DNA from: Pseudomonas protegens
Lineage (GTDB): Bacteria > Pseudomonadota > Gammaproteobacteria > Pseudomonadales > Pseudomonadaceae
Length of the DNA stretch: 64,000 nt
Assembly (NCBI RefSeq): GCF_013407925.2
Contig: NZ_CP060201.1
Coordinates: 992,001-1,056,000, forward strand
Direction: 5' to 3'
Shown here: piece by piece, positions 1 through 64,000 of the stretch
Layout of the letters: each line of letters begins with the position of its first letter
Position numbering within the stretch: the first letter of the stretch is position 1
Notes under the pieces: generated by a model
Seen by the model: only the letters and a program-made list of their open reading frames with translations
Database searches by the model: none
Told to the model about the DNA's origin: nothing
Made by a program: the position numbers and the translations under genes

Positions 1-594
1 TGGAAGCTCTATGCCCCCCAATCCACCGAGTTCTATTGTGGCTGCAAGTACACCGGCAATCGGGTGAACCTGGCGGCCTGCGGCTATGTGCCGCGCAAGA
101 ACGCCAAGCGCGCCGAACGCATCGAGTGGGAACACATAGTGCCGGCCTGGCAGATCGGCCATCAGCGTCAGTGCTGGCAGCAAGGCGGACGCAAGAACTG
201 CACCCGCACCGATGCGGTCTATCAGCGCGCCGAAGCCGACCTGCACAACCTGGTACCGAGCATTGGCGAAGTGAATGGCGACCGCAGCAACTTCAGTTTC
301 GGCTGGCTGCCGGAGCAATCGGGCCAGTACGGTTCATGCCTGACCCAGGTCGACTTCAAGGCCAAGAAGGTCATGCCACGACCGTCGATTCGCGGCATGA
401 TCGCCCGCACCTACTTCTACATGAGCAAGCAGTACGGCCTGCGCCTGTCGAAGCAGGATCGCCAACTGTTTGAAGCCTGGAACAAGACCTACCCGGTGCA
501 AGACTGGGAACGCCAACGCAATCAGAGCGTGGCCTGCGTGATGGGGCGCGGCAATGAATTCGTCGGCGCGGTCAACCTCAAGGCCTGTGGCTGA
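1..594 (+). CDS. endA: Endonuclease I (EndA) family nuclease, 5'-truncated by the window edge
   Basis: The reading frame is open from base 1 and ends at TGA 592-594, giving at least 197 residues; the start and any signal peptide lie outside the window. The segment EWEHIVPAW (fragment residues 42-50) is the beta-beta-alpha metal site of EndA/Vvn-type nucleases, with His45 as expected general base. A later NLVPSIGEVNGDRSN stretch is also typical of the family. Several Cys residues (CGCK, RKNC, GSCL) suggest disulfides, fitting a periplasmic or secreted DNase. Family knowledge predicts non-specific cleavage of DNA outside the cytoplasm. It converges with the minus-strand lipoprotein gene that ends 51 bases downstream. 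Confidence 0.85.
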   Translation, partial: WKLYAPQSTEFYCGCKYTGNRVNLAACGYVPRKNAKRAERIEWEHIVPAWQIGHQRQCWQQGGRKNCTRTDAVYQRAEADLHNLVPSIGEVNGDRSNFSFGWLPEQSGQYGSCLTQVDFKAKKVMPRPSIRGMIARTYFYMSKQYGLRLSKQDRQLFEAWNKTYPVQDWERQRNQSVACVMGRGNEFVGAVNLKACG

Positions 595-599
595 AAGCA

Positions 600-624
600 G
601 ATCGCCCGCTGAACGCGGGCGATC
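600..624. terminator. GC-rich hairpin between convergent genes
   Basis: A perfect 10-bp stem (600-609 with 615-624) and a 5-base loop sit between the convergent endA and lipoprotein genes. Neither side has a clear T-run, so a terminator role is likely from position but weak on sequence. Confidence 0.45.
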
Positions 625-645
625 CTGGATCCTGTGCCAACAGGT

Positions 646-1017
646 TTATTGCGCGGCCTGATGCTCGATGACCGTGACGTCGATATCGCGCTTCTTGGCC
701 TTGACCAGCTTTTCGATCACTTCATTCTTCTTGGCCTCGGCTTCGGCCTGGGACGCAAACGGACCGACCACCACCAGGCGCTTGCCCTCCACGGTCACCA
801 CATTGGAAATGATCCCGTGCTCGATCAGCCAGCCGGTCAGATCGCTGACCGCCTGAGGCAACTCACTGCCCACCAGCACATCCCACTGTGGCGCGCTGGA
901 GGCCTGAACCGCCTGGACCTGCGTGGCCGCCGCCGCAGTCTTGTTCGCTTCGACCCGCTTGCCTTCGCCGCATCCGGCCAATGCCAACACCGCCATCATC
1001 ATCGCTACTGTGCGCAC
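646..1017 (-). CDS. Small lipoprotein with SPOR-like C-terminal half
   Basis: This is a 123-residue protein starting at GTG 1017, with an AGGGG ribosome site about 6 bases upstream. The N-terminus is a short hydrophobic signal ending in the lipobox LAGC at residues 13-16, so acylation at Cys16 is expected. The C-terminal half (about 45-115) alternates beta-like and helical stretches and includes a VVGPFASQAEAEA segment, which resembles a SPOR-type repeat (peptidoglycan binding in that family). I do not recognise a named gene. It stands alone, convergent with endA. Confidence 0.75.
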   Translation of the reverse strand: MRTVAMMMAVLALAGCGEGKRVEANKTAAAATQVQAVQASSAPQWDVLVGSELPQAVSDLTGWLIEHGIISNVVTVEGKRLVVVGPFASQAEAEAKKNEVIEKLVKAKKRDIDVTVIEHQAAQ

Positions 1018-1266
1018 AACCCACCCCTAGAAAGTCTGAGGCGGCGATTTTAGCACTCCAGCCACGAGAGACCTCGTCACAAAATCAGGCCGAAACAGGA
1101 AGAATGATATTTATTGCCTATGTATAGTTGCGCCTTGGGAATTAATAGATCGTCTGCGCGTCAGAAAGAGGCACCCACTCAGTGGAACTTCGCACTAATC
1201 TATACCTAAGACCGACCTCTGCACTGTTTGAATCTGGTGCCCTACAAAGCTATCAAGGAGAAGATC

Positions 1267-1461
1267 ATGCTGATACTCACCCGCAAAGTCGGTGAAAGCA
1301 TAAACATCGGTGACGACATTACGATCACCATCCTCGGCGTCAGCGGCCAACAGGTCCGCATCGGAATCAACGCGCCCAAAGATGTCGCGGTACACCGTGA
1401 AGAAATCTATCAACGCATCCAGGCCGGACTCACTGCCCCGGACAAGCGCGAAACCCCTTGA
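1267..1461 (+). CDS. rsmE: CsrA/RsmA-family post-transcriptional regulator, RsmE type
   Basis: A 64-residue protein starting with the CsrA signature [10 protein letters not shown] and carrying the conserved [10 protein letters not shown] near its end (VHRE contributes the RNA-binding Arg). CsrA-family dimers bind GGA motifs in mRNA leaders and usually block translation; in fluorescent pseudomonads RsmA and RsmE act in the Gac/Rsm pathway controlling exoproducts. [14 protein letters not shown] and the tail ending in PDKRETP look closer to RsmE than to RsmA, which ends differently. The start at 1267 is chosen because AAGGAG (1255-1260) lies 6 bases before it; an in-frame upstream ATG at 1228 lacks such a site. 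That ribosome site contains GGA, so self-repression is possible. Confidence 0.88.
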
Positions 1462-1700
1462 ACTCAATGAGCACCCGCTCCTCGCCTGCAACCCAAGGCT
1501 GGTGCGGCGCGTGCCTTGTTCATCCCGAGCTTCTCCCACAGAATCCCCGCCTGTCCTCAGCGGATAGCGGCCACAGCAGATTCCCGCGCACCGGACTTTC
1601 ACCAACCACTGACTAACGCCCCTTTCTGGCAACCCATCCTACCGCTGCCTCCCGGCATGCGGCGCCGCAGCAATGCCGGCGTCGCGCCCGGGCACGGCGG

Positions 1701-2141
1701 TCAGGCGTCTGCTGACGGTTCCACCGGCTTGAACCCCAAGTCCTGGGTAAACCGCAGCAGGTAGCCATCAGGATCCTGCACCAGCAGGTTCAACTCGCCA
1801 TGCAGCGACTCATCATGGCGATACCAGCACTCCTGGATGTCCCTGCGCAAGGCGATACCGGCCTGCTTCAGCGCCGCCGCCAGCTGGCGAATATCCGGGC
1901 ACTCGATGGACAGGTTCATGCCGCGGCCAAAGGGGGCCTGCAAGGGACCTACCCGCCACTCCGACTCCTGCTGATCATCCTGTTCCAGCATCAATTGCCC
2001 GCCGTTGAATGAAAGAAAGGCAAAGAAGTGCTCGGGACGCTGATACTCCACCTTGAAACCCAGGGTATCGCGATAAAAAGACAGGCTGCGCTGCAGATGG
2101 GTGACCAGCAGTTCCGGAACCAGATTATTCATTTGAAACAT
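1701..2141 (-). CDS. VOC (glyoxalase/bleomycin-resistance) superfamily protein
   Basis: A 146-residue protein with the two beta-alpha-beta-beta-beta modules of the vicinal oxygen chelate fold: a first module beginning NLVPELLVTHLQRSLSFYRD and a second ending QDPDGYLLRFTQDLG. Family members are metal-dependent glyoxalases, dioxygenases or drug-binding proteins; this one is of the bleomycin-binding/antibiotic-sequestration shape, but its substrate cannot be read from sequence. The open frame extends further upstream, but ATG 2141 is chosen because AAGGA lies about 9 bases before it; ATG 2132 is an alternative. It is monocistronic. Confidence 0.8.
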   Translation of the reverse strand: MFQMNNLVPELLVTHLQRSLSFYRDTLGFKVEYQRPEHFFAFLSFNGGQLMLEQDDQQESEWRVGPLQAPFGRGMNLSIECPDIRQLAAALKQAGIALRRDIQECWYRHDESLHGELNLLVQDPDGYLLRFTQDLGFKPVEPSADA

Positions 2142-2324
2142 CGAGGGCTTTCCTTGCTCATGCAATCGAGCCGCGAGCCTACTACTAAGCCAAGCCCGAA
2201 AGCAGCATCGCTTACCAACGATTACAACTGAACCAGGGCTCACGCGGGCGGCGCTGACCCGCATCAGCGTCCGCGCAGGCGCGTTACCAACAAACAAAGC
2301 AATCCACATTGAGGCGGAAAAACG

Positions 2325-2369
2325 CAAAAAGCGGCCCGCATTCGGATCGACAACATCCGCGCGGGCCGC
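2325..2369 (-). terminator. Rho-independent terminator of the LPMO-chitinase unit
   Basis: A 9-bp GC stem (2331-2339 with 2361-2369), read on the minus strand, is followed by a T-rich run (complement of the A-run at 2326-2330). It lies about 35 bases after the chitinase stop. Confidence 0.75.
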
Positions 2370-2402
2370 CCGTTCATGCCCTCGGGCACTGACCTCTAGA
2401 CC

Positions 2403-3869
2403 TCAGGCATGACGCTCCAGCAGCACCTTGCTCCACAGCGTGAACGCCACGGAAGGCGTCCAACCCGGGTTGGAGGTGTGCTCCTGAAGGCAGAGATAGC
2501 GATTGCCTTCATAAGTCACGCCCTCCTCCCTCATGTAGCGCTGACTGGTGCGCCACTCGGGAAAGCTCGGATCGACCGCCCCTCCTGCGGTCCTGACACT
2601 GAGGCTGCGACTGGGCAAGGATTCCCGGCCCTGAGTGTCAGTGGCCGTGACAAAGTAGGCGTACTGGGTATCCGCATTCAGGCCCTTGTCCTCATAGGCC
2701 GCAGTCGCTGTCTTGCCCACCGCATTGCCATCGCGGTACAGGGTGTAGAACTCCACCGGGCGCAGGCCGCCGGATGTGCCCCAACTCAAACTGACACTGT
2801 TGCGAGTGGTCCCCTGCACCAGCAGATTGCCCGGCGCCCCAGGCCTCTGCGGCTCGCCGCCGTCGCCATGGATCAACGGCGCATAACGGTTGCGGAACTC
2901 CCAGTCGTAATGCACGCCGTGCCGATTGACCCCGGCATCCCAATTCACCGACCAGGTCATCAAGCCCTTGATGGCGTGGCCACTCTCCTGCAGGCGTTTG
3001 AACGCGTTGTTCAACGCCGCAGGTTCGATGACATAACCGGTGGCTGCCGCATCGACGTTGCTCGGCAAACCGATCACCAGCTTGTCCGCGGCAATCCGAG
3101 TGTAGCCACGCGTACCCGAGGCCAGGCTGTCGGTCAGGTAGAACAGAAAGTCCTCCTTCATGGCGTCGTTGTTCTGGGCAATCCACGCCCCGTGCCCGCC
3201 ATTGGCCTCCGGCACCCAGAGCCCATCACCGCCCTGGTTGTAATACTGCGGCGCGATAAAGTCGTAGTAGCCCTCCAGGGCCTGCAGGTACGCCACGTAC
3301 TTGCCATCGCGGCTCAGGTACGGAAACTCGGGCGCCATGCTGATGATGAAGTGCTTGCCCTGGCCGGCGTAATGATCCTTCACCAGCTTCAGCGCGGCCG
3401 GCAACACGCTCTTGTTGTCGGCAAAGTCGATGGCGCTCTGCTCCAGATCGATATCCAGGCCATCGAAACCATAAGTCTCGACCAGGCGAATGATCTCGCT
3501 GGCCAATGGCTGCTCGTTGCCCTTGTGCAATTCGATATGCGCATCGGCGCCGCCCAGGGAGATCAACACCGCCCGCCCCTGGCTGTTGAGCACGCCGACC
3601 TGACGCCGGAACTCTTCATCCGACAGGTTATAAGGCTTGAACGTCGGAATGCCGTGCCCCTTCATGAAGGCCACCGCCACCACGTTATATTCCTTGGGCA
3701 CATCCAGCAGATTGAGATTGGCGAACTGCCCCCGTTGATAACCATCGGCAGGGCCGGCGGCCCAGTTGTGCCAGAAGCCCATGAGGATCTTCTTGCCGGC
3801 AATGCTCGGCATCAGAGATGCGGCATCCGCGGGCTGACTCTTGATCGAGGTAAAGTCGATTTTATTCAT
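2403..3869 (-). CDS. chiC: Family 18 chitinase, ChiC type, without signal peptide
   Basis: A 488-residue protein. A GH18 barrel fills about residues 25-340, with SLGG (104-107) and the catalytic DGLDIDLE motif whose proton donor is Glu143; QYYN (208-211) is another conserved barrel motif. A fibronectin type III domain follows (about 345-425), then a C-terminal CBM5/12-type chitin-binding domain (about 440-485) with spaced aromatics. It hydrolyses chitin. The N-terminus MNKIDFTSIKSQP is polar with no Sec signal, like P. aeruginosa ChiC, which is exported without a classical signal. Start 3869 has AAGGA 8 bases upstream. It lies 45 bases after the LPMO gene, and a terminator follows, so the two form one unit for chitin breakdown. 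Confidence 0.93.
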   Translation of the reverse strand: MNKIDFTSIKSQPADAASLMPSIAGKKILMGFWHNWAAGPADGYQRGQFANLNLLDVPKEYNVVAVAFMKGHGIPTFKPYNLSDEEFRRQVGVLNSQGRAVLISLGGADAHIELHKGNEQPLASEIIRLVETYGFDGLDIDLEQSAIDFADNKSVLPAALKLVKDHYAGQGKHFIISMAPEFPYLSRDGKYVAYLQALEGYYDFIAPQYYNQGGDGLWVPEANGGHGAWIAQNNDAMKEDFLFYLTDSLASGTRGYTRIAADKLVIGLPSNVDAAATGYVIEPAALNNAFKRLQESGHAIKGLMTWSVNWDAGVNRHGVHYDWEFRNRYAPLIHGDGGEPQRPGAPGNLLVQGTTRNSVSLSWGTSGGLRPVEFYTLYRDGNAVGKTATAAYEDKGLNADTQYAYFVTATDTQGRESLPSRSLSVRTAGGAVDPSFPEWRTSQRYMREEGVTYEGNRYLCLQEHTSNPGWTPSVAFTLWSKVLLERHA

Positions 3870-3914
3870 GCTCTAATCCTTCAGAACGGATAAACAATGC
3901 TGTAAGCCTGTAAC

Positions 3915-4544
3915 TTACTTGAAGTCCAGATCGAACGCCTGATAGAACCCGTTGCCCGTATTGGCAACGATCCACACCAGTACCACAACATGATGGCCTT
4001 TCTTGTTTTTCGGCAGTACTACTTCATGGTGGGTCTTGGCTTTGAGCACCGATCCAAACTTGTCGAAAGGAACTTCAGTATAAAAGTCCTGATAAAAAGC
4101 CTGGGGCTCGAGTTGAGCGCGGCTGATACGCTGCTTCGGGTCCCAGCCATCTTTGGTGATGAACCAGCTGTAACCACGGGTGACGTGAGGCGCGGTGTAT
4201 TCCCACTGCACGCGAAACACCTGACCCGGATCGACACTGAGCTGCGGCCAGTTGAAAGCACGGTTGAGTTTCTTCGACATCTCCTCGTTGGTGAAGTTGA
4301 TGCAGTCGCGCTCATCAACCTTGCCGCCGCTGAGAATATGACCGTCTGCGGGTGGTACGACGCTTGCCACATCGCTGTCGTAGGGTTTCGGGAAGGGACC
4401 GGCGACCAGGGACGGGAAGTTTTTCCCGCCTTCCATCTCATTCACCTGCCAGGTCCCCAGCAGACCCAGTTCCACCGCAACCGAACCGCGGCTGGAAGGC
4501 GACACAATGCGACCATGTTTAAGTTGAGCTTGTGGCTTATTCAT
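3915..4544 (-). CDS. AA10 lytic polysaccharide monooxygenase / chitin-binding protein without signal peptide
   Basis: A 209-residue protein of the AA10 LPMO (CBM33) family: HGRIVSPSSRG near the N-terminus, a second copper-ligand candidate His120 in TAPHVTRGYSW, and a C-terminal GFYQAFDLDF containing the axial Phe. LPMOs cut crystalline chitin oxidatively using copper held by an N-terminal His brace. Oddly, that His is residue 10 here, preceded only by MNKPQAQLK, and no signal peptide exists: an in-frame TAA lies a few codons upstream. ATG 4544 is chosen over GTG 4553 because GGAG lies 8 bases before it. It precedes chiC, whose product also lacks a signal peptide, so a shared non-Sec release route with N-terminal trimming is plausible but unproven. 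Confidence 0.88.
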   Translation of the reverse strand: MNKPQAQLKHGRIVSPSSRGSVAVELGLLGTWQVNEMEGGKNFPSLVAGPFPKPYDSDVASVVPPADGHILSGGKVDERDCINFTNEEMSKKLNRAFNWPQLSVDPGQVFRVQWEYTAPHVTRGYSWFITKDGWDPKQRISRAQLEPQAFYQDFYTEVPFDKFGSVLKAKTHHEVVLPKNKKGHHVVVLVWIVANTGNGFYQAFDLDFK

Positions 4545-4869
4545 ATCATTCACTCCATTGACTAATTAAGTTCGCTCCTCGTTGAGCACCTTTAACTTAG
4601 CGCACTTTTATCGATTTTTTCATACGCCCACAAACTAACCACCCGGGACAATTTGCAAAAGTTGGCGCCAGCCCCATTAAACCCTGGACTTCCCGATTTG
4701 AACTGACAACTTGAAGAGTCAATGTATTACACGCTTTGCTACAGCAAAATTTGCTCTTTCACTTTATGAAAAAGCCCAGCAGCCCAACTAACACCGAAAA
4801 AACGCCCGGCAGAAAAAAACCCGGCCATAGCCGGGTTTGTCCTGAAAAAAGCCTGAAGCCATCCGTTGC
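4545..4869. other. Intergenic region upstream of the LPMO gene
   Basis: This 325-base AT-richer stretch holds the LPMO gene's 5' region and, at 4811-4838, the terminator of the next minus-strand gene. I see no supportable gene in it. Confidence 0.6.
4811..4838 (-). terminator. Rho-independent terminator of the lipoprotein gene
   Basis: A perfect 9-bp stem AAACCCGGC (4817-4825) with its complement (4830-4838) and a 4-base loop is followed on the minus strand by a T-run (complement of 4812-4819). Confidence 0.8.
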
Positions 4870-5220
4870 TTATAGACAGGTAGCCAACGCCGCCAGGCGG
4901 CGCTTGGAAACGGCGCTGTCCTCGACCGCGTAGTAGTGAATGGTGGTCCCGGAAGCCTCGACCTTGATGTCCACGAAGGATTCGGCGGAGCGGGTATACA
5001 CCGTATAGCCACCGCCCTTGCCTGGCTGCAGATATGCCGCAGCGTCAACACCGAAAACCGCTTCATCCTGCCAGGCGAACTGTACGCACTGCGCCACCAG
5101 CTGATCTGCCTTGGCCGAACTCAGGGTCTTGTTGGGCGTTCTGGCCCGAGCGTCGTCCATGGTGGAACCCGCACAACCGGCCAACAAAACCGCAACCATC
5201 ACCGCCATCAACACCCGCAT
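4870..5220 (-). CDS. Small hypothetical lipoprotein
   Basis: A 116-residue protein with the N-terminus MRVLMAVMVAVLLAGCAGS, a lipoprotein signal with lipobox LAGC and expected acylation at Cys16. The mature part has two further Cys residues (near residue 45 and at the C-terminus) and a beta-rich centre; I recognise no domain. ATG 5220 is chosen over in-frame upstream starts because the signal sequence begins exactly there and GAGGTGG precedes it. It is monocistronic with a strong terminator. Confidence 0.72.
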   Translation of the reverse strand: MRVLMAVMVAVLLAGCAGSTMDDARARTPNKTLSSAKADQLVAQCVQFAWQDEAVFGVDAAAYLQPGKGGGYTVYTRSAESFVDIKVEASGTTIHYYAVEDSAVSKRRLAALATCL

Positions 5221-5437
5221 GCTGCCACCTCGTCCATAAAACGCGAGAGTATCGCTCAGGCGGCAGAAAAAAGGCGTCCACCGGAAGAAAAAACCTCCTG
5301 CCAAGCAACGCCGCCCTGACCAACCCTCAGCCAGGGCCCGTAGCGCCCACCTTGCGCCCCAAGGCCATGGTTTTACGGGCCTTGGCTACAAGGACAGGCG
5401 TTGTTTATTCAGGACTCCCCATTGTCATGGCTCAGTT

Positions 5438-5452
5438 GAAGGTTTAACCTTC
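5438..5452. promoter_or_regulatory. Perfect palindrome upstream of the rtcB-prfH leader
   Basis: GAAGGTTTAACCTTC is a 7-bp inverted repeat around one central base, 37 bases before the leader ORF. It could be an operator or the base of an RNA hairpin; no T-run follows. Confidence 0.4.
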
Positions 5453-5488
5453 GCGCCCCTTCCCACACTTTTGCCAAGGAGATCCACC

Positions 5489-5530
5489 ATGCAACAGCTG
5501 ATCACCCCTTGCAGGACGTGCCTGGTTTAA
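5489..5530 (+). CDS. Possible 13-residue leader peptide of the rtcB-prfH operon
   Basis: ATG 5489 is preceded by AAGGAG at an ideal 7-base distance and opens a 13-codon frame (MQQLITPCRTCLV) ending at TAA 5528-5530. Such a strong ribosome site before so short a frame, about 90 bases upstream of rtcB, suggests a translated leader that could sense ribosome function. It could also be a chance ORF or the remnant of a longer gene. Two Cys in CRTC are the only notable residues. Confidence 0.4.
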   Translation: MQQLITPCRTCLV

Positions 5531-5587
5531 ACGCTGTATCCGCTACCCGTTAGCGCCTTCGCTTAATCCCGCTTCGTCCTGCCACTA

Positions 5588-5611
5588 CCTGACTATTTTT
5601 TTCCAATCAGG
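5588..5611 (+). promoter_or_regulatory. Hairpin that could mask the rtcB ribosome-binding site
   Basis: CCTGA (5588-5592) can pair with TCAGG (5607-5611), which overlaps the AGGA ribosome site of rtcB (5609-5612), across a U-rich loop. The stem is only 5 bp, so this is a suggestion. Confidence 0.3.
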
Positions 5612-5619
5612 AATTGGAC

Positions 5620-6753
5620 ATGGACACTTGCATCCGTCATTTGTCGAACGGCGTCTCGCTGATCGCCTCAGACACCACCTGGATCGAAGATAAAGCGCTC
5701 CAGCAACTGCAAACCACCGCCCAACTGCCCGGCATGCGCCAGGTGGTCGGCATGCCGGACCTGCACCCAGGCCGAGGCTACCCGGTGGGAGCAGCATTCT
5801 TTTCCACTGAAATGGCCTACCCGGCCCTGGTGGGCAACGACATCGGCTGCGGCATGACGCTGTGGCAAACCGATCTTTCCAGCAGCCGCCTCAACCTCGA
5901 CAAGCTGGAGAAAAAAATCGGCAACATCGATCTCCCTCTGGATGAACAGTGGGATGAAGAGCGAGCGCAGCTGGGACTGCCCGTCAACGGCCATGAACAC
6001 TCACTGGGCACCATCGGTGGCGGCAATCACTTTGCCGAGCTGCAACAGCTCGACCAGGTGTACGACGCCAGCGCCGTGCAGGCCCTGGAGCTGAATCCCA
6101 AAGCCTTGTTGCTGCTGGTGCACAGCGGCTCCCGGGGCCTGGGAGAAGCCATCCTGCGGCGTCATGTGGACCAGCACGGTCACAACGGCCTGGCCATGGC
6201 CAGCGCCGCCGGCGCTCAGTACTTGCAAGAGCACGACGCGGCCCTGCGTTTCGCCGAGGCCAACCGACGATTGATCGCCGAACGCCTGCTGCACAACCTG
6301 CGGGCCAAGGGACGCTCGATTCTGGACATCAACCACAACCTGGTATCACCAGCGAATATCGACGGTATTACGGGCTGGCTGCATCGCAAGGGCGCTACAC
6401 CGTCGGACCAGGGTCCGGTGGTCATCCCGGGCTCCCGGGGCGACTACAGCTATCTGGTACACCCCATACCGGCAACTGCCAGCCTCTACTCCCTGGCCCA
6501 CGGCGCCGGGCGCAAATGGCTGCGCAGCGATTGCAAAGGCAGGCTGGCTGCGCGCTTCAGCTTCGACCAGCTCAAGCGCACTCAACTGGGCAGCCGGGTG
6601 ATCTGCGAAGACCGCGGATTGATGTACGAGGAAGCGCCCGAAGCCTACAAGAGCATCGACAGCGTGGTCGGCAGCCTGAGGGATGCCGGCCTGGTGCAGA
6701 TCATCGCGCGGCTCAAGCCGGTACTGACCTACAAACGCCGGGGGTGCTGCTGA
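5620..6753 (+). CDS. rtcB: RtcB-family RNA ligase of the PrfH-linked type (RtcB2)
   Basis: A 377-residue protein with RtcB landmarks: MPDLHPGRG (about 45-53), NDIGCGM with metal-ligand Cys77, GGGNHF (133-138), a SGSRG stretch and HGAGRK with the nucleophilic His294 that takes up GMP. RtcB joins RNA 3'-phosphate or 2',3'-cyclic phosphate ends to 5'-OH ends with GTP and Mn. ATG 5620 is chosen over TTG 5614 because AGGA lies 7 bases upstream. The gene overlaps prfH (stop TGA 6751-6753, prfH ATG 6753-6755), implying coupled translation. That pairing is known elsewhere: RtcB2 repairs 16S rRNA cut at the decoding centre while PrfH rescues stalled damaged ribosomes. The function here is inferred from the pair. 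Confidence 0.9.
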
Positions 6754-7370
6754 TGCTGCTGTTACAACTGTCTTCCGCCCAGGGACCCGCCGAGTGCGAA
6801 CTGGCGGTGACCAAGGCCCTGCAACTCCTGTATCGCGAAGCCGAGGCACACAGCGTGCGTGCCAGCCTCGTCGAGCAGGTAGCCGGCCAGGGCCGGGGTA
6901 CCCACAGATCGGTATTGGTCAGCCTTGATGGCGAACAGGCTGCGGCACTGGCCGAACGCTGGACCGGCACCCTGCTCTGGACCTGCAAGAGCCCCTATCG
7001 CCCCGGATACAAACGCAAGAACTGGTATTTCGCCGGTCAACTGTTCAAGGCTCCAGAGGACAGCATGGACGGCGCGATCCGCTTCGAAGCCATGCGCGCA
7101 TCAGGCCCGGGCGGGCAACACGTGAACACCACGGATTCCGCGGTGCGCGCCACGCACCTGGCCAGTGGCATCAGCGTGAAAGTGCAGTCAGAGCGCAGCC
7201 AGCACGACAACAAGCGCGTTGCGCGCCTGCTGATCCAGCAACGCCTGGCAGATCGGCAACAGCAATCCGCAGAGGCGCTGCGCCTGCAACGCCGCGACGG
7301 CCACCACAGCGTGGAGCGCGGCAACCCGGTGCGCAGCTTCAACGGCGAGGGGTTCATCGCGCAGAACTGA
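6753..7370 (+). CDS. prfH: PrfH, release-factor homologue for damaged ribosomes
   Basis: A 205-residue class I release factor relative. The GGQ motif that triggers peptidyl-tRNA hydrolysis sits at residues 120-122 in a [15 protein letters not shown] context, followed by the usual helix with basic residues ([10 protein letters not shown]). It is much shorter than RF1/RF2 (about 360 residues): the N-terminal domain is missing and the codon-recognition domain is reduced, as in PrfH. PrfH acts on ribosomes cleaved in the 16S decoding region. It overlaps the upstream RtcB-type ligase gene by one base, so the two act as a rescue-then-repair unit. The long in-frame extension upstream to 6516 lies inside rtcB and is not used. 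Confidence 0.9.
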
Positions 7371-7905
7371 TCATCCTTCTCCGGGAGTCGTACTTCACGA
7401 CTCCCCGCCCAGGAAGCGAGGAGCACAGCCTTGAAAAGACCAGAGCGCACGTAAAAGATCTTCAACCTGCCCAGCAACCGACGCGCCCAAGGACGGGCGC
7501 TCACAACAGCGCGAACGACAAGCAGCAGAATCTTTGAAGGCAAGGGTCAACGGGAGTATCGGCAACCCAAGCTCCATCGCTGCGAGAGCGGCGCAGAAAG
7601 TGGTCGATAATCAACGGCATAGAAACGAGCGGATCAACCCACAGGACAATCCACAAACGCCAAGACGGGCGCAGCATGGAAAGGCCTCTCGGAATGCACA
7701 GGCGGAACTGCTGCGACGAGCAGCCAGCGACAATGCCGAGCCGCCACTTGAGGATTGGCAGGTGTTCTGCCGAACGCCCAGACGCTTCTTCCACAACCCA
7801 AGCTGCACACTCAAGCAGCCTTCGTGATCAGCAGCGACATAGAGGATGACAAAGAGTGCACCGAGGCCCTGAACGGGTTTTGCAACGACATGAAAACGCG
7901 CAAAA
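7371..7905. other. Unassigned 535-base region between prfH and tRNA-Val
   Basis: It starts with a hairpin (7383-7390 with 7398-7405) just after prfH that has no T-run. Both strands carry overlapping open frames of 60-97 codons (for example 7534-7827 plus and 7501-7794 minus), none with recognisable features or an obvious ribosome site. It may be decayed sequence, common next to tRNA genes. I call no gene. Confidence 0.5.
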
Positions 7906-7939
7906 CAAAAAAGGGGTTCACCTCTCGGTGAACCCCTTT
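7906..7939 (-). terminator. Terminator of tRNA-Val(GAC)
   Basis: A perfect 13-bp stem (7910-7922 with 7927-7939) with a TCTC loop; on the minus strand it is followed by a T-run. It lies 28 bases after the tRNA 3' end. Confidence 0.88.
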
Positions 7940-7967
7940 CAGACCGCCCAGCAGAGCGGATTTTGTT

Positions 7968-8044
7968 TGGTAGGCGCGATTGGACTCGAACCAACGACCC
8001 CCACCATGTCAAGGTGGTGCTCTAACCAACTGAGCTACGTGCCT
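7968..8044 (-). tRNA. tRNA-Val (anticodon GAC)
   Basis: The 77-base minus-strand cloverleaf has GTTCGAGTC in the T arm and the anticodon loop TTGACAT, giving GAC, which reads Val codons. The CCA end is encoded (complement of 7968-7970). The acceptor stem AGGCACG pairs with CGCGCCT with one A-C mismatch. Confidence 0.92.
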
Positions 8045-8231
8045 GCTGTGAGGCGGCATTCTACGGAATTCCAAAGGGGTGTCAACACCTTTTTTGCAGC
8101 TAAGCCTATGAATATGCGAATTTTTTAATTTCGGCGCCTGGAAGAAGTTTTTCCTTGTATCTGGTAGCGCTTTTCCAACTCAGGTAGCATCGGCGCACTC
8201 GTAAAATATATTAAACACATGAGGTCGCAGG

Positions 8232-9515
8232 ATGGCGCACATTCCCTACCCACAGTCCTATTACGCCGCATCCGCCAATGCAGCCCCGGAACGCCCGCTG
8301 CTGCAAGGCGAAGTGGAAACCGATATCTGCGTGATCGGTGCGGGTTATACCGGCCTGTCCAGCGCCCTGTTTCTATTGGAAAACGGCTTTCGCGTAACGG
8401 TACTGGAAGCTGCCAAGGTCGGCTTTGGCGCATCCGGACGCAATGGCGGACAGATCGTCAACAGCTATAGCCGTGACATCGACGTGATCGAGCGCAGCGT
8501 CGGCCCCAAGCAAGCACAGCTGCTGGGACAAATGGCCTTCGAGGGCGGCCGGATCATTCGCGAGCGGGTAGCCAAGTACCAGATCCAGTGCGACCTGAAA
8601 GACGGCGGCGTCTTCGCGGCGCTGACCAGCAAGCAGATGGGCCACCTTGAGTCGCAGAAACGCCTGTGGGAGCGCTACGGCCACACCCAGCTGGAACTGC
8701 TGGACGAGCGACGGATTCGCGAAGTCGTGGCCTGTGATCAATACAAGGGCGGCATGCTCGACATGAGCGGCGGCCACATCCACCCGCTGAACCTGGCACT
8801 GGGCGAAGCGGCGGCCGTGGAATCCCTGGGCGGCACTATCTACGAACAATCCCCGGCAGTACGCATCGAGCGCGGAGCCAATCCCGTTATACATACCCCA
8901 CAAGGTAAAGTCCGCGCCAAGTTCGTCATCGTCGCCGGCAACGCCTACCTGGGCAATCTGATCCCGGAACTGGCCGCCAAGTCCATGCCTTGCGGCACTC
9001 AGGTGATCACTACCGAACCCCTGGGCGACGAGCTGGCAGCCAGCCTGCTCCCTCAGGACTACTGTGTCGAAGACTGCAACTACCTGCTGGACTACTACCG
9101 CCTCAGCGGCGACAAGCGCCTGATTTTCGGCGGCGGCGTGGTCTACGGCGCTCGCGACCCGGCCAACATCGAGGCGATCATCCGACCGAAGATGCTCAAG
9201 GCATTCCCGCAACTGAAAAACGTCAAGATCGACTACGCCTGGACCGGCAACTTCCTACTGACCCTGTCGCGCCTGCCACAGGTGGGCCGCCTGGGGGACA
9301 ACATCTACTACTCCCAGGGCTGCAGCGGCCACGGCGTGACCTACACCCATCTGGCCGGCAAAGTCCTGGCCGAGGCCTTGCGCGGCCAGGCAGAGCGCTT
9401 TGACGCCTTCGCCGACCTGCCCCACTACCCCTTCCCTGGCGGCCAGTTGCTGCGCACGCCATTCACCGCCCTGGGCGCCTGGTACTACAGCCTTCGTGAC
9501 AAGCTTGGCTTCTGA
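8232..9515 (+). CDS. puuB: FAD-dependent amine oxidase, gamma-glutamylputrescine oxidoreductase-like
   Basis: A 427-residue DAO-family flavoprotein. The FAD-binding GxGxxG is at residues 36-41 (GAGYTG), followed by a conserved SGRNGGQ segment and, near the C-terminus, a YYSQGCSGHGVTYTHLAGK segment typical of the PuuB/OrdL group. PuuB relatives oxidise gamma-glutamyl polyamines to aldehydes in polyamine catabolism; Pseudomonas carries several (PauB) copies, so the exact substrate is uncertain. GAGG lies 7 bases before ATG 8232. No glutamylpolyamine synthetase gene is adjacent, so it is a stand-alone copy, followed by its own terminator. Confidence 0.82.
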   Translation: MAHIPYPQSYYAASANAAPERPLLQGEVETDICVIGAGYTGLSSALFLLENGFRVTVLEAAKVGFGASGRNGGQIVNSYSRDIDVIERSVGPKQAQLLGQMAFEGGRIIRERVAKYQIQCDLKDGGVFAALTSKQMGHLESQKRLWERYGHTQLELLDERRIREVVACDQYKGGMLDMSGGHIHPLNLALGEAAAVESLGGTIYEQSPAVRIERGANPVIHTPQGKVRAKFVIVAGNAYLGNLIPELAAKSMPCGTQVITTEPLGDELAASLLPQDYCVEDCNYLLDYYRLSGDKRLIFGGGVVYGARDPANIEAIIRPKMLKAFPQLKNVKIDYAWTGNFLLTLSRLPQVGRLGDNIYYSQGCSGHGVTYTHLAGKVLAEALRGQAERFDAFADLPHYPFPGGQLLRTPFTALGAWYYSLRDKLGF

Positions 9516-9540
9516 TAGTCCGAGTTTTTCGCAGGTACAA

Positions 9541-9566
9541 AAAAACCGCCGAATAGGCGGTTTTTT
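9541..9566 (+). terminator. Terminator of the PuuB-like oxidase gene
   Basis: Stem AAAAACCGCC (9541-9550) with GGCGGTTTTT (9556-9565), a 5-base loop and a T-run, 26 bases after the stop codon. Confidence 0.9.
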
Positions 9567-9609
9567 ATGCTCAAGCAACAGCTACTGCAAAAAGGCAAAT
9601 TCCGAAAAC

Positions 9610-9637
9610 AAAAAACCCCGGTCTTTCGACCAGGGCT
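9610..9637 (-). terminator. Terminator of the tRNA-Val/Asp/Asp unit
   Basis: On the minus strand CCCTGGTC pairs with GACCGGGG around a GAAA tetraloop (one G-T pair), followed by six T. It lies about 75 bases after the last tRNA-Asp. Confidence 0.8.
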
Positions 9638-9711
9638 TTTGCTATCGATGCGAATCAAGCCAGTAGCTTGCTTCGTTGCTTCAAGGCGTTCAGTGGTCCT
9701 TGAGGCTGATA

Positions 9712-9788
9712 TGGCGCAGCGGACGGGACTCGAACCCGCGACCCCCGGCGTGACAGGCCGGTATTCTAACCGACTGAACTACCGCTGC
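9712..9788 (-). tRNA. tRNA-Asp (anticodon GTC), copy 1
   Basis: 77-base minus-strand cloverleaf: acceptor GCAGCGG with CCGCTGC, discriminator G, encoded CCA, anticodon loop CTGTCAC (GTC). Confidence 0.95.
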
Positions 9789-9889
9789 GTATCGCTTGGA
9801 CTTGCGTCCATGTGAATCGTTTAAATCGTCTGAAAGAAGAGCTTCGATGCTTTTCGATCGCAAACCAGGCAAGCCTGATCTGGAAAATA

Positions 9890-9966
9890 TGGCGCAGCGG
9901 ACGGGACTCGAACCCGCGACCCCCGGCGTGACAGGCCGGTATTCTAACCGACTGAACTACCGCTGC
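9890..9966 (-). tRNA. tRNA-Asp (anticodon GTC), copy 2
   Basis: Identical in sequence to the copy at 9712-9788, from which it is separated by about 100 unrelated bases. It lies in one minus-strand unit with tRNA-Val(TAC). Confidence 0.95.
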
Positions 9967-10024
9967 GCGTCGGTTGGAGGCTTCTTTGGAAGCTTCCGTC
10001 TTTCTTGCGAAAGACACTCAGGAA

Positions 10025-10100
10025 TGGTGGGTGATGACGGGATCGAACCGCCGACCCTCTGCTTGTAAGGCAGATGCTCTCCCGGCTGAGCTAATCACCC
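10025..10100 (-). tRNA. tRNA-Val (anticodon TAC)
   Basis: 76-base minus-strand cloverleaf with acceptor GGGTGAT pairing ATCACCC, encoded CCA, and anticodon loop CTTACAA (TAC). It is first in the Val-Asp-Asp unit. Confidence 0.95.
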
Positions 10101-10266
10101 TTTGCTTCGCTGAGGCCGCGAAATTTACGCAGGTAACGAAGCTAAGTCAATAGCAGGCTTGAAGTTTTTTTCAAAAGCCGCGGAATGGCCCAATGGCCAG
10201 CCGCACGAAAAAAGCCACTGGCGCACAGCCATACTGCTCACTGGCCGCTTAAAGCCAGGTGCGGCC

Positions 10267-11040
10267 TTACGCCTGATAAATCATTTTCTTGGTCATGCCA
10301 CCGTCCACCACGAACTCCTGGCCAGTGACAAAACCCGAATTGCGCGACAGCAGCCAGGCCACCATCGACGCCACATCCTCAACCGTCCCCACCCGGCCCG
10401 CAGGATGCTGGGCATGATCGGCATCGGATAAAGGCTCGGCACGCCGCACCGCCGGATCACGCGCATCGATCCAGCCAGGACTCACGGCATTGACCCGGAT
10501 CTCCGGCCCGAGACTGATGGCCAGGGCATGGGTCAGGGCCAACAGACCGCCCTTGCTCGCCGCATAGGCTTCGCTGTCAGGTTCCGATTGCCGAGCCCGG
10601 GTTGACGCCAGATTGACGATGGAACCGCCATGGGCGCGCAGATAAGGCGCGCAATGCTTGGCCAGCAGCATGGGCCCACCGAGATTCACCGCCAGCACCC
10701 GATTCCAGTAAGCCAGATCCAGGCTTTCCAGAGTGATGTTGTGCGGATCAGCCACCGCCGCGTTGCACACCAGCGCGTCCAGGCGCCCGAACTGCCCCAG
10801 CACCTCGGCCACGCCCTGCGCCACCTGCTCCTCGTCCGCCACGTCCATGGTGATGAACCAGGCATTCTCGCCCAACACCCTGGACACCTTGGAGCCACGC
10901 TCCCGATCCACGTCGGTCAGCACCACCTGCCAGCCTTCGCTGATCAGCCAGGCAGCGATACCCAGGCCAATGCCCCGTGCCGCACCCGTGACCAGCGCGA
11001 CACGTCCGTTGCCACCCTGAGGCGTGGACAACTCGATCAC
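10267..11040 (-). CDS. Short-chain dehydrogenase/reductase
   Basis: A 257-residue classical SDR: nucleotide-binding TGAARGIG (18-25), NNAG-equivalent CNAAV, active-site Ser in NLAST and the catalytic YAASK, then a C-terminal VDGG. These enzymes use NAD(P)H on alcohols or ketones; the substrate is not readable. The start is GTG 11040, which overlaps the stop of metZ by 4 bases (GTGA), so it is translationally coupled to metZ. The link to sulfur metabolism is by position only. Confidence 0.88.
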
Positions 11041-12248
11041 AAGGCTGCCAACCCACGAGCCAGGTCGGCCTGCAGGTCAGCCACATCCTCAAGGCCCACC
11101 GCAATGCGGATCAGACTGTCGCGAATGCCGGCCGCTTCACGCTCCTGTGGCGCCAGGCGCCCGTGGGACGTGGTGCTCGGATGGGTAATGGTGGTTTTGC
11201 TATCACCCAGGTTGGCCGTGATCGAAATCAGGCGAGTGGCATCGATAAAGCGCCAGGCGCCCTCTTTGCCGCCCTTGACCTCGAAGCTCACCACCGCGCC
11301 GAAACCACGCTGCTGACGCTTGGCCAGCTCGTGTTGCGGGTGGCTGGCAAGACCGGCGTAGTGCACCTTCTCGACACCGTCCTGCTGCTCAAGCCACTGC
11401 GCCAGAGCCAGGGCATTGGCACAGTGAGCACGCATCCGCAGGCTCAGGGTTTCCAGCCCCTTGAGGAAGATCCAGGCGTTGAACGGACTCAGGGTCGGCC
11501 CGGCAGTGCGCAGAAAGCCCACCACTTCTTTCATCTGTTCGCTGCGTCCGGCTACCACGCCGCCCATGCAACGACCCTGGCCGTCGATGAACTTGGTGGC
11601 CGAATGCACCACCACGTCCGCGCCCAGCTTCAAGGGTTGCTGCAAAGCCGGGGTGCAGAAGCAGTTGTCGACCACCAGCATCGCGCCCTTGGCATGCGCC
11701 AGCTCAGCCAAGGCGGCGATATCCACCAGTTCGGCCAGCGGATTGGAGGGAGATTCGACGAACAGCAGCTTGGTGTTGCTCTTGATCGCCGCATCCCAGC
11801 CAGACAGATCCGCCAGGGGCACGTAATCGACTTCAACGCCAAAACGCTTGAAGTACTTCTCGAACAGGCTAATGGTCGAGCCAAACACGCTGCGCGACAC
11901 CAGCACGTGATCGCCAGCACTGCACAGACTCATGACCACCGAGAGAATCGCCGCCATGCCGGTGGCCGTGGCGACCGCCTGCTCAGCGCCCTCCAGCGCC
12001 GCGATACGCTCTTCGAACGAGCGCACCGTGGGGTTGGTGTAACGCGAATAGACGTTGCCTGGCACTTCGCCAGCGAAGCGTGCAGCCGCGTCAGCCGCTG
12101 TACGGAACACATAGCTGGAGGTGAAGAACATCGGATCACCGTGCTCGCCTTCCGGCGAGCGGTGCTGACCGGCGCGCACCGCCAGGGTATCGAACGCTAC
12201 GCCTTCAAGGTCGCTGTCCAGCCGACCGGCATCCCAATCCTGACTCAT
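11037..12248 (-). CDS. metZ: O-succinylhomoserine sulfhydrylase
   Basis: A 403-residue Cys/Met-metabolism PLP enzyme. The PLP lysine is Lys219 in [14 protein letters not shown], and YSRYTNPT (67-74) is a cofactor/phosphate-binding segment of the family. MetZ makes homocysteine directly from O-succinylhomoserine and sulfide in methionine synthesis. The assignment as MetZ rather than MetB/MetC rests on overall resemblance and on the metZ-purF neighbourhood conserved in Pseudomonas. ATG 12248 has GGAG 8 bases upstream. It follows purF by 36 bases and overlaps the SDR gene by 4. Confidence 0.9.
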
Positions 12249-12284
12249 GCCGCCTACTCCTAATGTCTTCTTAAATGCTCTGGA

Positions 12285-13790
12285 TCAGTTGTTGTACAGA
12301 TCGATGATGGCGCTGACCGCCTGGGTCTTGGCCTTGGAGGCATCGTTGCGAGCGTTCTCGATCTTGTTCAGATAGGCCTCGTCGACGTCGCCGGTGACGT
12401 ACTTGCCGTCGAACACCGCGCAGTCGAAGCTCTCGATCTTGATCTTGCCGCCACCGACCGCCTCGATCAGGTCCGGCAGGTCCTGATAGATCAGCCAGTC
12501 GGCACCGATCAGGTCAGCCACGTCCTGGGTCGAACGATTGTGAGCAATCAACTCGTGGGCACTTGGCATGTCGATGCCATAGACGTTCGGGTAACGAACC
12601 GCCGGCGCCGCGGAGCAGAAGTAGACGTTCTTCGCACCGGCTTCACGGGCCATCTGGATGATCTGCTTGCAGGTGGTGCCGCGAACGATGGAGTCGTCCA
12701 CCAGCATCACGTTCTTGCCGCGGAATTCCAGCTCGATGGCATTGAGCTTCTGGCGCACGGATTTTTTCCGCGCTGCCTGGCCCGGCATGATGAAGGTACG
12801 GCCGATGTAGCGGTTCTTGACGAAACCTTCGCGGAACTTGACCCCCAAGTGGTTGGCCAGCTCCAGCGCCGCGGTACGGCTGGTATCCGGAATCGGAATC
12901 ACCACGTCGATATCGTGCTCCGGACGCTCGCGCAGGATCTTCTCGGCCAGCTTCTCGCCCATGCGCAGGCGCGCCTTGTACACCGAAACGCCGTCGATGA
13001 TCGAATCCGGGCGAGCCAGGTAGACGTGTTCGAAGATGCACGGAGTGAGCTGCGGGTTGGTCGCGCACTGACGGGTGTAAAGCTTGCCCTCTTCAGTGAT
13101 GTAGACCGCCTCGCCCGGAGCCAGGTCGCGAATCAGGGTAAAGCCCAATACATCCAGGGAAACGCTTTCCGAGGCGATCATGTATTCCACGCCTTCGTCG
13201 GTATGACGCTGGCCGAAAACGATCGGACGGATGCCGTGAGGGTCGCGGAAACCGACGATACCGTAACCGGTGATCATGGCCACCACCGCATAACCACCGA
13301 CACAGCGGTTGTGCACATCAGTCACTGCGGCAAACACGTCTTCCTCGGTCGGCTGCAGCTTGCCGCGCTGGGCCAGCTCGTGAGCGAACACGTTGAGCAG
13401 CACTTCGGAGTCGGAGTTGGTGTTGACGTGGCGCAGGTCGGACTCGTAGATCTCCTTGGCCAACTGTTCAACATTGGTCAGGTTGCCGTTGTGCGCCAGG
13501 GTGATGCCATACGGCGAGTTGACGTAGAACGGCTGAGCCTCGGCAGAAGTCGAGCTGCCTGCGGTTGGATAACGCACATGACCGATACCCATGTGCCCCA
13601 CCAGGCGCTGCATGTGCCGTTGCTGGAACACATCACGCACCAGGCCATTGTCCTTGCGCAGGAATAACCGGCCATCATGGCTGGTCACGATACCGGCAGC
13701 GTCCTGGCCGCGGTGCTGGAGGACGGTTAGCGCGTCATACAGCGCCTGATTGACGTTCGACTTACCGACGATACCGACGATGCCACACAT
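12285..13790 (-). CDS. purF: Amidophosphoribosyltransferase
   Basis: A 501-residue enzyme making phosphoribosylamine from PRPP and glutamine, the first step of purine synthesis. It starts MCGIVGIVG; Met removal exposes the catalytic Cys2 of the Ntn glutaminase domain (about 2-235). The phosphoribosyltransferase domain follows, with the PRPP motif [16 protein letters not shown] 13790 is chosen because Cys must be residue 2; an upstream in-frame start at 13799 would bury it. AGGGG lies 9 bases upstream. It follows cvpA by 41 bases. Confidence 0.97.
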
Positions 13791-13831
13791 GCGACGCAAC
13801 CCCTACTTAATGAAACTGAACTGAACCCATC

Positions 13832-14389
13832 TTACTGAGGCGTTTTGGCCGGTAAGAGGTGCTCCTTGAACGGTATTTCAGCGGGTACGCTGATACCGCT
13901 GGCCAGCCACTGACTGCTCCACCCCAGGATGAGGTTCTTGGACCAGTCTGCAACCAATAGAAATTGTGGCACCAGCCGCGACTGCTGCCACCAGGAATCC
14001 TGCTGTACCGGCCCCAGGCTCAAGAGCCCGACCGCCACGACCACCAGCAGCGCGCCACGCGCCGCGCCGAAGGCCATGCCGAGGAATCGATCGGTCCCGG
14101 AGAGGCCGGTGACGCGAATCAATTCGCCGATGAGATAGTTGACCATTGCCCCCACCAGCAAGGTGGCGACAAACATGATTGCGCAGCCCGCGATCACGCG
14201 AGCCGAGGGAGTTTCGATATAACCGCCGAGGTACTCGGACAGTGAGCCACCAAACATCCAGGCGACGACTCCTGCGATGATCCAGGTAAGCAACGACAAG
14301 GCTTCTTTGACGAAACCGCGGCTCAAGCTGATCAAAGCGGAGATGGCGATTATTGCAACGATCGCCCAGTCAACCCAGGTAAATGGCAC
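13832..14389 (-). CDS. cvpA: CvpA family inner-membrane protein
   Basis: A 185-residue protein with four predicted membrane helices (about 8-26, 30-50, 64-90, 105-127) and the family's GFVKEALSLLTW segment. CvpA is named for colicin V production and commonly sits next to purF; its biochemical role is unclear, with links to envelope stress and biofilm. The start is GTG 14389 (GTG CCA TTT ACC) with only a weak ribosome site. It lies 98 bases after dedD and 41 before purF. Confidence 0.93.
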   Translation of the reverse strand: MPFTWVDWAIVAIIAISALISLSRGFVKEALSLLTWIIAGVVAWMFGGSLSEYLGGYIETPSARVIAGCAIMFVATLLVGAMVNYLIGELIRVTGLSGTDRFLGMAFGAARGALLVVVAVGLLSLGPVQQDSWWQQSRLVPQFLLVADWSKNLILGWSSQWLASGISVPAEIPFKEHLLPAKTPQ

Positions 14390-14487
14390 AGTGCAGCCTA
14401 CAGACGGATAAGGCGGCGCATTTTAACAGAGCGCTTGGCTGTCGGTAAGCTGCGATTCACTGTGCTTTTGAAATCAGCCAGATAGCT

Positions 14488-15138
14488 TCAACCACGCTCT
14501 GGCTGAAAGCGCACCACAAACCCCTTGAGGTTGTGCTGACGCCCCAGCAGGTCACGCAGACGGTCGGCCTCGGCACGCTCGATCAGCGGCCCGACGAAGA
14601 CCCGGTTCTTGCCATCAGCGGAACGGATATAAGCGTTATAGCCTTGACTGCGCAGGGTTTTCTGCAGGTTTTCCGCACCTTCACGGCTCGACAGACTGGC
14701 CAGCTGCACCGACCAACTGATCGACAGGCCATTGGCATCGATTCGGCTCTGACTGGTGTCAGGCTTGGCAGCGGCAATCGGCTGGGCCGGGGCTGGAGCC
14801 GGCACGGGCGCGGGTTTTGGCGCCGGCTTGCTCGCCGCAGGCGCCGGGGCAACCACCGGCACACTCGGGGCAATCGGCATCGAAGGCGCAACCTGCTGCA
14901 CCACTGGCTGCTCGACAGGCACCGGTTCCTGAGGCAACACCTTGGGCTCGGGCACCACCACAGGCTCAACCTGAACCTGCGGCATGGCCGAGGCTTGCGG
15001 CACAGGTGGTGCTTCAACCGTTACGTGGCGCTGCTCATCCTCGCGCGAGAACAGCATCGGCAGAAAGATCACCGCCAAGGCCACCAGCACCAGTGCTCCA
15101 ACCATTCGCTGCTTGTAGACGTTATCCAGCATTGCCAT
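14488..15138 (-). CDS. dedD: DedD-like SPOR-domain cell-division protein
   Basis: A 216-residue protein: short cytoplasmic N-terminus, one membrane helix (about 13-31), a long Pro/Ala/Val-rich periplasmic linker (about 45-130) and a C-terminal SPOR domain (about 140-212) with a conserved WSVQLASLSS start and VFVGPL segment. SPOR domains bind denuded septal peptidoglycan, and DedD is a late division protein. ATG 15138 is chosen because GGAGGA lies 8 bases upstream. It overlaps the end of folC by 17 bases. Confidence 0.9.
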   Translation of the reverse strand: MAMLDNVYKQRMVGALVLVALAVIFLPMLFSREDEQRHVTVEAPPVPQASAMPQVQVEPVVVPEPKVLPQEPVPVEQPVVQQVAPSMPIAPSVPVVAPAPAASKPAPKPAPVPAPAPAQPIAAAKPDTSQSRIDANGLSISWSVQLASLSSREGAENLQKTLRSQGYNAYIRSADGKNRVFVGPLIERAEADRLRDLLGRQHNLKGFVVRFQPERG

Positions 15139-16429
15139 GTGCAGCTTCCTCCGTGGAGCGCCGGGCGAGCCACTCGAGCGCCTCGGCGACACAATAAAAA
15201 GATCCGAACAGCAGAATTTCATCATCCGCGGTCGCTTGCTCGCATTGCGCTTCCAATGCCGCAGCAATACTGGCGTAGGACGCTACCGAAGCGCCAAGGT
15301 TCTCCAGTGCGGCCTGCAGATCCTGCACCGGGCGCGCCCTGGGCGAATCCAGCGGCGCCACGGCCCAGCTCTGGACCGAAGACTGCAGACACCCCACCAC
15401 CCCCGGCAGATCCTTGTCCGCCAGCAGGCCAAATACCGCCAGGCGCCGACCGCTCAGCGGTCGACGTGCCAGGCGCTCGGCCAGATACTGCGCGGCATGG
15501 GGGTTGTGCCCCACATCCAGGAGCAGGTTCAGGCGCTTGCCCTGCCATTCCACCTGCCGACGATCCAGGCGCCCGGTGACTCGGGTCTGCTGCAATGCTG
15601 CGCCCATCTGATCAGGCTGCCAGGGCAACCCGGTAAGCAGATAAGCCTGCAAGGCCAGCGCCGCGTTCTCCATGGGCAGATCAAGCAACGGCAGATCCCG
15701 CAGCTCGACCTGATTGCCCTGGGCATCCAGACCACGCCACTGCCAATGCTCTTCGGTCAGCGCCAGATCGAAATCCCGCCCCCGAAGGAAAAACGGACAA
15801 CCCAGCTCCCGCGCCTTATCCAGCAGCGGCTGCGGCGGATTCAGGTCGCCACACAGCGCCGGAGCGCCCGGACGGAAAATCCCGGCCTTTTCGAAGGCCA
15901 CGGATTCACGGGAATCGCCGAGGTACTCGATATGATCGACTCCGATGCTGGTGACCAGCGCCAGGTCGGCATCCACCAGGTTGACCGTATCCAGACGACC
16001 ACCCAGACCGACCTCCAGCACCACAGCATCCAGCGCCGCCTGCTGGAACAGCCAGAAGGCCGCCAGGGTGCCCATCTCGAAATAGGTCAGGGAAACTTCA
16101 CCGCGCCCCGCCTCTACTGCAGCAAAGGCTTCGCACAACTGCTCGTCAGTAGCTTCGAGACCATTGACCTGCACCCGCTCGTTGTAACGCAGCAGGTGCG
16201 GCGAGCTGTAGACCCCCACCTGCAAGCCCTGGGCTCGCAGCAGGGAGGCGACAAAGGCACAGGTCGAGCCCTTGCCGTTGGTTCCGGTCACCGTGATCAC
16301 CCGAGGCGCCGGCTTGCCCAGCCCCATCCGCGACGCTACCTGCTGCGAGCGCGCCAAGCCCATATCGATGGCCGAGGGATGCAACTGCTCAAGGTAGGCG
16401 AGCCATTCGCCCAGGGTGCGCTGGATCAT
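15122..16429 (-). CDS. folC: Bifunctional folylpolyglutamate/dihydrofolate synthase
   Basis: A 435-residue Mur-ligase-fold enzyme. The ATP-binding P-loop TGTNGKGS is at residues 48-55, and the central-domain DHIEYLGDS and C-terminal DVGHNPHA segments are typical of FolC. It adds glutamates to folates and, in this family, to dihydropteroate. ATG 16429 overlaps the accD stop by 4 bases (ATGA), and its own end overlaps dedD, so accD-folC-dedD are translationally linked. Confidence 0.96.
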
Positions 16430-17346
16430 AGGTTGGCTGGAGCCGGTGGCACCACCATCGGCTCCACGGGAGCCGCGACGAATTCCGGCGTCGGCAGACC
16501 CATCAGTTGCGCCAGCAGGTTACCCAGACGCGGACGCAGTTCCTGACGGGCGATGATCATGTCGATCGCCCCGTGCTCCAGCAGGAACTCACTGCGCTGA
16601 AAGCCTTCCGGCAGTTTTTCACGCACGGTCTGTTCGATCACTCGCGGACCGGCGAAACCTACCAGGGCCTTAGGCTCGGCGACGATCACGTCACCCAGCA
16701 TCGCCAGGCTGGCGGAAACACCACCGTAGACCGGATCGGTCAGCACGGAGACGAAGGGAATGCCCTCTTCACGCAGGCGCGCCAGCACCGCGGAAGTCTT
16801 GGCCATCTGCATCAGGGAAATCAGCGCTTCCTGCATCCGCGCACCACCGGAGGCGGAGAAGCAGATCATCGGGCAACGGTTTTCCAGGGCGTAGTTGGCC
16901 GCACGCACGAAACGCTCGCCGACGATCGCGCCCATGGAACCGCCCATGAAGGAGAACTCAAAGGCCGAGACCACCACCGGCATGCCCAGCAGGGTACCGC
17001 TCATGGAAATCAGCGCGTCCTTCTCGCCGGTCTGCTTCTGTGCCGCAGTCAGACGATCCTTGTACTTCTTGCCGTCGCGGAACTTCAGGCGGTCCACCGG
17101 CTCCAGATCGGCGCCCAGTTCGGCACGACCCTCGGCGTCCAGGAAGATGTCGATGCGCGCACGTGCACCGATACGCATGTGGTGGTTGCACTTGGGGCAA
17201 ACATCCAGGGTCTTTTCCAGCTCCGGACGATAAAGCACCGCCTCGCAGGACGGGCACTTGTGCCACAGACCTTCAGGCACCGAGCTTTTCTTCACCTCGG
17301 AACGCATGATCGAAGGGATCAGTTTGTCTACTAACCAGTTGCTCAT
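16426..17346 (-). CDS. accD: Acetyl-CoA carboxylase carboxyltransferase subunit beta
   Basis: A 306-residue subunit that, with AccA, transfers the carboxyl group from biotin to acetyl-CoA for fatty-acid synthesis. A four-Cys zinc ribbon (Cys31, 34, 50, 53) is followed by the carboxyltransferase core with the glycine-rich [11 protein letters not shown] segment. A Pro/Ala-rich tail closes it. ATG 17346 (MSNWLVDKL) is chosen by family comparison; GGAG lies 9 bases upstream. It heads the accD-folC-dedD-cvpA-purF-metZ series. Confidence 0.97.
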
Positions 17347-17605
17347 GCTTTCTTTCTCCAGTACCGGCGGCCCGAACGCTCTGGTTCGCAACCCCGCGTA
17401 TGCCCTTGAGCTAAATTCATGTGTGCGGCGATGTTCACTTCGCTACCGCGGTCAGCACCGGGCTCGACCTGCCTGCAACGAAACGTTCCTCAGCCATCCC
17501 GACAACCCGCGATAGAGCGGTTGCCACTCGATTCCGGCACCGCCTTAAGGCGACGCCTGCCTGTTTTGTACAGTGGTGTTATGGACGGCGGCAGACTGCC
17601 AGCCG

Positions 17606-18238
17606 TCACATCGACCCACTGCTGCGACGCACGGCCTGCATAAATGCCTGAATCTTGGCCGGATCCTTGATGCCCTTGCCCTGCTCGACTCCGCCACTGA
17701 CATCCACCGCATAAGGACGAACCTGGGCAATGGCCTGGGCAACATTCTCTGCATTGAGGCCGCCAGCCAGGATGATCGGCTTGCTCACTTCCCGCGGAAC
17801 CAGGGACCAGTCAAAAGCCTCGCCAGTTCCCCCCGGCACGCCCTCGACATAGGTGTCCAGCAAAATCCCACTGGCGTGCGGGTATGCCCGGCAGGCCGCG
17901 GCAATATCATCTCCAGCCTTGACTCGCAGCGCCTTGATATAGGGACGGTGATAGCCATCGCAATCAGCCGCCGACTCATCGCCGTGAAACTGCAGCAGAT
18001 CCAGCGGCACCGCATCGAGGATCTCCCCCAGCTCGCAGCGACTGGCATTGACGAACAGCCCGACCGTGGTCACGAACGGCGGCAAGGCGGCAATGATCGC
18101 CCGCGCCTGCTGCACAGACACGGCCCGCGGACTTTTGGCATAGAACACCAGACCGATAGCGTCGGCCCCCGCCGCCACGGCCGCCAACGCGTCTTCTATG
18201 CGGGTAATCCCGCAAATCTTGCTGCGAACAGCTGACAT
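17606..18238 (-). CDS. trpF: Phosphoribosylanthranilate isomerase
   Basis: A 210-residue TIM barrel for the third committed step of tryptophan synthesis. KICGITR near the N-terminus carries the catalytic Cys, and a later AVDVSGGVE region holds the phosphate site and general acid Asp. ATG 18238 gives the standard N-terminus; the ribosome site is weak. It sits between accD and truA, away from other trp genes, as is usual in Pseudomonas. Confidence 0.96.
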
Positions 18239-18301
18239 GTCGTGTGAACCTCGGGGGCAAATTCGGAAAGTTCCGGATGGTAGCAAATGCTTTTCCGGGC
18301 G

Positions 18302-19126
18302 TCAGCCGTCAAGTTCAGGCCAACCGGTGAGGAAATGTGGCCCGATATAGCGCTCCGGCAGCGCAAACTCGTCCTTGTACTCGACCTGAACCAGGTACAG
18401 GCCAAAAGGATGAGCAGTGACCCCGCCCGCGCGACGAACCCGACTCTCCAGCACTTCCCGCGCCCACTCCACCGGGCGCTCGCCGGCGCCAATGGTCATC
18501 AAGACCCCGGCAATGTTGCGCACCATGTGATGCAGGAAGGCACTGGCACGAATATCCAGGACGATCATCTTGCCGTGCCGGGTCACCCGCAGGTGATGAA
18601 TCTCCTTGATCGGCGACTTGGCCTGGCACTGCCCGGCCCGAAAGGCGCTGAAATCATGGGTACCCAGCAGGAACTGCGCGGCCTGGGCCATGCGCTCGGT
18701 GTCCAGGGGCCGGTGATTCCAGGTGACTTCTTCATTGAGATGGGCCGGACGGATCTGGTCGTTGTAGATCACATAGCGATAGCGCCGGGCGATGGCCTTG
18801 AACCGCGCATGGAAATGCGCGGGCATTTCCTGGGCCCAACTGACGCTGATGTCATGGGGCAGGTTGATATTGGCCCCCATGACCCACGCCTTCATCGAAC
18901 GCACGGCCTGGGTGTCGAAATGCACCACCTGACCACAGGCATGCACACCGGCATCAGTGCGCCCCGCACAGGACACCAGCACCGGAGAGTCCGCGACCCG
19001 GGACAAGGCCTTCTCCAGAGTTTCCTGGACGCTGGGCACGCCAGAAGCCTGGCGCTGCCAACCGCGATAGCGCGACCCCTTGTATTCAACACCCAGAGCA
19101 ATGCGGGAAAAGCCTTCGGCTGCCAT
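18302..19126 (-). CDS. truA: tRNA pseudouridine(38-40) synthase
   Basis: A 274-residue TruA enzyme modifying U38-U40 in tRNA anticodon stems. The catalytic Asp is in GRTDAGVHACGQ (residue 58 from this start); RYRGWQRQ and FLHHMVRNI are further family blocks. The start is uncertain: ATG 19126 has no good ribosome site, while in-frame TTG codons at 19156 (AGG about 9 bases upstream) and 19183 would add 10 or 19 residues. The upstream extension is not needed for the fold. Confidence 0.92.
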   Translation of the reverse strand: MAAEGFSRIALGVEYKGSRYRGWQRQASGVPSVQETLEKALSRVADSPVLVSCAGRTDAGVHACGQVVHFDTQAVRSMKAWVMGANINLPHDISVSWAQEMPAHFHARFKAIARRYRYVIYNDQIRPAHLNEEVTWNHRPLDTERMAQAAQFLLGTHDFSAFRAGQCQAKSPIKEIHHLRVTRHGKMIVLDIRASAFLHHMVRNIAGVLMTIGAGERPVEWAREVLESRVRRAGGVTAHPFGLYLVQVEYKDEFALPERYIGPHFLTGWPELDG

Positions 19127-19360
19127 TTCGGCGGCCGGGTTATCTATGTTTGCCAAGAACTTACAGCCTGCTGATATGCGCAAAGGCGCTCATTATAAGG
19201 CTGCCGGGTGCAGACGCCATGCACGGCCACGGTTTAGTTGAAGATTGAGCGCAGCGATCGCCATTTAATTGCCCCGCCTGGTTCAGGCCCGCGCGAAGAG
19301 AGCAACGCCCCGCCCGGGCAAAGCGCGCCAATGCGAGCACCCCGAAAAATCGGCACCAAC

Positions 19361-19389
19361 AAAAACGGCAGCCTCATCGGCTGCCGTTC
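19361..19389 (-). terminator. Terminator of fimV
   Basis: Stem AACGGCAGCC (19364-19373) with GGCTGCCGTT (19379-19388), then a T-run on the minus strand, 21 bases after the fimV stop. Confidence 0.88.
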
Positions 19390-19409
19390 TGGTCAAGCGG
19401 GATCCGGCT

Positions 19410-22028
19410 TCAGGCCAGTCGCGCCAGCATTTCCTGGGCTTCACTCTTCTGCCCTTCACTGCCTTCGCTGAGCACTTCGCCAAGGATGTCCCGCGCGCCG
19501 TCGTTGTCACCCATATCGATGTAGGCCTGGGCCAGATCGAGCTTGGTGGCCACTTCATCGCTGCCGGAAAGGAAGTCGAAGTCGGCCTCCTCAGGCGCCG
19601 CCGCTGCATCTTCAGCCGTGAAACTCGGCCCGGCCGGCTCAGGCTGATCCAGACTCTGAGCCAGACGATCCAGCTCCGCGTTGACATCATCCAGCTCGGA
19701 AGCGAACGCATCCTTGGGTTCGCTGGCCGCATCCATCTCATCGGCCAGGGACAGATCGAAGTCAGCGGACAAGTCCAGATCGTCCAGAGCCGCCTCCGTA
19801 ACGGTGGGCACATCGCCGGCCGGCACATCCTTGAGGTCGTCCTCAAGGCTCAGCAGGAAATCCTCATCGTTCTGGGTCGCTGCGGGCAAATCAGCCCCCA
19901 GGTCCAGATCGAAGTCGCCAAGATCATCCAGGCTTTCCTGAGCGGCGGTCTGCTGCTCCAGGACCGAGCCGAAACTCAGGTCATCATCCAGCGGGAAATC
20001 TTCCAGCTCGATCGCCGGCTCGGACGGCTCGGACGCCACGACCGCAGGCGAAGCCGCCTCAAGATCGTCCAGGCTCAGGTCGAAATCCGCATCCAGCCCT
20101 TCGACAGGCGCAGCAGGCTCAGGCGCCTGCGGCTCGTCCAGCAGCTCCTTGACGTACTGGGCATCCAGCTCCGCGGCAACAGCGGCCGTCGCCAGACCGG
20201 CAGCTGCAGCCACTGCAACCATCGCCGGGAAACGGCTTTTGAGTTGCTCGACCTGAGCATGGTTATCGCCATTGGCCACCAGTTGCCGCTCCTCGGCGAC
20301 GAAGGCGCTGCGATCACCCTGATGCGCGTAGACCTCCATCAACTTGAGGCGCAGATCACTGCGCTGCGGCTCCAGCTTGACCGCCTCTTCGAGCAGCGCT
20401 GCTGCCTGGTTCAGGCGGCCAGCGTCGATATGATTCTGTGCCTGCCCCAGCACGTCCGTGGCTCGCTCCACCGGCGCCGCCGGGATGGGCGCCACCACCG
20501 GAGCCGGTGCTGGAGCTGGAGCTGGAGCTGGAGCTGGAGCTGGAGCTGGAGCTGGAGCTGGAGCCAGCTTGACGCTTGGCGGTGGAACTTCAAGGCCTTC
20601 GAAACTGCCTTCCGGCAATTCCAGCTCCTCGGTGAAGTCATTGCTTTCCTCGGACAAGGCCCGGGCCATGCGCAGGTGCTTTTCCGCTTCCTGCTGGGCC
20701 TTGCGACGACGCGCAAGCAACAGCAACAGCAACAGCACGGCCACGACCGCCCCGCCACCTACCAGTCCCAGCAGGATCGGATTGGTCAGCAGGTCGCCAT
20801 ATTTGTCTTCATCGCTCTTGGCCGCCTCATCCACTGCCGGAGCGGCAGCCGGTTCGCTGACAGGCGCCGCAGGAACCACGGGAGCCACCACCGGGGCCGC
20901 CGCCTCAGGCTTGGCCACCAGCTCGGCCGGCATCGCCGGTGCGGGCTGAGCAGCCGGCGCCGCGCCCTCGGCCTGCAGCTTGGCCAACTGGTTGTTCTTC
21001 AGCTCGATCAGACGCTGCAGCTTGTCCAGCTGACTCTGCAGATCCGCCATGCGCTCCTTGAGCTCGGCGTTGTCACGACGGGTCGCGTCGAGACTTTCCT
21101 GAGTCACCGCCAGCTTGTTGTTCAGCGCCTTGCTGTCGCCTGCCGCACCCTTGCCTCGCGCCTTGCCGCTTTCCGCCGAGACCAGACTCAAGTTGTCCTT
21201 GGTGTTGACCTGCTTGGGCGCCTTGTCGGCACCGGCACGACGGGTGGCGTCCACCTGCTGCTGACTGCGGGCACCGGCACGACGCCCCTGACGCCAGGCT
21301 GCGTTTTGCGCGGCCACTTCGGCAATGGCCTTGGGCTGCGCCAACGCTGTGCTCTGCACTACGTCAGGCAGACGCAGGACCTTGCCGGCCTTCAATCGAT
21401 TGATGTTGCCGTCGATAAAGGCATCCGGGTTCAACGCCTGGATCGCGAGCATGGTTTGCTGGATCGACGCGCCATTGCGATTCTTCGCGGCGATTTCCCA
21501 CAGCGTGTCACGGGCCGCCGTTTTGTATTGCGCGGGCTTGCTGGCTTTATTGCCACGGGTAACCGGGGCATTCACCGCCGGGCCTGCAACCGGAGCAGCC
21601 TGGGCGGCAGCGGCGGCTTGCGGGGAAAACTTCGAAGGATCCAGCAGCACGCTGTAATCGCGCAGCAGGCGGCCGTTGGGCCACATCACCTGCACCAGGA
21701 ACTTGACCATCGGCTCAGACAGCGGCTGACTCGAAGTCACCCGCAGCACACTCTTGCCGCCGGGATTGAGAACGGGGGTAAAACTCAGGTCATTGAGAAA
21801 GGCCTGACGATCGACGCCGGCCTTGGCGAACTCTTCTGCCGGGGCCAGGCTGGGCACCACTTCAGCGGCAGTCAGGTCCTTGATATCGAGCAATTCGATT
21901 TCAGCTACCAAAGGCTGGTTCAGACTCGACTTCAGGGTCAGCTCCCCAAGCCCAAGCGCCTGCGCCATACCGGAGGACAGCGCCGAGGCGGCCGCTATTG
22001 CTAACACCAGTTTGCGAACTTGAACCAT
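19410..22028 (-). CDS. fimV: FimV, peptidoglycan-binding polar organiser for type IV pili
   Basis: An 872-residue protein. Order: signal peptide (about 1-24), conserved N-terminal domain (25-135), LysM peptidoglycan-binding domain (about 168-222), coiled coil (about 290-380), one membrane helix (about 440-465, seven Leu in a row), an Ala-Pro repeat, an acidic cytoplasmic region, and a C-terminal TPR-like FimV domain (about 825-872). FimV localises type IV pilus and c-di-GMP/cAMP signalling components at the cell pole in Pseudomonas. ATG 22028 is placed by the signal peptide, with a GGATGAGG site. A hexanucleotide repeat encodes the Ala-Pro tract. Confidence 0.95.
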   Translation of the reverse strand: MVQVRKLVLAIAAASALSSGMAQALGLGELTLKSSLNQPLVAEIELLDIKDLTAAEVVPSLAPAEEFAKAGVDRQAFLNDLSFTPVLNPGGKSVLRVTSSQPLSEPMVKFLVQVMWPNGRLLRDYSVLLDPSKFSPQAAAAAQAAPVAGPAVNAPVTRGNKASKPAQYKTAARDTLWEIAAKNRNGASIQQTMLAIQALNPDAFIDGNINRLKAGKVLRLPDVVQSTALAQPKAIAEVAAQNAAWRQGRRAGARSQQQVDATRRAGADKAPKQVNTKDNLSLVSAESGKARGKGAAGDSKALNNKLAVTQESLDATRRDNAELKERMADLQSQLDKLQRLIELKNNQLAKLQAEGAAPAAQPAPAMPAELVAKPEAAAPVVAPVVPAAPVSEPAAAPAVDEAAKSDEDKYGDLLTNPILLGLVGGGAVVAVLLLLLLLARRRKAQQEAEKHLRMARALSEESNDFTEELELPEGSFEGLEVPPPSVKLAPAPAPAPAPAPAPAPAPAPAPVVAPIPAAPVERATDVLGQAQNHIDAGRLNQAAALLEEAVKLEPQRSDLRLKLMEVYAHQGDRSAFVAEERQLVANGDNHAQVEQLKSRFPAMVAVAAAAGLATAAVAAELDAQYVKELLDEPQAPEPAAPVEGLDADFDLSLDDLEAASPAVVASEPSEPAIELEDFPLDDDLSFGSVLEQQTAAQESLDDLGDFDLDLGADLPAATQNDEDFLLSLEDDLKDVPAGDVPTVTEAALDDLDLSADFDLSLADEMDAASEPKDAFASELDDVNAELDRLAQSLDQPEPAGPSFTAEDAAAAPEEADFDFLSGSDEVATKLDLAQAYIDMGDNDGARDILGEVLSEGSEGQKSEAQEMLARLA
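20509..20562. repeat. Hexanucleotide repeat (GCTGGA)9 inside fimV
   Basis: Nine uninterrupted GCTGGA units on the plus strand, read on the minus strand as alternating Ala-Pro codons. Unit gain or loss keeps the frame, so it could vary linker length between strains. Confidence 0.95.
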
Positions 22029-22230
22029 AGCCTCATCCTTTGTTTGAACGTTCCTCGGCCAGCGAGAAGGTTTTGTAGCGGCTGCCATAAGGCACTGCGC
22101 GGAGGCCACGACCACCGCGCGGGATTATTTTCTGCATGCCCCGGGAGCACCTGACGGCCACTCACCTCCAGCAACTTGCCAAGCATAGCGCCCGGCTAGA
22201 TTCATTCTGTAAATTGTTGCCAAGTATCTT

Positions 22231-23241
22231 TTACAGCAGGTCTTTTATCAACAATTCAGCCAGTTGCACAGCGTTCAAGGCCGCGCCTTTGCGGACGTTG
22301 TCCGAGGTCAACCACAGATTCAGTTGCGCCGCATCATCGATGCCGGAACGAACCCGCCCCACATAGACTACGTCCTGGCCCACGGCGTCACCCACAGCGG
22401 TGGGATAATCACCGGCTTCCACCAGTTCCAGGCCAGGAGCGGCCTCCAGCGCGGCGTTTACCGCCGCCAGATCGACATCGGTGCCCGACTGAAGAGTCAC
22501 GCTATAGCTATCGCCAAAAAACACCGGCGCTTGAATGCAAGTGACAGAAATCTTTAATAAAGGCTGCCCCAGCACTTCACGCAATTCCCTGACCAGACGT
22601 TTTTCCAGCAGGGTATGGCCCTGGGCATCCGGCGTGCCCACCTGGGCCAGCAGATTAAAGGCCACTTGGCGGTCGAAGAAGCGCGGCTCCAGCGGGCGCA
22701 CATTCAACAACTCCGCAGTTTGCCTAGCCAGCTCACTGACAGCCTCACGCCCCTGGCTGGAGATCGCCAGGCTGGCGGTCAGGCTCACCCGCTGGATGTC
22801 CAGCAAGCCCTGCAAAGGCGCCAGAGCCACCGCCAACGCGGTGGCCGCGGCACTCGGACTGCTCAATTGCACAGGCTTCTTCAGGCCGGCCAGCACCTGG
22901 GCATTGGCCTCAGGCACGACATTGGGCGCCTGGGTCGACGGCAAGGCGCCAGCAAGGTCGATCACTGCGCAATTGGCCGCGGTGGCGCGGGGCGCGAAGC
23001 TCAGGGTTACCGCTGGACCTGCGGCAAAAAATGCCAGCTGCACCTTGCTGAAATCAAACTCGTCGACTTCACGCACACGCACGTTCTTGCCGCGAAACGG
23101 CACCGAATGACCGGCCGACTCGCTGCTGGCCAGCAGGTGCAGGTTGGCAATCGGGAAATTGCGTTCTTCGAGTACCTGCACCAGGGTTTCGCCAACGGTA
23201 CCGGTGGCACCGATCACGGCAATATCAAAGGATGGAGTCAT
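22231..23241 (-). CDS. Aspartate-semialdehyde dehydrogenase paralogue lacking the catalytic Cys (USG-1 type)
   Basis: A 336-residue Asd-fold protein with an NAD(P)-binding GATGTVGETL (11-20) and Asd-like C-terminal regions. At the place of the catalytic PNCTT/NCST motif it has SSPSAAAT (127-134), with Ala131 where the nucleophilic Cys should be, so normal dehydrogenase chemistry is not expected. This matches the USG-1 group beside true asd in Pseudomonas. A structural or regulatory role is possible. It lies downstream of asd but is separated by a terminator at 23367-23400. Confidence 0.88.
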   Translation of the reverse strand: MTPSFDIAVIGATGTVGETLVQVLEERNFPIANLHLLASSESAGHSVPFRGKNVRVREVDEFDFSKVQLAFFAAGPAVTLSFAPRATAANCAVIDLAGALPSTQAPNVVPEANAQVLAGLKKPVQLSSPSAAATALAVALAPLQGLLDIQRVSLTASLAISSQGREAVSELARQTAELLNVRPLEPRFFDRQVAFNLLAQVGTPDAQGHTLLEKRLVRELREVLGQPLLKISVTCIQAPVFFGDSYSVTLQSGTDVDLAAVNAALEAAPGLELVEAGDYPTAVGDAVGQDVVYVGRVRSGIDDAAQLNLWLTSDNVRKGAALNAVQLAELLIKDLL

Positions 23242-23366
23242 GGCGCTACCTCAGGTGAAACGGGGGAGCGGCACTTTACCCGGCACGGGGGAACGAGGCA
23301 ATTCGCCGGGGCCAGCGGCAGGGACGAGCCCCTTCGCGGGCCAGTCCGCCCCTGGGGAGGGAGGCA

Positions 23367-23400
23367 TAAAAAAACCCGCGTCCTGGCTCGGGCGCGGGTT
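23367..23400 (-). terminator. Terminator of asd
   Basis: Stem AACCCGCG (23373-23380) with CGCGGGTT (23393-23400); on the minus strand a run of T follows. It lies 20 bases after the asd stop. Confidence 0.88.
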
Positions 23401-23419
23401 CTTTCAACCACTCAGTGGA

Positions 23420-24532
23420 TCAACGCTCCAGGAGGATCCGCAGCATGCGCCGCAGCGGTTCGGCCGCGCCCCACAGCAACTGGTCGCCCACGGTGAAGGC
23501 GCCCAGGAACTGCGAGCCCATGTTCAGTTTGCGCAGACGGCCAACCGGAATGTTCAGGGTGCCGGTGACCTTGGTCGGGCTCAGCTCCTGCATGCTGATG
23601 TCACGCTGGTTCGGCACCAACTTGACCCAGGGATTGTGCTGGCTGATCAGCCCTTCGATATCGGCGATCGGCACGTCCTTGTTGAGCTTGATGGTCAGCG
23701 CCTGGCTGTGGCAGCGCATGGCGCCGATGCGCACGCAAATGCCGTCCACCGGAATCGGGTTCTTGAAGCGACCGAGGATCTTGTTGGTTTCGGCCTGGGC
23801 TTTCCACTCTTCGCGGCTCTGGCCGTTAGGCAGTTCCTTGTCGATCCACGGAATCAGGCTGCCGGCCAGCGGCACGCCGAAGTTCTCGGTCGGGTAGGCA
23901 TCGCTGCGCATGGCTTCGGCCACCTTGCGGTCGATGTCGAGGATGGCGCTGGCCGGGTTGGCCAGGTCATCGGCGACCGCCGCATGGGTCGCGCCCATCT
24001 GCTTGATCAGTTCACGCATGTTCTGCGCGCCGGCACCGGAAGCCGCCTGATAGGTCATGGCGCTCATCCACTCCACCAAGCCGGCTTCGAACAGGCCGCC
24101 CAGGCCCATCAGCATCAGGCTGACGGTGCAGTTGCCGCCGATGTAGTTCTTGGTCCCGGCATCCAGCTGCTGATCGATGACCTTGCGGTTCACCGGATCG
24201 AGGATGATCACCGCGTCATCCTGCATGCGCAGGCTGGAAGCGGCGTCGATCCAGTAGCCCTGCCAGCCGGCTTCGCGCAGCTTGGGGAAGACTTCACTGG
24301 TGTAGTCGCCACCCTGGCAGGTCAGAATCACGTCGAGGGTTTTCAACTCTTCAATGCTGTAGGCGTCCTTCAGCGGAGCAATATCCTTGCCCACCGACGG
24401 CCCTTGGCCACCGACATTGGAAGTGGTGAAAAACACCGGTTCAATAAGATCGAAGTCCTGCTCTTCCAGCATCCGCTGCATGAGCACGGAACCGACCATA
24501 CCGCGCCAACCGATCAGACCTACACGTTTCAT
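23420..24532 (-). CDS. asd: Aspartate-semialdehyde dehydrogenase
   Basis: A 370-residue enzyme forming aspartate semialdehyde, the branch point to lysine, threonine, methionine and diaminopimelate. The nucleotide-binding GWRGMVG is at 8-14 and the catalytic Cys135 in GGNCTVS. ATG 24532 ([15 protein letters not shown]) is the family N-terminus; the in-frame extension to 24562 is not conserved in character. It lies 54 bases after leuB. Confidence 0.97.
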
Positions 24533-24555
24533 CGCAACTACACCTTTACAAAAGT

Positions 24556-24580
24556 GGGCCACTGTCTATGCAGTGGGCCC
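24556..24580 (-). terminator. Weak hairpin between leuB and asd
   Basis: GGGCCACTG (24557-24565 region) can pair with CAGTGGGCCC with one bulge; the minus-strand tail is only CTTTTG. It could attenuate leuB transcription before asd or be incidental. Confidence 0.35.
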
Positions 24581-24586
24581 GAAAGA

Positions 24587-25669
24587 TTACAGATTCCGCA
24601 GCGCGGCGACTACTGCATCGCCCATTTCCTGCGTACCGACTTTGGTGCAACCGGCCGACCAGATATCGCCAGTGCGCAAACCCTGATCCAGCACCCGGCT
24701 CACCGCCTGCTCGATGGCGTCCGCCGCGTCGGTCAGGTTGAAGCTGTAGCGCAGCATCATCGACACCGAGAGGATGGTCGCCAGCGGGTTGGCAATGCCC
24801 TGCCCGGCAATGTCCGGCGCCGAACCGTGGCACGGCTCGTACATGCCCTTGTTGTTGGCGTCCAGGGACGCCGACGGCAGCATGCCGATGGAGCCGGTGA
24901 GCATCGAGGCTTCGTCGGAAAGAATGTCGCCGAACATGTTGTCGGTGACGATCACGTCGAACTGCTTCGGCGCACGCACCAGTTGCATGGCGGCGTTGTC
25001 GACATACATATGGCTCAGCTCGACATCCGGGTAGTCCTGGGCGACTTGCTCGACCACTTCACGCCACAGCTGGCTGGAGGCCAGGACGTTGGCCTTGTCC
25101 ACCGAGCACAGCTTCTTGCCGCGCACACGGGCCATGTCGAACCCCACCCGGGCGATGCGGCGGATTTCACTCTCGCTGTAAGGCAGGGTGTCGTAGGACT
25201 GGCGCTCGCCGTTTTCCAGCTCGCGGGTACCACGAGGGGCGCCGAAGTAAATGCCGCCGGTCAGCTCGCGAACGATGAGGATGTCCAGACCAGAAACGAT
25301 TTCCGGCTTCAGGCTCGAAGCATCCGCCAGTTGCGGGTAGAGAATCGCCGGACGCAGGTTGCCGAACAAGCCCAGTTGCGCGCGGATCTTCAGCAGACCG
25401 CGCTCAGGACGAATGTCGCGCTCGATCTTGTCCCACTTCGGCCCGCCCACTGCGCCCAGCAACACGGCATCGGCGGCACGGGCACGGTCCAGGGTTTCGT
25501 CAGCCAGGGGCACACCGTGCTTATCGATGGCGGCGCCACCAATCACGTCGTGGCTCAGCTCGAAGCCCAGGCTGTACTTGTCGTTGGCCAACTCCAGCAC
25601 CTTGACCGCCTCGGCCATGATTTCCGGACCAATACCGTCACCTGGGAGAATCAGAATCTGCTTGCTCAT
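24587..25669 (-). CDS. leuB: 3-isopropylmalate dehydrogenase
   Basis: A 360-residue beta-decarboxylating dehydrogenase for the third leucine-specific step. [10 protein letters not shown] (7-16) begins the fold; the active-site Tyr/Lys region and the [12 protein letters not shown] metal site are present, as is [17 protein letters not shown] lies just before ATG 25669. It is separated from leuD by an inserted methyltransferase gene. Confidence 0.97.
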
Positions 25670-25720
25670 GCGTTCCTCGTTGGTTCTGTCGGCCGGCCTC
25701 TGGGCACAACCGGAAAAGTT

Positions 25721-26485
25721 CTATCGCTCGGCCCACAGCACCAGTACATCAGTACTGAACGAACCATCGGCCTCAATCTCAAAATATTCGCGCACTTCAT
25801 TGCCCATCGCCTGCTGCAGCTCGCGGATCGCCACCCGCAGCGGCTCGGGAGTACGCATGCGCTCGACCCAGGAGTGGAACTCCAGACGCAACCGTTGCCG
25901 AACGGTGCTGCGGGTATGCAGCCCCGCCTCGCTGACCTGGCGCAGCCATTCACCCGCCGAATAATCGCGCACATGACTGGTATCACGCAGCACTTCGACA
26001 CTTTGCAGGTAAGTGTCCAGCAGCGGTCTGCCCGGCGACAAGACATCGATGAACGCCGCCACGCCACCGGGCTTCAAGACTCGACGCACTTCGCGCAGGG
26101 CCAGACCCAGGTCGCTCCAGTGATGGGCCGAATAGCGACTGAAGACGAAATCGAACTCACCGTCGGCGAAGGGCAAGCCCTCGGCGGCCCCTTTCACGCT
26201 GCGGATGTTGTGCAGATTACGCTCCTGTGCGGCTGCCGACACCACGTCCAGCATCTGTTGGGAGAGGTCGTAGGCCACCACTTCCCTGACCAGCGGCGCG
26301 ACATGGAAGCTGACATGACCGGCACCGCACCCCAGATCGAGAACCCGCGCCTGCTCCTGACCCGCCACCTCGGCCTGTAGCAGGGCGAATTCGGCGCCTT
26401 GAGCGTGCACGGCGCTGCTCAGGTAGGCCGCGGCCTGTTCACCGAATTGCTTCTGTACCACCTGACTGTGGGCGTTGCTGGTCAT
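25721..26485 (-). CDS. Class I SAM-dependent methyltransferase
   Basis: A 254-residue methyltransferase with SAM motif I VLDLGCGAGHVS (about 48-59), an acidic motif II region and FSRYSAHHW, of the UbiE/SmtA Methyltransf_11 type. The substrate is unknown. It sits between leuD and leuB as in other pseudomonads (PA3119 position), without an evident role in leucine synthesis. ATG 26485 is chosen by the AAGGA site 7 bases upstream. Confidence 0.87.
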   Translation of the reverse strand: MTSNAHSQVVQKQFGEQAAAYLSSAVHAQGAEFALLQAEVAGQEQARVLDLGCGAGHVSFHVAPLVREVVAYDLSQQMLDVVSAAAQERNLHNIRSVKGAAEGLPFADGEFDFVFSRYSAHHWSDLGLALREVRRVLKPGGVAAFIDVLSPGRPLLDTYLQSVEVLRDTSHVRDYSAGEWLRQVSEAGLHTRSTVRQRLRLEFHSWVERMRTPEPLRVAIRELQQAMGNEVREYFEIEADGSFSTDVLVLWAER

Positions 26486-26516
26486 GCTGAGGTCCTTTTG
26501 ATCCGAGGGAACGGCA

Positions 26517-26571
26517 TTCGCTGGCAAGCCAGCTCCTACGACAACATCCGCAGGAGCCGGTTTGCCGGTGA
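26517..26571. repeat. Pair of inverted Pseudomonas REP elements
   Basis: TTCGCTGGCAAGCCAGCTCC (from 26517) and, inverted, GCAGGAGCCGGTTTGCCGG (from 26550) flank an 11-base spacer. This is the Pseudomonas REP pair form, lying between leuD and the methyltransferase gene. Confidence 0.85.
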
Positions 26572-27216
26572 TCAGGCGTCGCGAAACAACCAGGGCTGGC
26601 TGGCCCGGTGCTTGACTTCAAAGGCGGCGATGGCGTCGCCGTCCTGCAAGGTCAAGCCGATATCGTCAAGACCGTTGAGCAGGCAGTGCTTGCGGAACGC
26701 GTCGATCTCGAACTTCAACACCTTGCCGTCAGGACGGGTCACGGTTTGCGCTTCAAGGTCGATATGCAACTGATAGCCCGGGGTGGCTTCGACCTGCTGG
26801 AACAGCTCGTCGACTTCAGCGTCGCTGAGGATGATCGGCAGCAAGCCGTTCTTGAAGCTGTTGTTGAAGAAGATATCGGCATAGCTCGGCGCGATGATGC
26901 TGCGAAAACCGTACTCTTCCAGGGCCCACGGCGCGTGCTCGCGACTGGAACCGCAGCCAAAATTTTCCCGCGCCAGCAACACACTGGCGCCCTGGTAACG
27001 CTCGGCGTTGAGGACGAAATCCTTGTTCAGCGGGCGCTTGGAGTTGTCCTGGTACGGCTGCCCCACATCCAGGTAGCGCCACTCATCGAACAGGTTGGGG
27101 CCGAAACCGGTGCGCTTGATCGACTTGAGAAACTGCTTGGGGATGATCTGATCGGTGTCGACGTTGGCACGATCCAAAGGCGCGACCAAACCATTGTGCT
27201 GGGTGAAAGCTTTCAT
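26572..27216 (-). CDS. leuD: 3-isopropylmalate dehydratase small subunit
   Basis: A 214-residue small subunit of isopropylmalate isomerase, carrying the swivelling domain with [13 protein letters not shown] near the N-terminus and [15 protein letters not shown], which contacts substrate. AAGGAG precedes ATG 27216. It lies 10 bases after leuC, and the two products form the heterodimer. Confidence 0.97.
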
Positions 27217-27226
27217 GCTGCGCTCC

Positions 27227-28645
27227 TTAGATCAATTCACGGACGTCGACGAAACGACCGCTGACAGCGGCGGCGGCGGCCATGGCCGGGCTCACCAGGT
27301 GGGTACGCCCACCCGCGCCCTGACGCCCCTCGAAGTTGCGGTTCGAGGTCGAGGCGCAATGCTCGCCGGACTCCAGGCGGTCAGGGTTCATCGCCAGGCA
27401 CATCGAGCAACCCGGCTCGCGCCATTCAAAACCGGCTTCAAGGAAGATCTTGTCCAGGCCTTCCGACTCGGCCTGAGCCTTCACCAGGCCCGAACCCGGG
27501 ACCACGATCGCCTGCTTGATGGTGGAAGCCACTTTGCGGCCCTTGGCAATGACTGCGGCGGCGCGCAAGTCTTCGATCCGCGAGTTGGTGCAGGAGCCGA
27601 TGAACACGCGATCCAACTGAATGTCGGTGATCGCCTGGTTGGCGCTCAAGCCCATGTATTTCAAGGCGCGGACGATGGAGTCGCGCTTGACCAGGTCCAT
27701 TTCCTTGGCCGGGTCCGGCACGCGCTGATCCACGGCCAGGACCATCTCCGGCGAGGTGCCCCAGCTGACCTGCGGCTTGATCTGCGCAGCGTCGAGCTCG
27801 ACCACGGTGTCGAATGTGGCGTCGGCATCCGACACCAGATCCTTCCAGGCCTCGACGGCCAAGTCCCATTCGGCGCCTTTAGGGGCGAATGGACGACCCT
27901 TGACGTAGGCCACGGTCTTTTCATCCGCCGCCACCAGGCCCACACGGGCACCGGCTTCGATGGACATGTTGCAGATGGTCATGCGGCCTTCGATGGACAG
28001 GTCGCGAATCGCGCTGCCGGCGAACTCGATGGCGTGGCCGTTGCCGCCGGCGGTGCCGATCTTGCCGATAACCGCCAGGACGATGTCCTTGGCAGTCACA
28101 CCGAAAGGCAAGGTGCCTTCCACGCGCACCAGCATGTTCTTCATCTTCTTGGCCACCAGGCACTGGGTGGCGAGCACGTGCTCCACCTCGGAGGTGCCGA
28201 TACCGTGAGCCAGAGCGCCGAAAGCGCCGTGGGTCGAGGTGTGGGAGTCGCCGCAGACCACGGTCATGCCCGGCAAGGTGGCGCCCTGCTCCGGGCCGAT
28301 GACGTGGACGATGCCCTGGCGCACGTCGTTCATCTTGAATTCGACAATGCCGTATTCGTCACAGTTGTCATCGAGGGTCTGTACCTGAAGACGGGAAACC
28401 TGGTCGGCAATCGCTTCGATCCCACCCTTGCGCTCGGGGGTGGTCGGTACGTTGTGGTCCGGGGTGGCGATGTTGGCATCGATGCGCCAAGGCTTGCGCC
28501 CGGCCAGACGCAGGCCTTCGAAAGCTTGTGGCGAGGTCACTTCATGGATGATGTGACGATCGATATAGATCAGCGCCGAACCATCGTCGCGCTGCTTGAC
28601 CAAATGCGAATCCCAGAGCTTGTCGTAAAGCGTCTTACCGGCCAT
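27227..28645 (-). CDS. leuC: 3-isopropylmalate dehydratase large subunit
   Basis: A 472-residue aconitase-family enzyme with a [4Fe-4S] cluster. The cluster Cys residues are in GSCTNSR and in [20 protein letters not shown] and [12 protein letters not shown] are conserved active-site blocks. It isomerises 2- to 3-isopropylmalate in leucine synthesis. ATG 28645 is preferred over 28660 because GAGGA lies 8 bases before it. It is divergent from the LysR gene at 28799, a likely regulator. Confidence 0.97.
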
Positions 28646-28798
28646 CGGACCATTCCTCATCAGCTTGTTTCTATGCCCCGGGCCCCGATCGTGAGCCGAT
28701 CAATAACCCCTTGGCTTGTGAGGCTGATGCTATGGCGTTAGATTAAATAACTCAAATTCATATTTTTCATGCTTTGGATAACCAACTGGAATACAACC

Positions 28799-29689
28799 AT
28801 GGACCTGGCCAACCTCAACGCCTTTATAGCCATCGCCGAAACGGGTAGTTTTTCCGGCGCCGGTGAACGCCTGCACCTGACCCAGCCCGCCATCAGCAAA
28901 CGCATCGCCGGCCTGGAGCAGCAGCTCAATGTGCGGCTGTTCGACCGCCTGGGCCGGGAGGTCGGCCTGACCGAGGCCGGACGCGCCCTGCTGCCCCGGG
29001 CCTATCAGATCATCAACGTGCTGGACGACACCCGCCGCGCCCTGACCAACCTCAACGGCGAAGTCAGCGGGCGCCTGACCCTGGCCACCAGCCATCACAT
29101 CGGCCTGCATCGCCTGCCGCCGCTGCTGCGAGCCTTTACCCGACGCTACCCGCAAGTGGCCCTGGACATTCAATTCCTCGATTCCGAGGTGGCCTACGAG
29201 GAAATCCTCCACGGCCGGGCCGAGCTGGCGGTGATCACCCTGGCGCCGGAGCCCCACAGCCTGATCAAGGCGGCCGCCGTCTGGGACGACCCGCTGGATT
29301 TCGTCGCCGCCCCGGAGCATCCGTTGGTCAGCAACGGCCAGGTCAGCCTGGCGGATATTGCCTTGCATCCAGCGGTGTTTCCCGGCGGCAACACCTTCAC
29401 CCACCATATTGTCCAACGCTTGTTCGAGGCCCAGGGCCTGACGCCGAACATCGCCATGAGCACTAACTATCTGGAAACTATAAAGATGATGGTGTCCATC
29501 GGCCTGGCCTGGAGCGTGCTGCCGCGTACCATGCTCGACGATCAGGTGGCGCGCATTCCTTTACCGGGCATACAGCTGCGACGCCAGCTAGGCTATATCC
29601 TGCACACCGAACGGACGCTGTCGAATGCTGCGCGGGCTTTCATGGCCCTACTGGATGCACAAGTCGATTGGCCAGGGAACCCGGCATAG
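28799..29689 (+). CDS. LysR-family transcriptional regulator divergent from leuC
   Basis: A 296-residue LTTR: N-terminal winged HTH (about 1-60, LTQPAISKRIAGLEQQL recognition region) and a periplasmic-binding-fold effector domain. LysR regulators often control the divergent neighbour, so leuCD(B) is the first target to consider; the 153-base gap holds both promoters, but I could not pick a convincing T-N11-A box. The start at 28799 matches the family N-terminus MDLANLNAFIAIAETGSFS. Confidence 0.9.
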   Translation: MDLANLNAFIAIAETGSFSGAGERLHLTQPAISKRIAGLEQQLNVRLFDRLGREVGLTEAGRALLPRAYQIINVLDDTRRALTNLNGEVSGRLTLATSHHIGLHRLPPLLRAFTRRYPQVALDIQFLDSEVAYEEILHGRAELAVITLAPEPHSLIKAAAVWDDPLDFVAAPEHPLVSNGQVSLADIALHPAVFPGGNTFTHHIVQRLFEAQGLTPNIAMSTNYLETIKMMVSIGLAWSVLPRTMLDDQVARIPLPGIQLRRQLGYILHTERTLSNAARAFMALLDAQVDWPGNPA

Positions 29690-29725
29690 CTTTTCCGGGT
29701 AGCCCCCGTGCCACGCCGCACCGCC

Positions 29726-32700
29726 ATGAATACCCCGCGTGAAACGAATGACTCAGCTCAAGGCCTGACCCCCATGCCAAAACCCGCTGATCGTATTCCA
29801 CCCATGCCGCGTATCCATGCCATCGACCCAAAGGAGTCGGAGCAGAGCTGGGAAAGCGCGCCACAGCTGCTTGCCGCCCTCAATGGGGCTCGGCTGGGGG
29901 CCTGGTATTGGGATATTGAAAGCGGGCAGATCAGTTGGTCACGGGGCACCCAGGCGCTGTTTGGCTTCGATCCGCGCCAACCCCTGCCGGAAAACCTCGA
30001 ATACCTTGACCTGCTGCCCATCGAAGACCGGGCCAGGACCGTGCGCGCCTTTCATTCGGTGCTGGCGGGCGCCCCACTGGAACAGGCCATGCACCACCGC
30101 ATCCGCTGGCCCGACGGCAGCCTGCACTGGCTGGAAATCAACGGCAGCGTACTGCCGGACAAGCACGGCAAACCCCGCATGATCGGGGTGATCCGCGAGA
30201 TCACCCACCAGCGCCAACGCGAAGAAGCCCTCAGCAACTCGGAAAAACGCTTCGCCACCCTGTTTCACCTGTGCCCCAACACGGTGCTGCTGACCCGCCT
30301 GGAAGATGGCCTGATCAGCGAGGCCAACCAGTACTTCGAAAGCCAGTTCGGCTGGCCCGCCGAACATGTGATCGGCCGCACCACCCTGGAGATCGGCCTG
30401 TGGGTCAATCCCGAGCAGCGTGCCCAACTGATCAAGGCCGTACAGAAGAAAGGCCAGGCCGCCAGCCTCGAAGTGCAGTTCCGCGCCAGCAACGGCCAGA
30501 TCCACGACGGCATCCTCAGCGCACAGAAGATCGAACTGGAAGGCAAGCCCTACCTGCTCAGCACCTTTCTCGACACCAGCGAGCGCAAAAGAGCCGAACA
30601 GGCCCTCAAAGACAGCCAGGAACGCCTCGACCTGGCCCTGGACTCGGCACAACTGGGCACCTGGGACTGGCACATTCCCAGCGGCATGCTGTACGGCTCG
30701 GCACGCGCCGCGCAATTGCACGGCCTGGCGCCGGCGCCCTTCCACGAATCCTTCGAGGCATTTTTCGAGGGCGTGCCCACCGAAGAGCGCGACAGCATGC
30801 GCGATGCCTATCGCAGCCTGCGCGAGGGCCCGGCGGGCAACTACCAGCTGACCTACCGGGTGCAACTGGCGGACGGCAGCTCGCGCTACCTCGAAAGCCG
30901 CGCCCGCCTCTATCGCGACGAGTCGGGCAACCCCCTGCGCATGGCCGGAACGCTGCTGGACATTACCGAGCAGGTGGAGCGCGAACAGCGCCTGATCACC
31001 TCCGAGGAGAAATTCGCCAGTCTGTTCCAGGTCAGCCCGGACCCCATCTGCCTGACCCTGCTGGAAACCGGCCAGTTCATCGAGATCAATTCGAGCTTCA
31101 CCCAGACCTTTGGCTGGACCCAGGACGACGTGATCAACCGCAGCGCCGAGCAGGTCGGCTTCTGGGAAGACCCCGCCCCACGACTGCGGCGGATCGAACG
31201 GGTGATTCGCGAACAGGCGCTGAATAACGTGGCGGTGATGGTCAACCACAAGGACGGCCATTCGCTGACCTGCATCATTTCCAGCCGCCTGATTACCGTC
31301 GACAAACAGCCGTGCATCGTCACCACGCTGCGGGACATCACCCAGCAACAACGCTCCGAAGCCGCGCTCAAGGCCAGTGAGGAAAAATTCGCCAAGGCCT
31401 TCCACTCCAGCCCCGACGCCATCAGCATCACCGAGCGCGAAACCGGCCGCTATCTGGAGGTCAACGACGGTTTCTGCCGCCTGACCGGCTACCGCACCGA
31501 TGAAGTGCTCGGCCACACCATGTACCAGGTTGGCATCTGGGCCGAAGAGGCCCAGCTCGCCACGCTGCTGACTGAGCTCAGACTCAAGGGCCGGGTGCAT
31601 CACCTGGAAGTGCTCGGGCGAAACAAGCGCGGGGAGATCCTCACCCTTGAGGTTTCGGTGGAGCCGATCACCCTCAATGAAACCCCATGCCTGCTGCTCA
31701 CGGCCCGGGATGTCAGCCTGCTGAAGAATGCCCAAGCGCAGATCCGCCACCTGGCCTACCACGACCCTTTGACCAACCTGCCCAACCGCGCCCTGCTGAT
31801 GGACCGCCTGAGCCAGCAGATCGCCCTGCTCAAGCGCCATAACCTGCGGGGCGCCCTGCTGTTCCTCGACCTGGACCACTTCAAGCACATCAACGATTCC
31901 CTGGGCCACCCGGTGGGCGACACCGTGCTGAAGATCATCACCGCCAGGCTGGAAGCCAGCGTGCGCATGGAGGACACCGTGGCGCGCCTGGGCGGCGATG
32001 AATTCGTGGTACTGCTCAGCGGCCTGGAAGGCTCGCGCAACGAGGTCAGCGAACAGGTGCGGCACCTGGCGGGAACCCTGCGCGAACTGCTGTCGGAACC
32101 GATGTTCCTCGACGGTCAGCGCCTGCAGGTCACCCCCAGCATCGGCGTGGCGCTGATCCCCGATCACGGCTCGACCCCCACCGACCTGCTCAAGCGCGCC
32201 GACATTGCCCTCTATCGGGCCAAGGACTCCGGGCGCAACACCACGCAGATGTACCACAACACCATGCAGAAGGCCGCCAGCGAGCGCCTGCGCATGGAAA
32301 CCGACCTGCGCCTGGCCCTGTCCCGTGGCGAATTCAGCGTGCACTTCCAGCCCCAGGTCGACGCCCGCGACAACCGCATCGTCGGCGCCGAGGCCCTGGT
32401 GCGCTGGCAGCACCCTGAACTGGGCGCTCAATCACCGACCGAATTCATCAAGGTCCTGGAGGACAGCGGGCTGATCCTTGAAGTCGGCACCTGGATTCTC
32501 GATGAAGCCTGCCTGGCCTTCAGCCAACTGATGGAAGAGGGCCTGGTGGATCCTTATCACTTCAGTCTGTGCGTCAATATCAGCCCACGCCAGTTCCGCC
32601 AGACCGACTTTGTCGAGAAAATAGAACACAGCCTGACGGAGTACGCCTTGCCCTCATCGCTGCTCAAGCTGGAAATCACCGAGGGCATCGTGATCCAGAA

Positions 32701-33052
32701 CCTGGACGACACCATCAGCAAGATGCGCCGCCTGAAAAAACTCGGCGTCAGCTTCGCCATGGATGACTTCGGCACCGGCTACTCATCCCTGACCTACCTC
32801 AAGCGCCTGCCGGTGGACACCCTGAAGATCGACCAGTCCTTCGTCCGCGACGCCACCCACGACCCCAACGATGCGGAAATCATCCGCGCCATCGTCGCCA
32901 TGGCCCGCAGCCTGAACCTGAAGGTCATCGCCGAAGGCGTGGAAACCCCGCAGCAACTGGAATTCCTCCAGGGACTGGATTGCCATCTGTACCAGGGCTA
33001 CCTGCACAGCCGGCCGCTGCCTCTGAGCGAATTCAAGAAGCTGCTGAAATGA
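29726..33052 (+). CDS. Multi-PAS GGDEF-EAL c-di-GMP protein
   Basis: A protein of about 1108 residues, all cytoplasmic. Five PAS/PAC units fill about residues 45-675, then GGDEF (about 680-840) with intact LGGDEF and an I-site RMED five residues before it, then EAL (about 850-1105) with intact EALVRW and MDDFGTGYSS. Both diguanylate cyclase and phosphodiesterase sites look competent, so it may be bifunctional, with PAS units sensing signals or pairing partners. The start is uncertain: GTG 29708, ATG 29726, 29774 and 29804 are all in frame with no clear ribosome site. It is monocistronic. Confidence 0.9.
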   Translation: MNTPRETNDSAQGLTPMPKPADRIPPMPRIHAIDPKESEQSWESAPQLLAALNGARLGAWYWDIESGQISWSRGTQALFGFDPRQPLPENLEYLDLLPIEDRARTVRAFHSVLAGAPLEQAMHHRIRWPDGSLHWLEINGSVLPDKHGKPRMIGVIREITHQRQREEALSNSEKRFATLFHLCPNTVLLTRLEDGLISEANQYFESQFGWPAEHVIGRTTLEIGLWVNPEQRAQLIKAVQKKGQAASLEVQFRASNGQIHDGILSAQKIELEGKPYLLSTFLDTSERKRAEQALKDSQERLDLALDSAQLGTWDWHIPSGMLYGSARAAQLHGLAPAPFHESFEAFFEGVPTEERDSMRDAYRSLREGPAGNYQLTYRVQLADGSSRYLESRARLYRDESGNPLRMAGTLLDITEQVEREQRLITSEEKFASLFQVSPDPICLTLLETGQFIEINSSFTQTFGWTQDDVINRSAEQVGFWEDPAPRLRRIERVIREQALNNVAVMVNHKDGHSLTCIISSRLITVDKQPCIVTTLRDITQQQRSEAALKASEEKFAKAFHSSPDAISITERETGRYLEVNDGFCRLTGYRTDEVLGHTMYQVGIWAEEAQLATLLTELRLKGRVHHLEVLGRNKRGEILTLEVSVEPITLNETPCLLLTARDVSLLKNAQAQIRHLAYHDPLTNLPNRALLMDRLSQQIALLKRHNLRGALLFLDLDHFKHINDSLGHPVGDTVLKIITARLEASVRMEDTVARLGGDEFVVLLSGLEGSRNEVSEQVRHLAGTLRELLSEPMFLDGQRLQVTPSIGVALIPDHGSTPTDLLKRADIALYRAKDSGRNTTQMYHNTMQKAASERLRMETDLRLALSRGEFSVHFQPQVDARDNRIVGAEALVRWQHPELGAQSPTEFIKVLEDSGLILEVGTWILDEACLAFSQLMEEGLVDPYHFSLCVNISPRQFRQTDFVEKIEHSLTEYALPSSLLKLEITEGIVIQNLDDTISKMRRLKKLGVSFAMDDFGTGYSSLTYLKRLPVDTLKIDQSFVRDATHDPNDAEIIRAIVAMARSLNLKVIAEGVETPQQLEFLQGLDCHLYQGYLHSRPLPLSEFKKLLK

Positions 33053-33060
33053 CAGGCACG

Positions 33061-33092
33061 AAAAAGGGCGCCACCAGGGCGCCCTTCTTTTG
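33061..33092. terminator. Bidirectional terminator between the GGDEF-EAL gene and ibpA
   Basis: Stem AAGGGCGCC (33064-33072) with GGCGCCCTT (33078-33086); T-rich on both strands, serving two convergent genes. Confidence 0.88.
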
Positions 33093-33100
33093 CAGCGGTC

Positions 33101-33547
33101 TTAGTGTTGCAGAGCCGGCTGCTGCGCACCGTTGATCGGGATGCGCTTTGGCTTGGCCTCTTCCGGTACAACCCGCAGCAGGTCGATGTTCAACAGACCG
33201 TTGCTCAGGGCCGCGGCCTTGACCTCGATATGGTCGGCCAGACGGAAGGACAGCTTGAATGCACGCTGGGCAATGCCCTGGTGCAGGTAGGTGACACTTT
33301 CATTGGCGTCGCGCTTGCCACCGCTCACGGTCAACACACCTTTCTCCACTTGCAGGTCCAGGTCTTCTTCCTGGAAGCCGGCAGCCGCGATGACGATGCG
33401 GTATTGGTCGTCGGCGTGTTTTTCAACGTTGTAGGGTGGATAGCTGCTGCTCGGTTCGTTGCGCAACGCCGATTCGAACAGATCGTTGAAACGGTCGAAG
33501 CCAACAGAGGAACGGAACAGTGGAGCCAGGGAAAATGCAGTACTCAT
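33101..33547 (-). CDS. ibpA: Small heat-shock protein of the IbpA/Hsp20 family
   Basis: A 148-residue alpha-crystallin-domain chaperone: N-terminal FRSSVGFDRFNDLFESAL, the core domain (about 38-130) and a C-terminal tail with KRIPI, the I-x-I type anchor for oligomers. It holds unfolding proteins in solution during heat stress for refolding by DnaK/ClpB. Upstream lie a sigma-32-type promoter and a ROSE-like thermometer, so control is expected both in transcription and in translation. Confidence 0.95.
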   Translation of the reverse strand: MSTAFSLAPLFRSSVGFDRFNDLFESALRNEPSSSYPPYNVEKHADDQYRIVIAAAGFQEEDLDLQVEKGVLTVSGGKRDANESVTYLHQGIAQRAFKLSFRLADHIEVKAAALSNGLLNIDLLRVVPEEAKPKRIPINGAQQPALQH

Positions 33548-33612
33548 GGGTCTATCTCCTGATATTTCAGCGAGTGGTTATCTCCGCGACCCGAATTCGG
33601 CGTCGCGTACCC
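33548..33612 (-). promoter_or_regulatory. ROSE-like RNA thermometer in the ibpA leader
   Basis: On the minus strand the leader has TCGCT (complement of 33569-33573) facing the ribosome-site AGGA (complement of 33557-33560). UCGCU fits the ROSE consensus UYGCU, pairing with AGGA around a bulged G. Upstream GC-rich repeats around 33575-33610 could form the other stems. Heat would melt the pairing and free translation. Confidence 0.7.
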
Positions 33613-33615
33613 AAG

Positions 33616-33643
33616 AGATAGGGATCGTCCCTGGCATTTCAAG
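33616..33643 (-). promoter_or_regulatory. Sigma-32-type heat-shock promoter of ibpA
   Basis: The minus strand reads CTTGAAA (33643-33637), a 13-base spacer, then CCCTATCT (33623-33616), close to the RpoH consensus CTTGAA / CCCCATNT, about 70 bases before the ibpA start. Confidence 0.75.
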
Positions 33644-33661
33644 AGTGGTTTTTTGATTTTT

Positions 33662-34621
33662 TTACGCCGCTTCGCTGCGCGGCATGCCCAACAGGCGCCC
33701 CACCTGGTCCAGGTCGGTTTCCCGGCGCAGAGCAGTAAACAACTCCACCGCCTCCGGGTAGTTGCGGGTCAGCATGGCCAGCCACTGCTTGAGCCGCCCC
33801 GGCGCCGAACGCGGCGTCAGTTGCACCACCACCTGGGCCCAGAAGTCCTGGAGCAGGGGCTGCAGATCGGCCCAGGACATGGCCACCACCTCCTCGCCCG
33901 CCCGGGCAGCGGCGATCTGCCGTGCCAGGTCAGGACGCGAAACCAAGCCACGGCCGAGCATGATGTCCTCGACGCCACTTATCTCCCGGCAGCGCCGCCA
34001 ATCCTCGACGCTCCAGATATCGCCGTTGGCGAACACCGGCACCTTGACCACCTCCTGGACCCGGGGAATCCACTCCCAGTGAGCCGGCGGCTTGTAGCCA
34101 TCGACCTTGGTCCGGGCGTGAACCACGATATGTTCGGCGCCGCCCTCGGCCAACGCGGTCGCGCACACCAGCGAACCGTCCGGGCTGTCGAACCCCAGAC
34201 GCATCTTTGCCGTGACCGGGATATGGGCCGGCACCGCCCGCCGCACATGCTCGACGATCTGATTCAGCAGCTCCGGCTCCTTGAGCAGCACTGCCCCGCC
34301 CCGGGATTTGTTGACGGTCTTGGCCGGGCAACCGAAGTTCAGATCGATGACCTCACTGCCCAGCTCACAGGCCAGCGCAGCGTTCTCGGCCAGACACACC
34401 GGGTCCGAGCCCAGCAACTGCACGCGCAACGGCACGCCGGCAGCGGTGTGCGCACCGCGCAGCAACTCGGGAGCGAGCTTGTGGAAATAGGCAGGCGTCA
34501 GCAGACGGTCGTTGACGCGGATGAACTCGGTGACACACCAGTCGATCCCGCCAACACGAGTCAACACATCCCGCAGAATGTTGTCGACCAACCCTTCCAT
34601 GGGCGCCAGGGCAATTTGCAT
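33662..34621 (-). CDS. dusC: tRNA-dihydrouridine(16) synthase
   Basis: A 319-residue FMN TIM-barrel enzyme of the Dus family that reduces uridine in the tRNA D loop. [10 protein letters not shown] opens the barrel, and the catalytic Cys is in [16 protein letters not shown]; the phosphate-binding GRGLVSRP is near the C-terminus. EGLVDN rather than the DWTDR of DusA marks the DusC branch. ATG 34621 gives the family N-terminus; the ribosome site is weak. Confidence 0.92.
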
Positions 34622-34777
34622 GAAACACACTCAACGAAAAAAACGGGCGAAAAAACGGGCGCCAGTTTACTGGGTTTCGCCCTTGAGCAGGAGTTTTGTC
34701 GGGGCTGGCGAGGCGCGAACCAGCCTTGGTGGGCGCCTTCGCTGGCAGGCCGCTGCCGACACCGGCATGGGCAGGCG

Positions 34778-35212
34778 TCAGGAGCCTTGCAGGGCCGGGC
34801 CGTAGCCTTCGAGGAACTCGGCGGGCATGCGCTTGGGCTTGCCGCTGGACAGCTCGATGCAGACAAAGGTGGTCTGCGCCCGCAGCAAGGTGCTGCCATC
34901 GCTCGGACGAACCAGCTGGAAACGCCGGGTCATCTTCAACCGCTGATCCCAATCGACGATCCAGGTGGCCAGCTGCAACTCATCCCCTTCGTAAGCGGCA
35001 GCCAGGTAGTCGATCTCGTGTCGCACCACGGCCATCGCCCGATCCAGCCGCCGATACTCCGCCAGATCCAGCCCCAGGCGCTGGGAGTGCCGCCAGGCAC
35101 AGCGCTCTAGCCACGAAACATAAACCGCATTGTTGGCGTGCCCCAGACCATCGATATCTTCGGCCGCCACCTGCAGATCAATGACGAATGGCGTTGCCAG
35201 ATCCCAACTCAT
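34778..35212 (-). CDS. Acyl-CoA thioesterase (hotdog fold, YbgC/4HBT type)
   Basis: A 144-residue hotdog-fold protein with DIDGLGHANNAVYVSWLERC, the family's active-site helix region with the catalytic Asp equivalent. Such enzymes hydrolyse acyl-CoA or acyl-ACP thioesters; chain specificity is unknown. ATG 35212 is chosen because GGAG lies 6-7 bases upstream, over TTG 35218. It is not obviously in an operon. Confidence 0.87.
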   Translation of the reverse strand: MSWDLATPFVIDLQVAAEDIDGLGHANNAVYVSWLERCAWRHSQRLGLDLAEYRRLDRAMAVVRHEIDYLAAAYEGDELQLATWIVDWDQRLKMTRRFQLVRPSDGSTLLRAQTTFVCIELSSGKPKRMPAEFLEGYGPALQGS

Positions 35213-35259
35213 GCCCAACTCCCGGTCAGATTTTTTGACCGGCGCAGTGTAGCGGATGC

Positions 35260-36093
35260 TCAGGCAGATTGGCGCGCTTGCAGATGGCGCCCGGTGACCA
35301 GAGCCATCACCGCTTCGACCACTCGCGGATCAGCCAGCACCCGCTGATGACCGCCTTCGCTCAAGCGCAACAGGCGACTGTCGAACCAGGCTTGATGGAT
35401 CAATTCCGACTCCTTGACCGACACGAAGCGATCATCCTCCGCGTGAACGATCAGACCGGGCATGTCCAGTTGATACTGGGCCACATCCAGGCTGGCGGCG
35501 CGCATGCCGACTTTCTCCTCCACCTGACGAATGAAGGCCGAGCGCGCCCTGGGCGGCAAGCCCATGAAACGGGCAAAACCGCGCAACACCCCAAGGATGC
35601 GCGCTGGCGCGGCAATACTGACCAGGGTTTCGCTACGCAAGCCCAATTGCACGGCGAGCATGGCACTGGCACCGCCCATGGAATGGCCGATCACCGCCCG
35701 CAACGGCGGCAGCTCTGCCGCGGCCTCCAGCATCGCTCGGGCAAACAACACCACATTGGCCTCCTCCCCCGGAGAGCGGCCATGGGCCGGACCATCCAGC
35801 GCCACAGCGGTATAACCGGCCGCCACCAGCGCCTCGATCAGGCTGGCGAACTGCGTGGGCCGCCCTTCCCAGCCATGCATCAGCATGACCGTTGGTCCCT
35901 GCCCCCAACGCAAGGCGGAAAGCCCAAAGCGCAAGGTCAGGCGCTCGGCGCGCTCCAGCAGCGGCAGCTCCCATTCCCGCGGCGGCAGCTCGCGAGGCGT
36001 CATGAACAGCTGGCGCATCCGATTCGCCGCCCATTGAGGAGCCACCCAGCCAAGGGTGCCATTGACGCCACGAATCCAGCTCAATCCGCTCAT
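35260..36093 (-). CDS. Alpha/beta hydrolase
   Basis: A 277-residue alpha/beta-hydrolase-fold protein. The nucleophile elbow is GHSMGG (Ser about 138), the oxyanion region HGWEGRP follows strand 3, and a C-terminal EGGHQRVL supplies the His. The substrate is unknown. It lies 29 bases after a TetR gene on the same strand, so it is probably co-transcribed with and controlled by that repressor. Confidence 0.87.
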   Translation of the reverse strand: MSGLSWIRGVNGTLGWVAPQWAANRMRQLFMTPRELPPREWELPLLERAERLTLRFGLSALRWGQGPTVMLMHGWEGRPTQFASLIEALVAAGYTAVALDGPAHGRSPGEEANVVLFARAMLEAAAELPPLRAVIGHSMGGASAMLAVQLGLRSETLVSIAAPARILGVLRGFARFMGLPPRARSAFIRQVEEKVGMRAASLDVAQYQLDMPGLIVHAEDDRFVSVKESELIHQAWFDSRLLRLSEGGHQRVLADPRVVEAVMALVTGRHLQARQSA

Positions 36094-36122
36094 CTCTCGC
36101 TACCTCGCAACCGAACTTCGGG

Positions 36123-36662
36123 TCATAGAATTGCCGACTTGGCGGCACGCAACAAACGATCGGACAACTCCCCCGGGCCCAGGGCCCGCGCCAGGGATAG
36201 CCCGCCCACCATCAACGCCATGTCCGCCAGGGCCTTGTCCATGTCCTCCGGGCAAGTGGCCAACTGCGCCACCATCAACTCCATGTGTTCAGTCAAGGCT
36301 TTGCGAAAACTCTCGGGCAGCCGCCCAAATTCGCCCACGGACGCCGGAATCGGGCAGGCCTGCTCCGTGGAGTCGCGATGCTTGCGCGACAGGTAGAAAG
36401 CCGCCGTCAGCGCCCGGCGCTCTTCGCCACTGAGGCTTGAGTCCATCTCGTCGAGCAAGCCGCGGCGGTGGGAGAGCAACTGGGTAAAGGCTTCAAGCAT
36501 CAACGCATCCTTGCTCTCAAAGTGCGCATAGAAGCCGCCCACGGTCAGCCCGGCCGCGCCCATCACCTCCCCCACACTGGGCTCTGCCGGGCCCCGCTGA
36601 ATCAGCGCGGAACTGGCGGCCTGGAGAATACGTTCGCGGGTTTGAGCTTTTTTATCGTTCAT
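36123..36662 (-). CDS. TetR-family transcriptional regulator
   Basis: A 179-residue TetR protein: N-terminal HTH (about 8-55) with SVGEVMGAAGLTVGGFYAHFESKDAL, then a helical ligand domain. Repressors of this type bind palindromes over their own promoter and release on ligand binding. A palindrome overlapping a TATAAT box lies just upstream (36681-36713), fitting autoregulation of this gene and the downstream hydrolase. Confidence 0.92.
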   Translation of the reverse strand: MNDKKAQTRERILQAASSALIQRGPAEPSVGEVMGAAGLTVGGFYAHFESKDALMLEAFTQLLSHRRGLLDEMDSSLSGEERRALTAAFYLSRKHRDSTEQACPIPASVGEFGRLPESFRKALTEHMELMVAQLATCPEDMDKALADMALMVGGLSLARALGPGELSDRLLRAAKSAIL

Positions 36663-36680
36663 CGTTGCCTCCGAATATTA

Positions 36681-36713
36681 CGGAAAAAATATTATACCCA
36701 TAATAATTTTCCG
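36681..36713. promoter_or_regulatory. Promoter with palindromic operator of the TetR-hydrolase unit
   Basis: CGGAAAA (36681-36687) and TTTTCCG (36707-36713) form inverted ends of a 33-base AT-rich dyad. On the minus strand TATAAT (complement of 36691-36696) lies inside it, about 30 bases before the start codon. Confidence 0.6.
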
Positions 36714-36786
36714 CAAGTCGCCAGTGTAACCATCGGTCAGAAGTACAGGTTCAGGGAGAGAGCTGGAGCTGGCTGAGCGCCAGAAA

Positions 36787-36820
36787 AACAAAAGGGCCAT
36801 TCAATAATTGAATGACCCTT
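36787..36820 (-). terminator. Terminator of the Ala/Glu tRNA operon
   Basis: Stem AAGGGCCATTCAA (36792-36804) with TTGAATGACCCTT (36808-36820), one wobble pair, followed by T-rich sequence on the minus strand, 26 bases after the last tRNA-Glu. Confidence 0.88.
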
Positions 36821-36845
36821 AAAAATCCCGCAGAGCGGGTAATCG

Positions 36846-36921
36846 TGGCGTCCCCTAGGGGACTCGAACCCCTGTTACCGCCGTGAAAGGGCGGTGTCCT
36901 AGGCCACTAGACGAAGGGGAC
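36846..36921 (-). tRNA. tRNA-Glu (anticodon TTC), copy 1
   Basis: 76-base minus-strand cloverleaf; acceptor GTCCCCT with AGGGGAC, encoded CCA, anticodon loop CTTTCAC (TTC). It is the last gene of the array in transcription order. Confidence 0.95.
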
Positions 36922-36998
36922 ACAAACCTTCTGACAGCTGACCAGCGCTGAGTACTGGTCGATTCAAGGCCGGAGTGGCCAGGCCTTGAACTGTAAAT
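36922..36998 (-). repeat. Ala-Glu tRNA spacer with two hairpins, copy 1
   Basis: Hairpin A: GACCAG (36940-36945) with CTGGTC (36955-36960). Hairpin B: TCAAGGCC (36964-36971) with GGCCTTGA (36982-36989). The same arrangement recurs in two other copies, with compensatory changes in hairpin A. Confidence 0.85.
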
Positions 36999-37074
<76 letters not shown>

Positions 37075-37126
37075 GGATTTTCGCCTCGCGGCGCAGCGAC
37101 ATCTTGCAACATCGCTTGTGTGAAAC

Positions 37127-37202
37127 TGGCGTCCCCTAGGGGACTCGAACCCCTGTTACCGCCGTGAAAGGGCGGTGTCCTAGGCCACTAGACGAAGGGG
37201 AC
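37127..37202 (-). tRNA. tRNA-Glu (anticodon TTC), copy 2
   Basis: Identical to the copy at 36846-36921, 281 bases away. Confidence 0.95.
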
Positions 37203-37281
37203 GCAAACCCTTCTATACAACTGATCGGTGCTGAGTACCGATCGATTCAAGGCCGGTGTGGCCAGGCCTTGAACTGTAAAT
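37203..37281 (-). repeat. Ala-Glu tRNA spacer with two hairpins, copy 2
   Basis: Hairpin A is GATCGG (37223-37228) with CCGATC (37238-37243); hairpin B is unchanged from copy 1. Confidence 0.85.
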
Positions 37282-37357
<76 letters not shown>

Positions 37358-37409
37358 GGATTTTCGCCTCGCGGCGCAGCGACATCTTGCAACATCGCTT
37401 GTGTGAAAC

Positions 37410-37485
37410 TGGCGTCCCCTAGGGGACTCGAACCCCTGTTACCGCCGTGAAAGGGCGGTGTCCTAGGCCACTAGACGAAGGGGAC
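37410..37485 (-). tRNA. tRNA-Glu (anticodon TTC), copy 3
   Basis: Identical to the two other tRNA-Glu copies, 283 bases from copy 2. Confidence 0.95.
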
Positions 37486-37563
37486 ACAAACCTTCTATAC
37501 AACTGATCAGTGCTGAGTACTGATCGATTCAAGGCCGGTGTGGCCAGGCCTTGAACTGTAAAT
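37486..37563 (-). repeat. Ala-Glu tRNA spacer with two hairpins, copy 3
   Basis: Hairpin A is GATCAG (37505-37510) with CTGATC (37520-37525); hairpin B is unchanged. Confidence 0.85.
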
Positions 37564-37639
<76 letters not shown>

Positions 37640-37687
37640 TCATCGCTGAGGACGGGGCGAATCTTAAGGGGGGATCTGAAGGCTGTC

Positions 37688-37718
37688 AATTTTTTTTCCG
37701 CTTTTTGAAAAAAAATTT
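37688..37718. repeat. A/T-only inverted repeat between gltX and the tRNA array
   Basis: AATTTTTTTT (37688-37697) and AAAAAAAATT (37708-37717) face each other across 10 bases. It may act as a weak terminator or an UP-like element of the tRNA promoter. Confidence 0.5.
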
Positions 37719-37916
37719 GCCGGGATAACAACCACTTACCGCCCCGCCCCGAAAACCCTGGCTTTTGCGGCCTTGCCGAGCCGCCTCGACTCCCGCAAAA
37801 GCTCCGTTACACGCCGACAGAAAACGCCAAGGGCGACGATCAAACCGTCTGCGCCTGGACTTCAAGCGTAGCCGAAAAGATCGCCGCCCCAGGCGCAACC
37901 GTCCCGCAAAGGCGCC

Positions 37917-39398
37917 TTAGCCGATGGCGCCCAGCAGTTTTTCCCATTCCTTGTTCTCTTTCTTCGACACACCACCGAGCAGGTCGATGGCCTGACGCAG
38001 ACGGAAACGCGTCAGATCCGGCCCCAGGATCTCCATGGCATCGAGCACCGATACCGAGCTGGCCTGACCGGTGATGGCGGCGAACATCAACGGCATGGCA
38101 TCGCGCAGTTTCAATTCCAGGGATTCAACCACCGCCTGAATGGTCGCGGTGATGCTGTCTTTCTCCCACTGGCGCAGGCTTTCGAGCTTCCACAGGATCA
38201 GCTGCATCAATTGCCGCACCTGATCACCAGAAAGCTTCTTGGATTCGAACAACTTGGCATCCGGGGTCACGCCACCGGCGAAGAAGAAGCCGGCCAACGG
38301 TGCGATCTGGCTGAAAGTCTCGACCCGGCCCTGCACGTGCGGCGCGATCTTCATCAGGTACTCGGGATTCAGCGCCCAGGTCTGGACCCGGCTGGCGAAC
38401 TCTTCCACCGGCAGATCCCGCAGCCACTGGCCATTGAGCCAGGACAGCTTCTCGATATCGAAGATCGGCCCACCCAGGGATACCCGCGACAGGTCGAAGT
38501 TATCGACCATTTCCTGCAACGAGAACTTCTCGCGCTCGTCCGGCATCGACCAGCCCATGCGCCCCAGGTAGTTGAGCATGGCCTCGGGCATGAAGCCCAT
38601 GCGCTCGTAGAAGGTCACCGAAGTCGGGTTCTTGCGCTTGGACAGCTTGCTCTTGTCCGGATTGCGCAGCAGCGGCATGTAGCACAGCTGCGGTTGCTCC
38701 CAGCCGAAGTATTCGTAGAGCAGGATCAGTTTCGGCGCCGACGGCAGCCATTCCTCACCGCGCAACACGTGGGTGATGCCCATCAAGTGGTCATCGACCA
38801 CGTTGGCCAGGAAGTAGGTCGGCAGGCCGTCGGTCTTCATCAGCACTTGCATGTCAATGCGATCCCACGGGATCTCGACGTCGCCGCGCAGCATGTCCGG
38901 CACCACGCAGACGCCTTCGGTCGGCACCTTCATGCGAATCACGTGCGGTTCGCCGGCCGCCAAGCGCCGGGCCACTTCTTCCTTGGACAGCAGCAAGGCA
39001 CGGCCGTCGTAACGCGGGGTTTCGCCACGAGCCATCTGCTCGGCACGCATCTGGTCCAGCTCTTCGGCGGTGCAGAAGCACGGGAAGGCGTGACCCAGGT
39101 CCACCAGTTGCTGGGCGTACTTCTGGTAGATGTCACCACGCTCGCTCTGACGGTACGGGCCATGAGGACCACCCACATCCGGGCCTTCGCTCCAGTTGAT
39201 GCCCAACCAGCGCAAGGCGTCGAAAATCTGCTGCTCGGACTCGCGGGTCGAGCGCAACTGATCGGTGTCTTCGATACGCAGGATGAACTCACCGCCATGC
39301 TGCTTGGCAAAGCAATAGTTGAACAAAGCGATGTAAGCGGTACCTACGTGGGGGTCCCCGGTAGGCGATGGCGCGATGCGCGTGCGAACGGTGGTCAT
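37917..39398 (-). CDS. gltX: Glutamyl-tRNA synthetase
   Basis: A 493-residue class I synthetase that charges tRNA-Glu. The HIGH-like motif is [12 protein letters not shown] near residue 10, and the KMSKS-like motif is KLSKRK in the middle; the C-terminal half is the helical anticodon-binding region. ATG 39398 gives the standard N-terminus [14 protein letters not shown], while the open frame runs 30 codons further without a ribosome site. It lies just upstream of three tRNA-Glu genes on the same strand. Confidence 0.97.
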
Positions 39399-39630
39399 GG
39401 CTGGTCTCGAACAGATAGAAAAACGAGGAATAAAACAGGGGGCGAATGGTAACAGGCGACACCAGCACCGCTCCAGTAAGGAGGGCATTTAAGCCAAGGT
39501 TGCGACTACAGGCCGCTGCCAGCCCGCTGAATGACCAATAATCAACAAGCGGCATTTACCACCCAGTGGCTATATGCCAGATTCGCCGGCTGATAGATTT
39601 CCTTACACTTTTCTCGACTACAGTCTGCCC

Positions 39631-40677
39631 ATGCCTGCCCAACTCAAGCGTCGCCTGTTTGTTTTCCTGTCCCTGGTCCTGCTGGTCGCCCTGGGCTTCC
39701 TCGCCCATTGGTGGTTCCACGGGCGTTTTTATGAAACCACCGACAACGCCTACGTCCAGGGCGAAATCACCCGGGTTTCCAGTCAACTGAGCGCACGGAT
39801 CGACGAAGTGCTGGTCCAGGACAACCAACACGTAGAGAAAGGCCAATTACTGGTACGCCTGGAAGGCCAGGACTTCCAGCTGGCGGTGGACCGCGCCCAG
39901 GCGGCCCTGGCCACTCGCGAGGCCGAACGCCTGCAGGCCCAGAGCAAACTGACCCAACAAGCCAGCCTGATTGCCGCCAGCCAGGCGCAGGTGGCATCGA
40001 GCCAGGCCAGCCTCGGCCGCTCGCAGATCGACCTGTCCCGGGCCCAGACCCTGCGCAAGCCCGGTTATGTGTCCGAAGAACGGGTCACCACCCTTTCCGC
40101 CGACAACCACATCGCCCGCTCCCAGGTGGCCAAGGCCGAAGCCGACCTGCAAGGCCAGCGCCAGCAGGTCAACGCCCTGAACGCCGAGATCAAGCGCCTC
40201 GACGCACAGATTGCCAATGCCCAGGCCGAGCTGGCCCAGGCGCAATTGAACCTGACCCGCAGCGAAATCCACGCCCCCATCAGCGGCATCATCGGCCAGC
40301 GTGCGGCGCGCAGCGGCCAAGTGGTGCAGGCCGGCGCCTACCTGTTGTCGATCGTTCCGGACCAGGACATCTGGGTTCAGGCCAACTTCAAGGAGACTCA
40401 GATCGGGCACATGCAACCCGGGCAACAGGCCGAGCTGACCTTCGACGCCTACGGCGACACCCCGATCCAGGCCAGGGTCGACAGCCTGTTCGCCGCCTCA
40501 GGGGCGCAGTTCAGCCTGCTGCCACCGGACAATGCCACCGGCAACTTCACCAAGGTGGTACAGCGCATTCCGGTAAAACTGACCTTTGCTGCCGACAATC
40601 CCCTACAAGGCAAGATCCGCCCGGGAATGTCGGTCACGGTCAAAGTGAACGTCAAAGACCCTGTCGATGGCCGGTGA
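39631..40677 (+). CDS. emrA: EmrA-type membrane fusion protein
   Basis: A 348-residue HlyD-family adaptor: cytoplasmic start, one membrane helix (about 7-26), N-terminal lipoyl half, a long coiled-coil hairpin rich in Ala/Gln (about 75-205), second lipoyl half (SGIIGQRAARSGQVV) and beta-barrel. Such proteins bridge an inner-membrane pump to an outer-membrane channel. ATG 39631 is preferred because the membrane anchor begins there; ATG 39574 would add 19 polar residues. It overlaps the pump gene by 11 bases. No outer-membrane factor gene is adjacent. Confidence 0.9.
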   Translation: MPAQLKRRLFVFLSLVLLVALGFLAHWWFHGRFYETTDNAYVQGEITRVSSQLSARIDEVLVQDNQHVEKGQLLVRLEGQDFQLAVDRAQAALATREAERLQAQSKLTQQASLIAASQAQVASSQASLGRSQIDLSRAQTLRKPGYVSEERVTTLSADNHIARSQVAKAEADLQGQRQQVNALNAEIKRLDAQIANAQAELAQAQLNLTRSEIHAPISGIIGQRAARSGQVVQAGAYLLSIVPDQDIWVQANFKETQIGHMQPGQQAELTFDAYGDTPIQARVDSLFAASGAQFSLLPPDNATGNFTKVVQRIPVKLTFAADNPLQGKIRPGMSVTVKVNVKDPVDGR

Positions 40678-42217
40678 TCAACTGCTGCGTCCGACAGGAG
40701 AACCCTCGCGACGCGACTGGATTGCGGTGATGAGCGCCATGCTCGGCGCCTTCATGGCGGTGCTCGATATCCAGATCACCAACTCTTCGCTCAAGGACAT
40801 CCAGGGCGCGCTGTCCGCCACCCTGGAGGAAGGCTCGTGGATCTCCACCTCCTACCTGGTGGCCGAGATCATCATGATCCCCCTCACCGCCTGGCTGGTG
40901 CAGTTGCTCTCGGCCCGGCGGCTGGCGACCTGGGTGTCGGTGGGTTTCCTGATCGCCTCCCTGCTCTGCTCCATGGCCTGGAGCCTGGAAAGCATGATCG
41001 TGTTCCGCGCCCTGCAGGGCTTTACCGGCGGCGCGCTGATTCCCCTGGCCTTCACCCTGACCCTGATCAAGCTCCCCGAACACCACCGGGCCAAGGGCAT
41101 GGCCATGTTCGCCATGACCGCCACCTTCGCCCCCTCCATTGGCCCGACCCTGGGCGGCTGGCTCACGGAAAACTGGGGCTGGGAATACATCTTCTACATC
41201 AACGTGCCCCCGGGCCTGCTGATGATCGCCGGCCTGCTGTACGGCCTGGAAAAGAAGGAAGCCCACTGGGAACTGCTGAAAAGCACCGACTACACCGGCA
41301 TCCTCACCCTCGGCCTGGGCCTGGGCTGCCTGCAGGTGTTTCTTGAAGAGGGCCACCGCAAGGACTGGCTGGAGTCGAGCCTGATCGTGACCCTGGGCAG
41401 CATCGCCCTGATCAGCCTGATCACCTTCGTCATCGTCCAGGTTTCCAAGCCCAATCCATTGATCAACCTGGGCATCCTGCGCAATCGCAACTTCGGCCTG
41501 TCGAGCATTTCCAGCCTGGGCATGGGGGTTGGCCTGTATGGCTCGATCTACCTGCTGCCGCTTTATCTGGCCCAGATCCAGAACTACAACGCCCTGCAGA
41601 TCGGCGAAGTCATCATGTGGATGGGCATACCGCAGTTGTTCCTGATTCCCCTGGTGCCCAAGCTGATGCAGTTCATCTCGCCCAAATGGCTGTGCGCCCT
41701 GGGGTTCGGCCTGTTCGGGCTGGCGAGCTTTTCTTCCGGGGTGCTCAACCCGGACTTCGCCGGACCGCAGTTCAACCAGATCCAGATCATCCGCGCCCTG
41801 GGCCAGCCGCTGATCATGGTCACCATCTCGCTGATCGCCACGGCTTATATACAGCCCCAGGATGCCGGCTCGGCTTCGAGCCTGTTCAACATCCTGCGCA
41901 ACCTCGGCGGCGCCATCGGCATCGCCTTGCTGGCGACCCTGCTGGATGCCCGGACCAAGACCTATTTCGACTACCTGCGCGAGGCGCTGGTGCCGAGCAA
42001 CCCGCAGGTGGCGGAACGCCTGGCGACCCTGACCGAGAAATTCGGCAGTGAAACCGCGGCCCTGGGCAAGCTCAGCGAGATCACCCACCAGCAGGCGCAG
42101 ATCATGGCCTACAACGATGCCTTCCATTTTGTCGGCATCGCCCTGGGCATCAGCATGCTGGCGGTGCTGTTGACCAAGGCCCTGCCCAAGGGCCTCAAGG
42201 CCGGCGAAGCCCACTGA
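40667..42217 (+). CDS. emrB: EmrB/QacA-type MFS multidrug exporter (DHA2 family)
   Basis: A 516-residue transporter with about 14 membrane helices. LDIQITNSSL in helix 1 and GGALIPLAF and APSIGPTLGGWL in helices 4-5 (antiporter motif C) are DHA2 hallmarks. It should use the proton gradient to expel amphipathic compounds through EmrA and a TolC-like channel. It overlaps the upstream emrA-type gene by 11 bases, so the two are co-translated. Substrates are not readable. Confidence 0.93.
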   Translation: MAGDQLLRPTGEPSRRDWIAVMSAMLGAFMAVLDIQITNSSLKDIQGALSATLEEGSWISTSYLVAEIIMIPLTAWLVQLLSARRLATWVSVGFLIASLLCSMAWSLESMIVFRALQGFTGGALIPLAFTLTLIKLPEHHRAKGMAMFAMTATFAPSIGPTLGGWLTENWGWEYIFYINVPPGLLMIAGLLYGLEKKEAHWELLKSTDYTGILTLGLGLGCLQVFLEEGHRKDWLESSLIVTLGSIALISLITFVIVQVSKPNPLINLGILRNRNFGLSSISSLGMGVGLYGSIYLLPLYLAQIQNYNALQIGEVIMWMGIPQLFLIPLVPKLMQFISPKWLCALGFGLFGLASFSSGVLNPDFAGPQFNQIQIIRALGQPLIMVTISLIATAYIQPQDAGSASSLFNILRNLGGAIGIALLATLLDARTKTYFDYLREALVPSNPQVAERLATLTEKFGSETAALGKLSEITHQQAQIMAYNDAFHFVGIALGISMLAVLLTKALPKGLKAGEAH

Positions 42218-42231
42218 CCCACGAATGGCCT

Positions 42232-42313
42232 GCAGGAGCTGGCTTGCCGGCGAATCGACCCCCGACCCTTGCACAGGATTTGAGGGCCTCTTCGCCGGCA
42301 AGCCGGCTCCTAC
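42232..42313. repeat. Pair of inverted Pseudomonas REP elements
   Basis: GCAGGAGCTGGCTTGCCGG (from 42232) and, inverted, CGCCGGCAAGCCGGCTCC (to about 42311) flank a 36-base spacer between the convergent emrB-type and uvrB genes. Confidence 0.9.
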
Positions 42314-42329
42314 TAGGGATCGAGTGGCG

Positions 42330-44345
<2,016 letters not shown>

Positions 44346-44682
44346 AAACCTACCTCTGGGATCATTGGTGCGCGGCGATACCGTACAGGAACAAGAAAGA
44401 CCGCGTACGACCCATGTCGCCGAGGAAAAAACCGGAATGAGCTGGATGTGGAGGCAGATACCACGGCTTTCAAGGTAAAGGTCTTACACCCGCTAACACC
44501 CGGAATGTTGCAATAAGACTAACGGTCGAAAAATAAAGCGAAAAACTTGTCGCAAAAGGTCAATCGGCTGTCGCCCCCCGCGATGATGGCCTCTATACTA
44601 GCTCCCCGTTTGTGCACCGCTCTAGTGCATTCGGCTGGAGCGCGACACGTCCCTCCACACTCCATTCAGAGCCGCCGTAAAA
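44346..44682. other. Divergent promoter region between uvrB and the aminotransferase gene
   Basis: This 337-base gap must hold both promoters. A TATACT (44594-44599) is a possible minus-10 for the aminotransferase, but no good minus-35 matches it. I see no gene. Confidence 0.45.
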
Positions 44683-45879
44683 ATGAGCCTGTTCTCCGCT
44701 GTCGAAATGGCACCACGCGATCCAATCCTGGGCCTCAACGAAGCATTCAACGCCGACACCCGTACCAACAAGGTCAACCTTGGGGTGGGCGTGTACTGCA
44801 ACGAGGAGGGACGCATTCCACTCCTGCGCGCCGTTGTCGAAGCCGAGACAATTCGCGCCGCTCAACACGCTTCCCGTGGCTACCTGCCGATCGACGGCAT
44901 TGCCGCCTACGACCAGGCAGTACAAAAGCTGCTGTTCGGCAACGACTCGCCCCTGCTGGCCGCTGGCCGCGTGGTCACTACCCAGGCCGTTGGCGGTACG
45001 GGCGCCCTGAAAATCGGTGCCGACTTCCTCAAGCAACTGCTGCCCAACGCCGTGGTTGCCATCAGTGACCCAAGCTGGGAAAACCACCGCGCGCTGTTCG
45101 AAACCGCAGGTTTCCCGGTACAGAACTACCGTTATTACGACGCCGCCACCCACGACGTGAACCGCGCCGGTCTGCTGGAAGACCTCAACGCCCTGCCGGC
45201 CCAGTCGATCGTGGTGCTGCACGCCTGCTGCCACAACCCGACCGGTGTCGACCTGAGCCCGCAGGACTGGAAAAACGTCCTGGAAGTGGTCAAGGCGAAA
45301 AACCTCGTGCCATTCCTCGACATGGCCTACCAGGGCTTTGGCGACGGCATCGACGAAGACGCCGCGGCCGTGCGCCTGTTCGCCGAGTCGGGCCTGACCT
45401 TCTTCGTGTCCAGCTCGTTCTCCAAGTCGTTCTCGCTGTACGGCGAGCGCGTTGGCGCCCTGTCCATCGTCAGCAGCTCCAAGGAAGAAAGCGCGCGCGT
45501 GCTGTCCCAGGTCAAGCGCGTGATCCGCACCAACTACTCCAACCCGCCAACCCATGGCGCAACCATCGTCGCCGCGGTGCTGAACAACCAGGAACTGCGC
45601 GCCCAGTGGGAGCAGGAACTGGCGGAAATGCGCCTGCGGATTCGCGGCATGCGCACCCAGATGGTCGACTTGCTGGCCAAAGGCGCCCCTGAGCACGACT
45701 TCAGCTTTGTCGGTCGCCAGCGCGGCATGTTCTCCTACTCCGGCCTGACCGTTGAGCAAGTGACCCGCCTGCGCAACGAGTTCGGCATCTATGCGCTGGA
45801 CACCGGCCGTATCTGCGTGGCCGCGCTGAACCAGAACAACATCGACGCCGTGACCAAGGCCATCCTGCAAGTGATCTGA
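44683..45879 (+). CDS. tyrB: Aromatic amino acid aminotransferase (class I, PLP)
   Basis: A 398-residue aspartate/tyrosine aminotransferase-fold enzyme. The PLP lysine lies in SSFSKSFSLYGERVG, with HNPTG and the DMAYQGFG cofactor segment upstream. It interconverts phenylalanine/tyrosine (and aspartate) with their keto acids; in Pseudomonas such genes are called tyrB, phhC or aspC, and sequence alone does not separate them fully. A strong terminator follows. Confidence 0.88.
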   Translation: MSLFSAVEMAPRDPILGLNEAFNADTRTNKVNLGVGVYCNEEGRIPLLRAVVEAETIRAAQHASRGYLPIDGIAAYDQAVQKLLFGNDSPLLAAGRVVTTQAVGGTGALKIGADFLKQLLPNAVVAISDPSWENHRALFETAGFPVQNYRYYDAATHDVNRAGLLEDLNALPAQSIVVLHACCHNPTGVDLSPQDWKNVLEVVKAKNLVPFLDMAYQGFGDGIDEDAAAVRLFAESGLTFFVSSSFSKSFSLYGERVGALSIVSSSKEESARVLSQVKRVIRTNYSNPPTHGATIVAAVLNNQELRAQWEQELAEMRLRIRGMRTQMVDLLAKGAPEHDFSFVGRQRGMFSYSGLTVEQVTRLRNEFGIYALDTGRICVAALNQNNIDAVTKAILQVI

Positions 45880-45897
45880 TTCACCGCAGCGATACCC

Positions 45898-45927
45898 AAA
45901 GGGGAAGCCGACAGGCTTCCCCTTTTT
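45898..45927 (+). terminator. Terminator of the aminotransferase gene
   Basis: Stem AAAGGGGAAGCC (45898-45909) with GGCTTCCCCTTT (45914-45925), then T-run. Confidence 0.92.
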
Positions 45928-46008
45928 TGTCGGCGCTGCGCCGTTCCCCTGCCTGGTCCAACAGCCTCTAGACTGTGACCCTGTATTCCCCTGCTGATCG
46001 AGAAACCG

Positions 46009-46206
46009 ATGAAAGACGATGACCTGCGAGCTGACCGCGACGAACTGGAGCATTACCGGCCCCGCTCGCAGAAACGCGAGAAAAGCCTGGTCCTGCAAAT
46101 TGCTCTCGGGGTGTTTCTCGGCGGACTGGCCTTGTGGCTGGTACAACTGGCAGCCAGCTCGCTGATGGCCAAACTGATGCTCGGCACCCTGACCTTCGGT
46201 GGCTGA
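46009..46206 (+). CDS. Small single-helix membrane protein, unknown function
   Basis: A 65-residue protein with a highly charged first half (MKDDDLRADRDELEHYR, then KREK) and one membrane helix (about 27-47). I do not recognise it. The charged-then-hydrophobic layout and codon use look real. It is convergent with the small gene at 46213-46446, with 6 bases between their stops. Confidence 0.65.
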   Translation: MKDDDLRADRDELEHYRPRSQKREKSLVLQIALGVFLGGLALWLVQLAASSLMAKLMLGTLTFGG

Positions 46207-46212
46207 ACAGCC

Positions 46213-46446
46213 TCACCCCGTCAGTTCAACCAAGCGGTGGCTGGCGGCATCATCGAACGCCACGTACAACGCCTCGGCCACCTGGCTCTTGATGGCCTTG
46301 GCGCTTTCCAGTCCAAGGACAAAACCCTCGGCCTTGCCGCCGGCACGATTCAGATCAGGCGTCGAAGCGGCCTGGGTGATGGCGTCCAACAGCTTGCTGG
46401 CCTGAGGCCCCACCCCTTTGGGCAGGCTGATCTGCTCGATGCTCAT
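46213..46446 (-). CDS. Small conserved hypothetical protein
   Basis: A 77-residue soluble, mostly helical protein beginning MSIEQISLPKGVGPQA. I do not recognise a domain. A GGGG stretch lies about 7 bases before ATG 46446. Balanced composition and position between genes support it as real; function unknown. Confidence 0.6.
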   Translation of the reverse strand: MSIEQISLPKGVGPQASKLLDAITQAASTPDLNRAGGKAEGFVLGLESAKAIKSQVAEALYVAFDDAASHRLVELTG

Positions 46447-46717
46447 GACAGCACCCCGCAGCGGGCGGCGAAAAACACGGAAGAAACCTGGGATACATCG
46501 AAGCGGATCATAAAGGCTTACCTATGCGGGCTTGAGGCCGGTAGCGCGTGGAACCACTTCCGGGCAGCCATGGTAGCCCCTATCGGATCACGTAACGGCC
46601 CGCCAGCTAATAAAACCCTCGAAGTCATGTCGGCCGATCATTCAGATCCTCGCCGCGCTGAAAAAAATCTTCATGACTTGTTGACTTCCCTTTTTGAATC
46701 AGTAAGATACGGCGCAT

Positions 46718-46793
<76 letters not shown>

Positions 46794-46883
46794 CATTCCT
46801 ACACTGATTTGCCTCAAACCCTACAAGAGCGCTCTGCTCTTTCGGCCAATCAGCTAAAGCGCCTCCCCCCAATAAATTTCCTG

Positions 46884-46910
46884 ATCCGCATGTCAGCCAG
46901 ACATGCGGAT
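46884..46910. repeat. Perfect 11-bp hairpin downstream of tRNA-Asn
   Basis: ATCCGCATGTC (46884-46894) and GACATGCGGAT (46900-46910) with a 5-base loop. No T-run follows, so it is not a clear terminator. Confidence 0.7.
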
Positions 46911-47210
46911 GAAATGCTTTGTCGAGCCGAAAGACTCAGGCCAAGGTCGGGTTGCCTTGTCGCAATGGCCTGACGTAGGCTGTGCGCCTATTTTTCCGGC
47001 CAGTCAGACAACGATGTTCCTGCCAGCACAGTTCCCGTGCCTCTCCCCTTCGATGAGCCCTTCGGCAACCCTGGCCGTTGCCCAGCATGATTGCGCGATC
47101 AACCGTCGTCGTCGCAGCGTCCTGTTCGCCTTCACCTTCTCCCCGCACCAGGGCCATCGCTAACCGCGATTGAGCCCGGCGCCGCCACGCCACCTTGGGC
47201 GCCAGCTGTC

Positions 47211-47286
47211 GGAGCCGACTCGCCAGCGAAGACGCGCTGAAAAGCAACGCTTCAGTCAATCAGCGCTTCGCCAGCAAGCCAGCCCC
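47211..47286. repeat. Degenerate inverted REP pair
   Basis: GGAGCCGACTCGCCAGCGAAG (47211-47231, shown to base 21) and the inverted CTTCGCCAGCAAGCCAGCC (from 47266) resemble diverged Pseudomonas REP units. Confidence 0.6.
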
Positions 47287-47397
47287 AACGCCAAGGGCAC
47301 AAGCCCGGCTCTCGCCCGTACCTCGGCGGATGCTGTCACGCCGCGTCCGCACACCTCTATTTTTCAGCGCCTGAAGTGCCGGGCGCGGGTCTTGAAC

Positions 47398-48555
47398 ATG
47401 AACAAAGCCTTGTTAGCCGCCCTGATCCTGGGCATTTCCATTGTCGGCCTGAGCATAGGCTCCACGGTGCCGATCCTCGCCCTGCGCCTGTATCAGGCCG
47501 GCGCTTCGAACAACCAGATCGGCATCATGTCGGCACTGCCGGCAGCGGGAATGATGCTCTCGGCCTTTATGGTCAATGCCCTGGGCCAGCGCCTGACCCG
47601 ACGCCAGATCTATCTGCTGTGCTTCAGCCTCTGTGCGCTGAGCGTGGCCGCTCTGGAACTGCCCGACGCCAGTTTCTACAGCCTGGGCCTGGCCCGGGTC
47701 GCCATGGGGCTGGGTGCCGGGCTGATCATCATTCTCGGGGAAACCTGGGTCAATGAAATGGCCGAGGACGCCAGCCGTGGACGCCTGGTGGCGGTCTACA
47801 CCACTTGCTTCACCTTCTTCCAACTGCTGGGCCCTGGACTGGTGTCATGGCTGGGCACCGAGGGGCCGGCGGTGCTGGCGATCGTCAGCGTCGGATATGC
47901 CATCGCGATTGCCGTGGTCTGGCTGACCCTGCCGCAGACAGATGCCGCGAACATCCAAGAGGAAAGCCGGAGCTTCTCGGTTCTGGGCTTTATCCGCATC
48001 GCCCCGGCCTTATGCGTGGGCATCCTGTTCTTCGCCTTTTTCGACAGCGTGGTGCTGTCGCTGTTTCCGGTGTACGCCGCCGGCCACGGCTACAGCATCA
48101 AGCTGGCGGCGCTGATGGTGACCATCATTCTCCTGGGGGATACGGCGTTCCAGTTTCCCCTGGGCTGGCTCTCGGACAAGCTGGGGCGCCCCGGCATCTA
48201 CCTGGGTTGCGGTTGCATCGCCCTGCTGATCGGCCTGTGCCTGCCCCTGCTGATGAGCGCCCCCGGCCTGCTCTGGCCGAGCCTGGTCATCCTCGGGGCA
48301 GCGGCAGGCGGTATCTACACCCTGGCCATCGTGCTGATCGGTCAATCCTTCAGCGGAGCGGACCTGGTCACCGCCAATGCCAGTGCCGGCCTGCTCTGGG
48401 GCATCGGCAGCCTGCTGGGCCCTCTGCTCAGTGGGACCGCCATGAGCGGCGGCAGCTATGGCCTGCCCCTGACCCTGTCGGCTGCCGCCGCGGTGGTCGT
48501 GGGGTTTGCCTTGTCCCTGGTGCGCCAGGAGCAACTCGACAAAGTGGCGCAATAG
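47398..48555 (+). CDS. MFS transporter (YcaD-like)
   Basis: A 385-residue protein with 12 predicted membrane helices. Its helix 2-3 loop has GQRLTRRQ, a variant of MFS motif A (GxxxDRxGRR), and the second-half counterpart is LSDKLGRPG. It resembles YcaD-type uncharacterised MFS proteins; the substrate is unknown. ATG 47398 is chosen because helix 1 starts immediately; the upstream in-frame 76 codons are polar and lack a ribosome site. A terminator follows. Confidence 0.87.
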   Translation: MNKALLAALILGISIVGLSIGSTVPILALRLYQAGASNNQIGIMSALPAAGMMLSAFMVNALGQRLTRRQIYLLCFSLCALSVAALELPDASFYSLGLARVAMGLGAGLIIILGETWVNEMAEDASRGRLVAVYTTCFTFFQLLGPGLVSWLGTEGPAVLAIVSVGYAIAIAVVWLTLPQTDAANIQEESRSFSVLGFIRIAPALCVGILFFAFFDSVVLSLFPVYAAGHGYSIKLAALMVTIILLGDTAFQFPLGWLSDKLGRPGIYLGCGCIALLIGLCLPLLMSAPGLLWPSLVILGAAAGGIYTLAIVLIGQSFSGADLVTANASAGLLWGIGSLLGPLLSGTAMSGGSYGLPLTLSAAAAVVVGFALSLVRQEQLDKVAQ

Positions 48556-48573
48556 TCAGGCGGCCGTCTGCCC

Positions 48574-48609
48574 ACGCGGCCTCTGATCATTCACAGGCCG
48601 CGTTTTTGT
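48574..48609 (+). terminator. Terminator of the MFS gene
   Basis: Stem ACGCGGCCT (48574-48582) with AGGCCGCGT (48595-48603) and T-run. Confidence 0.85.
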
Positions 48610-48654
48610 CATTACCATCGCGCCCTTCGACGCCCCCCAACGGATACCCCTGCC

Positions 48655-49236
48655 ATGGACCGAGCTCTGCGCCTTCTGCCTCTGTGTGGACTGCTGTCAC
48701 TGCTGCCTCTGCCGGCCCTGGCCAGCCCAGCGGTGGATTGCGCCACCCTAAGTGACAACGCCTCCCTGGTGGCCGGCCAATACCGTCCGCCCCTGGAGGC
48801 CAAGGTCATCGGCGAAGGACGGCTGCACTTCCACAGCGGGCCCGACACCGCCTGCGTTAACAAGAAACTCTATGTAATCCCTGGCGACGGCCTGACGGTG
48901 TACGCCTCCAGCGACACTGGCTGGGCCCAGGTCATGTACATCGCCAAGGATGGCGAGGACTACAGCGGCTGGGTCGAGGAACAGCGCCTGCAGCTGGGCG
49001 GTCATTACGGCGGCCCACAACTTCCCAGCGAGGTCACGGCCTTTATCCAGCGTCATGAGGATTGCCTGCACTTTGCCGGCGAGGAGGCCTACGACGAAGA
49101 GCGCCGGGCCGAACTGGAGAAGGCCGTCAATGCAGTCTGTGTCGGCCATGATCGCCAGCTCGCCGCCCTGCGCAGCCAGTACCAGGACAACCCCGAGGTC
49201 CTGCAAGCCCTGGAGCCCCTGGAAAACCTCGAATAA
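48655..49236 (+). CDS. Exported hypothetical protein with SH3-like region
   Basis: A 193-residue protein with a signal peptide (about 1-23, cleavage after ALA-S) and a mature part with a beta-rich, SH3-like region (about 40-115: YVIPGDGLTVYASSDTGWAQVMY) and a helical C-terminus with paired Cys. Bacterial SH3 domains often bind cell-wall components, but this is only a resemblance. It is probably periplasmic. Confidence 0.72.
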   Translation: MDRALRLLPLCGLLSLLPLPALASPAVDCATLSDNASLVAGQYRPPLEAKVIGEGRLHFHSGPDTACVNKKLYVIPGDGLTVYASSDTGWAQVMYIAKDGEDYSGWVEEQRLQLGGHYGGPQLPSEVTAFIQRHEDCLHFAGEEAYDEERRAELEKAVNAVCVGHDRQLAALRSQYQDNPEVLQALEPLENLE

Positions 49237-49248
49237 TCACGCCCCAAT

Positions 49249-49277
49249 AAAAAACGGCGCCATCAGGGCGCCGTTTC
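49249..49277. terminator. Bidirectional terminator
   Basis: Stem AAACGGCGCC (49252-49261) with GGCGCCGTTT (49267-49276) between convergent genes; the T-run is clear on the minus strand. Confidence 0.85.
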
Positions 49278-49298
49278 TTCATGCCGCAACACCTGCAC

Positions 49299-50840
49299 TC
49301 AATGCGTGACTTCGGCGCTGCCACGGGCATGGCTTGGCGCAGAACCGTCACCAGGCTGCGGCGAGGACTGACCCGAAACCTCAGCCACCAGCGGAACCTC
49401 ATTGCCTTCGGCATCGTGCAGCTTGCCACCGCTGAAATAGTCGCCTTCACGCAACGCAGCAATGTCCTGGAAGCGCAGGCTGCGCTCGGTGCCGGCGACG
49501 AACACCGACTGCTGGTCGGAGTTGCCCGCGGTGAAGTGGTTGAACGCCAGGTTCAGCACGATCGCCATGATCGCCGAGGAACTGATGCCCGAATGGAAGA
49601 TCGTCGCGAACCAGCTGGGGAAATGGTCGTAGAAGCTCGGCGCGGCAATCGGGATCATGCCGAAGCCGATCGAGGTGGCAACGATGATCAGGTTCATGTT
49701 GTTGCGGTAGTCGACCTTGGACAACGTGCGGATGCCACTGGCGGCCACGGTGCCGAACAAGACGATACCAGCCCCGCCCAGCACCGAGGTCGGCACCGCG
49801 GCAATCACCCGCCCCATGAAGGGCAGCAGACCGAGAATCACCAGGAACAGCCCACCGGTGGCGACCACGAAGCGGCTCTTGATCCCGGTGACCGCCACCA
49901 GCCCGACGTTCTGGGCAAAGGCGCTCTGGGTGAAGGAGCCGAAGATCGGCGCGATCATGCTCGACAGCATGTCGGCACGCAGGCCATCGCCCAAACGCTT
50001 GGAGTCGACTTTGGTGTGGATGATTTCACCCACCGCCAGGATGTCCGCCGAGGTTTCCACCAGGGTCACCATGACCACGATGCACATCGACAGGATCGCC
50101 GCGACATGGAAGGTCGGCATACCGAAATGGAAAGGCGTGGGCAGACCGAACATCGGCCCCTGGGTGACACCGGAAAAGTCCGCCATGCCCAGGAACACCG
50201 CAACCACGGTGCCAATGATCATTGCCAGGAGAATCGACAGCCGGGAAATCGCCGCACTGCCGATCTTGCTCAGCAGCAACACCAGGGCCAGCGTCAGGGC
50301 CGCCAGGCCGATGTTCGACATGCTGCCAAAGTCCGCCGCACGACTGTTGCCGCCCATGGCCCAGCGCGCCGCGACCGGCATCAGCGTCAGGCCGATGGTG
50401 GTAATGACGATGCCGGTGACCAGGGGAGGAAAGAACTTGGTGATCCGCGAGAACACCGGGGTGATCAGCAGACCGATCAGCGAGGCGGCGATCACCGCCC
50501 CGAGCACCGACTGGAAGCCGCCTTCCCCGGTACTGGTGACAATCGCCACCATGGTTGAAACACCCGCAAAGGACACCCCTTGCACCAGCGGCAGTTTGCA
50601 ACCGAAAAACGGCACGCCGAGGGTTTGCAGCAACGTCGCCAACCCTCCCGCGAACAACGAGGCCGCAATCAACAAGCCGATCTCCGCCGGCGACAGACCG
50701 GCCGCCTGGCCGATGATCAAGGGCACTGCAACGATACCGCCGTACATGGTCAGCACGTGTTGCAGGCCATAGGCCATATTCGCGCCAATACCCAAATTTT
50801 CATCTTCGGGCCGTTGCTGTGAAACCTGGGGCGTATTCAT
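49299..50840 (-). CDS. NCS2-family nucleobase (xanthine/urate-type) permease
   Basis: A 513-residue NCS2 symporter with about 14 membrane segments; GLQHVLTMYGG opens it, QSAFAQNVGLVAVTG marks the substrate region (NCS2 QNxG motif) and GGAGIVLFG follows. The motif fits xanthine/urate rather than uracil transporters, but this needs alignment. The C-terminal tail (about 60 residues) is polar. ATG 50840 is chosen as the conserved start. Two inverted TTGYATACAGT sites upstream suggest control by a GntR-like repressor. Confidence 0.88.
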   Translation of the reverse strand: MNTPQVSQQRPEDENLGIGANMAYGLQHVLTMYGGIVAVPLIIGQAAGLSPAEIGLLIAASLFAGGLATLLQTLGVPFFGCKLPLVQGVSFAGVSTMVAIVTSTGEGGFQSVLGAVIAASLIGLLITPVFSRITKFFPPLVTGIVITTIGLTLMPVAARWAMGGNSRAADFGSMSNIGLAALTLALVLLLSKIGSAAISRLSILLAMIIGTVVAVFLGMADFSGVTQGPMFGLPTPFHFGMPTFHVAAILSMCIVVMVTLVETSADILAVGEIIHTKVDSKRLGDGLRADMLSSMIAPIFGSFTQSAFAQNVGLVAVTGIKSRFVVATGGLFLVILGLLPFMGRVIAAVPTSVLGGAGIVLFGTVAASGIRTLSKVDYRNNMNLIIVATSIGFGMIPIAAPSFYDHFPSWFATIFHSGISSSAIMAIVLNLAFNHFTAGNSDQQSVFVAGTERSLRFQDIAALREGDYFSGGKLHDAEGNEVPLVAEVSGQSSPQPGDGSAPSHARGSAEVTH

Positions 50841-50872
50841 GGTGTGGGGTTCCCTGTTTTTGTTATGCGCAC

Positions 50873-50918
50873 ACTGTATGCAACATCCAAGACAACTGTC
50901 CATAGGATTGTATACAGT
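50873..50918. promoter_or_regulatory. Paired operator-like sites upstream of the NCS2 permease
   Basis: TTGCATACAGT on the minus strand (50883-50873) and TTGTATACAGT on the plus strand (50908-50918) form an inverted pair 35 bases apart, 33-78 bases before the start codon. GTATAC cores are typical of GntR-type operators. Confidence 0.5.
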
Positions 50919-51095
50919 TTGCCATTCGGGATTTATTTGACCCCCATCAACGGACACCCCGGGCAAAACCTTCGATTGCCTCCCCTTCACCAGCCTGAAA
51001 AGCCGCCCCAGAGCCATCGCTCAGCCGAGCAGCGGGCACCAGCGGCGCCCTCGCGCGCGTTGCTTCACGCCATTCCAGGGGTTGAAAAACAGGAT

Positions 51096-51126
51096 GAAAA
51101 AAGCCGATCCGCTTGCCGGATCGGCT
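51096..51126 (-). terminator. Terminator of the secreted His-His protein gene
   Basis: Stem AGCCGATCCG (51102-51111) with CGGATCGGCT (51117-51126) and six T on the minus strand. Confidence 0.9.
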
Positions 51127-51149
51127 CAGGCCTCGCATCTGCGGAACAA

Positions 51150-51971
51150 TTACTGGGCCGGAACCCGGATCTTGTACACATTAGGGGCAACACGGACCCA
51201 CTGATCACTGACCAGCGGATAGACCTTGGTCCGCGCCGACAAGCGCAGCAATTGCGAGTTGATGGTGGCCAGGGTCTTGAGGTTGCCATCACGGGTATAG
51301 CTCAGCATGTTGTCCCGCAGATTGATGATGGTGTTCCAGGTGTCCGTGTTTTTGATGATGTATTGGGCGTTACGCTCGAACGCCTCACCCGGGTCATCAT
51401 TGCGACCGTTTGGCCCAAGGAACAGGTTCCACGGCATCCAGGTGTAGAAGCCATGGAAGGTGTCCCAGCCCAGCGGCCGTGGCGGCACGCCGGCGTTGGC
51501 CCGCACCACGCCCCGGCCGATCTCTTCAAGCAGGGTCGTGGCCTGGTCGTAGTCGGCCTGTACCGCCGGGGTGACGTTGACCTGGTTGTCCCGCCCATAG
51601 CTGAGCAAGCGCCCGCCAAAGCCGTCCCAGAACCCTTTCAGCTCCTTGAGATGCCCACGCTGCACCACGGACATGTAGAAATCCCGCAGCTGGTTGTAGG
51701 CAATGATGTGATGGCGACTGACCGGTACGGTGTACGCCGCTCCGGCACCGGAAGCCGTGAGATCGGCGTTGTAGTTGTTCGACGGTGGATAGGGTGAACC
51801 GGCACGGGCGTCCATGCTCAGGTTGTAGTTGCCGTCGGGATTGGGCACGGCGTAGCTGGCGCTGGCCCACAGGCCGAGCACGACCAACAGGGCTGCGAGC
51901 AGCCCTGCCTGGAAACGTCTCAGCGATGCACCAGTGCTGTCGAGCAGGCTTGAACGGGGTGTTTTGTGCAT
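51150..51971 (-). CDS. Secreted protein with RHHII motif, possible His-metal nuclease-like fold
   Basis: A 273-residue protein with an extended signal peptide (about 1-41, cleavage after ASYA). The mature part has RHHII (86-90) followed by YNQLRDFY, and later FHGFYTWMPWN (172-182) and LGPNGRNDDPGEAFE (185-199). The His-His plus later conserved Asn/Gly/Asp layout recalls xHH families of the HNH/endonuclease VII superfamily found in secreted toxins, but I cannot confirm the fold, and no immunity gene is adjacent. AAGGAG lies 6 bases before ATG 51971, so the start is firm. It is monocistronic. The identity is open. Confidence 0.75.
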   Translation of the reverse strand: MHKTPRSSLLDSTGASLRRFQAGLLAALLVVLGLWASASYAVPNPDGNYNLSMDARAGSPYPPSNNYNADLTASGAGAAYTVPVSRHHIIAYNQLRDFYMSVVQRGHLKELKGFWDGFGGRLLSYGRDNQVNVTPAVQADYDQATTLLEEIGRGVVRANAGVPPRPLGWDTFHGFYTWMPWNLFLGPNGRNDDPGEAFERNAQYIIKNTDTWNTIINLRDNMLSYTRDGNLKTLATINSQLLRLSARTKVYPLVSDQWVRVAPNVYKIRVPAQ

Positions 51972-52088
51972 GATTCTCTCCTTGAGAAATGACCGGCTTG
52001 CCGGTGCAGTCTAAGGAGCAGGCCCCTGCAGATTTAACCGGGAATCGATTCCGCGCCCGCCCTGGCGAGCACTGCAAAACCGGAAAAA

Positions 52089-52913
52089 TCAGGACCCAAG
52101 CAATTGTCCGAGCGCCCGCCGCAGTTCGGGAGGGTTGGGCAGGCGCAAGGCGAACTCGTCCTGCAGCAGGCGCATCAATTCCCCGGCCTCGGTGATCTCC
52201 CGTCGCTCGCTGGGCTGCCCCATGCGATGCAGGGCGTAGCTGCCGTTGTTCAGCGTGCGGCGCACTCCAGGCCCTATCAGCGCGACTTTCAGTTGACCGA
52301 GGAAGGGCGAATCCGGGTGGGTGGAGACGTACCAGTTGCCCATCTCGTAATCCACATCGCCCTGCACCTGCAGATCGAAGACATAGAGAGCCCGCCATTG
52401 CTCCGCGACCTTGGCGCGCAGGGTGTAGCTGCCCTCGCGCCGGGTGATGCGATAGTGCTCATGGGGCGTGGCCTGCTCTTCTTCGGTGTCCAGCAGCAAG
52501 GGCGTGGTGGGCACCATGCCGCCAAAGCCGACGTCGGCGATGTAGCGTTGCCCATCCAGATGCACCAGGGTCAGCCGATGGCTGCGAGCGGTGAGCGCAT
52601 CCTCCGGCCCTCCCATCACCACCCGCCCGGTGATGCCCCGGGCCTCGTAGCCCAGGTGTTGCAGCAAGGCCAGGAAACTCTGGTTGAGCTCGTAGCAGTA
52701 GCCGCCGCGCCCCTCGTGGAGAATCTTGCGCTCCACGGATGCCAGGTCGATGGGCACCGGCACCCGCAACAGGGTCGACAGGCTTTCGAAGGCAAAACGA
52801 CAGACATGACGCCATTGCAACTCCCGCAGGTTTTCCAGGGTCGGCGCTGGCGCGCGCGGGTAACCGAGTTGCTGCAGGTACAGGTCAAAGTCCATCAGGT
52901 GCGGCTGGCTCAT
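52089..52913 (-). CDS. nat: Arylamine N-acetyltransferase
   Basis: A 274-residue NAT enzyme with the full Cys-His-Asp triad: Cys73 in RGGYCYELN, His112 in SHRLTLVHL and Asp127 in IADVGFGG. It transfers acetyl from acetyl-CoA to aromatic amines and hydrazines; some relatives act in antibiotic assembly. ATG 52913 is chosen because AAGGA lies 7 bases upstream. It stands alone. Confidence 0.95.
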   Translation of the reverse strand: MSQPHLMDFDLYLQQLGYPRAPAPTLENLRELQWRHVCRFAFESLSTLLRVPVPIDLASVERKILHEGRGGYCYELNQSFLALLQHLGYEARGITGRVVMGGPEDALTARSHRLTLVHLDGQRYIADVGFGGMVPTTPLLLDTEEEQATPHEHYRITRREGSYTLRAKVAEQWRALYVFDLQVQGDVDYEMGNWYVSTHPDSPFLGQLKVALIGPGVRRTLNNGSYALHRMGQPSERREITEAGELMRLLQDEFALRLPNPPELRRALGQLLGS

Positions 52914-53363
52914 GCACAAATCCTTGAAATGAGGGTCGCCCAGGGTCGCAACCGACCCTGGCGGGTCGGCGCTATGTATAAGCCAGAAGCAGGGAATCCC
53001 GACAATAAATTCGATTGATATGTTTTATTGCCTTGCCCCTGGATTGCCCCTTGCCAAGCGCCAGGGACGACTCTGTAATAGTCCCCCTTCGAGTGGCAGC
53101 GTCGCTTCGGCAACGTCGAGGCCCAGCGCTTGGTGCGGGGCCATGCCCTTGCACATACGGCCCGGGGGCGGGTGCAGTGCATCACCGGTGAAATCTCGCG
53201 CTGCGATCCTGCGTCCCGGGCACGACAGCAAGGCATCATGCCCGATGGGCGCCCGCGTAAGTACGTGCGCTCTTGCATCATCGACGACGATCCGCCAGCA
53301 CCTGCAACACTGTGTCAGCCGATCCTGAACCTTCAAACCAGCCCCCTTTACAAGGATGTAGCC
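52914..53363. other. Intergenic region between divergent nat and GNAT genes
   Basis: About 450 bases with promoters for both neighbours. Open frames on each strand are GC-rich shadows without recognisable features. I call no gene. Confidence 0.5.
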
Positions 53364-53837
53364 ATGCCGGTCGATTTCACCCTACGTCACGCTGAGCGCG
53401 GGGATGCGCTGTGCATCAGCGGCCTGGCCACCCAGGTCTTTCTCGACACCTACGCCACCGATGGCATGCGCAGCGACCTGGCACAGGAGGCCCTGAGCGT
53501 CTACGCCCCGGAGCAGTTCCGCCAGCGCCTCGAAGATCGCGCCAGGAGCCTCTGGCTGGCTGAACGCAACGGGCACCTGCTGGGGTTCGCGGAATTCAGC
53601 CGCCAGGCCCGCCCGCCGCTCCCGGAGTTATCCGATGCCGTGGAACTGGTGCGCCTGTACGTGCAGCGTCACGCGCACCGGCAAGGCGTTGGCCAGGCGC
53701 TTCTGCAACAGGTGGAAAGCCGGGTGGAAAACAGCGATACCCCGTGCCTGTGGCTCGCCGTGTGGTCTGAGAACCACCGGGCACAGGCCTTTTATCAAGC
53801 CCAGGGATATGCCTGCATCGGCCACACCGCGTATTAA
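53364..53837 (+). CDS. GNAT-family N-acetyltransferase, C-terminus apparently cut by an in-frame stop
   Basis: A 157-residue GNAT protein with the acetyl-CoA-binding RHAHRQGVGQALL loop (motif A) and WSENHRAQAFYQAQGY (motif B). AAGGA lies 7 bases before ATG 53364. The frame stops at TAA 53835-53837, but in the same frame a further 15 codons read FAGNAYANQVFCKRW before TAG 53883-53885, which looks like a natural GNAT C-terminal strand. One base change (for example GAA to TAA) would explain it. The core domain is intact, so activity may survive. Confidence 0.82.
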   Translation: MPVDFTLRHAERGDALCISGLATQVFLDTYATDGMRSDLAQEALSVYAPEQFRQRLEDRARSLWLAERNGHLLGFAEFSRQARPPLPELSDAVELVRLYVQRHAHRQGVGQALLQQVESRVENSDTPCLWLAVWSENHRAQAFYQAQGYACIGHTAY

Positions 53838-53889
53838 TTTGCCGGCAACGCCTACGCCAATCAGGTGTTCTGCAAGCGTTGGTAGCACC

Positions 53890-55503
53890 TCAACGATCGG
53901 AGCGCTGCAAGGGCTCCCCGGCGCGCGCCCCTGGCAATGCCATGACACGGTTGCGGCCCATGGCCTTGGCCTGATAGAGCGCCTCGTCCGCGCGCTCGAT
54001 AAACATCTCGATACTGTCGCGCCCGGTGGGCACGAAGGCATAACAGCCCAGGCTGACCGTCACGCATCCCACCGGGGACCCGGAGTGGGCAATGTTGCGC
54101 TGCATGACACTGCAGCGAATCTGTTCGGCCATGGCCAGCGCGCCATGGATATCGGTATCAGGCAGCAACACCGCGAACTCTTCGCCGCCATAGCGCACCG
54201 CCAGATCGGCCTTGCGCTGGCAACAGCCCTTCAGGGCCTGGGCCACCTCCGTCAGGCAGTGATCGCCCGCCACATGGCCATAGGTATCGTTGTAGCGCTT
54301 GAAGTAATCGATATCGACCATGATCAGGCTCAACGGGCTGTGTTGCCGGGCACCACGACCAAATTCGATCATCAGGGAACGCTCGAACAAACGCCGATTG
54401 GCCAGGCCGGTGAGGCTGTCATGGGTGGCGATCACCTCCAGCGCCTCCTGGGCGTTGCGCAGGTCCGTCTCGATCCGTTCGTTGTTGCGCACCTGACTGA
54501 CGAACACCCAACCGAACAGCCCCACCCCCAACAGCACCAGAGCGACGATGGCCGAGGATTGATAGGCCGAGGCGTACCAGCCCTTGAGAATCGAATCCTT
54601 GGAGTTTGCCGCGGCCACCACCAGCGGGTAGGCCTGCAACTGGCGATAGCCATACAGGCGTGTCACCCCATCCACGATCGAGGTGATCATGGCATTGCCG
54701 GCAGTGGCCTCGGGCAGGTACTTGCTGAAGATCTCGCCCCGGGCCAGGGACGCACCGATCTGCCGCTCCTCGAATGGCCGCCGCGCGATCAGGGTGCCAT
54801 CGGACAGGGCCAGGAACATCGCGCCCCGCTCATCGATATTGAAGCTTTTGAAGAACTGATCGAAATACGCCAGCTTGATACCGGCCATCAGCACGCCCTG
54901 GAAATGGCCATCCTGGTCATTGATCCGGCGCGAGATGGGGATGATCCATTCACCGTTGGCGCGACTGCGAATCGCCGGGCTGATATGGGCTTGCAGCGAG
55001 GCGTTCTGCTGGTGAAAGCGGAAGTAGTCGCGATCGGCAACATCCTTGCCGTGGGGCGAATCGTTGAACGAACTGACCACCCACTGGCCTTGCTTGTCGT
55101 AGAGAAACACCCCGCTCAACTGGCTCAGGGCCTGCACCCGCCGGGCAAAGATCTGCTGCAGGCGCGGGCGCTGCCGTGGCCCGTCCCCCAGAGCCTGGAT
55201 CCACTCGGACAGGCTCATCAACACCAGGTCGGCCTCCATGAAGGTGTCCTCGGCCTGCTGGGCAATGGCCCGGGTCAGGTTGGTGGAGTTGACCTCAGCC
55301 TGAGCCAGGTCATGACGCCAGGACTGCTCCAACTGCAGATACAGCAAACCGCACAGGCACAGGAATACCGTGGCAATGAAGGCCACCGCGGCCTTGAGCA
55401 GCGGCAGGCGCTTGAGGTTGCCGCCGGGGGCATGCTGAGGATCGTAGATGGGGACAGGCAATAGGGTCTTCCTGACGGGAAAGGCCTGGGCAACAAGGCG
55501 CAT
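53890..55503 (-). CDS. Membrane diguanylate cyclase with periplasmic sensor
   Basis: A protein of about 537 residues: membrane helix (about 37-57), a periplasmic dCACHE-like sensor (about 60-310), a second helix (about 325-345), then a GGDEF domain (about 370-535) with active-type YGGEEF and an I-site RKAD five residues before it. It should make c-di-GMP under an extracellular signal, with product inhibition. The start is uncertain: ATG 55503 has AGGGG directly abutting it, while TTG 55461 has AGGA at 7 bases and may be the real start. It is monocistronic. Confidence 0.9.
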   Translation of the reverse strand: MRLVAQAFPVRKTLLPVPIYDPQHAPGGNLKRLPLLKAAVAFIATVFLCLCGLLYLQLEQSWRHDLAQAEVNSTNLTRAIAQQAEDTFMEADLVLMSLSEWIQALGDGPRQRPRLQQIFARRVQALSQLSGVFLYDKQGQWVVSSFNDSPHGKDVADRDYFRFHQQNASLQAHISPAIRSRANGEWIIPISRRINDQDGHFQGVLMAGIKLAYFDQFFKSFNIDERGAMFLALSDGTLIARRPFEERQIGASLARGEIFSKYLPEATAGNAMITSIVDGVTRLYGYRQLQAYPLVVAAANSKDSILKGWYASAYQSSAIVALVLLGVGLFGWVFVSQVRNNERIETDLRNAQEALEVIATHDSLTGLANRRLFERSLMIEFGRGARQHSPLSLIMVDIDYFKRYNDTYGHVAGDHCLTEVAQALKGCCQRKADLAVRYGGEEFAVLLPDTDIHGALAMAEQIRCSVMQRNIAHSGSPVGCVTVSLGCYAFVPTGRDSIEMFIERADEALYQAKAMGRNRVMALPGARAGEPLQRSDR

Positions 55504-56362
55504 CCCCTGGTTGTTTTCGAGACTGGCGCAACGGCCAGCACCCTGCGAAGCATCATTTCCGTGACGTTTGAACACCGGCACGGCGCCCACGCAAGTGCAC
55601 ATGGCCTGCCCCACGCTGGGGTTATCGGCCGCAAAGGGCGATGCCTGAAGCGCGCACCGTCGACTGCCACAACATTCGGCAATCCGCCAAGACAGGACCG
55701 CCCTCCGCGCCCGATCCGCCCCAAAGCCCCCTGAACGCGCGAAACCGGGTATCGGGCAACGGCGGCGACGGTGCTCGGGCAACAGTGTACAGAGCCCGGC
55801 CAGCAGCCATTTTTTTGGGGGGCCGCAAAACCTGATAGCAACCCAGCACCCACCAGCGCCGAATGTCTGCAGAAGAGCGTGGCCGCAAGCAAGGCGATAA
55901 ATACACAACTGCTCTTCAATGGCATTACCAACGAACGCATGCCTGAACAGCTAGTACCAACCATCGTCAACGAAGCGTCCCATGTCGTTACAGGCTGGCT
56001 GAAGAAAAGGTGATAGCCCAATACATGCTCAAAATACCTGAAGTCCAGCCATGGCTTGGATGGTCTGGTGAAATGGCGCCTGGTGATGAGATAGCAAGCA
56101 ACCACAATCTACTTGCTGAGCCGCCTGTGCGCCCCCGACACAAAAACCTCAACGGCCGTTTTACGGGCGAAGGTCTGAGTCTCTTGGTAAACTCGCGCCC
56201 ATTAAAAATCACACATGTCTGTGCCGAATAGCCGGTGCGGCCATCGGTGCGTTGGCGCCCTGATCATGGCAATCGCCTCGTGATACAAGCGTACCGCTTG
56301 AACCAACGCCCTTCAGAAAACGCCGGTTTACCCCAAAACACGCCTTAAACACGTAGAGCAAA
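55504..56362. other. Unassigned 860-base region upstream of dusA
   Basis: Open frames of 73-80 codons (55771-56013, 56010-56231 on plus) and longer minus-strand frames exist, but none has recognisable features or a good ribosome site. GC drops from about 55850 on. I call no gene. Confidence 0.5.
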
Positions 56363-57373
56363 ATGGTCCAGAATTCAGCTACAACTCCAGTAAACTCAAG
56401 CCCTACGCTGTCCCGGCGGTTTAGTGTTGCCCCCATGATGGATTGGACTGACCGCCACTGCCGCTACTTCTTGCGCCTGCTATCCAAACACACCCTGCTC
56501 TATACCGAAATGGTCACTACCGGTGCGTTGCTCAATGGTGATCACGAGCGTTTTCTGCGCTATCACCAGAGCGAGCATCCGCTGGCGCTGCAATTGGGCG
56601 GCAGTACTCCGGCAGATCTGGCGGCCTGTGCACGAATGGCTCAGGAACATGGCTATGACGAGGTCAACTTGAATGTCGGCTGCCCTAGCGATCGGGTGCA
56701 GAACAATATGATCGGCGCCTGCCTGATGGGGCACCCGGCACTGGTGGCCGATTGTGTGAAGGCCATGCGCGATGCCGTGTCGATTCCAGTGACGGTCAAA
56801 CATCGGATCGGCATCAACGGCCGTGACAGTTATGCCGAGCTGTGTGATTTCGTCGGGCAGGTCCATGAGGCCGGTTGCACCAGTTTTACCGTGCATGCAC
56901 GCATTGCGATTCTTGAGGGGCTGTCGCCCAAGGAGAATCGGGATATTCCGCCACTGCGCTACGACGTGGCCGCGCAATTGAAAGCCGACTTCCCGCACCT
57001 GGAGGTGATCCTCAACGGTGGCATCAAGACGCTGGAGGCCTGCCATGAGCATCTCCAGACCTTTGACGGGGTGATGTTGGGGCGTGAGGCCTATCACAAC
57101 CCCTACCTGCTGGCCCAAGTGGACCAGCAATTGTTCGGCAGTGGCGCGCCGGTGATTTCCCGTGCCGAGGCGCTGGCGCAATTGCGGCCCTATATCGCCG
57201 AGCATCTGGCAAGCGGCGGCGCCATGCATCACATCACTCGCCATGTACTGGGACTGGGGACCGGCTTCCCCGGAGCACGCAAGTTCCGCCAGTTGTTGTC
57301 GGTGGATATTCACAAGACCCAGGACCCATTGGGCCTGCTGGATCAGGCTGGGCAACTGCTTGAAGGACGCTAA
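56363..57373 (+). CDS. dusA: tRNA-dihydrouridine(20/20a) synthase
   Basis: A 336-residue FMN-dependent Dus enzyme reducing U20/U20a in tRNA. APMMDWTDRHCR near residue 23 is the DusA signature, and the catalytic Cys is in LNVGCPSDRVQ; the FMN phosphate site is in VMLGREAYHNP. It complements dusC elsewhere in the window. The start is taken at ATG 56363; the ribosome site is weak. Confidence 0.96.
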   Translation: MVQNSATTPVNSSPTLSRRFSVAPMMDWTDRHCRYFLRLLSKHTLLYTEMVTTGALLNGDHERFLRYHQSEHPLALQLGGSTPADLAACARMAQEHGYDEVNLNVGCPSDRVQNNMIGACLMGHPALVADCVKAMRDAVSIPVTVKHRIGINGRDSYAELCDFVGQVHEAGCTSFTVHARIAILEGLSPKENRDIPPLRYDVAAQLKADFPHLEVILNGGIKTLEACHEHLQTFDGVMLGREAYHNPYLLAQVDQQLFGSGAPVISRAEALAQLRPYIAEHLASGGAMHHITRHVLGLGTGFPGARKFRQLLSVDIHKTQDPLGLLDQAGQLLEGR

Positions 57374-57551
57374 GCGTCAACCGGATTGAACCTGATGCGG
57401 CTTTAGATATCTGAATAACCTGAAATCTGTCCCCGCATTCAGACAGCTGTTTTCAGGTCACCGCCCCCGGTGCCGCCGTAAGCCTTTCGCGCCCTTGAGC
57501 GCCTGCCAGCGCTCGGGTAATGTCATCAGACCCATAGGACAGAGCACGCTC

Positions 57552-58478
57552 ATGACTTCCAAGCTGGAACAACTGAAGAAAATCACCACCGTGGTGGCCG
57601 ATACCGGCGACTTCGAGGCCATTGCCCGGGTCAAACCGGTGGACGCCACGACCAACCCCTCGCTGCTGCTCAAGGCCGCGGCCATTCCCGGCTATGCCGA
57701 TCTGCTGAACGCCTGCGTCAGCGATTGCAAAGGCGATGTCGGCCTGGCCAGCGATCGCTTTGGCGTGGCGGTCGGTCAAGAGATCCTCAAGGTCATTCCC
57801 GGCCGCATTTCCACCGAAGTGGACGCACGTCTGTCGTTCGATACCGAGGCCATGCTCAAGCGTGCCCATCGCCTGATCGAGCTCTATGAAAAGGCCGGCG
57901 TGGGTCGCGACCGGGTACTGATCAAGATTGCCTCCACCTGGGAAGGCATCCGTGCCGCCGAACAACTGGAGCGCGAAGGCATCCAGACCAACCTGACCTT
58001 GCTGTTCTCCTTCGCCCAGGCCGTTGCTTGCGCCGAAGCCGGTGTATTCCTGATTTCGCCATTCGTGGGACGAATCTACGACTGGTACAAGAAAGCCACC
58101 GGCAACGATTACGTCGGCGCCGACGACCCGGGCGTGCAGTCGGTTACCCGCATCTACAACTACTACAAGGCCAATGACTACAAGACCGTGGTCATGGGCG
58201 CCAGCTTCCGCAATCTGAACCAGATCGAGCAACTGGCTGGCTGCGATCGCCTGACCATCAGTCCGGACCTGATCGAAAAACTGGCCGCCGACACCGGCAA
58301 GCTGGAGCGCAAGCTGAGTCCGGGCAAAACCGGCGAGGCCCGCCAGAGCCTGAACGAAGCGCAGTTCCGCTGGGCTTCCAACGAAGACGCCATGGCCACC
58401 GAAAAGCTGGCCGAGGGCATTCGCCAGTTCGCCCGCGACCAGGAAAAGCTCGAAGCCCTGCTGGCTGCCAAGTTCTGA
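57552..58478 (+). CDS. tal: Transaldolase
   Basis: A 308-residue transaldolase B-type barrel moving a dihydroxyacetone unit between sugars in the pentose phosphate pathway. The Schiff-base lysine is Lys125 in [20 protein letters not shown] (31-39) and the acid/base Asp17 are conserved. ATG 57552 is the family start. It is convergent with rssC across a strong bidirectional terminator. Confidence 0.97.
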
Positions 58479-58494
58479 TAGCTGCGCGGCAATG

Positions 58495-58530
58495 CAAAAA
58501 GGGCGAACCCTCACAGGTTCGCCCTTTTTG
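58495..58530. terminator. Bidirectional terminator between tal and rssC
   Basis: Stem CAAAAAGGGCGAACC (58495-58509) with GGTTCGCCCTTTTTG (58516-58530): 15 perfect base pairs, T-rich on both strands. Confidence 0.95.
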
Positions 58531-58552
58531 CATGCGCAAGCGCCTCAGTCGA

Positions 58553-59035
58553 TCAATGACGCTCCAGAGCGTTCACCAGGTCATGGAAGGCTTCGCGATT
58601 GGAGTCATTGAGCCCCATGAGGATCTTGTGCGCCTCCAGGACCTTGATCCGCACCACTTCCTCGGATTGATCCTGGGACGGCAAGTCGGTCAGGCATTCC
58701 GGGCAAGGTATCGGACGATCGACGATGTTGAACACCTGATCGAAGCCCATGGACTGCAACAGCCGGGTGATGTCTTCGTGGGTGGTGACGACAGTGGGCA
58801 ACAGACCGACTTTTTGCCGTGACAGGATCGACAACTTGGCCAACAGGCCCAGGGTGGTGCTGTCGATGCTACGGGTTTCGGTCAGATCGATGACGATCGC
58901 CGAAAAATTCAGCGCAGTGAAAATTCGCTCAATAGTTGCATCCAGCGCCGAACACAAGGTCAGGCGCACTTCACCGATGAACTTCAGGACGAAGGTGCCA
59001 TCCTGCTCGGCGAACTGGATTCTACCGGTACTCAT
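58553..59035 (-). CDS. rssC: STAS-domain anti-sigma factor antagonist (RssC-like)
   Basis: A 160-residue protein with an N-terminal STAS domain (about 5-100) and a C-terminal tail of about 55 residues containing CPEC. The switch Ser should lie in RSIDSTTLG (55-63), as in SpoIIAA/RsbV proteins. Its phosphorylation by a kinase and removal by the PP2C domain of RssB would set partner binding. Its ATG overlaps the rssB stop (TAATG), so the two are co-translated. The name follows the tal-rssC-rssB order of P. aeruginosa PA2796-PA2798. Confidence 0.82.
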   Translation of the reverse strand: MSTGRIQFAEQDGTFVLKFIGEVRLTLCSALDATIERIFTALNFSAIVIDLTETRSIDSTTLGLLAKLSILSRQKVGLLPTVVTTHEDITRLLQSMGFDQVFNIVDRPIPCPECLTDLPSQDQSEEVVRIKVLEAHKILMGLNDSNREAFHDLVNALERH

Positions 59036-60216
59036 TAAAGGTTCCTGCTCAACACTAACAGGGCGATATCATCCGGCATCTCCCCTAGCGTGGCCAATCC
59101 AAAAACTTGCCGCAGGCCATCCAGGCTGCCGCCCGCTGCTCTCACCCGTTCAGGCAAGGCCGCTTCTTTTTCTTTGAGTGTAGGCTCGGACAAAAGGTCC
59201 AGGATCCCGTCGGACATCAGCGTCAGGCTGAACACCGGCGGCAACTCCAGAATATGGTCCTCATAGGTCGCCTCGTTGAACAGGCCCACCGGCAAACCAC
59301 GCCCTTCCAGGTAACGCACACTGTCCGGGGTGTACAACACCGGCAACGGCAAATGCCCGCCAATGCTATAGGTCAACAAACCAGTCTCCTCGTCGATGAC
59401 TCCACCGACCATCGTGACGTGTTTGCCCAGCTTACAGCTGATCAGGCCACGGTTGATATGGCCCAGTACTTCCGAAGGCTTGAATTCCGGCAAGGTGCCA
59501 TTGCGCTTGGATTCGAACAACAGCCGAGTGGTCATGAACTTCAACAGCACGGTGACAAAGGCTGATGAGGCGCCATGGCCAGAAACGTCCGCCAGGTAGA
59601 AGGCAACCCGACGCTCATCGACACGGAAGTAGTCGACGAAATCTCCCGACAGGTACAGCGATGGGATGATCTGGTGCGCAAAGTTGAATTCGTCGATCGA
59701 CCAGGGACTGGTGGGCAGCATGTTCATCTGCACTTGGCGACCGGCATTCTGGTCTTCCTGAAGCAAATTGAGGCTTGCTTCAAGTTCGCGATTAGCGGCT
59801 TCGAGCTTTTCCCGATAACGCTGGTTTTCCAGGAGCAGGCGCGCTCGATCAAGGGCCCGGCGCACAGAGTGCTCGAGCACGGCCAGATCTTCCAGCGGCT
59901 TGATCAGGTAGTCAGCCGCCCCCAGGCGAAGGGCTTCGACTGCATCGTTCATCACGCCCGCACCCGACACCACAATCACCGGGGTTTGCGGCGACTGCTC
60001 GGTTACTTGACGGATCAGCTCGAGACCGCCCATCTGCGGCATGCGCAGATCGCAGATCACCAGATCGGGATGGTCGTGCTGGAATACCTGAAGACCCTGC
60101 TGGCCGTTAGCAGCCTGCAGTACGCTGAAGCCACTGTCTTCCAAATAGGCCGCGAGACTTGCGCGTACTACTTCGTCGTCATCGATTATCAGCAGCGTGG
60201 CACTGGTTTTTTGCAT
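59035..60216 (-). CDS. rssB: Response regulator with PP2C phosphatase output (RssB-like)
   Basis: A 393-residue protein: receiver domain (about 8-125) with phospho-acceptor Asp56 in VICDLRMP, a coiled-coil linker (about 135-175), and a PP2C/SpoIIE phosphatase domain (about 180-393) with SGDFVDYF, ADVSGHG and DDIAL metal sites. RssB family members regulate RpoS through an anti-sigma antagonist partner (RssC). There is no C-terminal kinase domain, unlike HsbR, so the kinase for RssC must be elsewhere. ATG 60216 starts just before the receiver; the ribosome site is weak. Confidence 0.85.
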   Translation of the reverse strand: MQKTSATLLIIDDDEVVRASLAAYLEDSGFSVLQAANGQQGLQVFQHDHPDLVICDLRMPQMGGLELIRQVTEQSPQTPVIVVSGAGVMNDAVEALRLGAADYLIKPLEDLAVLEHSVRRALDRARLLLENQRYREKLEAANRELEASLNLLQEDQNAGRQVQMNMLPTSPWSIDEFNFAHQIIPSLYLSGDFVDYFRVDERRVAFYLADVSGHGASSAFVTVLLKFMTTRLLFESKRNGTLPEFKPSEVLGHINRGLISCKLGKHVTMVGGVIDEETGLLTYSIGGHLPLPVLYTPDSVRYLEGRGLPVGLFNEATYEDHILELPPVFSLTLMSDGILDLLSEPTLKEKEAALPERVRAAGGSLDGLRQVFGLATLGEMPDDIALLVLSRNL

Positions 60217-60492
60217 GTGGGCAAACGGCGCCAGAATTAGGTTGGCGTAGCTGGCTTGGCTCGGGGCCTGGCGCACGCTACTGGATTCGCTTTCTAGCCA
60301 CTCTGGAAGTGGAGCCAGGACCTTCAGCCCTGCACGCCCGCCTATCAGAGGTGCCCTTCTAAGGCGCAGACGGTACTCCCATCCGCGGGGCGTTTCAAGC
60401 TCATGCCGATGGTCGCCTGACGTCTTTACATCGCAAATCACCGGGAGTTATAAAAACCGCTAAAACCGCAACTCAATCGCAGGATGGAACCC

Positions 60493-60792
60493 ATGAATCA
60501 AAACCAGCGTGACTACAGTGAAAAGCGCGATTACATCCGGATGCGGGTGGATGCCGAGGTCACGCTAATCCACCAGGGACAGGTGATTGAAGCGGTCTGT
60601 ATCGACCTTTCCAGCAGCGGCATGCAGGTTCAGGCGCCCCGCTCGTTCCAGGTCGGTGATCGCCTGAGCGTGCGCATCGACTCCGACCATGCAGCCTTGA
60701 AAGGGCTGGAAGCAGAGACTGAAGTGGTCTGGATCAATGGGCTGGAGGGAGGCGGTCAGAAACTTGGGCTTACAATCCTTAAAATGAAGTAA
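60493..60792 (+). CDS. PilZ-domain protein
   Basis: A 99-residue single PilZ domain with the c-di-GMP-binding pieces: an Arg-rich KRDYIRMRVD at the N-terminus and DLSSSGMQV downstream (the D/NxSxxG motif). It likely binds c-di-GMP and acts through a partner protein. ATG 60493 is chosen because AGGA lies 8 bases upstream; ATG 60484 abuts it. It is divergent from rssB, and several c-di-GMP enzymes lie in the window. Confidence 0.9.
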   Translation: MNQNQRDYSEKRDYIRMRVDAEVTLIHQGQVIEAVCIDLSSSGMQVQAPRSFQVGDRLSVRIDSDHAALKGLEAETEVVWINGLEGGGQKLGLTILKMK

Positions 60793-60806
60793 AAATCTCC
60801 CCCATG

Positions 60807-60834
60807 AAAAAGGCGGCCCAATGGCCGCCTTTTT
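60807..60834. terminator. Bidirectional terminator between the PilZ gene and mlaA
   Basis: Stem AAAAAGGCGGCC (60807-60818) with GGCCGCCTTTTT (60823-60834), CAAT loop. Confidence 0.93.
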
Positions 60835-60858
60835 AGTGACTACCGGACAGTCGCTCGA

Positions 60859-61545
60859 TCAGAAATCGTCTTCGACCTTACCGTCCTTGACCTTGAATTC
60901 ACGATTCTGCAGGTAGGCATTACGAATGAAGGTGTACTTGTCACCCCGTATCAGTTTGTCCGCAGACAGCAGGCTGGCACGGGTATCGATGATATCCACG
61001 CCAATGGTGGTGTTGCGCGCAGGAATATCGTTCATGTAGCGGTAGGGTTCGGTGTAGCTTTCGACATACTTGGCTGGTGCATCACGCAAAGTGCTAGGAC
61101 CCAGCAACGGCAGCATTACGTAAGGACCACTACCCACTCCCCAGTAACCGAGAGTCTGACCGAAATCTTCATCGTTGCGCTGCAGGCCCATCTTGGTGCC
61201 GACGTCGAAGAAGCCCGCCAGTCCCAAGGTCGTGTTCATCAGCAGACGCGCCGTATCCACACCGGCAGCACGCGGCTTGGCCTGAAGGATGTCGTTGGCC
61301 AGGTTGCCGACGTCACCCAGGTTGCGGAACATGTTGTGGATGCCGTCTTCAAGAAACTGCGGCGTGACCGCCTGGTAGCCTTGGGCCAATGGCTTCAGGG
61401 CATAAGTGTCGAGGGTATCGTTGAAGGTGAAGATGGGACGGTTGATGCTCTCCCACGGATCTTCTTCAGCTGCCTGGACGACCAGGGGAGCCAGCGTCAC
61501 ACCGGCACTCATACATAGCGGAACTAGATAACGGCTCCAGCGCAT
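60859..61545 (-). CDS. mlaA: MlaA/VacJ, outer-membrane lipid asymmetry protein
   Basis: A 228-residue VacJ-family protein with DPWESINRPIFTFND after the signal region, a central helical ring (about 60-110) and the PLLGPSTLRD segment. MlaA removes phospholipids from the outer leaflet with porin partners and feeds MlaC. Unlike E. coli VacJ, the N-terminus has no lipobox Cys: the signal ends VVQAAEEDPW, so it is probably cleaved by signal peptidase I and not acylated. GGAG lies 9 bases before ATG 61545. Confidence 0.93.
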   Translation of the reverse strand: MRWSRYLVPLCMSAGVTLAPLVVQAAEEDPWESINRPIFTFNDTLDTYALKPLAQGYQAVTPQFLEDGIHNMFRNLGDVGNLANDILQAKPRAAGVDTARLLMNTTLGLAGFFDVGTKMGLQRNDEDFGQTLGYWGVGSGPYVMLPLLGPSTLRDAPAKYVESYTEPYRYMNDIPARNTTIGVDIIDTRASLLSADKLIRGDKYTFIRNAYLQNREFKVKDGKVEDDF

Positions 61546-61749
61546 AGCAGGAAACTCCTTGGGTTGTTCTCTCTTGGGGCTATGCCCTGAGGTTAGGCTC
61601 GGGAGTATAAATCGGATACGCCGGTTTAGGCAGCATCACTGCAATCAGGCTCAACGCGTCGAACCGCCAGTCCCGCTCAGGGTCACCCGACTGTCACTTG
61701 CGTGTCATCTTGTCCCGCTAGCCTCGATGGGTATTTCAAGGACGTTGAT

Positions 61750-62370
61750 ATGCCCCAAGCCGACGCCTCAACCCAGATTGCCGCGCCCTTGACCGCCGTA
61801 CTCTTTGGCCTCAGTGGCTGCCTGGTGGATTTTGGTGCGCGTACGCGCCTGCACAGCTCCACAAGCCCCGGCCCGGAACAGGCTCAAGCCACACCGGGCG
61901 CATTGGCAACCCTGCAGCACTTGCAACAGCAAGGCATTCCTTGCGCATGGCTGGAACAACTACCAGCCGCCAGCGCCCGCCAGCTAGCCGCAGCACTGCC
62001 GGAATGGATCAAGCCCACCCCTGCCGTCCCCGCTCAATGGCCCGCGCCCGACGCCTGCTGGCAGGCATTGATGTCGCTCAAAGTGTCGCGCCTCGACGGC
62101 TGCGTGCTGGTCAGCGGCGAACCACAGCTTCTGCAGTCGGGGCTCAACGCCGGCCTCTGGACCATAGGCCTGGCCTCCTGTGGTTCGCTGTGCGGCATGA
62201 CACCCAGCGAATGGCAGGCGCTGAGCCAACAGGAGCGCGAGCTCAAACGGGGCAAGGCCACCGTGCAACTGTTCGGCCTGGGAGTGCACTCGGTCATAGA
62301 CCACCTGGGAGAATTGCGCACCTGTCTGGCAGACATCGAACAACGTCGACTCAAGGGTGAAAAGCCCTGA
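61750..62370 (+). CDS. HAD/phosphonatase-like protein lacking the nucleophilic Asp
   Basis: A 206-residue protein resembling phosphonoacetaldehyde hydrolase (PhnX) in its opening TAVLFGLSGCLVDFGARTR, but where HAD enzymes have DxD/T the sequence is GLS (Gly20), so the phosphoryl nucleophile is missing. The cap Lys of PhnX is also not evident. It matches the PA2803-type genes beside mlaA in Pseudomonas, possibly a non-catalytic paralogue. AAGGA lies 7 bases before ATG 61750. Confidence 0.75.
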   Translation: MPQADASTQIAAPLTAVLFGLSGCLVDFGARTRLHSSTSPGPEQAQATPGALATLQHLQQQGIPCAWLEQLPAASARQLAAALPEWIKPTPAVPAQWPAPDACWQALMSLKVSRLDGCVLVSGEPQLLQSGLNAGLWTIGLASCGSLCGMTPSEWQALSQQERELKRGKATVQLFGLGVHSVIDHLGELRTCLADIEQRRLKGEKP

Positions 62371-62492
62371 CATAAGCCTGTTGATCAGGATCATGCACAG
62401 TGCCTGGTAGTGGATTACTCTAAGCCGTGGGCATGGATCTTTGCTTCAATCGCGCGGTCCATCCCTGTGCCTATCAATGAAGGGAGAACGCC

Positions 62493-62756
62493 ATGCCTGC
62501 CCGCGAACTGCAAGAACAACTCGATACCCTGCGCGAGCAATTGGAGCAGAACCCACCGCTTTCGGAAGCCGAGCGCGCCAACCTGCATGACCTGATGCAG
62601 CAGATCGAGCTGCAACTCAAGCTGGAAACCAGCACCCATGACGCCAGCCTCGCTGACGGCGTCAATCTGGCGGTGGAACGCTTCGAACTGGAACACCCGG
62701 CCATTGCCGGAACCCTGCGCAACATCGTCCAGACCCTGGGCAACATCGGTATTTGA
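62493..62756 (+). CDS. DUF4404 family small protein
   Basis: An 87-residue, mainly helical protein (ELQEQLDTLREQLEQ then LHDLMQQIELQLKLE, likely antiparallel coiled coil) typical of DUF4404. Function unknown. A GGGAG ribosome site lies about 7 bases before ATG 62493. A strong terminator follows, shared with queF. Confidence 0.82.
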   Translation: MPARELQEQLDTLREQLEQNPPLSEAERANLHDLMQQIELQLKLETSTHDASLADGVNLAVERFELEHPAIAGTLRNIVQTLGNIGI

Positions 62757-62780
62757 TGGCGTCCGACAACAGCGCCTCAT

Positions 62781-62812
62781 AAAAACAAAGCCCCGCATCA
62801 TTTGCGGGGCTT
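62781..62812. terminator. Bidirectional terminator between the DUF4404 gene and queF
   Basis: Stem AAGCCCCGC (62788-62796) with GCGGGGCTT (62804-62812); minus-strand T-run. Confidence 0.88.
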
Positions 62813-62816
62813 CTGC

Positions 62817-63647
62817 TTACTGGCGAACCAATCGCTGATTGGCGAACTCCACGGTTTCGGTACTGCGGTACGGATTGATATCCAGCCCGCCACGACGCAC
62901 ATAGCGAGCGTAGACAGTCAGTTTCTCGGGTTTGAGCAAGCGCTGCAGATCAAGGAAGATCCGCTCCACGCACTGCTCATGGAAATCCGAGTGCTGACGG
63001 AAGCTCACCAGATACGCCAGCAAGCTGGCGTGATCCAGCGCCGCCCCCCGGTACTCCACCACCACGCTGCCCCAGTCCGGCTGGCTGGTTACCGGGCAGT
63101 TGGACTTGAGCAGATGGCTGTGCACGCTTTCCTCCACCACGCGCGAAGCATCGCAGCGCAGAAGTTCCGGACGCGGGTGCTCGTAACTGTCGACATTGAT
63201 GTCCAATTCGTCGATGCACGCACCGGGAAGCGCCACCACGCCCTCGGCCTCTACTTCCTGCAAGCTGCGGATACGCACCCCCACCGGCTTGCCGGCAGCG
63301 GCCGAAAGATCAGCGCGCAAGGTGGACTCAAGCGTCGCGCGGTCAGCGAATGGCGTCTGGTTCAACGAGTTGAGATAGAGCTTGAAAGACTTGGACTCGA
63401 TGATGTTCGGCGAATCCGCAGGAATGCTGAACTCAGCAATGGCCACCACCGGCTTGCCCGACGGCAGCAACCAGGACAACTCGAAGCAATTCCAGAAATC
63501 CACACCTTTATAAGGCAGGGTATCGGCGCTCAAGCCCAGCTCGGCCCATTTCGCCGCCCGAGGGATCGGGAACAGCAGGGACGGGGTGTATGTAGAGACG
63601 TATTCACTGGACTTGCCCAGCGGCGAATGTTCGGCTGCGGGATGCAT
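62817..63647 (-). CDS. queF: NADPH-dependent 7-cyano-7-deazaguanine reductase
   Basis: A 276-residue QueF that reduces preQ0 to preQ1 in queuosine synthesis. It is the long, two-domain tunnelling-fold form. The thioimide-forming Cys184 and Asp191 are in [12 protein letters not shown], and the NADPH/substrate segment [16 protein letters not shown] (79-94) is typical. AGG lies before ATG 63647. It is monocistronic. Confidence 0.97.
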
Positions 63648-63714
63648 GGCGGAAACCTGACTGAAGAATCAGCGGATTCTACCAGCCTTTGCTCCCGCCT
63701 TTGAGCCCCTGAAC

Positions 63715-64000
63715 TCAGGGAGTGACCGTCAGCTTACCCACCATCCCGGCCTGGTAATGCCCGGGAATGTTGCAGGCAAACTCCAGGCTGCCGCTCTTGC
63801 TGAAGGTCCAGGTCAGTTCGGCCTGCTTGCCCGGCTCCACCAGTACGCTGTTGGGATCGTCATGCCGCATGCCATGGTCCATGCCTGCCATCGAACTGTG
63901 CCCCATCGCCCCATGATCCATGGCCTGCATGCCGGTGGGCGTGAGCATCCCGCTCTGTTGCATCTTGAGCATTTCCTGCTGATGCTCGGCATGCATGGCC
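63715..64000 (-). CDS. Copper-binding cupredoxin (plastocyanin/azurin-like), 5' end outside the window
   Basis: At least 95 residues are visible; the frame continues past base 64000, so the start and signal peptide are missing. A Met/His-rich segment (HGAMGHSSMAGMDHGMRHDD) precedes a cupredoxin core ending in FACNIPGHYQAGM, where Cys, His and Met are the type 1 copper ligands. Similar proteins (CopI/CusF-linked cupredoxins) act in periplasmic copper handling. An internal Met near 63996 is probably not the start. Confidence 0.85.
   Translation of the reverse strand, partial: AMHAEHQQEMLKMQQSGMLTPTGMQAMDHGAMGHSSMAGMDHGMRHDDPNSVLVEPGKQAELTWTFSKSGSLEFACNIPGHYQAGMVGKLTVTP

Follow-up and report, generated by a model that had tools for sequence, protein, structure and literature searches.

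In the window, as we call the whole stretch of 64,000 nucleotides analysed here, the rtcB2 and prfH genes probably constitute a ribosome rescue-and-repair operon whose leader acts as a switch sensing how well translation proceeds, a mechanism that we infer from conserved pairings and computed folding. The leader, so far known from one drug-efflux pathway of P. aeruginosa, looks like a general ribosome-repair switch present in many bacteria. Like leader attenuators, it combines a short ORF led by a Shine-Dalgarno (SD) sequence with two competing RNA pairings, one between arms 2 and 3, supported by covariation, and another between arms 3 and 4, supported by folding against shuffled controls (Table 1).

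Table 1. Features of the leader and of the rtcB2-prfH operon, in positions of the window
Feature	Position	Strand	Description and evidence
Candidate sigma70-like promoter	5422..5450	+	-35 TTGTCA 5422-5427, 17-nt spacer, -10 TAACCT 5445-5450
SD of the leader ORF	5476..5481	+	AAGGAG; sequence, strong SD kept across related loci
Leader ORF	5489..5530	+	13 codons, MQQLITPCRTCLV; counterpart of PA5471.1; conserved SD-led ORF
Arm 2	5511..5518	+	GCAGGACG; within the leader ORF, pairs with arm 3; compensatory changes
Arm 3	5575..5582	+	CGTCCTGC; complement of arm 2; 5576-5592 doubles as 5' side of the 3:4 helix
Arm 4	5607..5625	+	rtcB2 SD (AGGA 5609-5612) with the first two codons; arm 3 is predicted to close it; folding, window z -3.25
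rtcB2	5620..6753	+	RtcB-family RNA ligase, 377 aa; armZ/PA5471 orthologue; family, residue and tree evidence
prfH	6753..7370	+	peptide chain release factor H, 205 aa; PA5470 homologue; family and residue evidence

The gene pair and the start of rtcB2

The two overlapping forward genes described in the earlier note were borne out: the rtcB2 stop codon (6751-6753) and the prfH ATG (6753-6755) share one base in TGATG. This overlap is exact in 24 of 25 other loci with the same gene order, which argues that it is not due to chance; both genes were placed in 26 loci, L073 being left out for its interrupted rtcB2 frame, and the exception is L093, where the genes lie about 43 nt apart with an extrapolated start. 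The window proteins pass their family cut-offs, RtcB2 with 624.9 bits against TIGR03073 (cut-off 271.8) and PrfH with 305.5 bits against TIGR03072 (cut-off 166.65). RtcB2 also contains PF01139, the RtcB family domain, and the active-site motifs. The catalytic residues are exactly where the same note had placed them: Cys77 and His294 of RtcB2 which, with their adjacent motifs, we take to be the metal/guanylylation residues of RtcB, and GGQ 120-122 of PrfH. The nearest PDB PrfH chains are 7sa4 and 9mor, and the window PrfH aligns with the former across residues 1-202. It lacks RF domain 1, E. coli RF2 being matched only from about its residue 134.

The RtcB phylogeny proposed in that note as a check places the window protein on the RtcB2 side, and rules out the tRNA-repair type for it. 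In a tree of 60 proteins, built by a quick method with SH-aLRT as its support, it falls among 37 RtcB2 proteins split from 22 canonical RtcBs (SH-aLRT 99). Within them, a subset of 26 proteins (SH-aLRT 99) unites it with E. coli RtcB2 (L212) and P. aeruginosa ArmZ (L132). Canonical RtcB, encoded in the RNA repair operon with Rsr, shares PF01139 and the active-site motifs but belongs to a different clade, and its open frames count at least 398 residues in the 22 proteins, compared with 377 in the window RtcB2. This genome encodes two further RtcBs, both below the TIGR03073 cut-off. One is canonical, with an Rsr homologue nearby (C1:728637); the other, of a different type (L002, or L090:6286-7752; C1:5952525), sits on a very long branch of the tree. 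Among 144 relatives, sub-cut-off TIGR03073 matches of 124-135 bits (the next one at 112) are confined to RtcB2-bearing genomes (G000, G061, G071, G073, G121), a restriction that may reflect shared descent.

The gene start that had been given earlier, at 5489, did not hold. This position is actually the ATG of the leader ORF, in a frame different from that of rtcB2, which shuts at TAA 5528-5530 after 13 codons; rtcB2 begins at ATG 5620, and a stop in its own frame upstream ends at 5592. The leader ORF and the RNA switch had thus been merged into rtcB2. A search with the sigma70 consensus boxes gave the candidate promoter of Table 1. Of 76 related loci, 40 have comparable boxes 20-110 nt 5' of the ATG of the leader, versus 15 of 790 shuffled controls, while a stricter promoter scan returned none at 5422-5450. 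No Rfam family matched over the leader at gathering level.

Competing pairings in the leader RNA

The core bases of the first pairing are UGCAGG in arm 2, inside the ORF, and CCUGC in arm 3, downstream of it. The leader pattern was detected in 100 of 104 upstream regions screened (80 loci, the window and 23 more; without L073, L092 and L093), corresponding to 82 distinct leaders. Nine of these, including that of P. aeruginosa, were dropped because they start more than 160 nt upstream, and thinning at 92% identity reduced the other 73 to 39 which, together with the window, form alignment A1 of 40 leaders. Without any supplied structure, RNAalifold chose the arm 2:arm 3 helix (6 pairs) and two inner G-C pairs. 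In this helix 95.0% of 320 cells are paired versus 86.9% in shuffled alignments. Both sides have changed at six of eight pairs (2.8 after shuffling, with 2 of 500 shuffles as high), and 22 cells carry double changes versus 4.9; when the partners are slid by 1-3 columns, 22-51% of cells are paired. The measure of further pair types was not significant for this helix (53 of 500 shuffles). An exact-complement test (at least 6 bases) was passed by 35 of 79 loci but also by 5 of 5 and 5 of 7 control ORFs; since it does not discriminate, it was set aside.

The two conserved codons underlying arm 2 read TGC AGG in 29 of the 40 leaders, TGC AGA in five, TTC AGG in three, TGC GGG in two and TTC GGG in one; the synonymous TGT and CGN are absent among them. 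Cys and Arg codons are thereby swapped to Phe and Gly with most 2:3 pairs still kept. In the leader of L177 (MKNTLLPFADLFS), the arm UUUGCAGA is even preserved in another frame (TTT GCA GAT, Phe-Ala-Asp), with UCUGC downstream. These codon changes sparing the pairs, and this change of frame, suggest that it is the RNA pairing, rather than the peptide, that is conserved. In leader attenuators of the erm type, it is a drug-bound arrest peptide that causes stalling, at a fixed codon. The window leader would resemble them in that where the ribosome stands on a short ORF determines whether the start of the next gene is accessible, but differs in conserving RNA pairing rather than peptide.

For the second pairing, the RNA was folded by itself from arm 3 through codon 4 of rtcB2; arm 3 then pairs with the SD, the start codon or the second codon of that gene. 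Ten or more pairs link arm 3 to arm 4 in 39 of the 40 leaders versus 38% of shuffles. The energy of this stretch has a mean z of -1.15, below -1 in half of the 40 leaders and above 0 in five; the MFE of the whole window leader is not unusual (z -0.89). We then modelled the ribosome by masking either the end of the ORF (ribosome at the stop codon) or its start (ribosome stalled at initiation), folding being computed at equilibrium and per strand, without cotranscriptional kinetics. With the ribosome at stop, the mean energy needed to open the rtcB2 start is 2.62 kcal/mol higher than with it at start. The difference is positive in 32 of the 40 leaders and not in the other 8, which include several enteric ones. 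When the ORF alone is shuffled, the mean difference becomes -1.01 (15 sets; SD of set means 0.58); 37 of 40 leaders lie above their own null mean and 24 above all 15 shuffles, the window reaching 5.6 kcal/mol compared with at most 0.7. As shuffling of the ORF abolishes the difference, its bases appear to be arranged so that finished translation closes rtcB2.

Distribution of the leader and its linkage to prfH

RtcB2 loci were sampled as the best 80 of 133 confirmed, 79 of them with at least 300 nt upstream (L154, with just 100 nt, is outside this count). A strong SD and an ATG ORF of 12-16 codons stand ahead of rtcB2 in 74 of the 79; the same arrangement turns up in 5 of 1580 shuffles that preserve dinucleotides and in 7 of 1520 stretches drawn at random from the same loci (0.3-0.5%). 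Five loci fail this strict count, namely L150 and L166, which nonetheless fit the leader model R1 described below, and three from Undibacterium, which carry a 20-codon ORF instead. Leaders occur in Pseudomonas, Gallionellaceae, Cupriavidus, Enterobacteriaceae, Pectobacterium, Lonsdalea, Xenorhabdus, Budvicia, Marinobacterium and others. The core of the peptide is most often TLCR or LCR, and the residues outside Cys-Arg vary.

The covariance model R1 was built from 28 leader sequences. In the genus of the window, PrfH is found above cut-off in 25 of 398 genomes; R1 matches 24 of these 25, once each, missing G362, and none of the 373 genomes without prfH at E 0.001, in a search with strict filters and 7 candidates scored per genome, where weak matches may be lost. 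Part of the matches are training sequences or near copies of them, so the silence of the other genomes is the telling part. In a held-out test on 22 chosen loci, R1 matched nine non-training loci directly before rtcB2 with E of at most 2.6e-4 (L132, L133, L143, L149, L150, L158, L160, L166, L177), as well as L073 and the training locus L212. Matches are weak in the divergent loci L084, L156, L163 and L172 (E 0.07-0.42, none reaching 0.01), and L151 gave none.

Among five distant RtcB2s added by a class-level search, one (L177) has the leader and four do not. R1 found nothing before rtcB2 in L178-L181, L092 and L093 and, by model and scan together, the leader is missing in these six more distant RtcB2s. 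With the most distant RtcB2s devoid of it, the leader is old but not universal. L181 and L092, leader-less according to R1, possess some other SD-led short ORF. In L092 (G121) this ORF, MLYYITNQQQNTGQGNKVAW, lies between 171 and 108 nt upstream of rtcB2, and inspection by eye shows a complementary sequence downstream of it; perhaps this is an independent attenuator.

Related operons and the proposed role of the switch

In P. aeruginosa PA7 (L132), the leader MIQFSTLCRLRLA displays the same TLCR core and the same arm 2 and arm 3 bases, and fits R1 at 55.3 bits from outside the training set. Its start is 123 nt farther from rtcB2 than in the window. The PA7 RtcB2 homologue, ArmZ, has the same catalytic motifs, and the window RtcB2 is 66% identical to it. 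Both operons have the leader before their first gene, whose control by it has been reported for P. aeruginosa (PMC12057347, PMC13041342). The third and fourth residues reported for PA5471.1, Q3 and F4 (PMC13041342), are those of the PA7 leader, so that PA5471.1-armZ-PA5470 and rtcB2-prfH are one and the same operon, and armZ is rtcB2. A 2025 review presents ArmZ as an RtcB-like ligase and PA5470 as prfH, and states that MexXY seems to be the only case of an anti-repressor under the control of a leader peptide (PMC12057347). The P. aeruginosa operon is induced by ribosome-targeting drugs in general (PMC12057347, PMC13041342). In PA7, the prfH frame after armZ ends early (147 codons read, the later part not PrfH-like by eye), and prfH may be broken there.

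The E. coli operon consists of the same two genes, with an RtcB2 from the same clade, and protection against colicin E3 has been demonstrated for it (PMC9223846), whereas the window operon is known from its sequence. In E. coli ATCC 11775 (L212), the one strain in which the leader was read and a training sequence of R1, the leader MTNPLSMTLCRPFQD with matching arms lies between yafP and rtcB2, where no feature is annotated. PMC9223846 describes no leader: the word 'upstream' is absent from it, and it is not one of the papers in which rtcB2 occurs together with 'leader peptide'. A Klebsiella query including the leader is covered over at least 80% in 2649 of 5426 E. coli genomes, and the ten best matches listed start at its base 64, within the leader ORF. 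In ATCC 11775 (L212:243-3339), rtcB2-prfH directly follows dinB-yafN-yafO-yafP, a cluster of DNA-damage polymerase and toxin-antitoxin genes.

We propose that in a healthy cell ribosomes would translate the leader ORF right through to the stop codon, masking arm 2 and leaving arm 3 to fold onto arm 4 and rtcB2-prfH mostly silent. Failed initiation or early elongation, caused by decoding-centre cleavage or by ribosome-targeting drugs, would leave arm 2 bare to pair with arm 3, freeing the rtcB2 start. RtcB2 would then be translated, with coupling through the overlap yielding PrfH. By analogy with what is reported for the E. coli pair, PrfH would free the stalled chain and RtcB2 reseal the 16S rRNA. 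Failure to read an ORF of about 13-15 codons would in this way open rtcB2, so that damage to ribosomes calls up their repair, which explains how a repair system could stay quiet until needed. The view of the operon as an anti-toxin recovery system, put forward in the earlier note, is probably too narrow, since the switch appears to sense failing translation and not E3 cleavage as such.

How the leader would exert its control could be conceived otherwise. Authors working on P. aeruginosa mostly favour transcription attenuation via a terminator (PMC12057347, PMC13041342), one paper terming the PA5471.1 mechanism translational (PMC3575510). If the published model applied here, the state of translation on the same leader would set an intrinsic or Rho-dependent terminator before rtcB2, as for armZ, and there is indeed a U-rich stretch between arms 3 and 4. 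However, this run sits in the 3:4 loop and not directly after a hairpin, a simple scan of the forward strand over 5473-5643 (stems with loops of 3-8) retrieved no site resembling an intrinsic terminator, and arm 4 is itself the ribosome-binding site and start codon. Transcription attenuation seems to us unlikely, though worth keeping in mind, and translational control is favoured. It is far less plausible that the leader amounts to no more than an untranslated structured element, or to a remnant, with an incidental ORF and an rtcB2-prfH pair that is constitutive or controlled by a protein. The variable peptide outside the Cys-Arg core, and the residue and frame changes that keep the RNA pairing, would fit such an element, but it leaves aside the frequency of the SD-led ORF (74 of 79 loci, as opposed to 0.3-0.5% of the controls) and the dependence of the computed switch on base order within the ORF. 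Moreover, leader translation does matter in P. aeruginosa, where ArmZ rises if PA5471.1 carries a stop at codon 3 (PMC13041342).

Another question concerns the output of the operon. In P. aeruginosa it is wired to MexZ/MexXY, ArmZ also relieving MexZ, and the 66% identity to PA7 ArmZ together with the shared leader could mean that anti-repression of an efflux regulator, and not rRNA repair, is its main job in the window. The intact ligase motifs and a search for MexX speak against this. MexX was chosen as query because the TetR-like frame beside PA7 mexX (L176) looks interrupted, so that MexZ was abandoned; the query is the PA7 protein passing the MexX/AxyX family (633.7 versus 512 bits). Its best match in the window genome has 46% identity and 353.6 bits, below the cut-off of 512, and across the genus the 25 genomes with prfH yield 50% at best, the next-best paralogue of PA7 itself standing at 45%. 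Compared with PA7, the window displays the PA5471 homology and a PA5471.1-type leader, and its genome no MexX over the cut-off. We give anti-repression as the main job the lowest credence of the readings weighed here; with no MexX over the cut-off in this genome, ribosome repair is the likeliest role.

That the leader persists although the MexX search did not find MexXY, its known output, also argues that repair is the older function. We lean towards the view that the leader is the ancestral general sensor of ribosome damage for rtcB2-prfH in beta- and gammaproteobacteria, the MexZ-MexXY wiring being a later co-option. If so, exposure to ribosome-targeting drugs would switch on the repair genes of many species, among them E. 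coli strains whose operon is intact; the anti-E3 operon of E. coli would gain a regulatory element, unannotated so far. This reading brings together the drug inducibility of ArmZ/MexXY and the RtcB2-PrfH repair of colicin-cut ribosomes, which are kept apart in the literature searched; among open-licence papers we found none joining the leader to ribosome repair, or PA5471 to colicin E3. It also makes testable why a homologue of RtcB ligase serves as an efflux anti-repressor, the damage signal having come first on this reading.

Of the 398 genomes of the genus, 174 encode the E3-type nuclease domain PF09000, and a threat of this type therefore exists there. The domain was not found in the window genome, in a search where control genomes were silent for it as well. 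The domain is rarer together with prfH (2 of 25 genomes versus 172 of 373 others; Fisher p 1e-4, uncorrected for kinship), and producers could rely on immunity proteins. Concerning its genomic place, the operon of the near relatives of the window keeps its position before tRNA-Val in 8 examined loci besides the window, according to blast and tRNA searches, and six other loci have a tRNA-Met no more than 2.1 kb away from the rtcB2 start. In L073 (G409), the leader and first codons are separated by about 2.6 kb from the remaining rtcB2, whose protein match starts at residue 52, a split consistent with an insertion. Elsewhere in the window, the reverse strand carries a tRNA-Glu/tRNA-Ala pair in three tandem copies (36846-37639) and a match to the ROSE_3 RNA thermometer (33542-33609, 70.2 bits).
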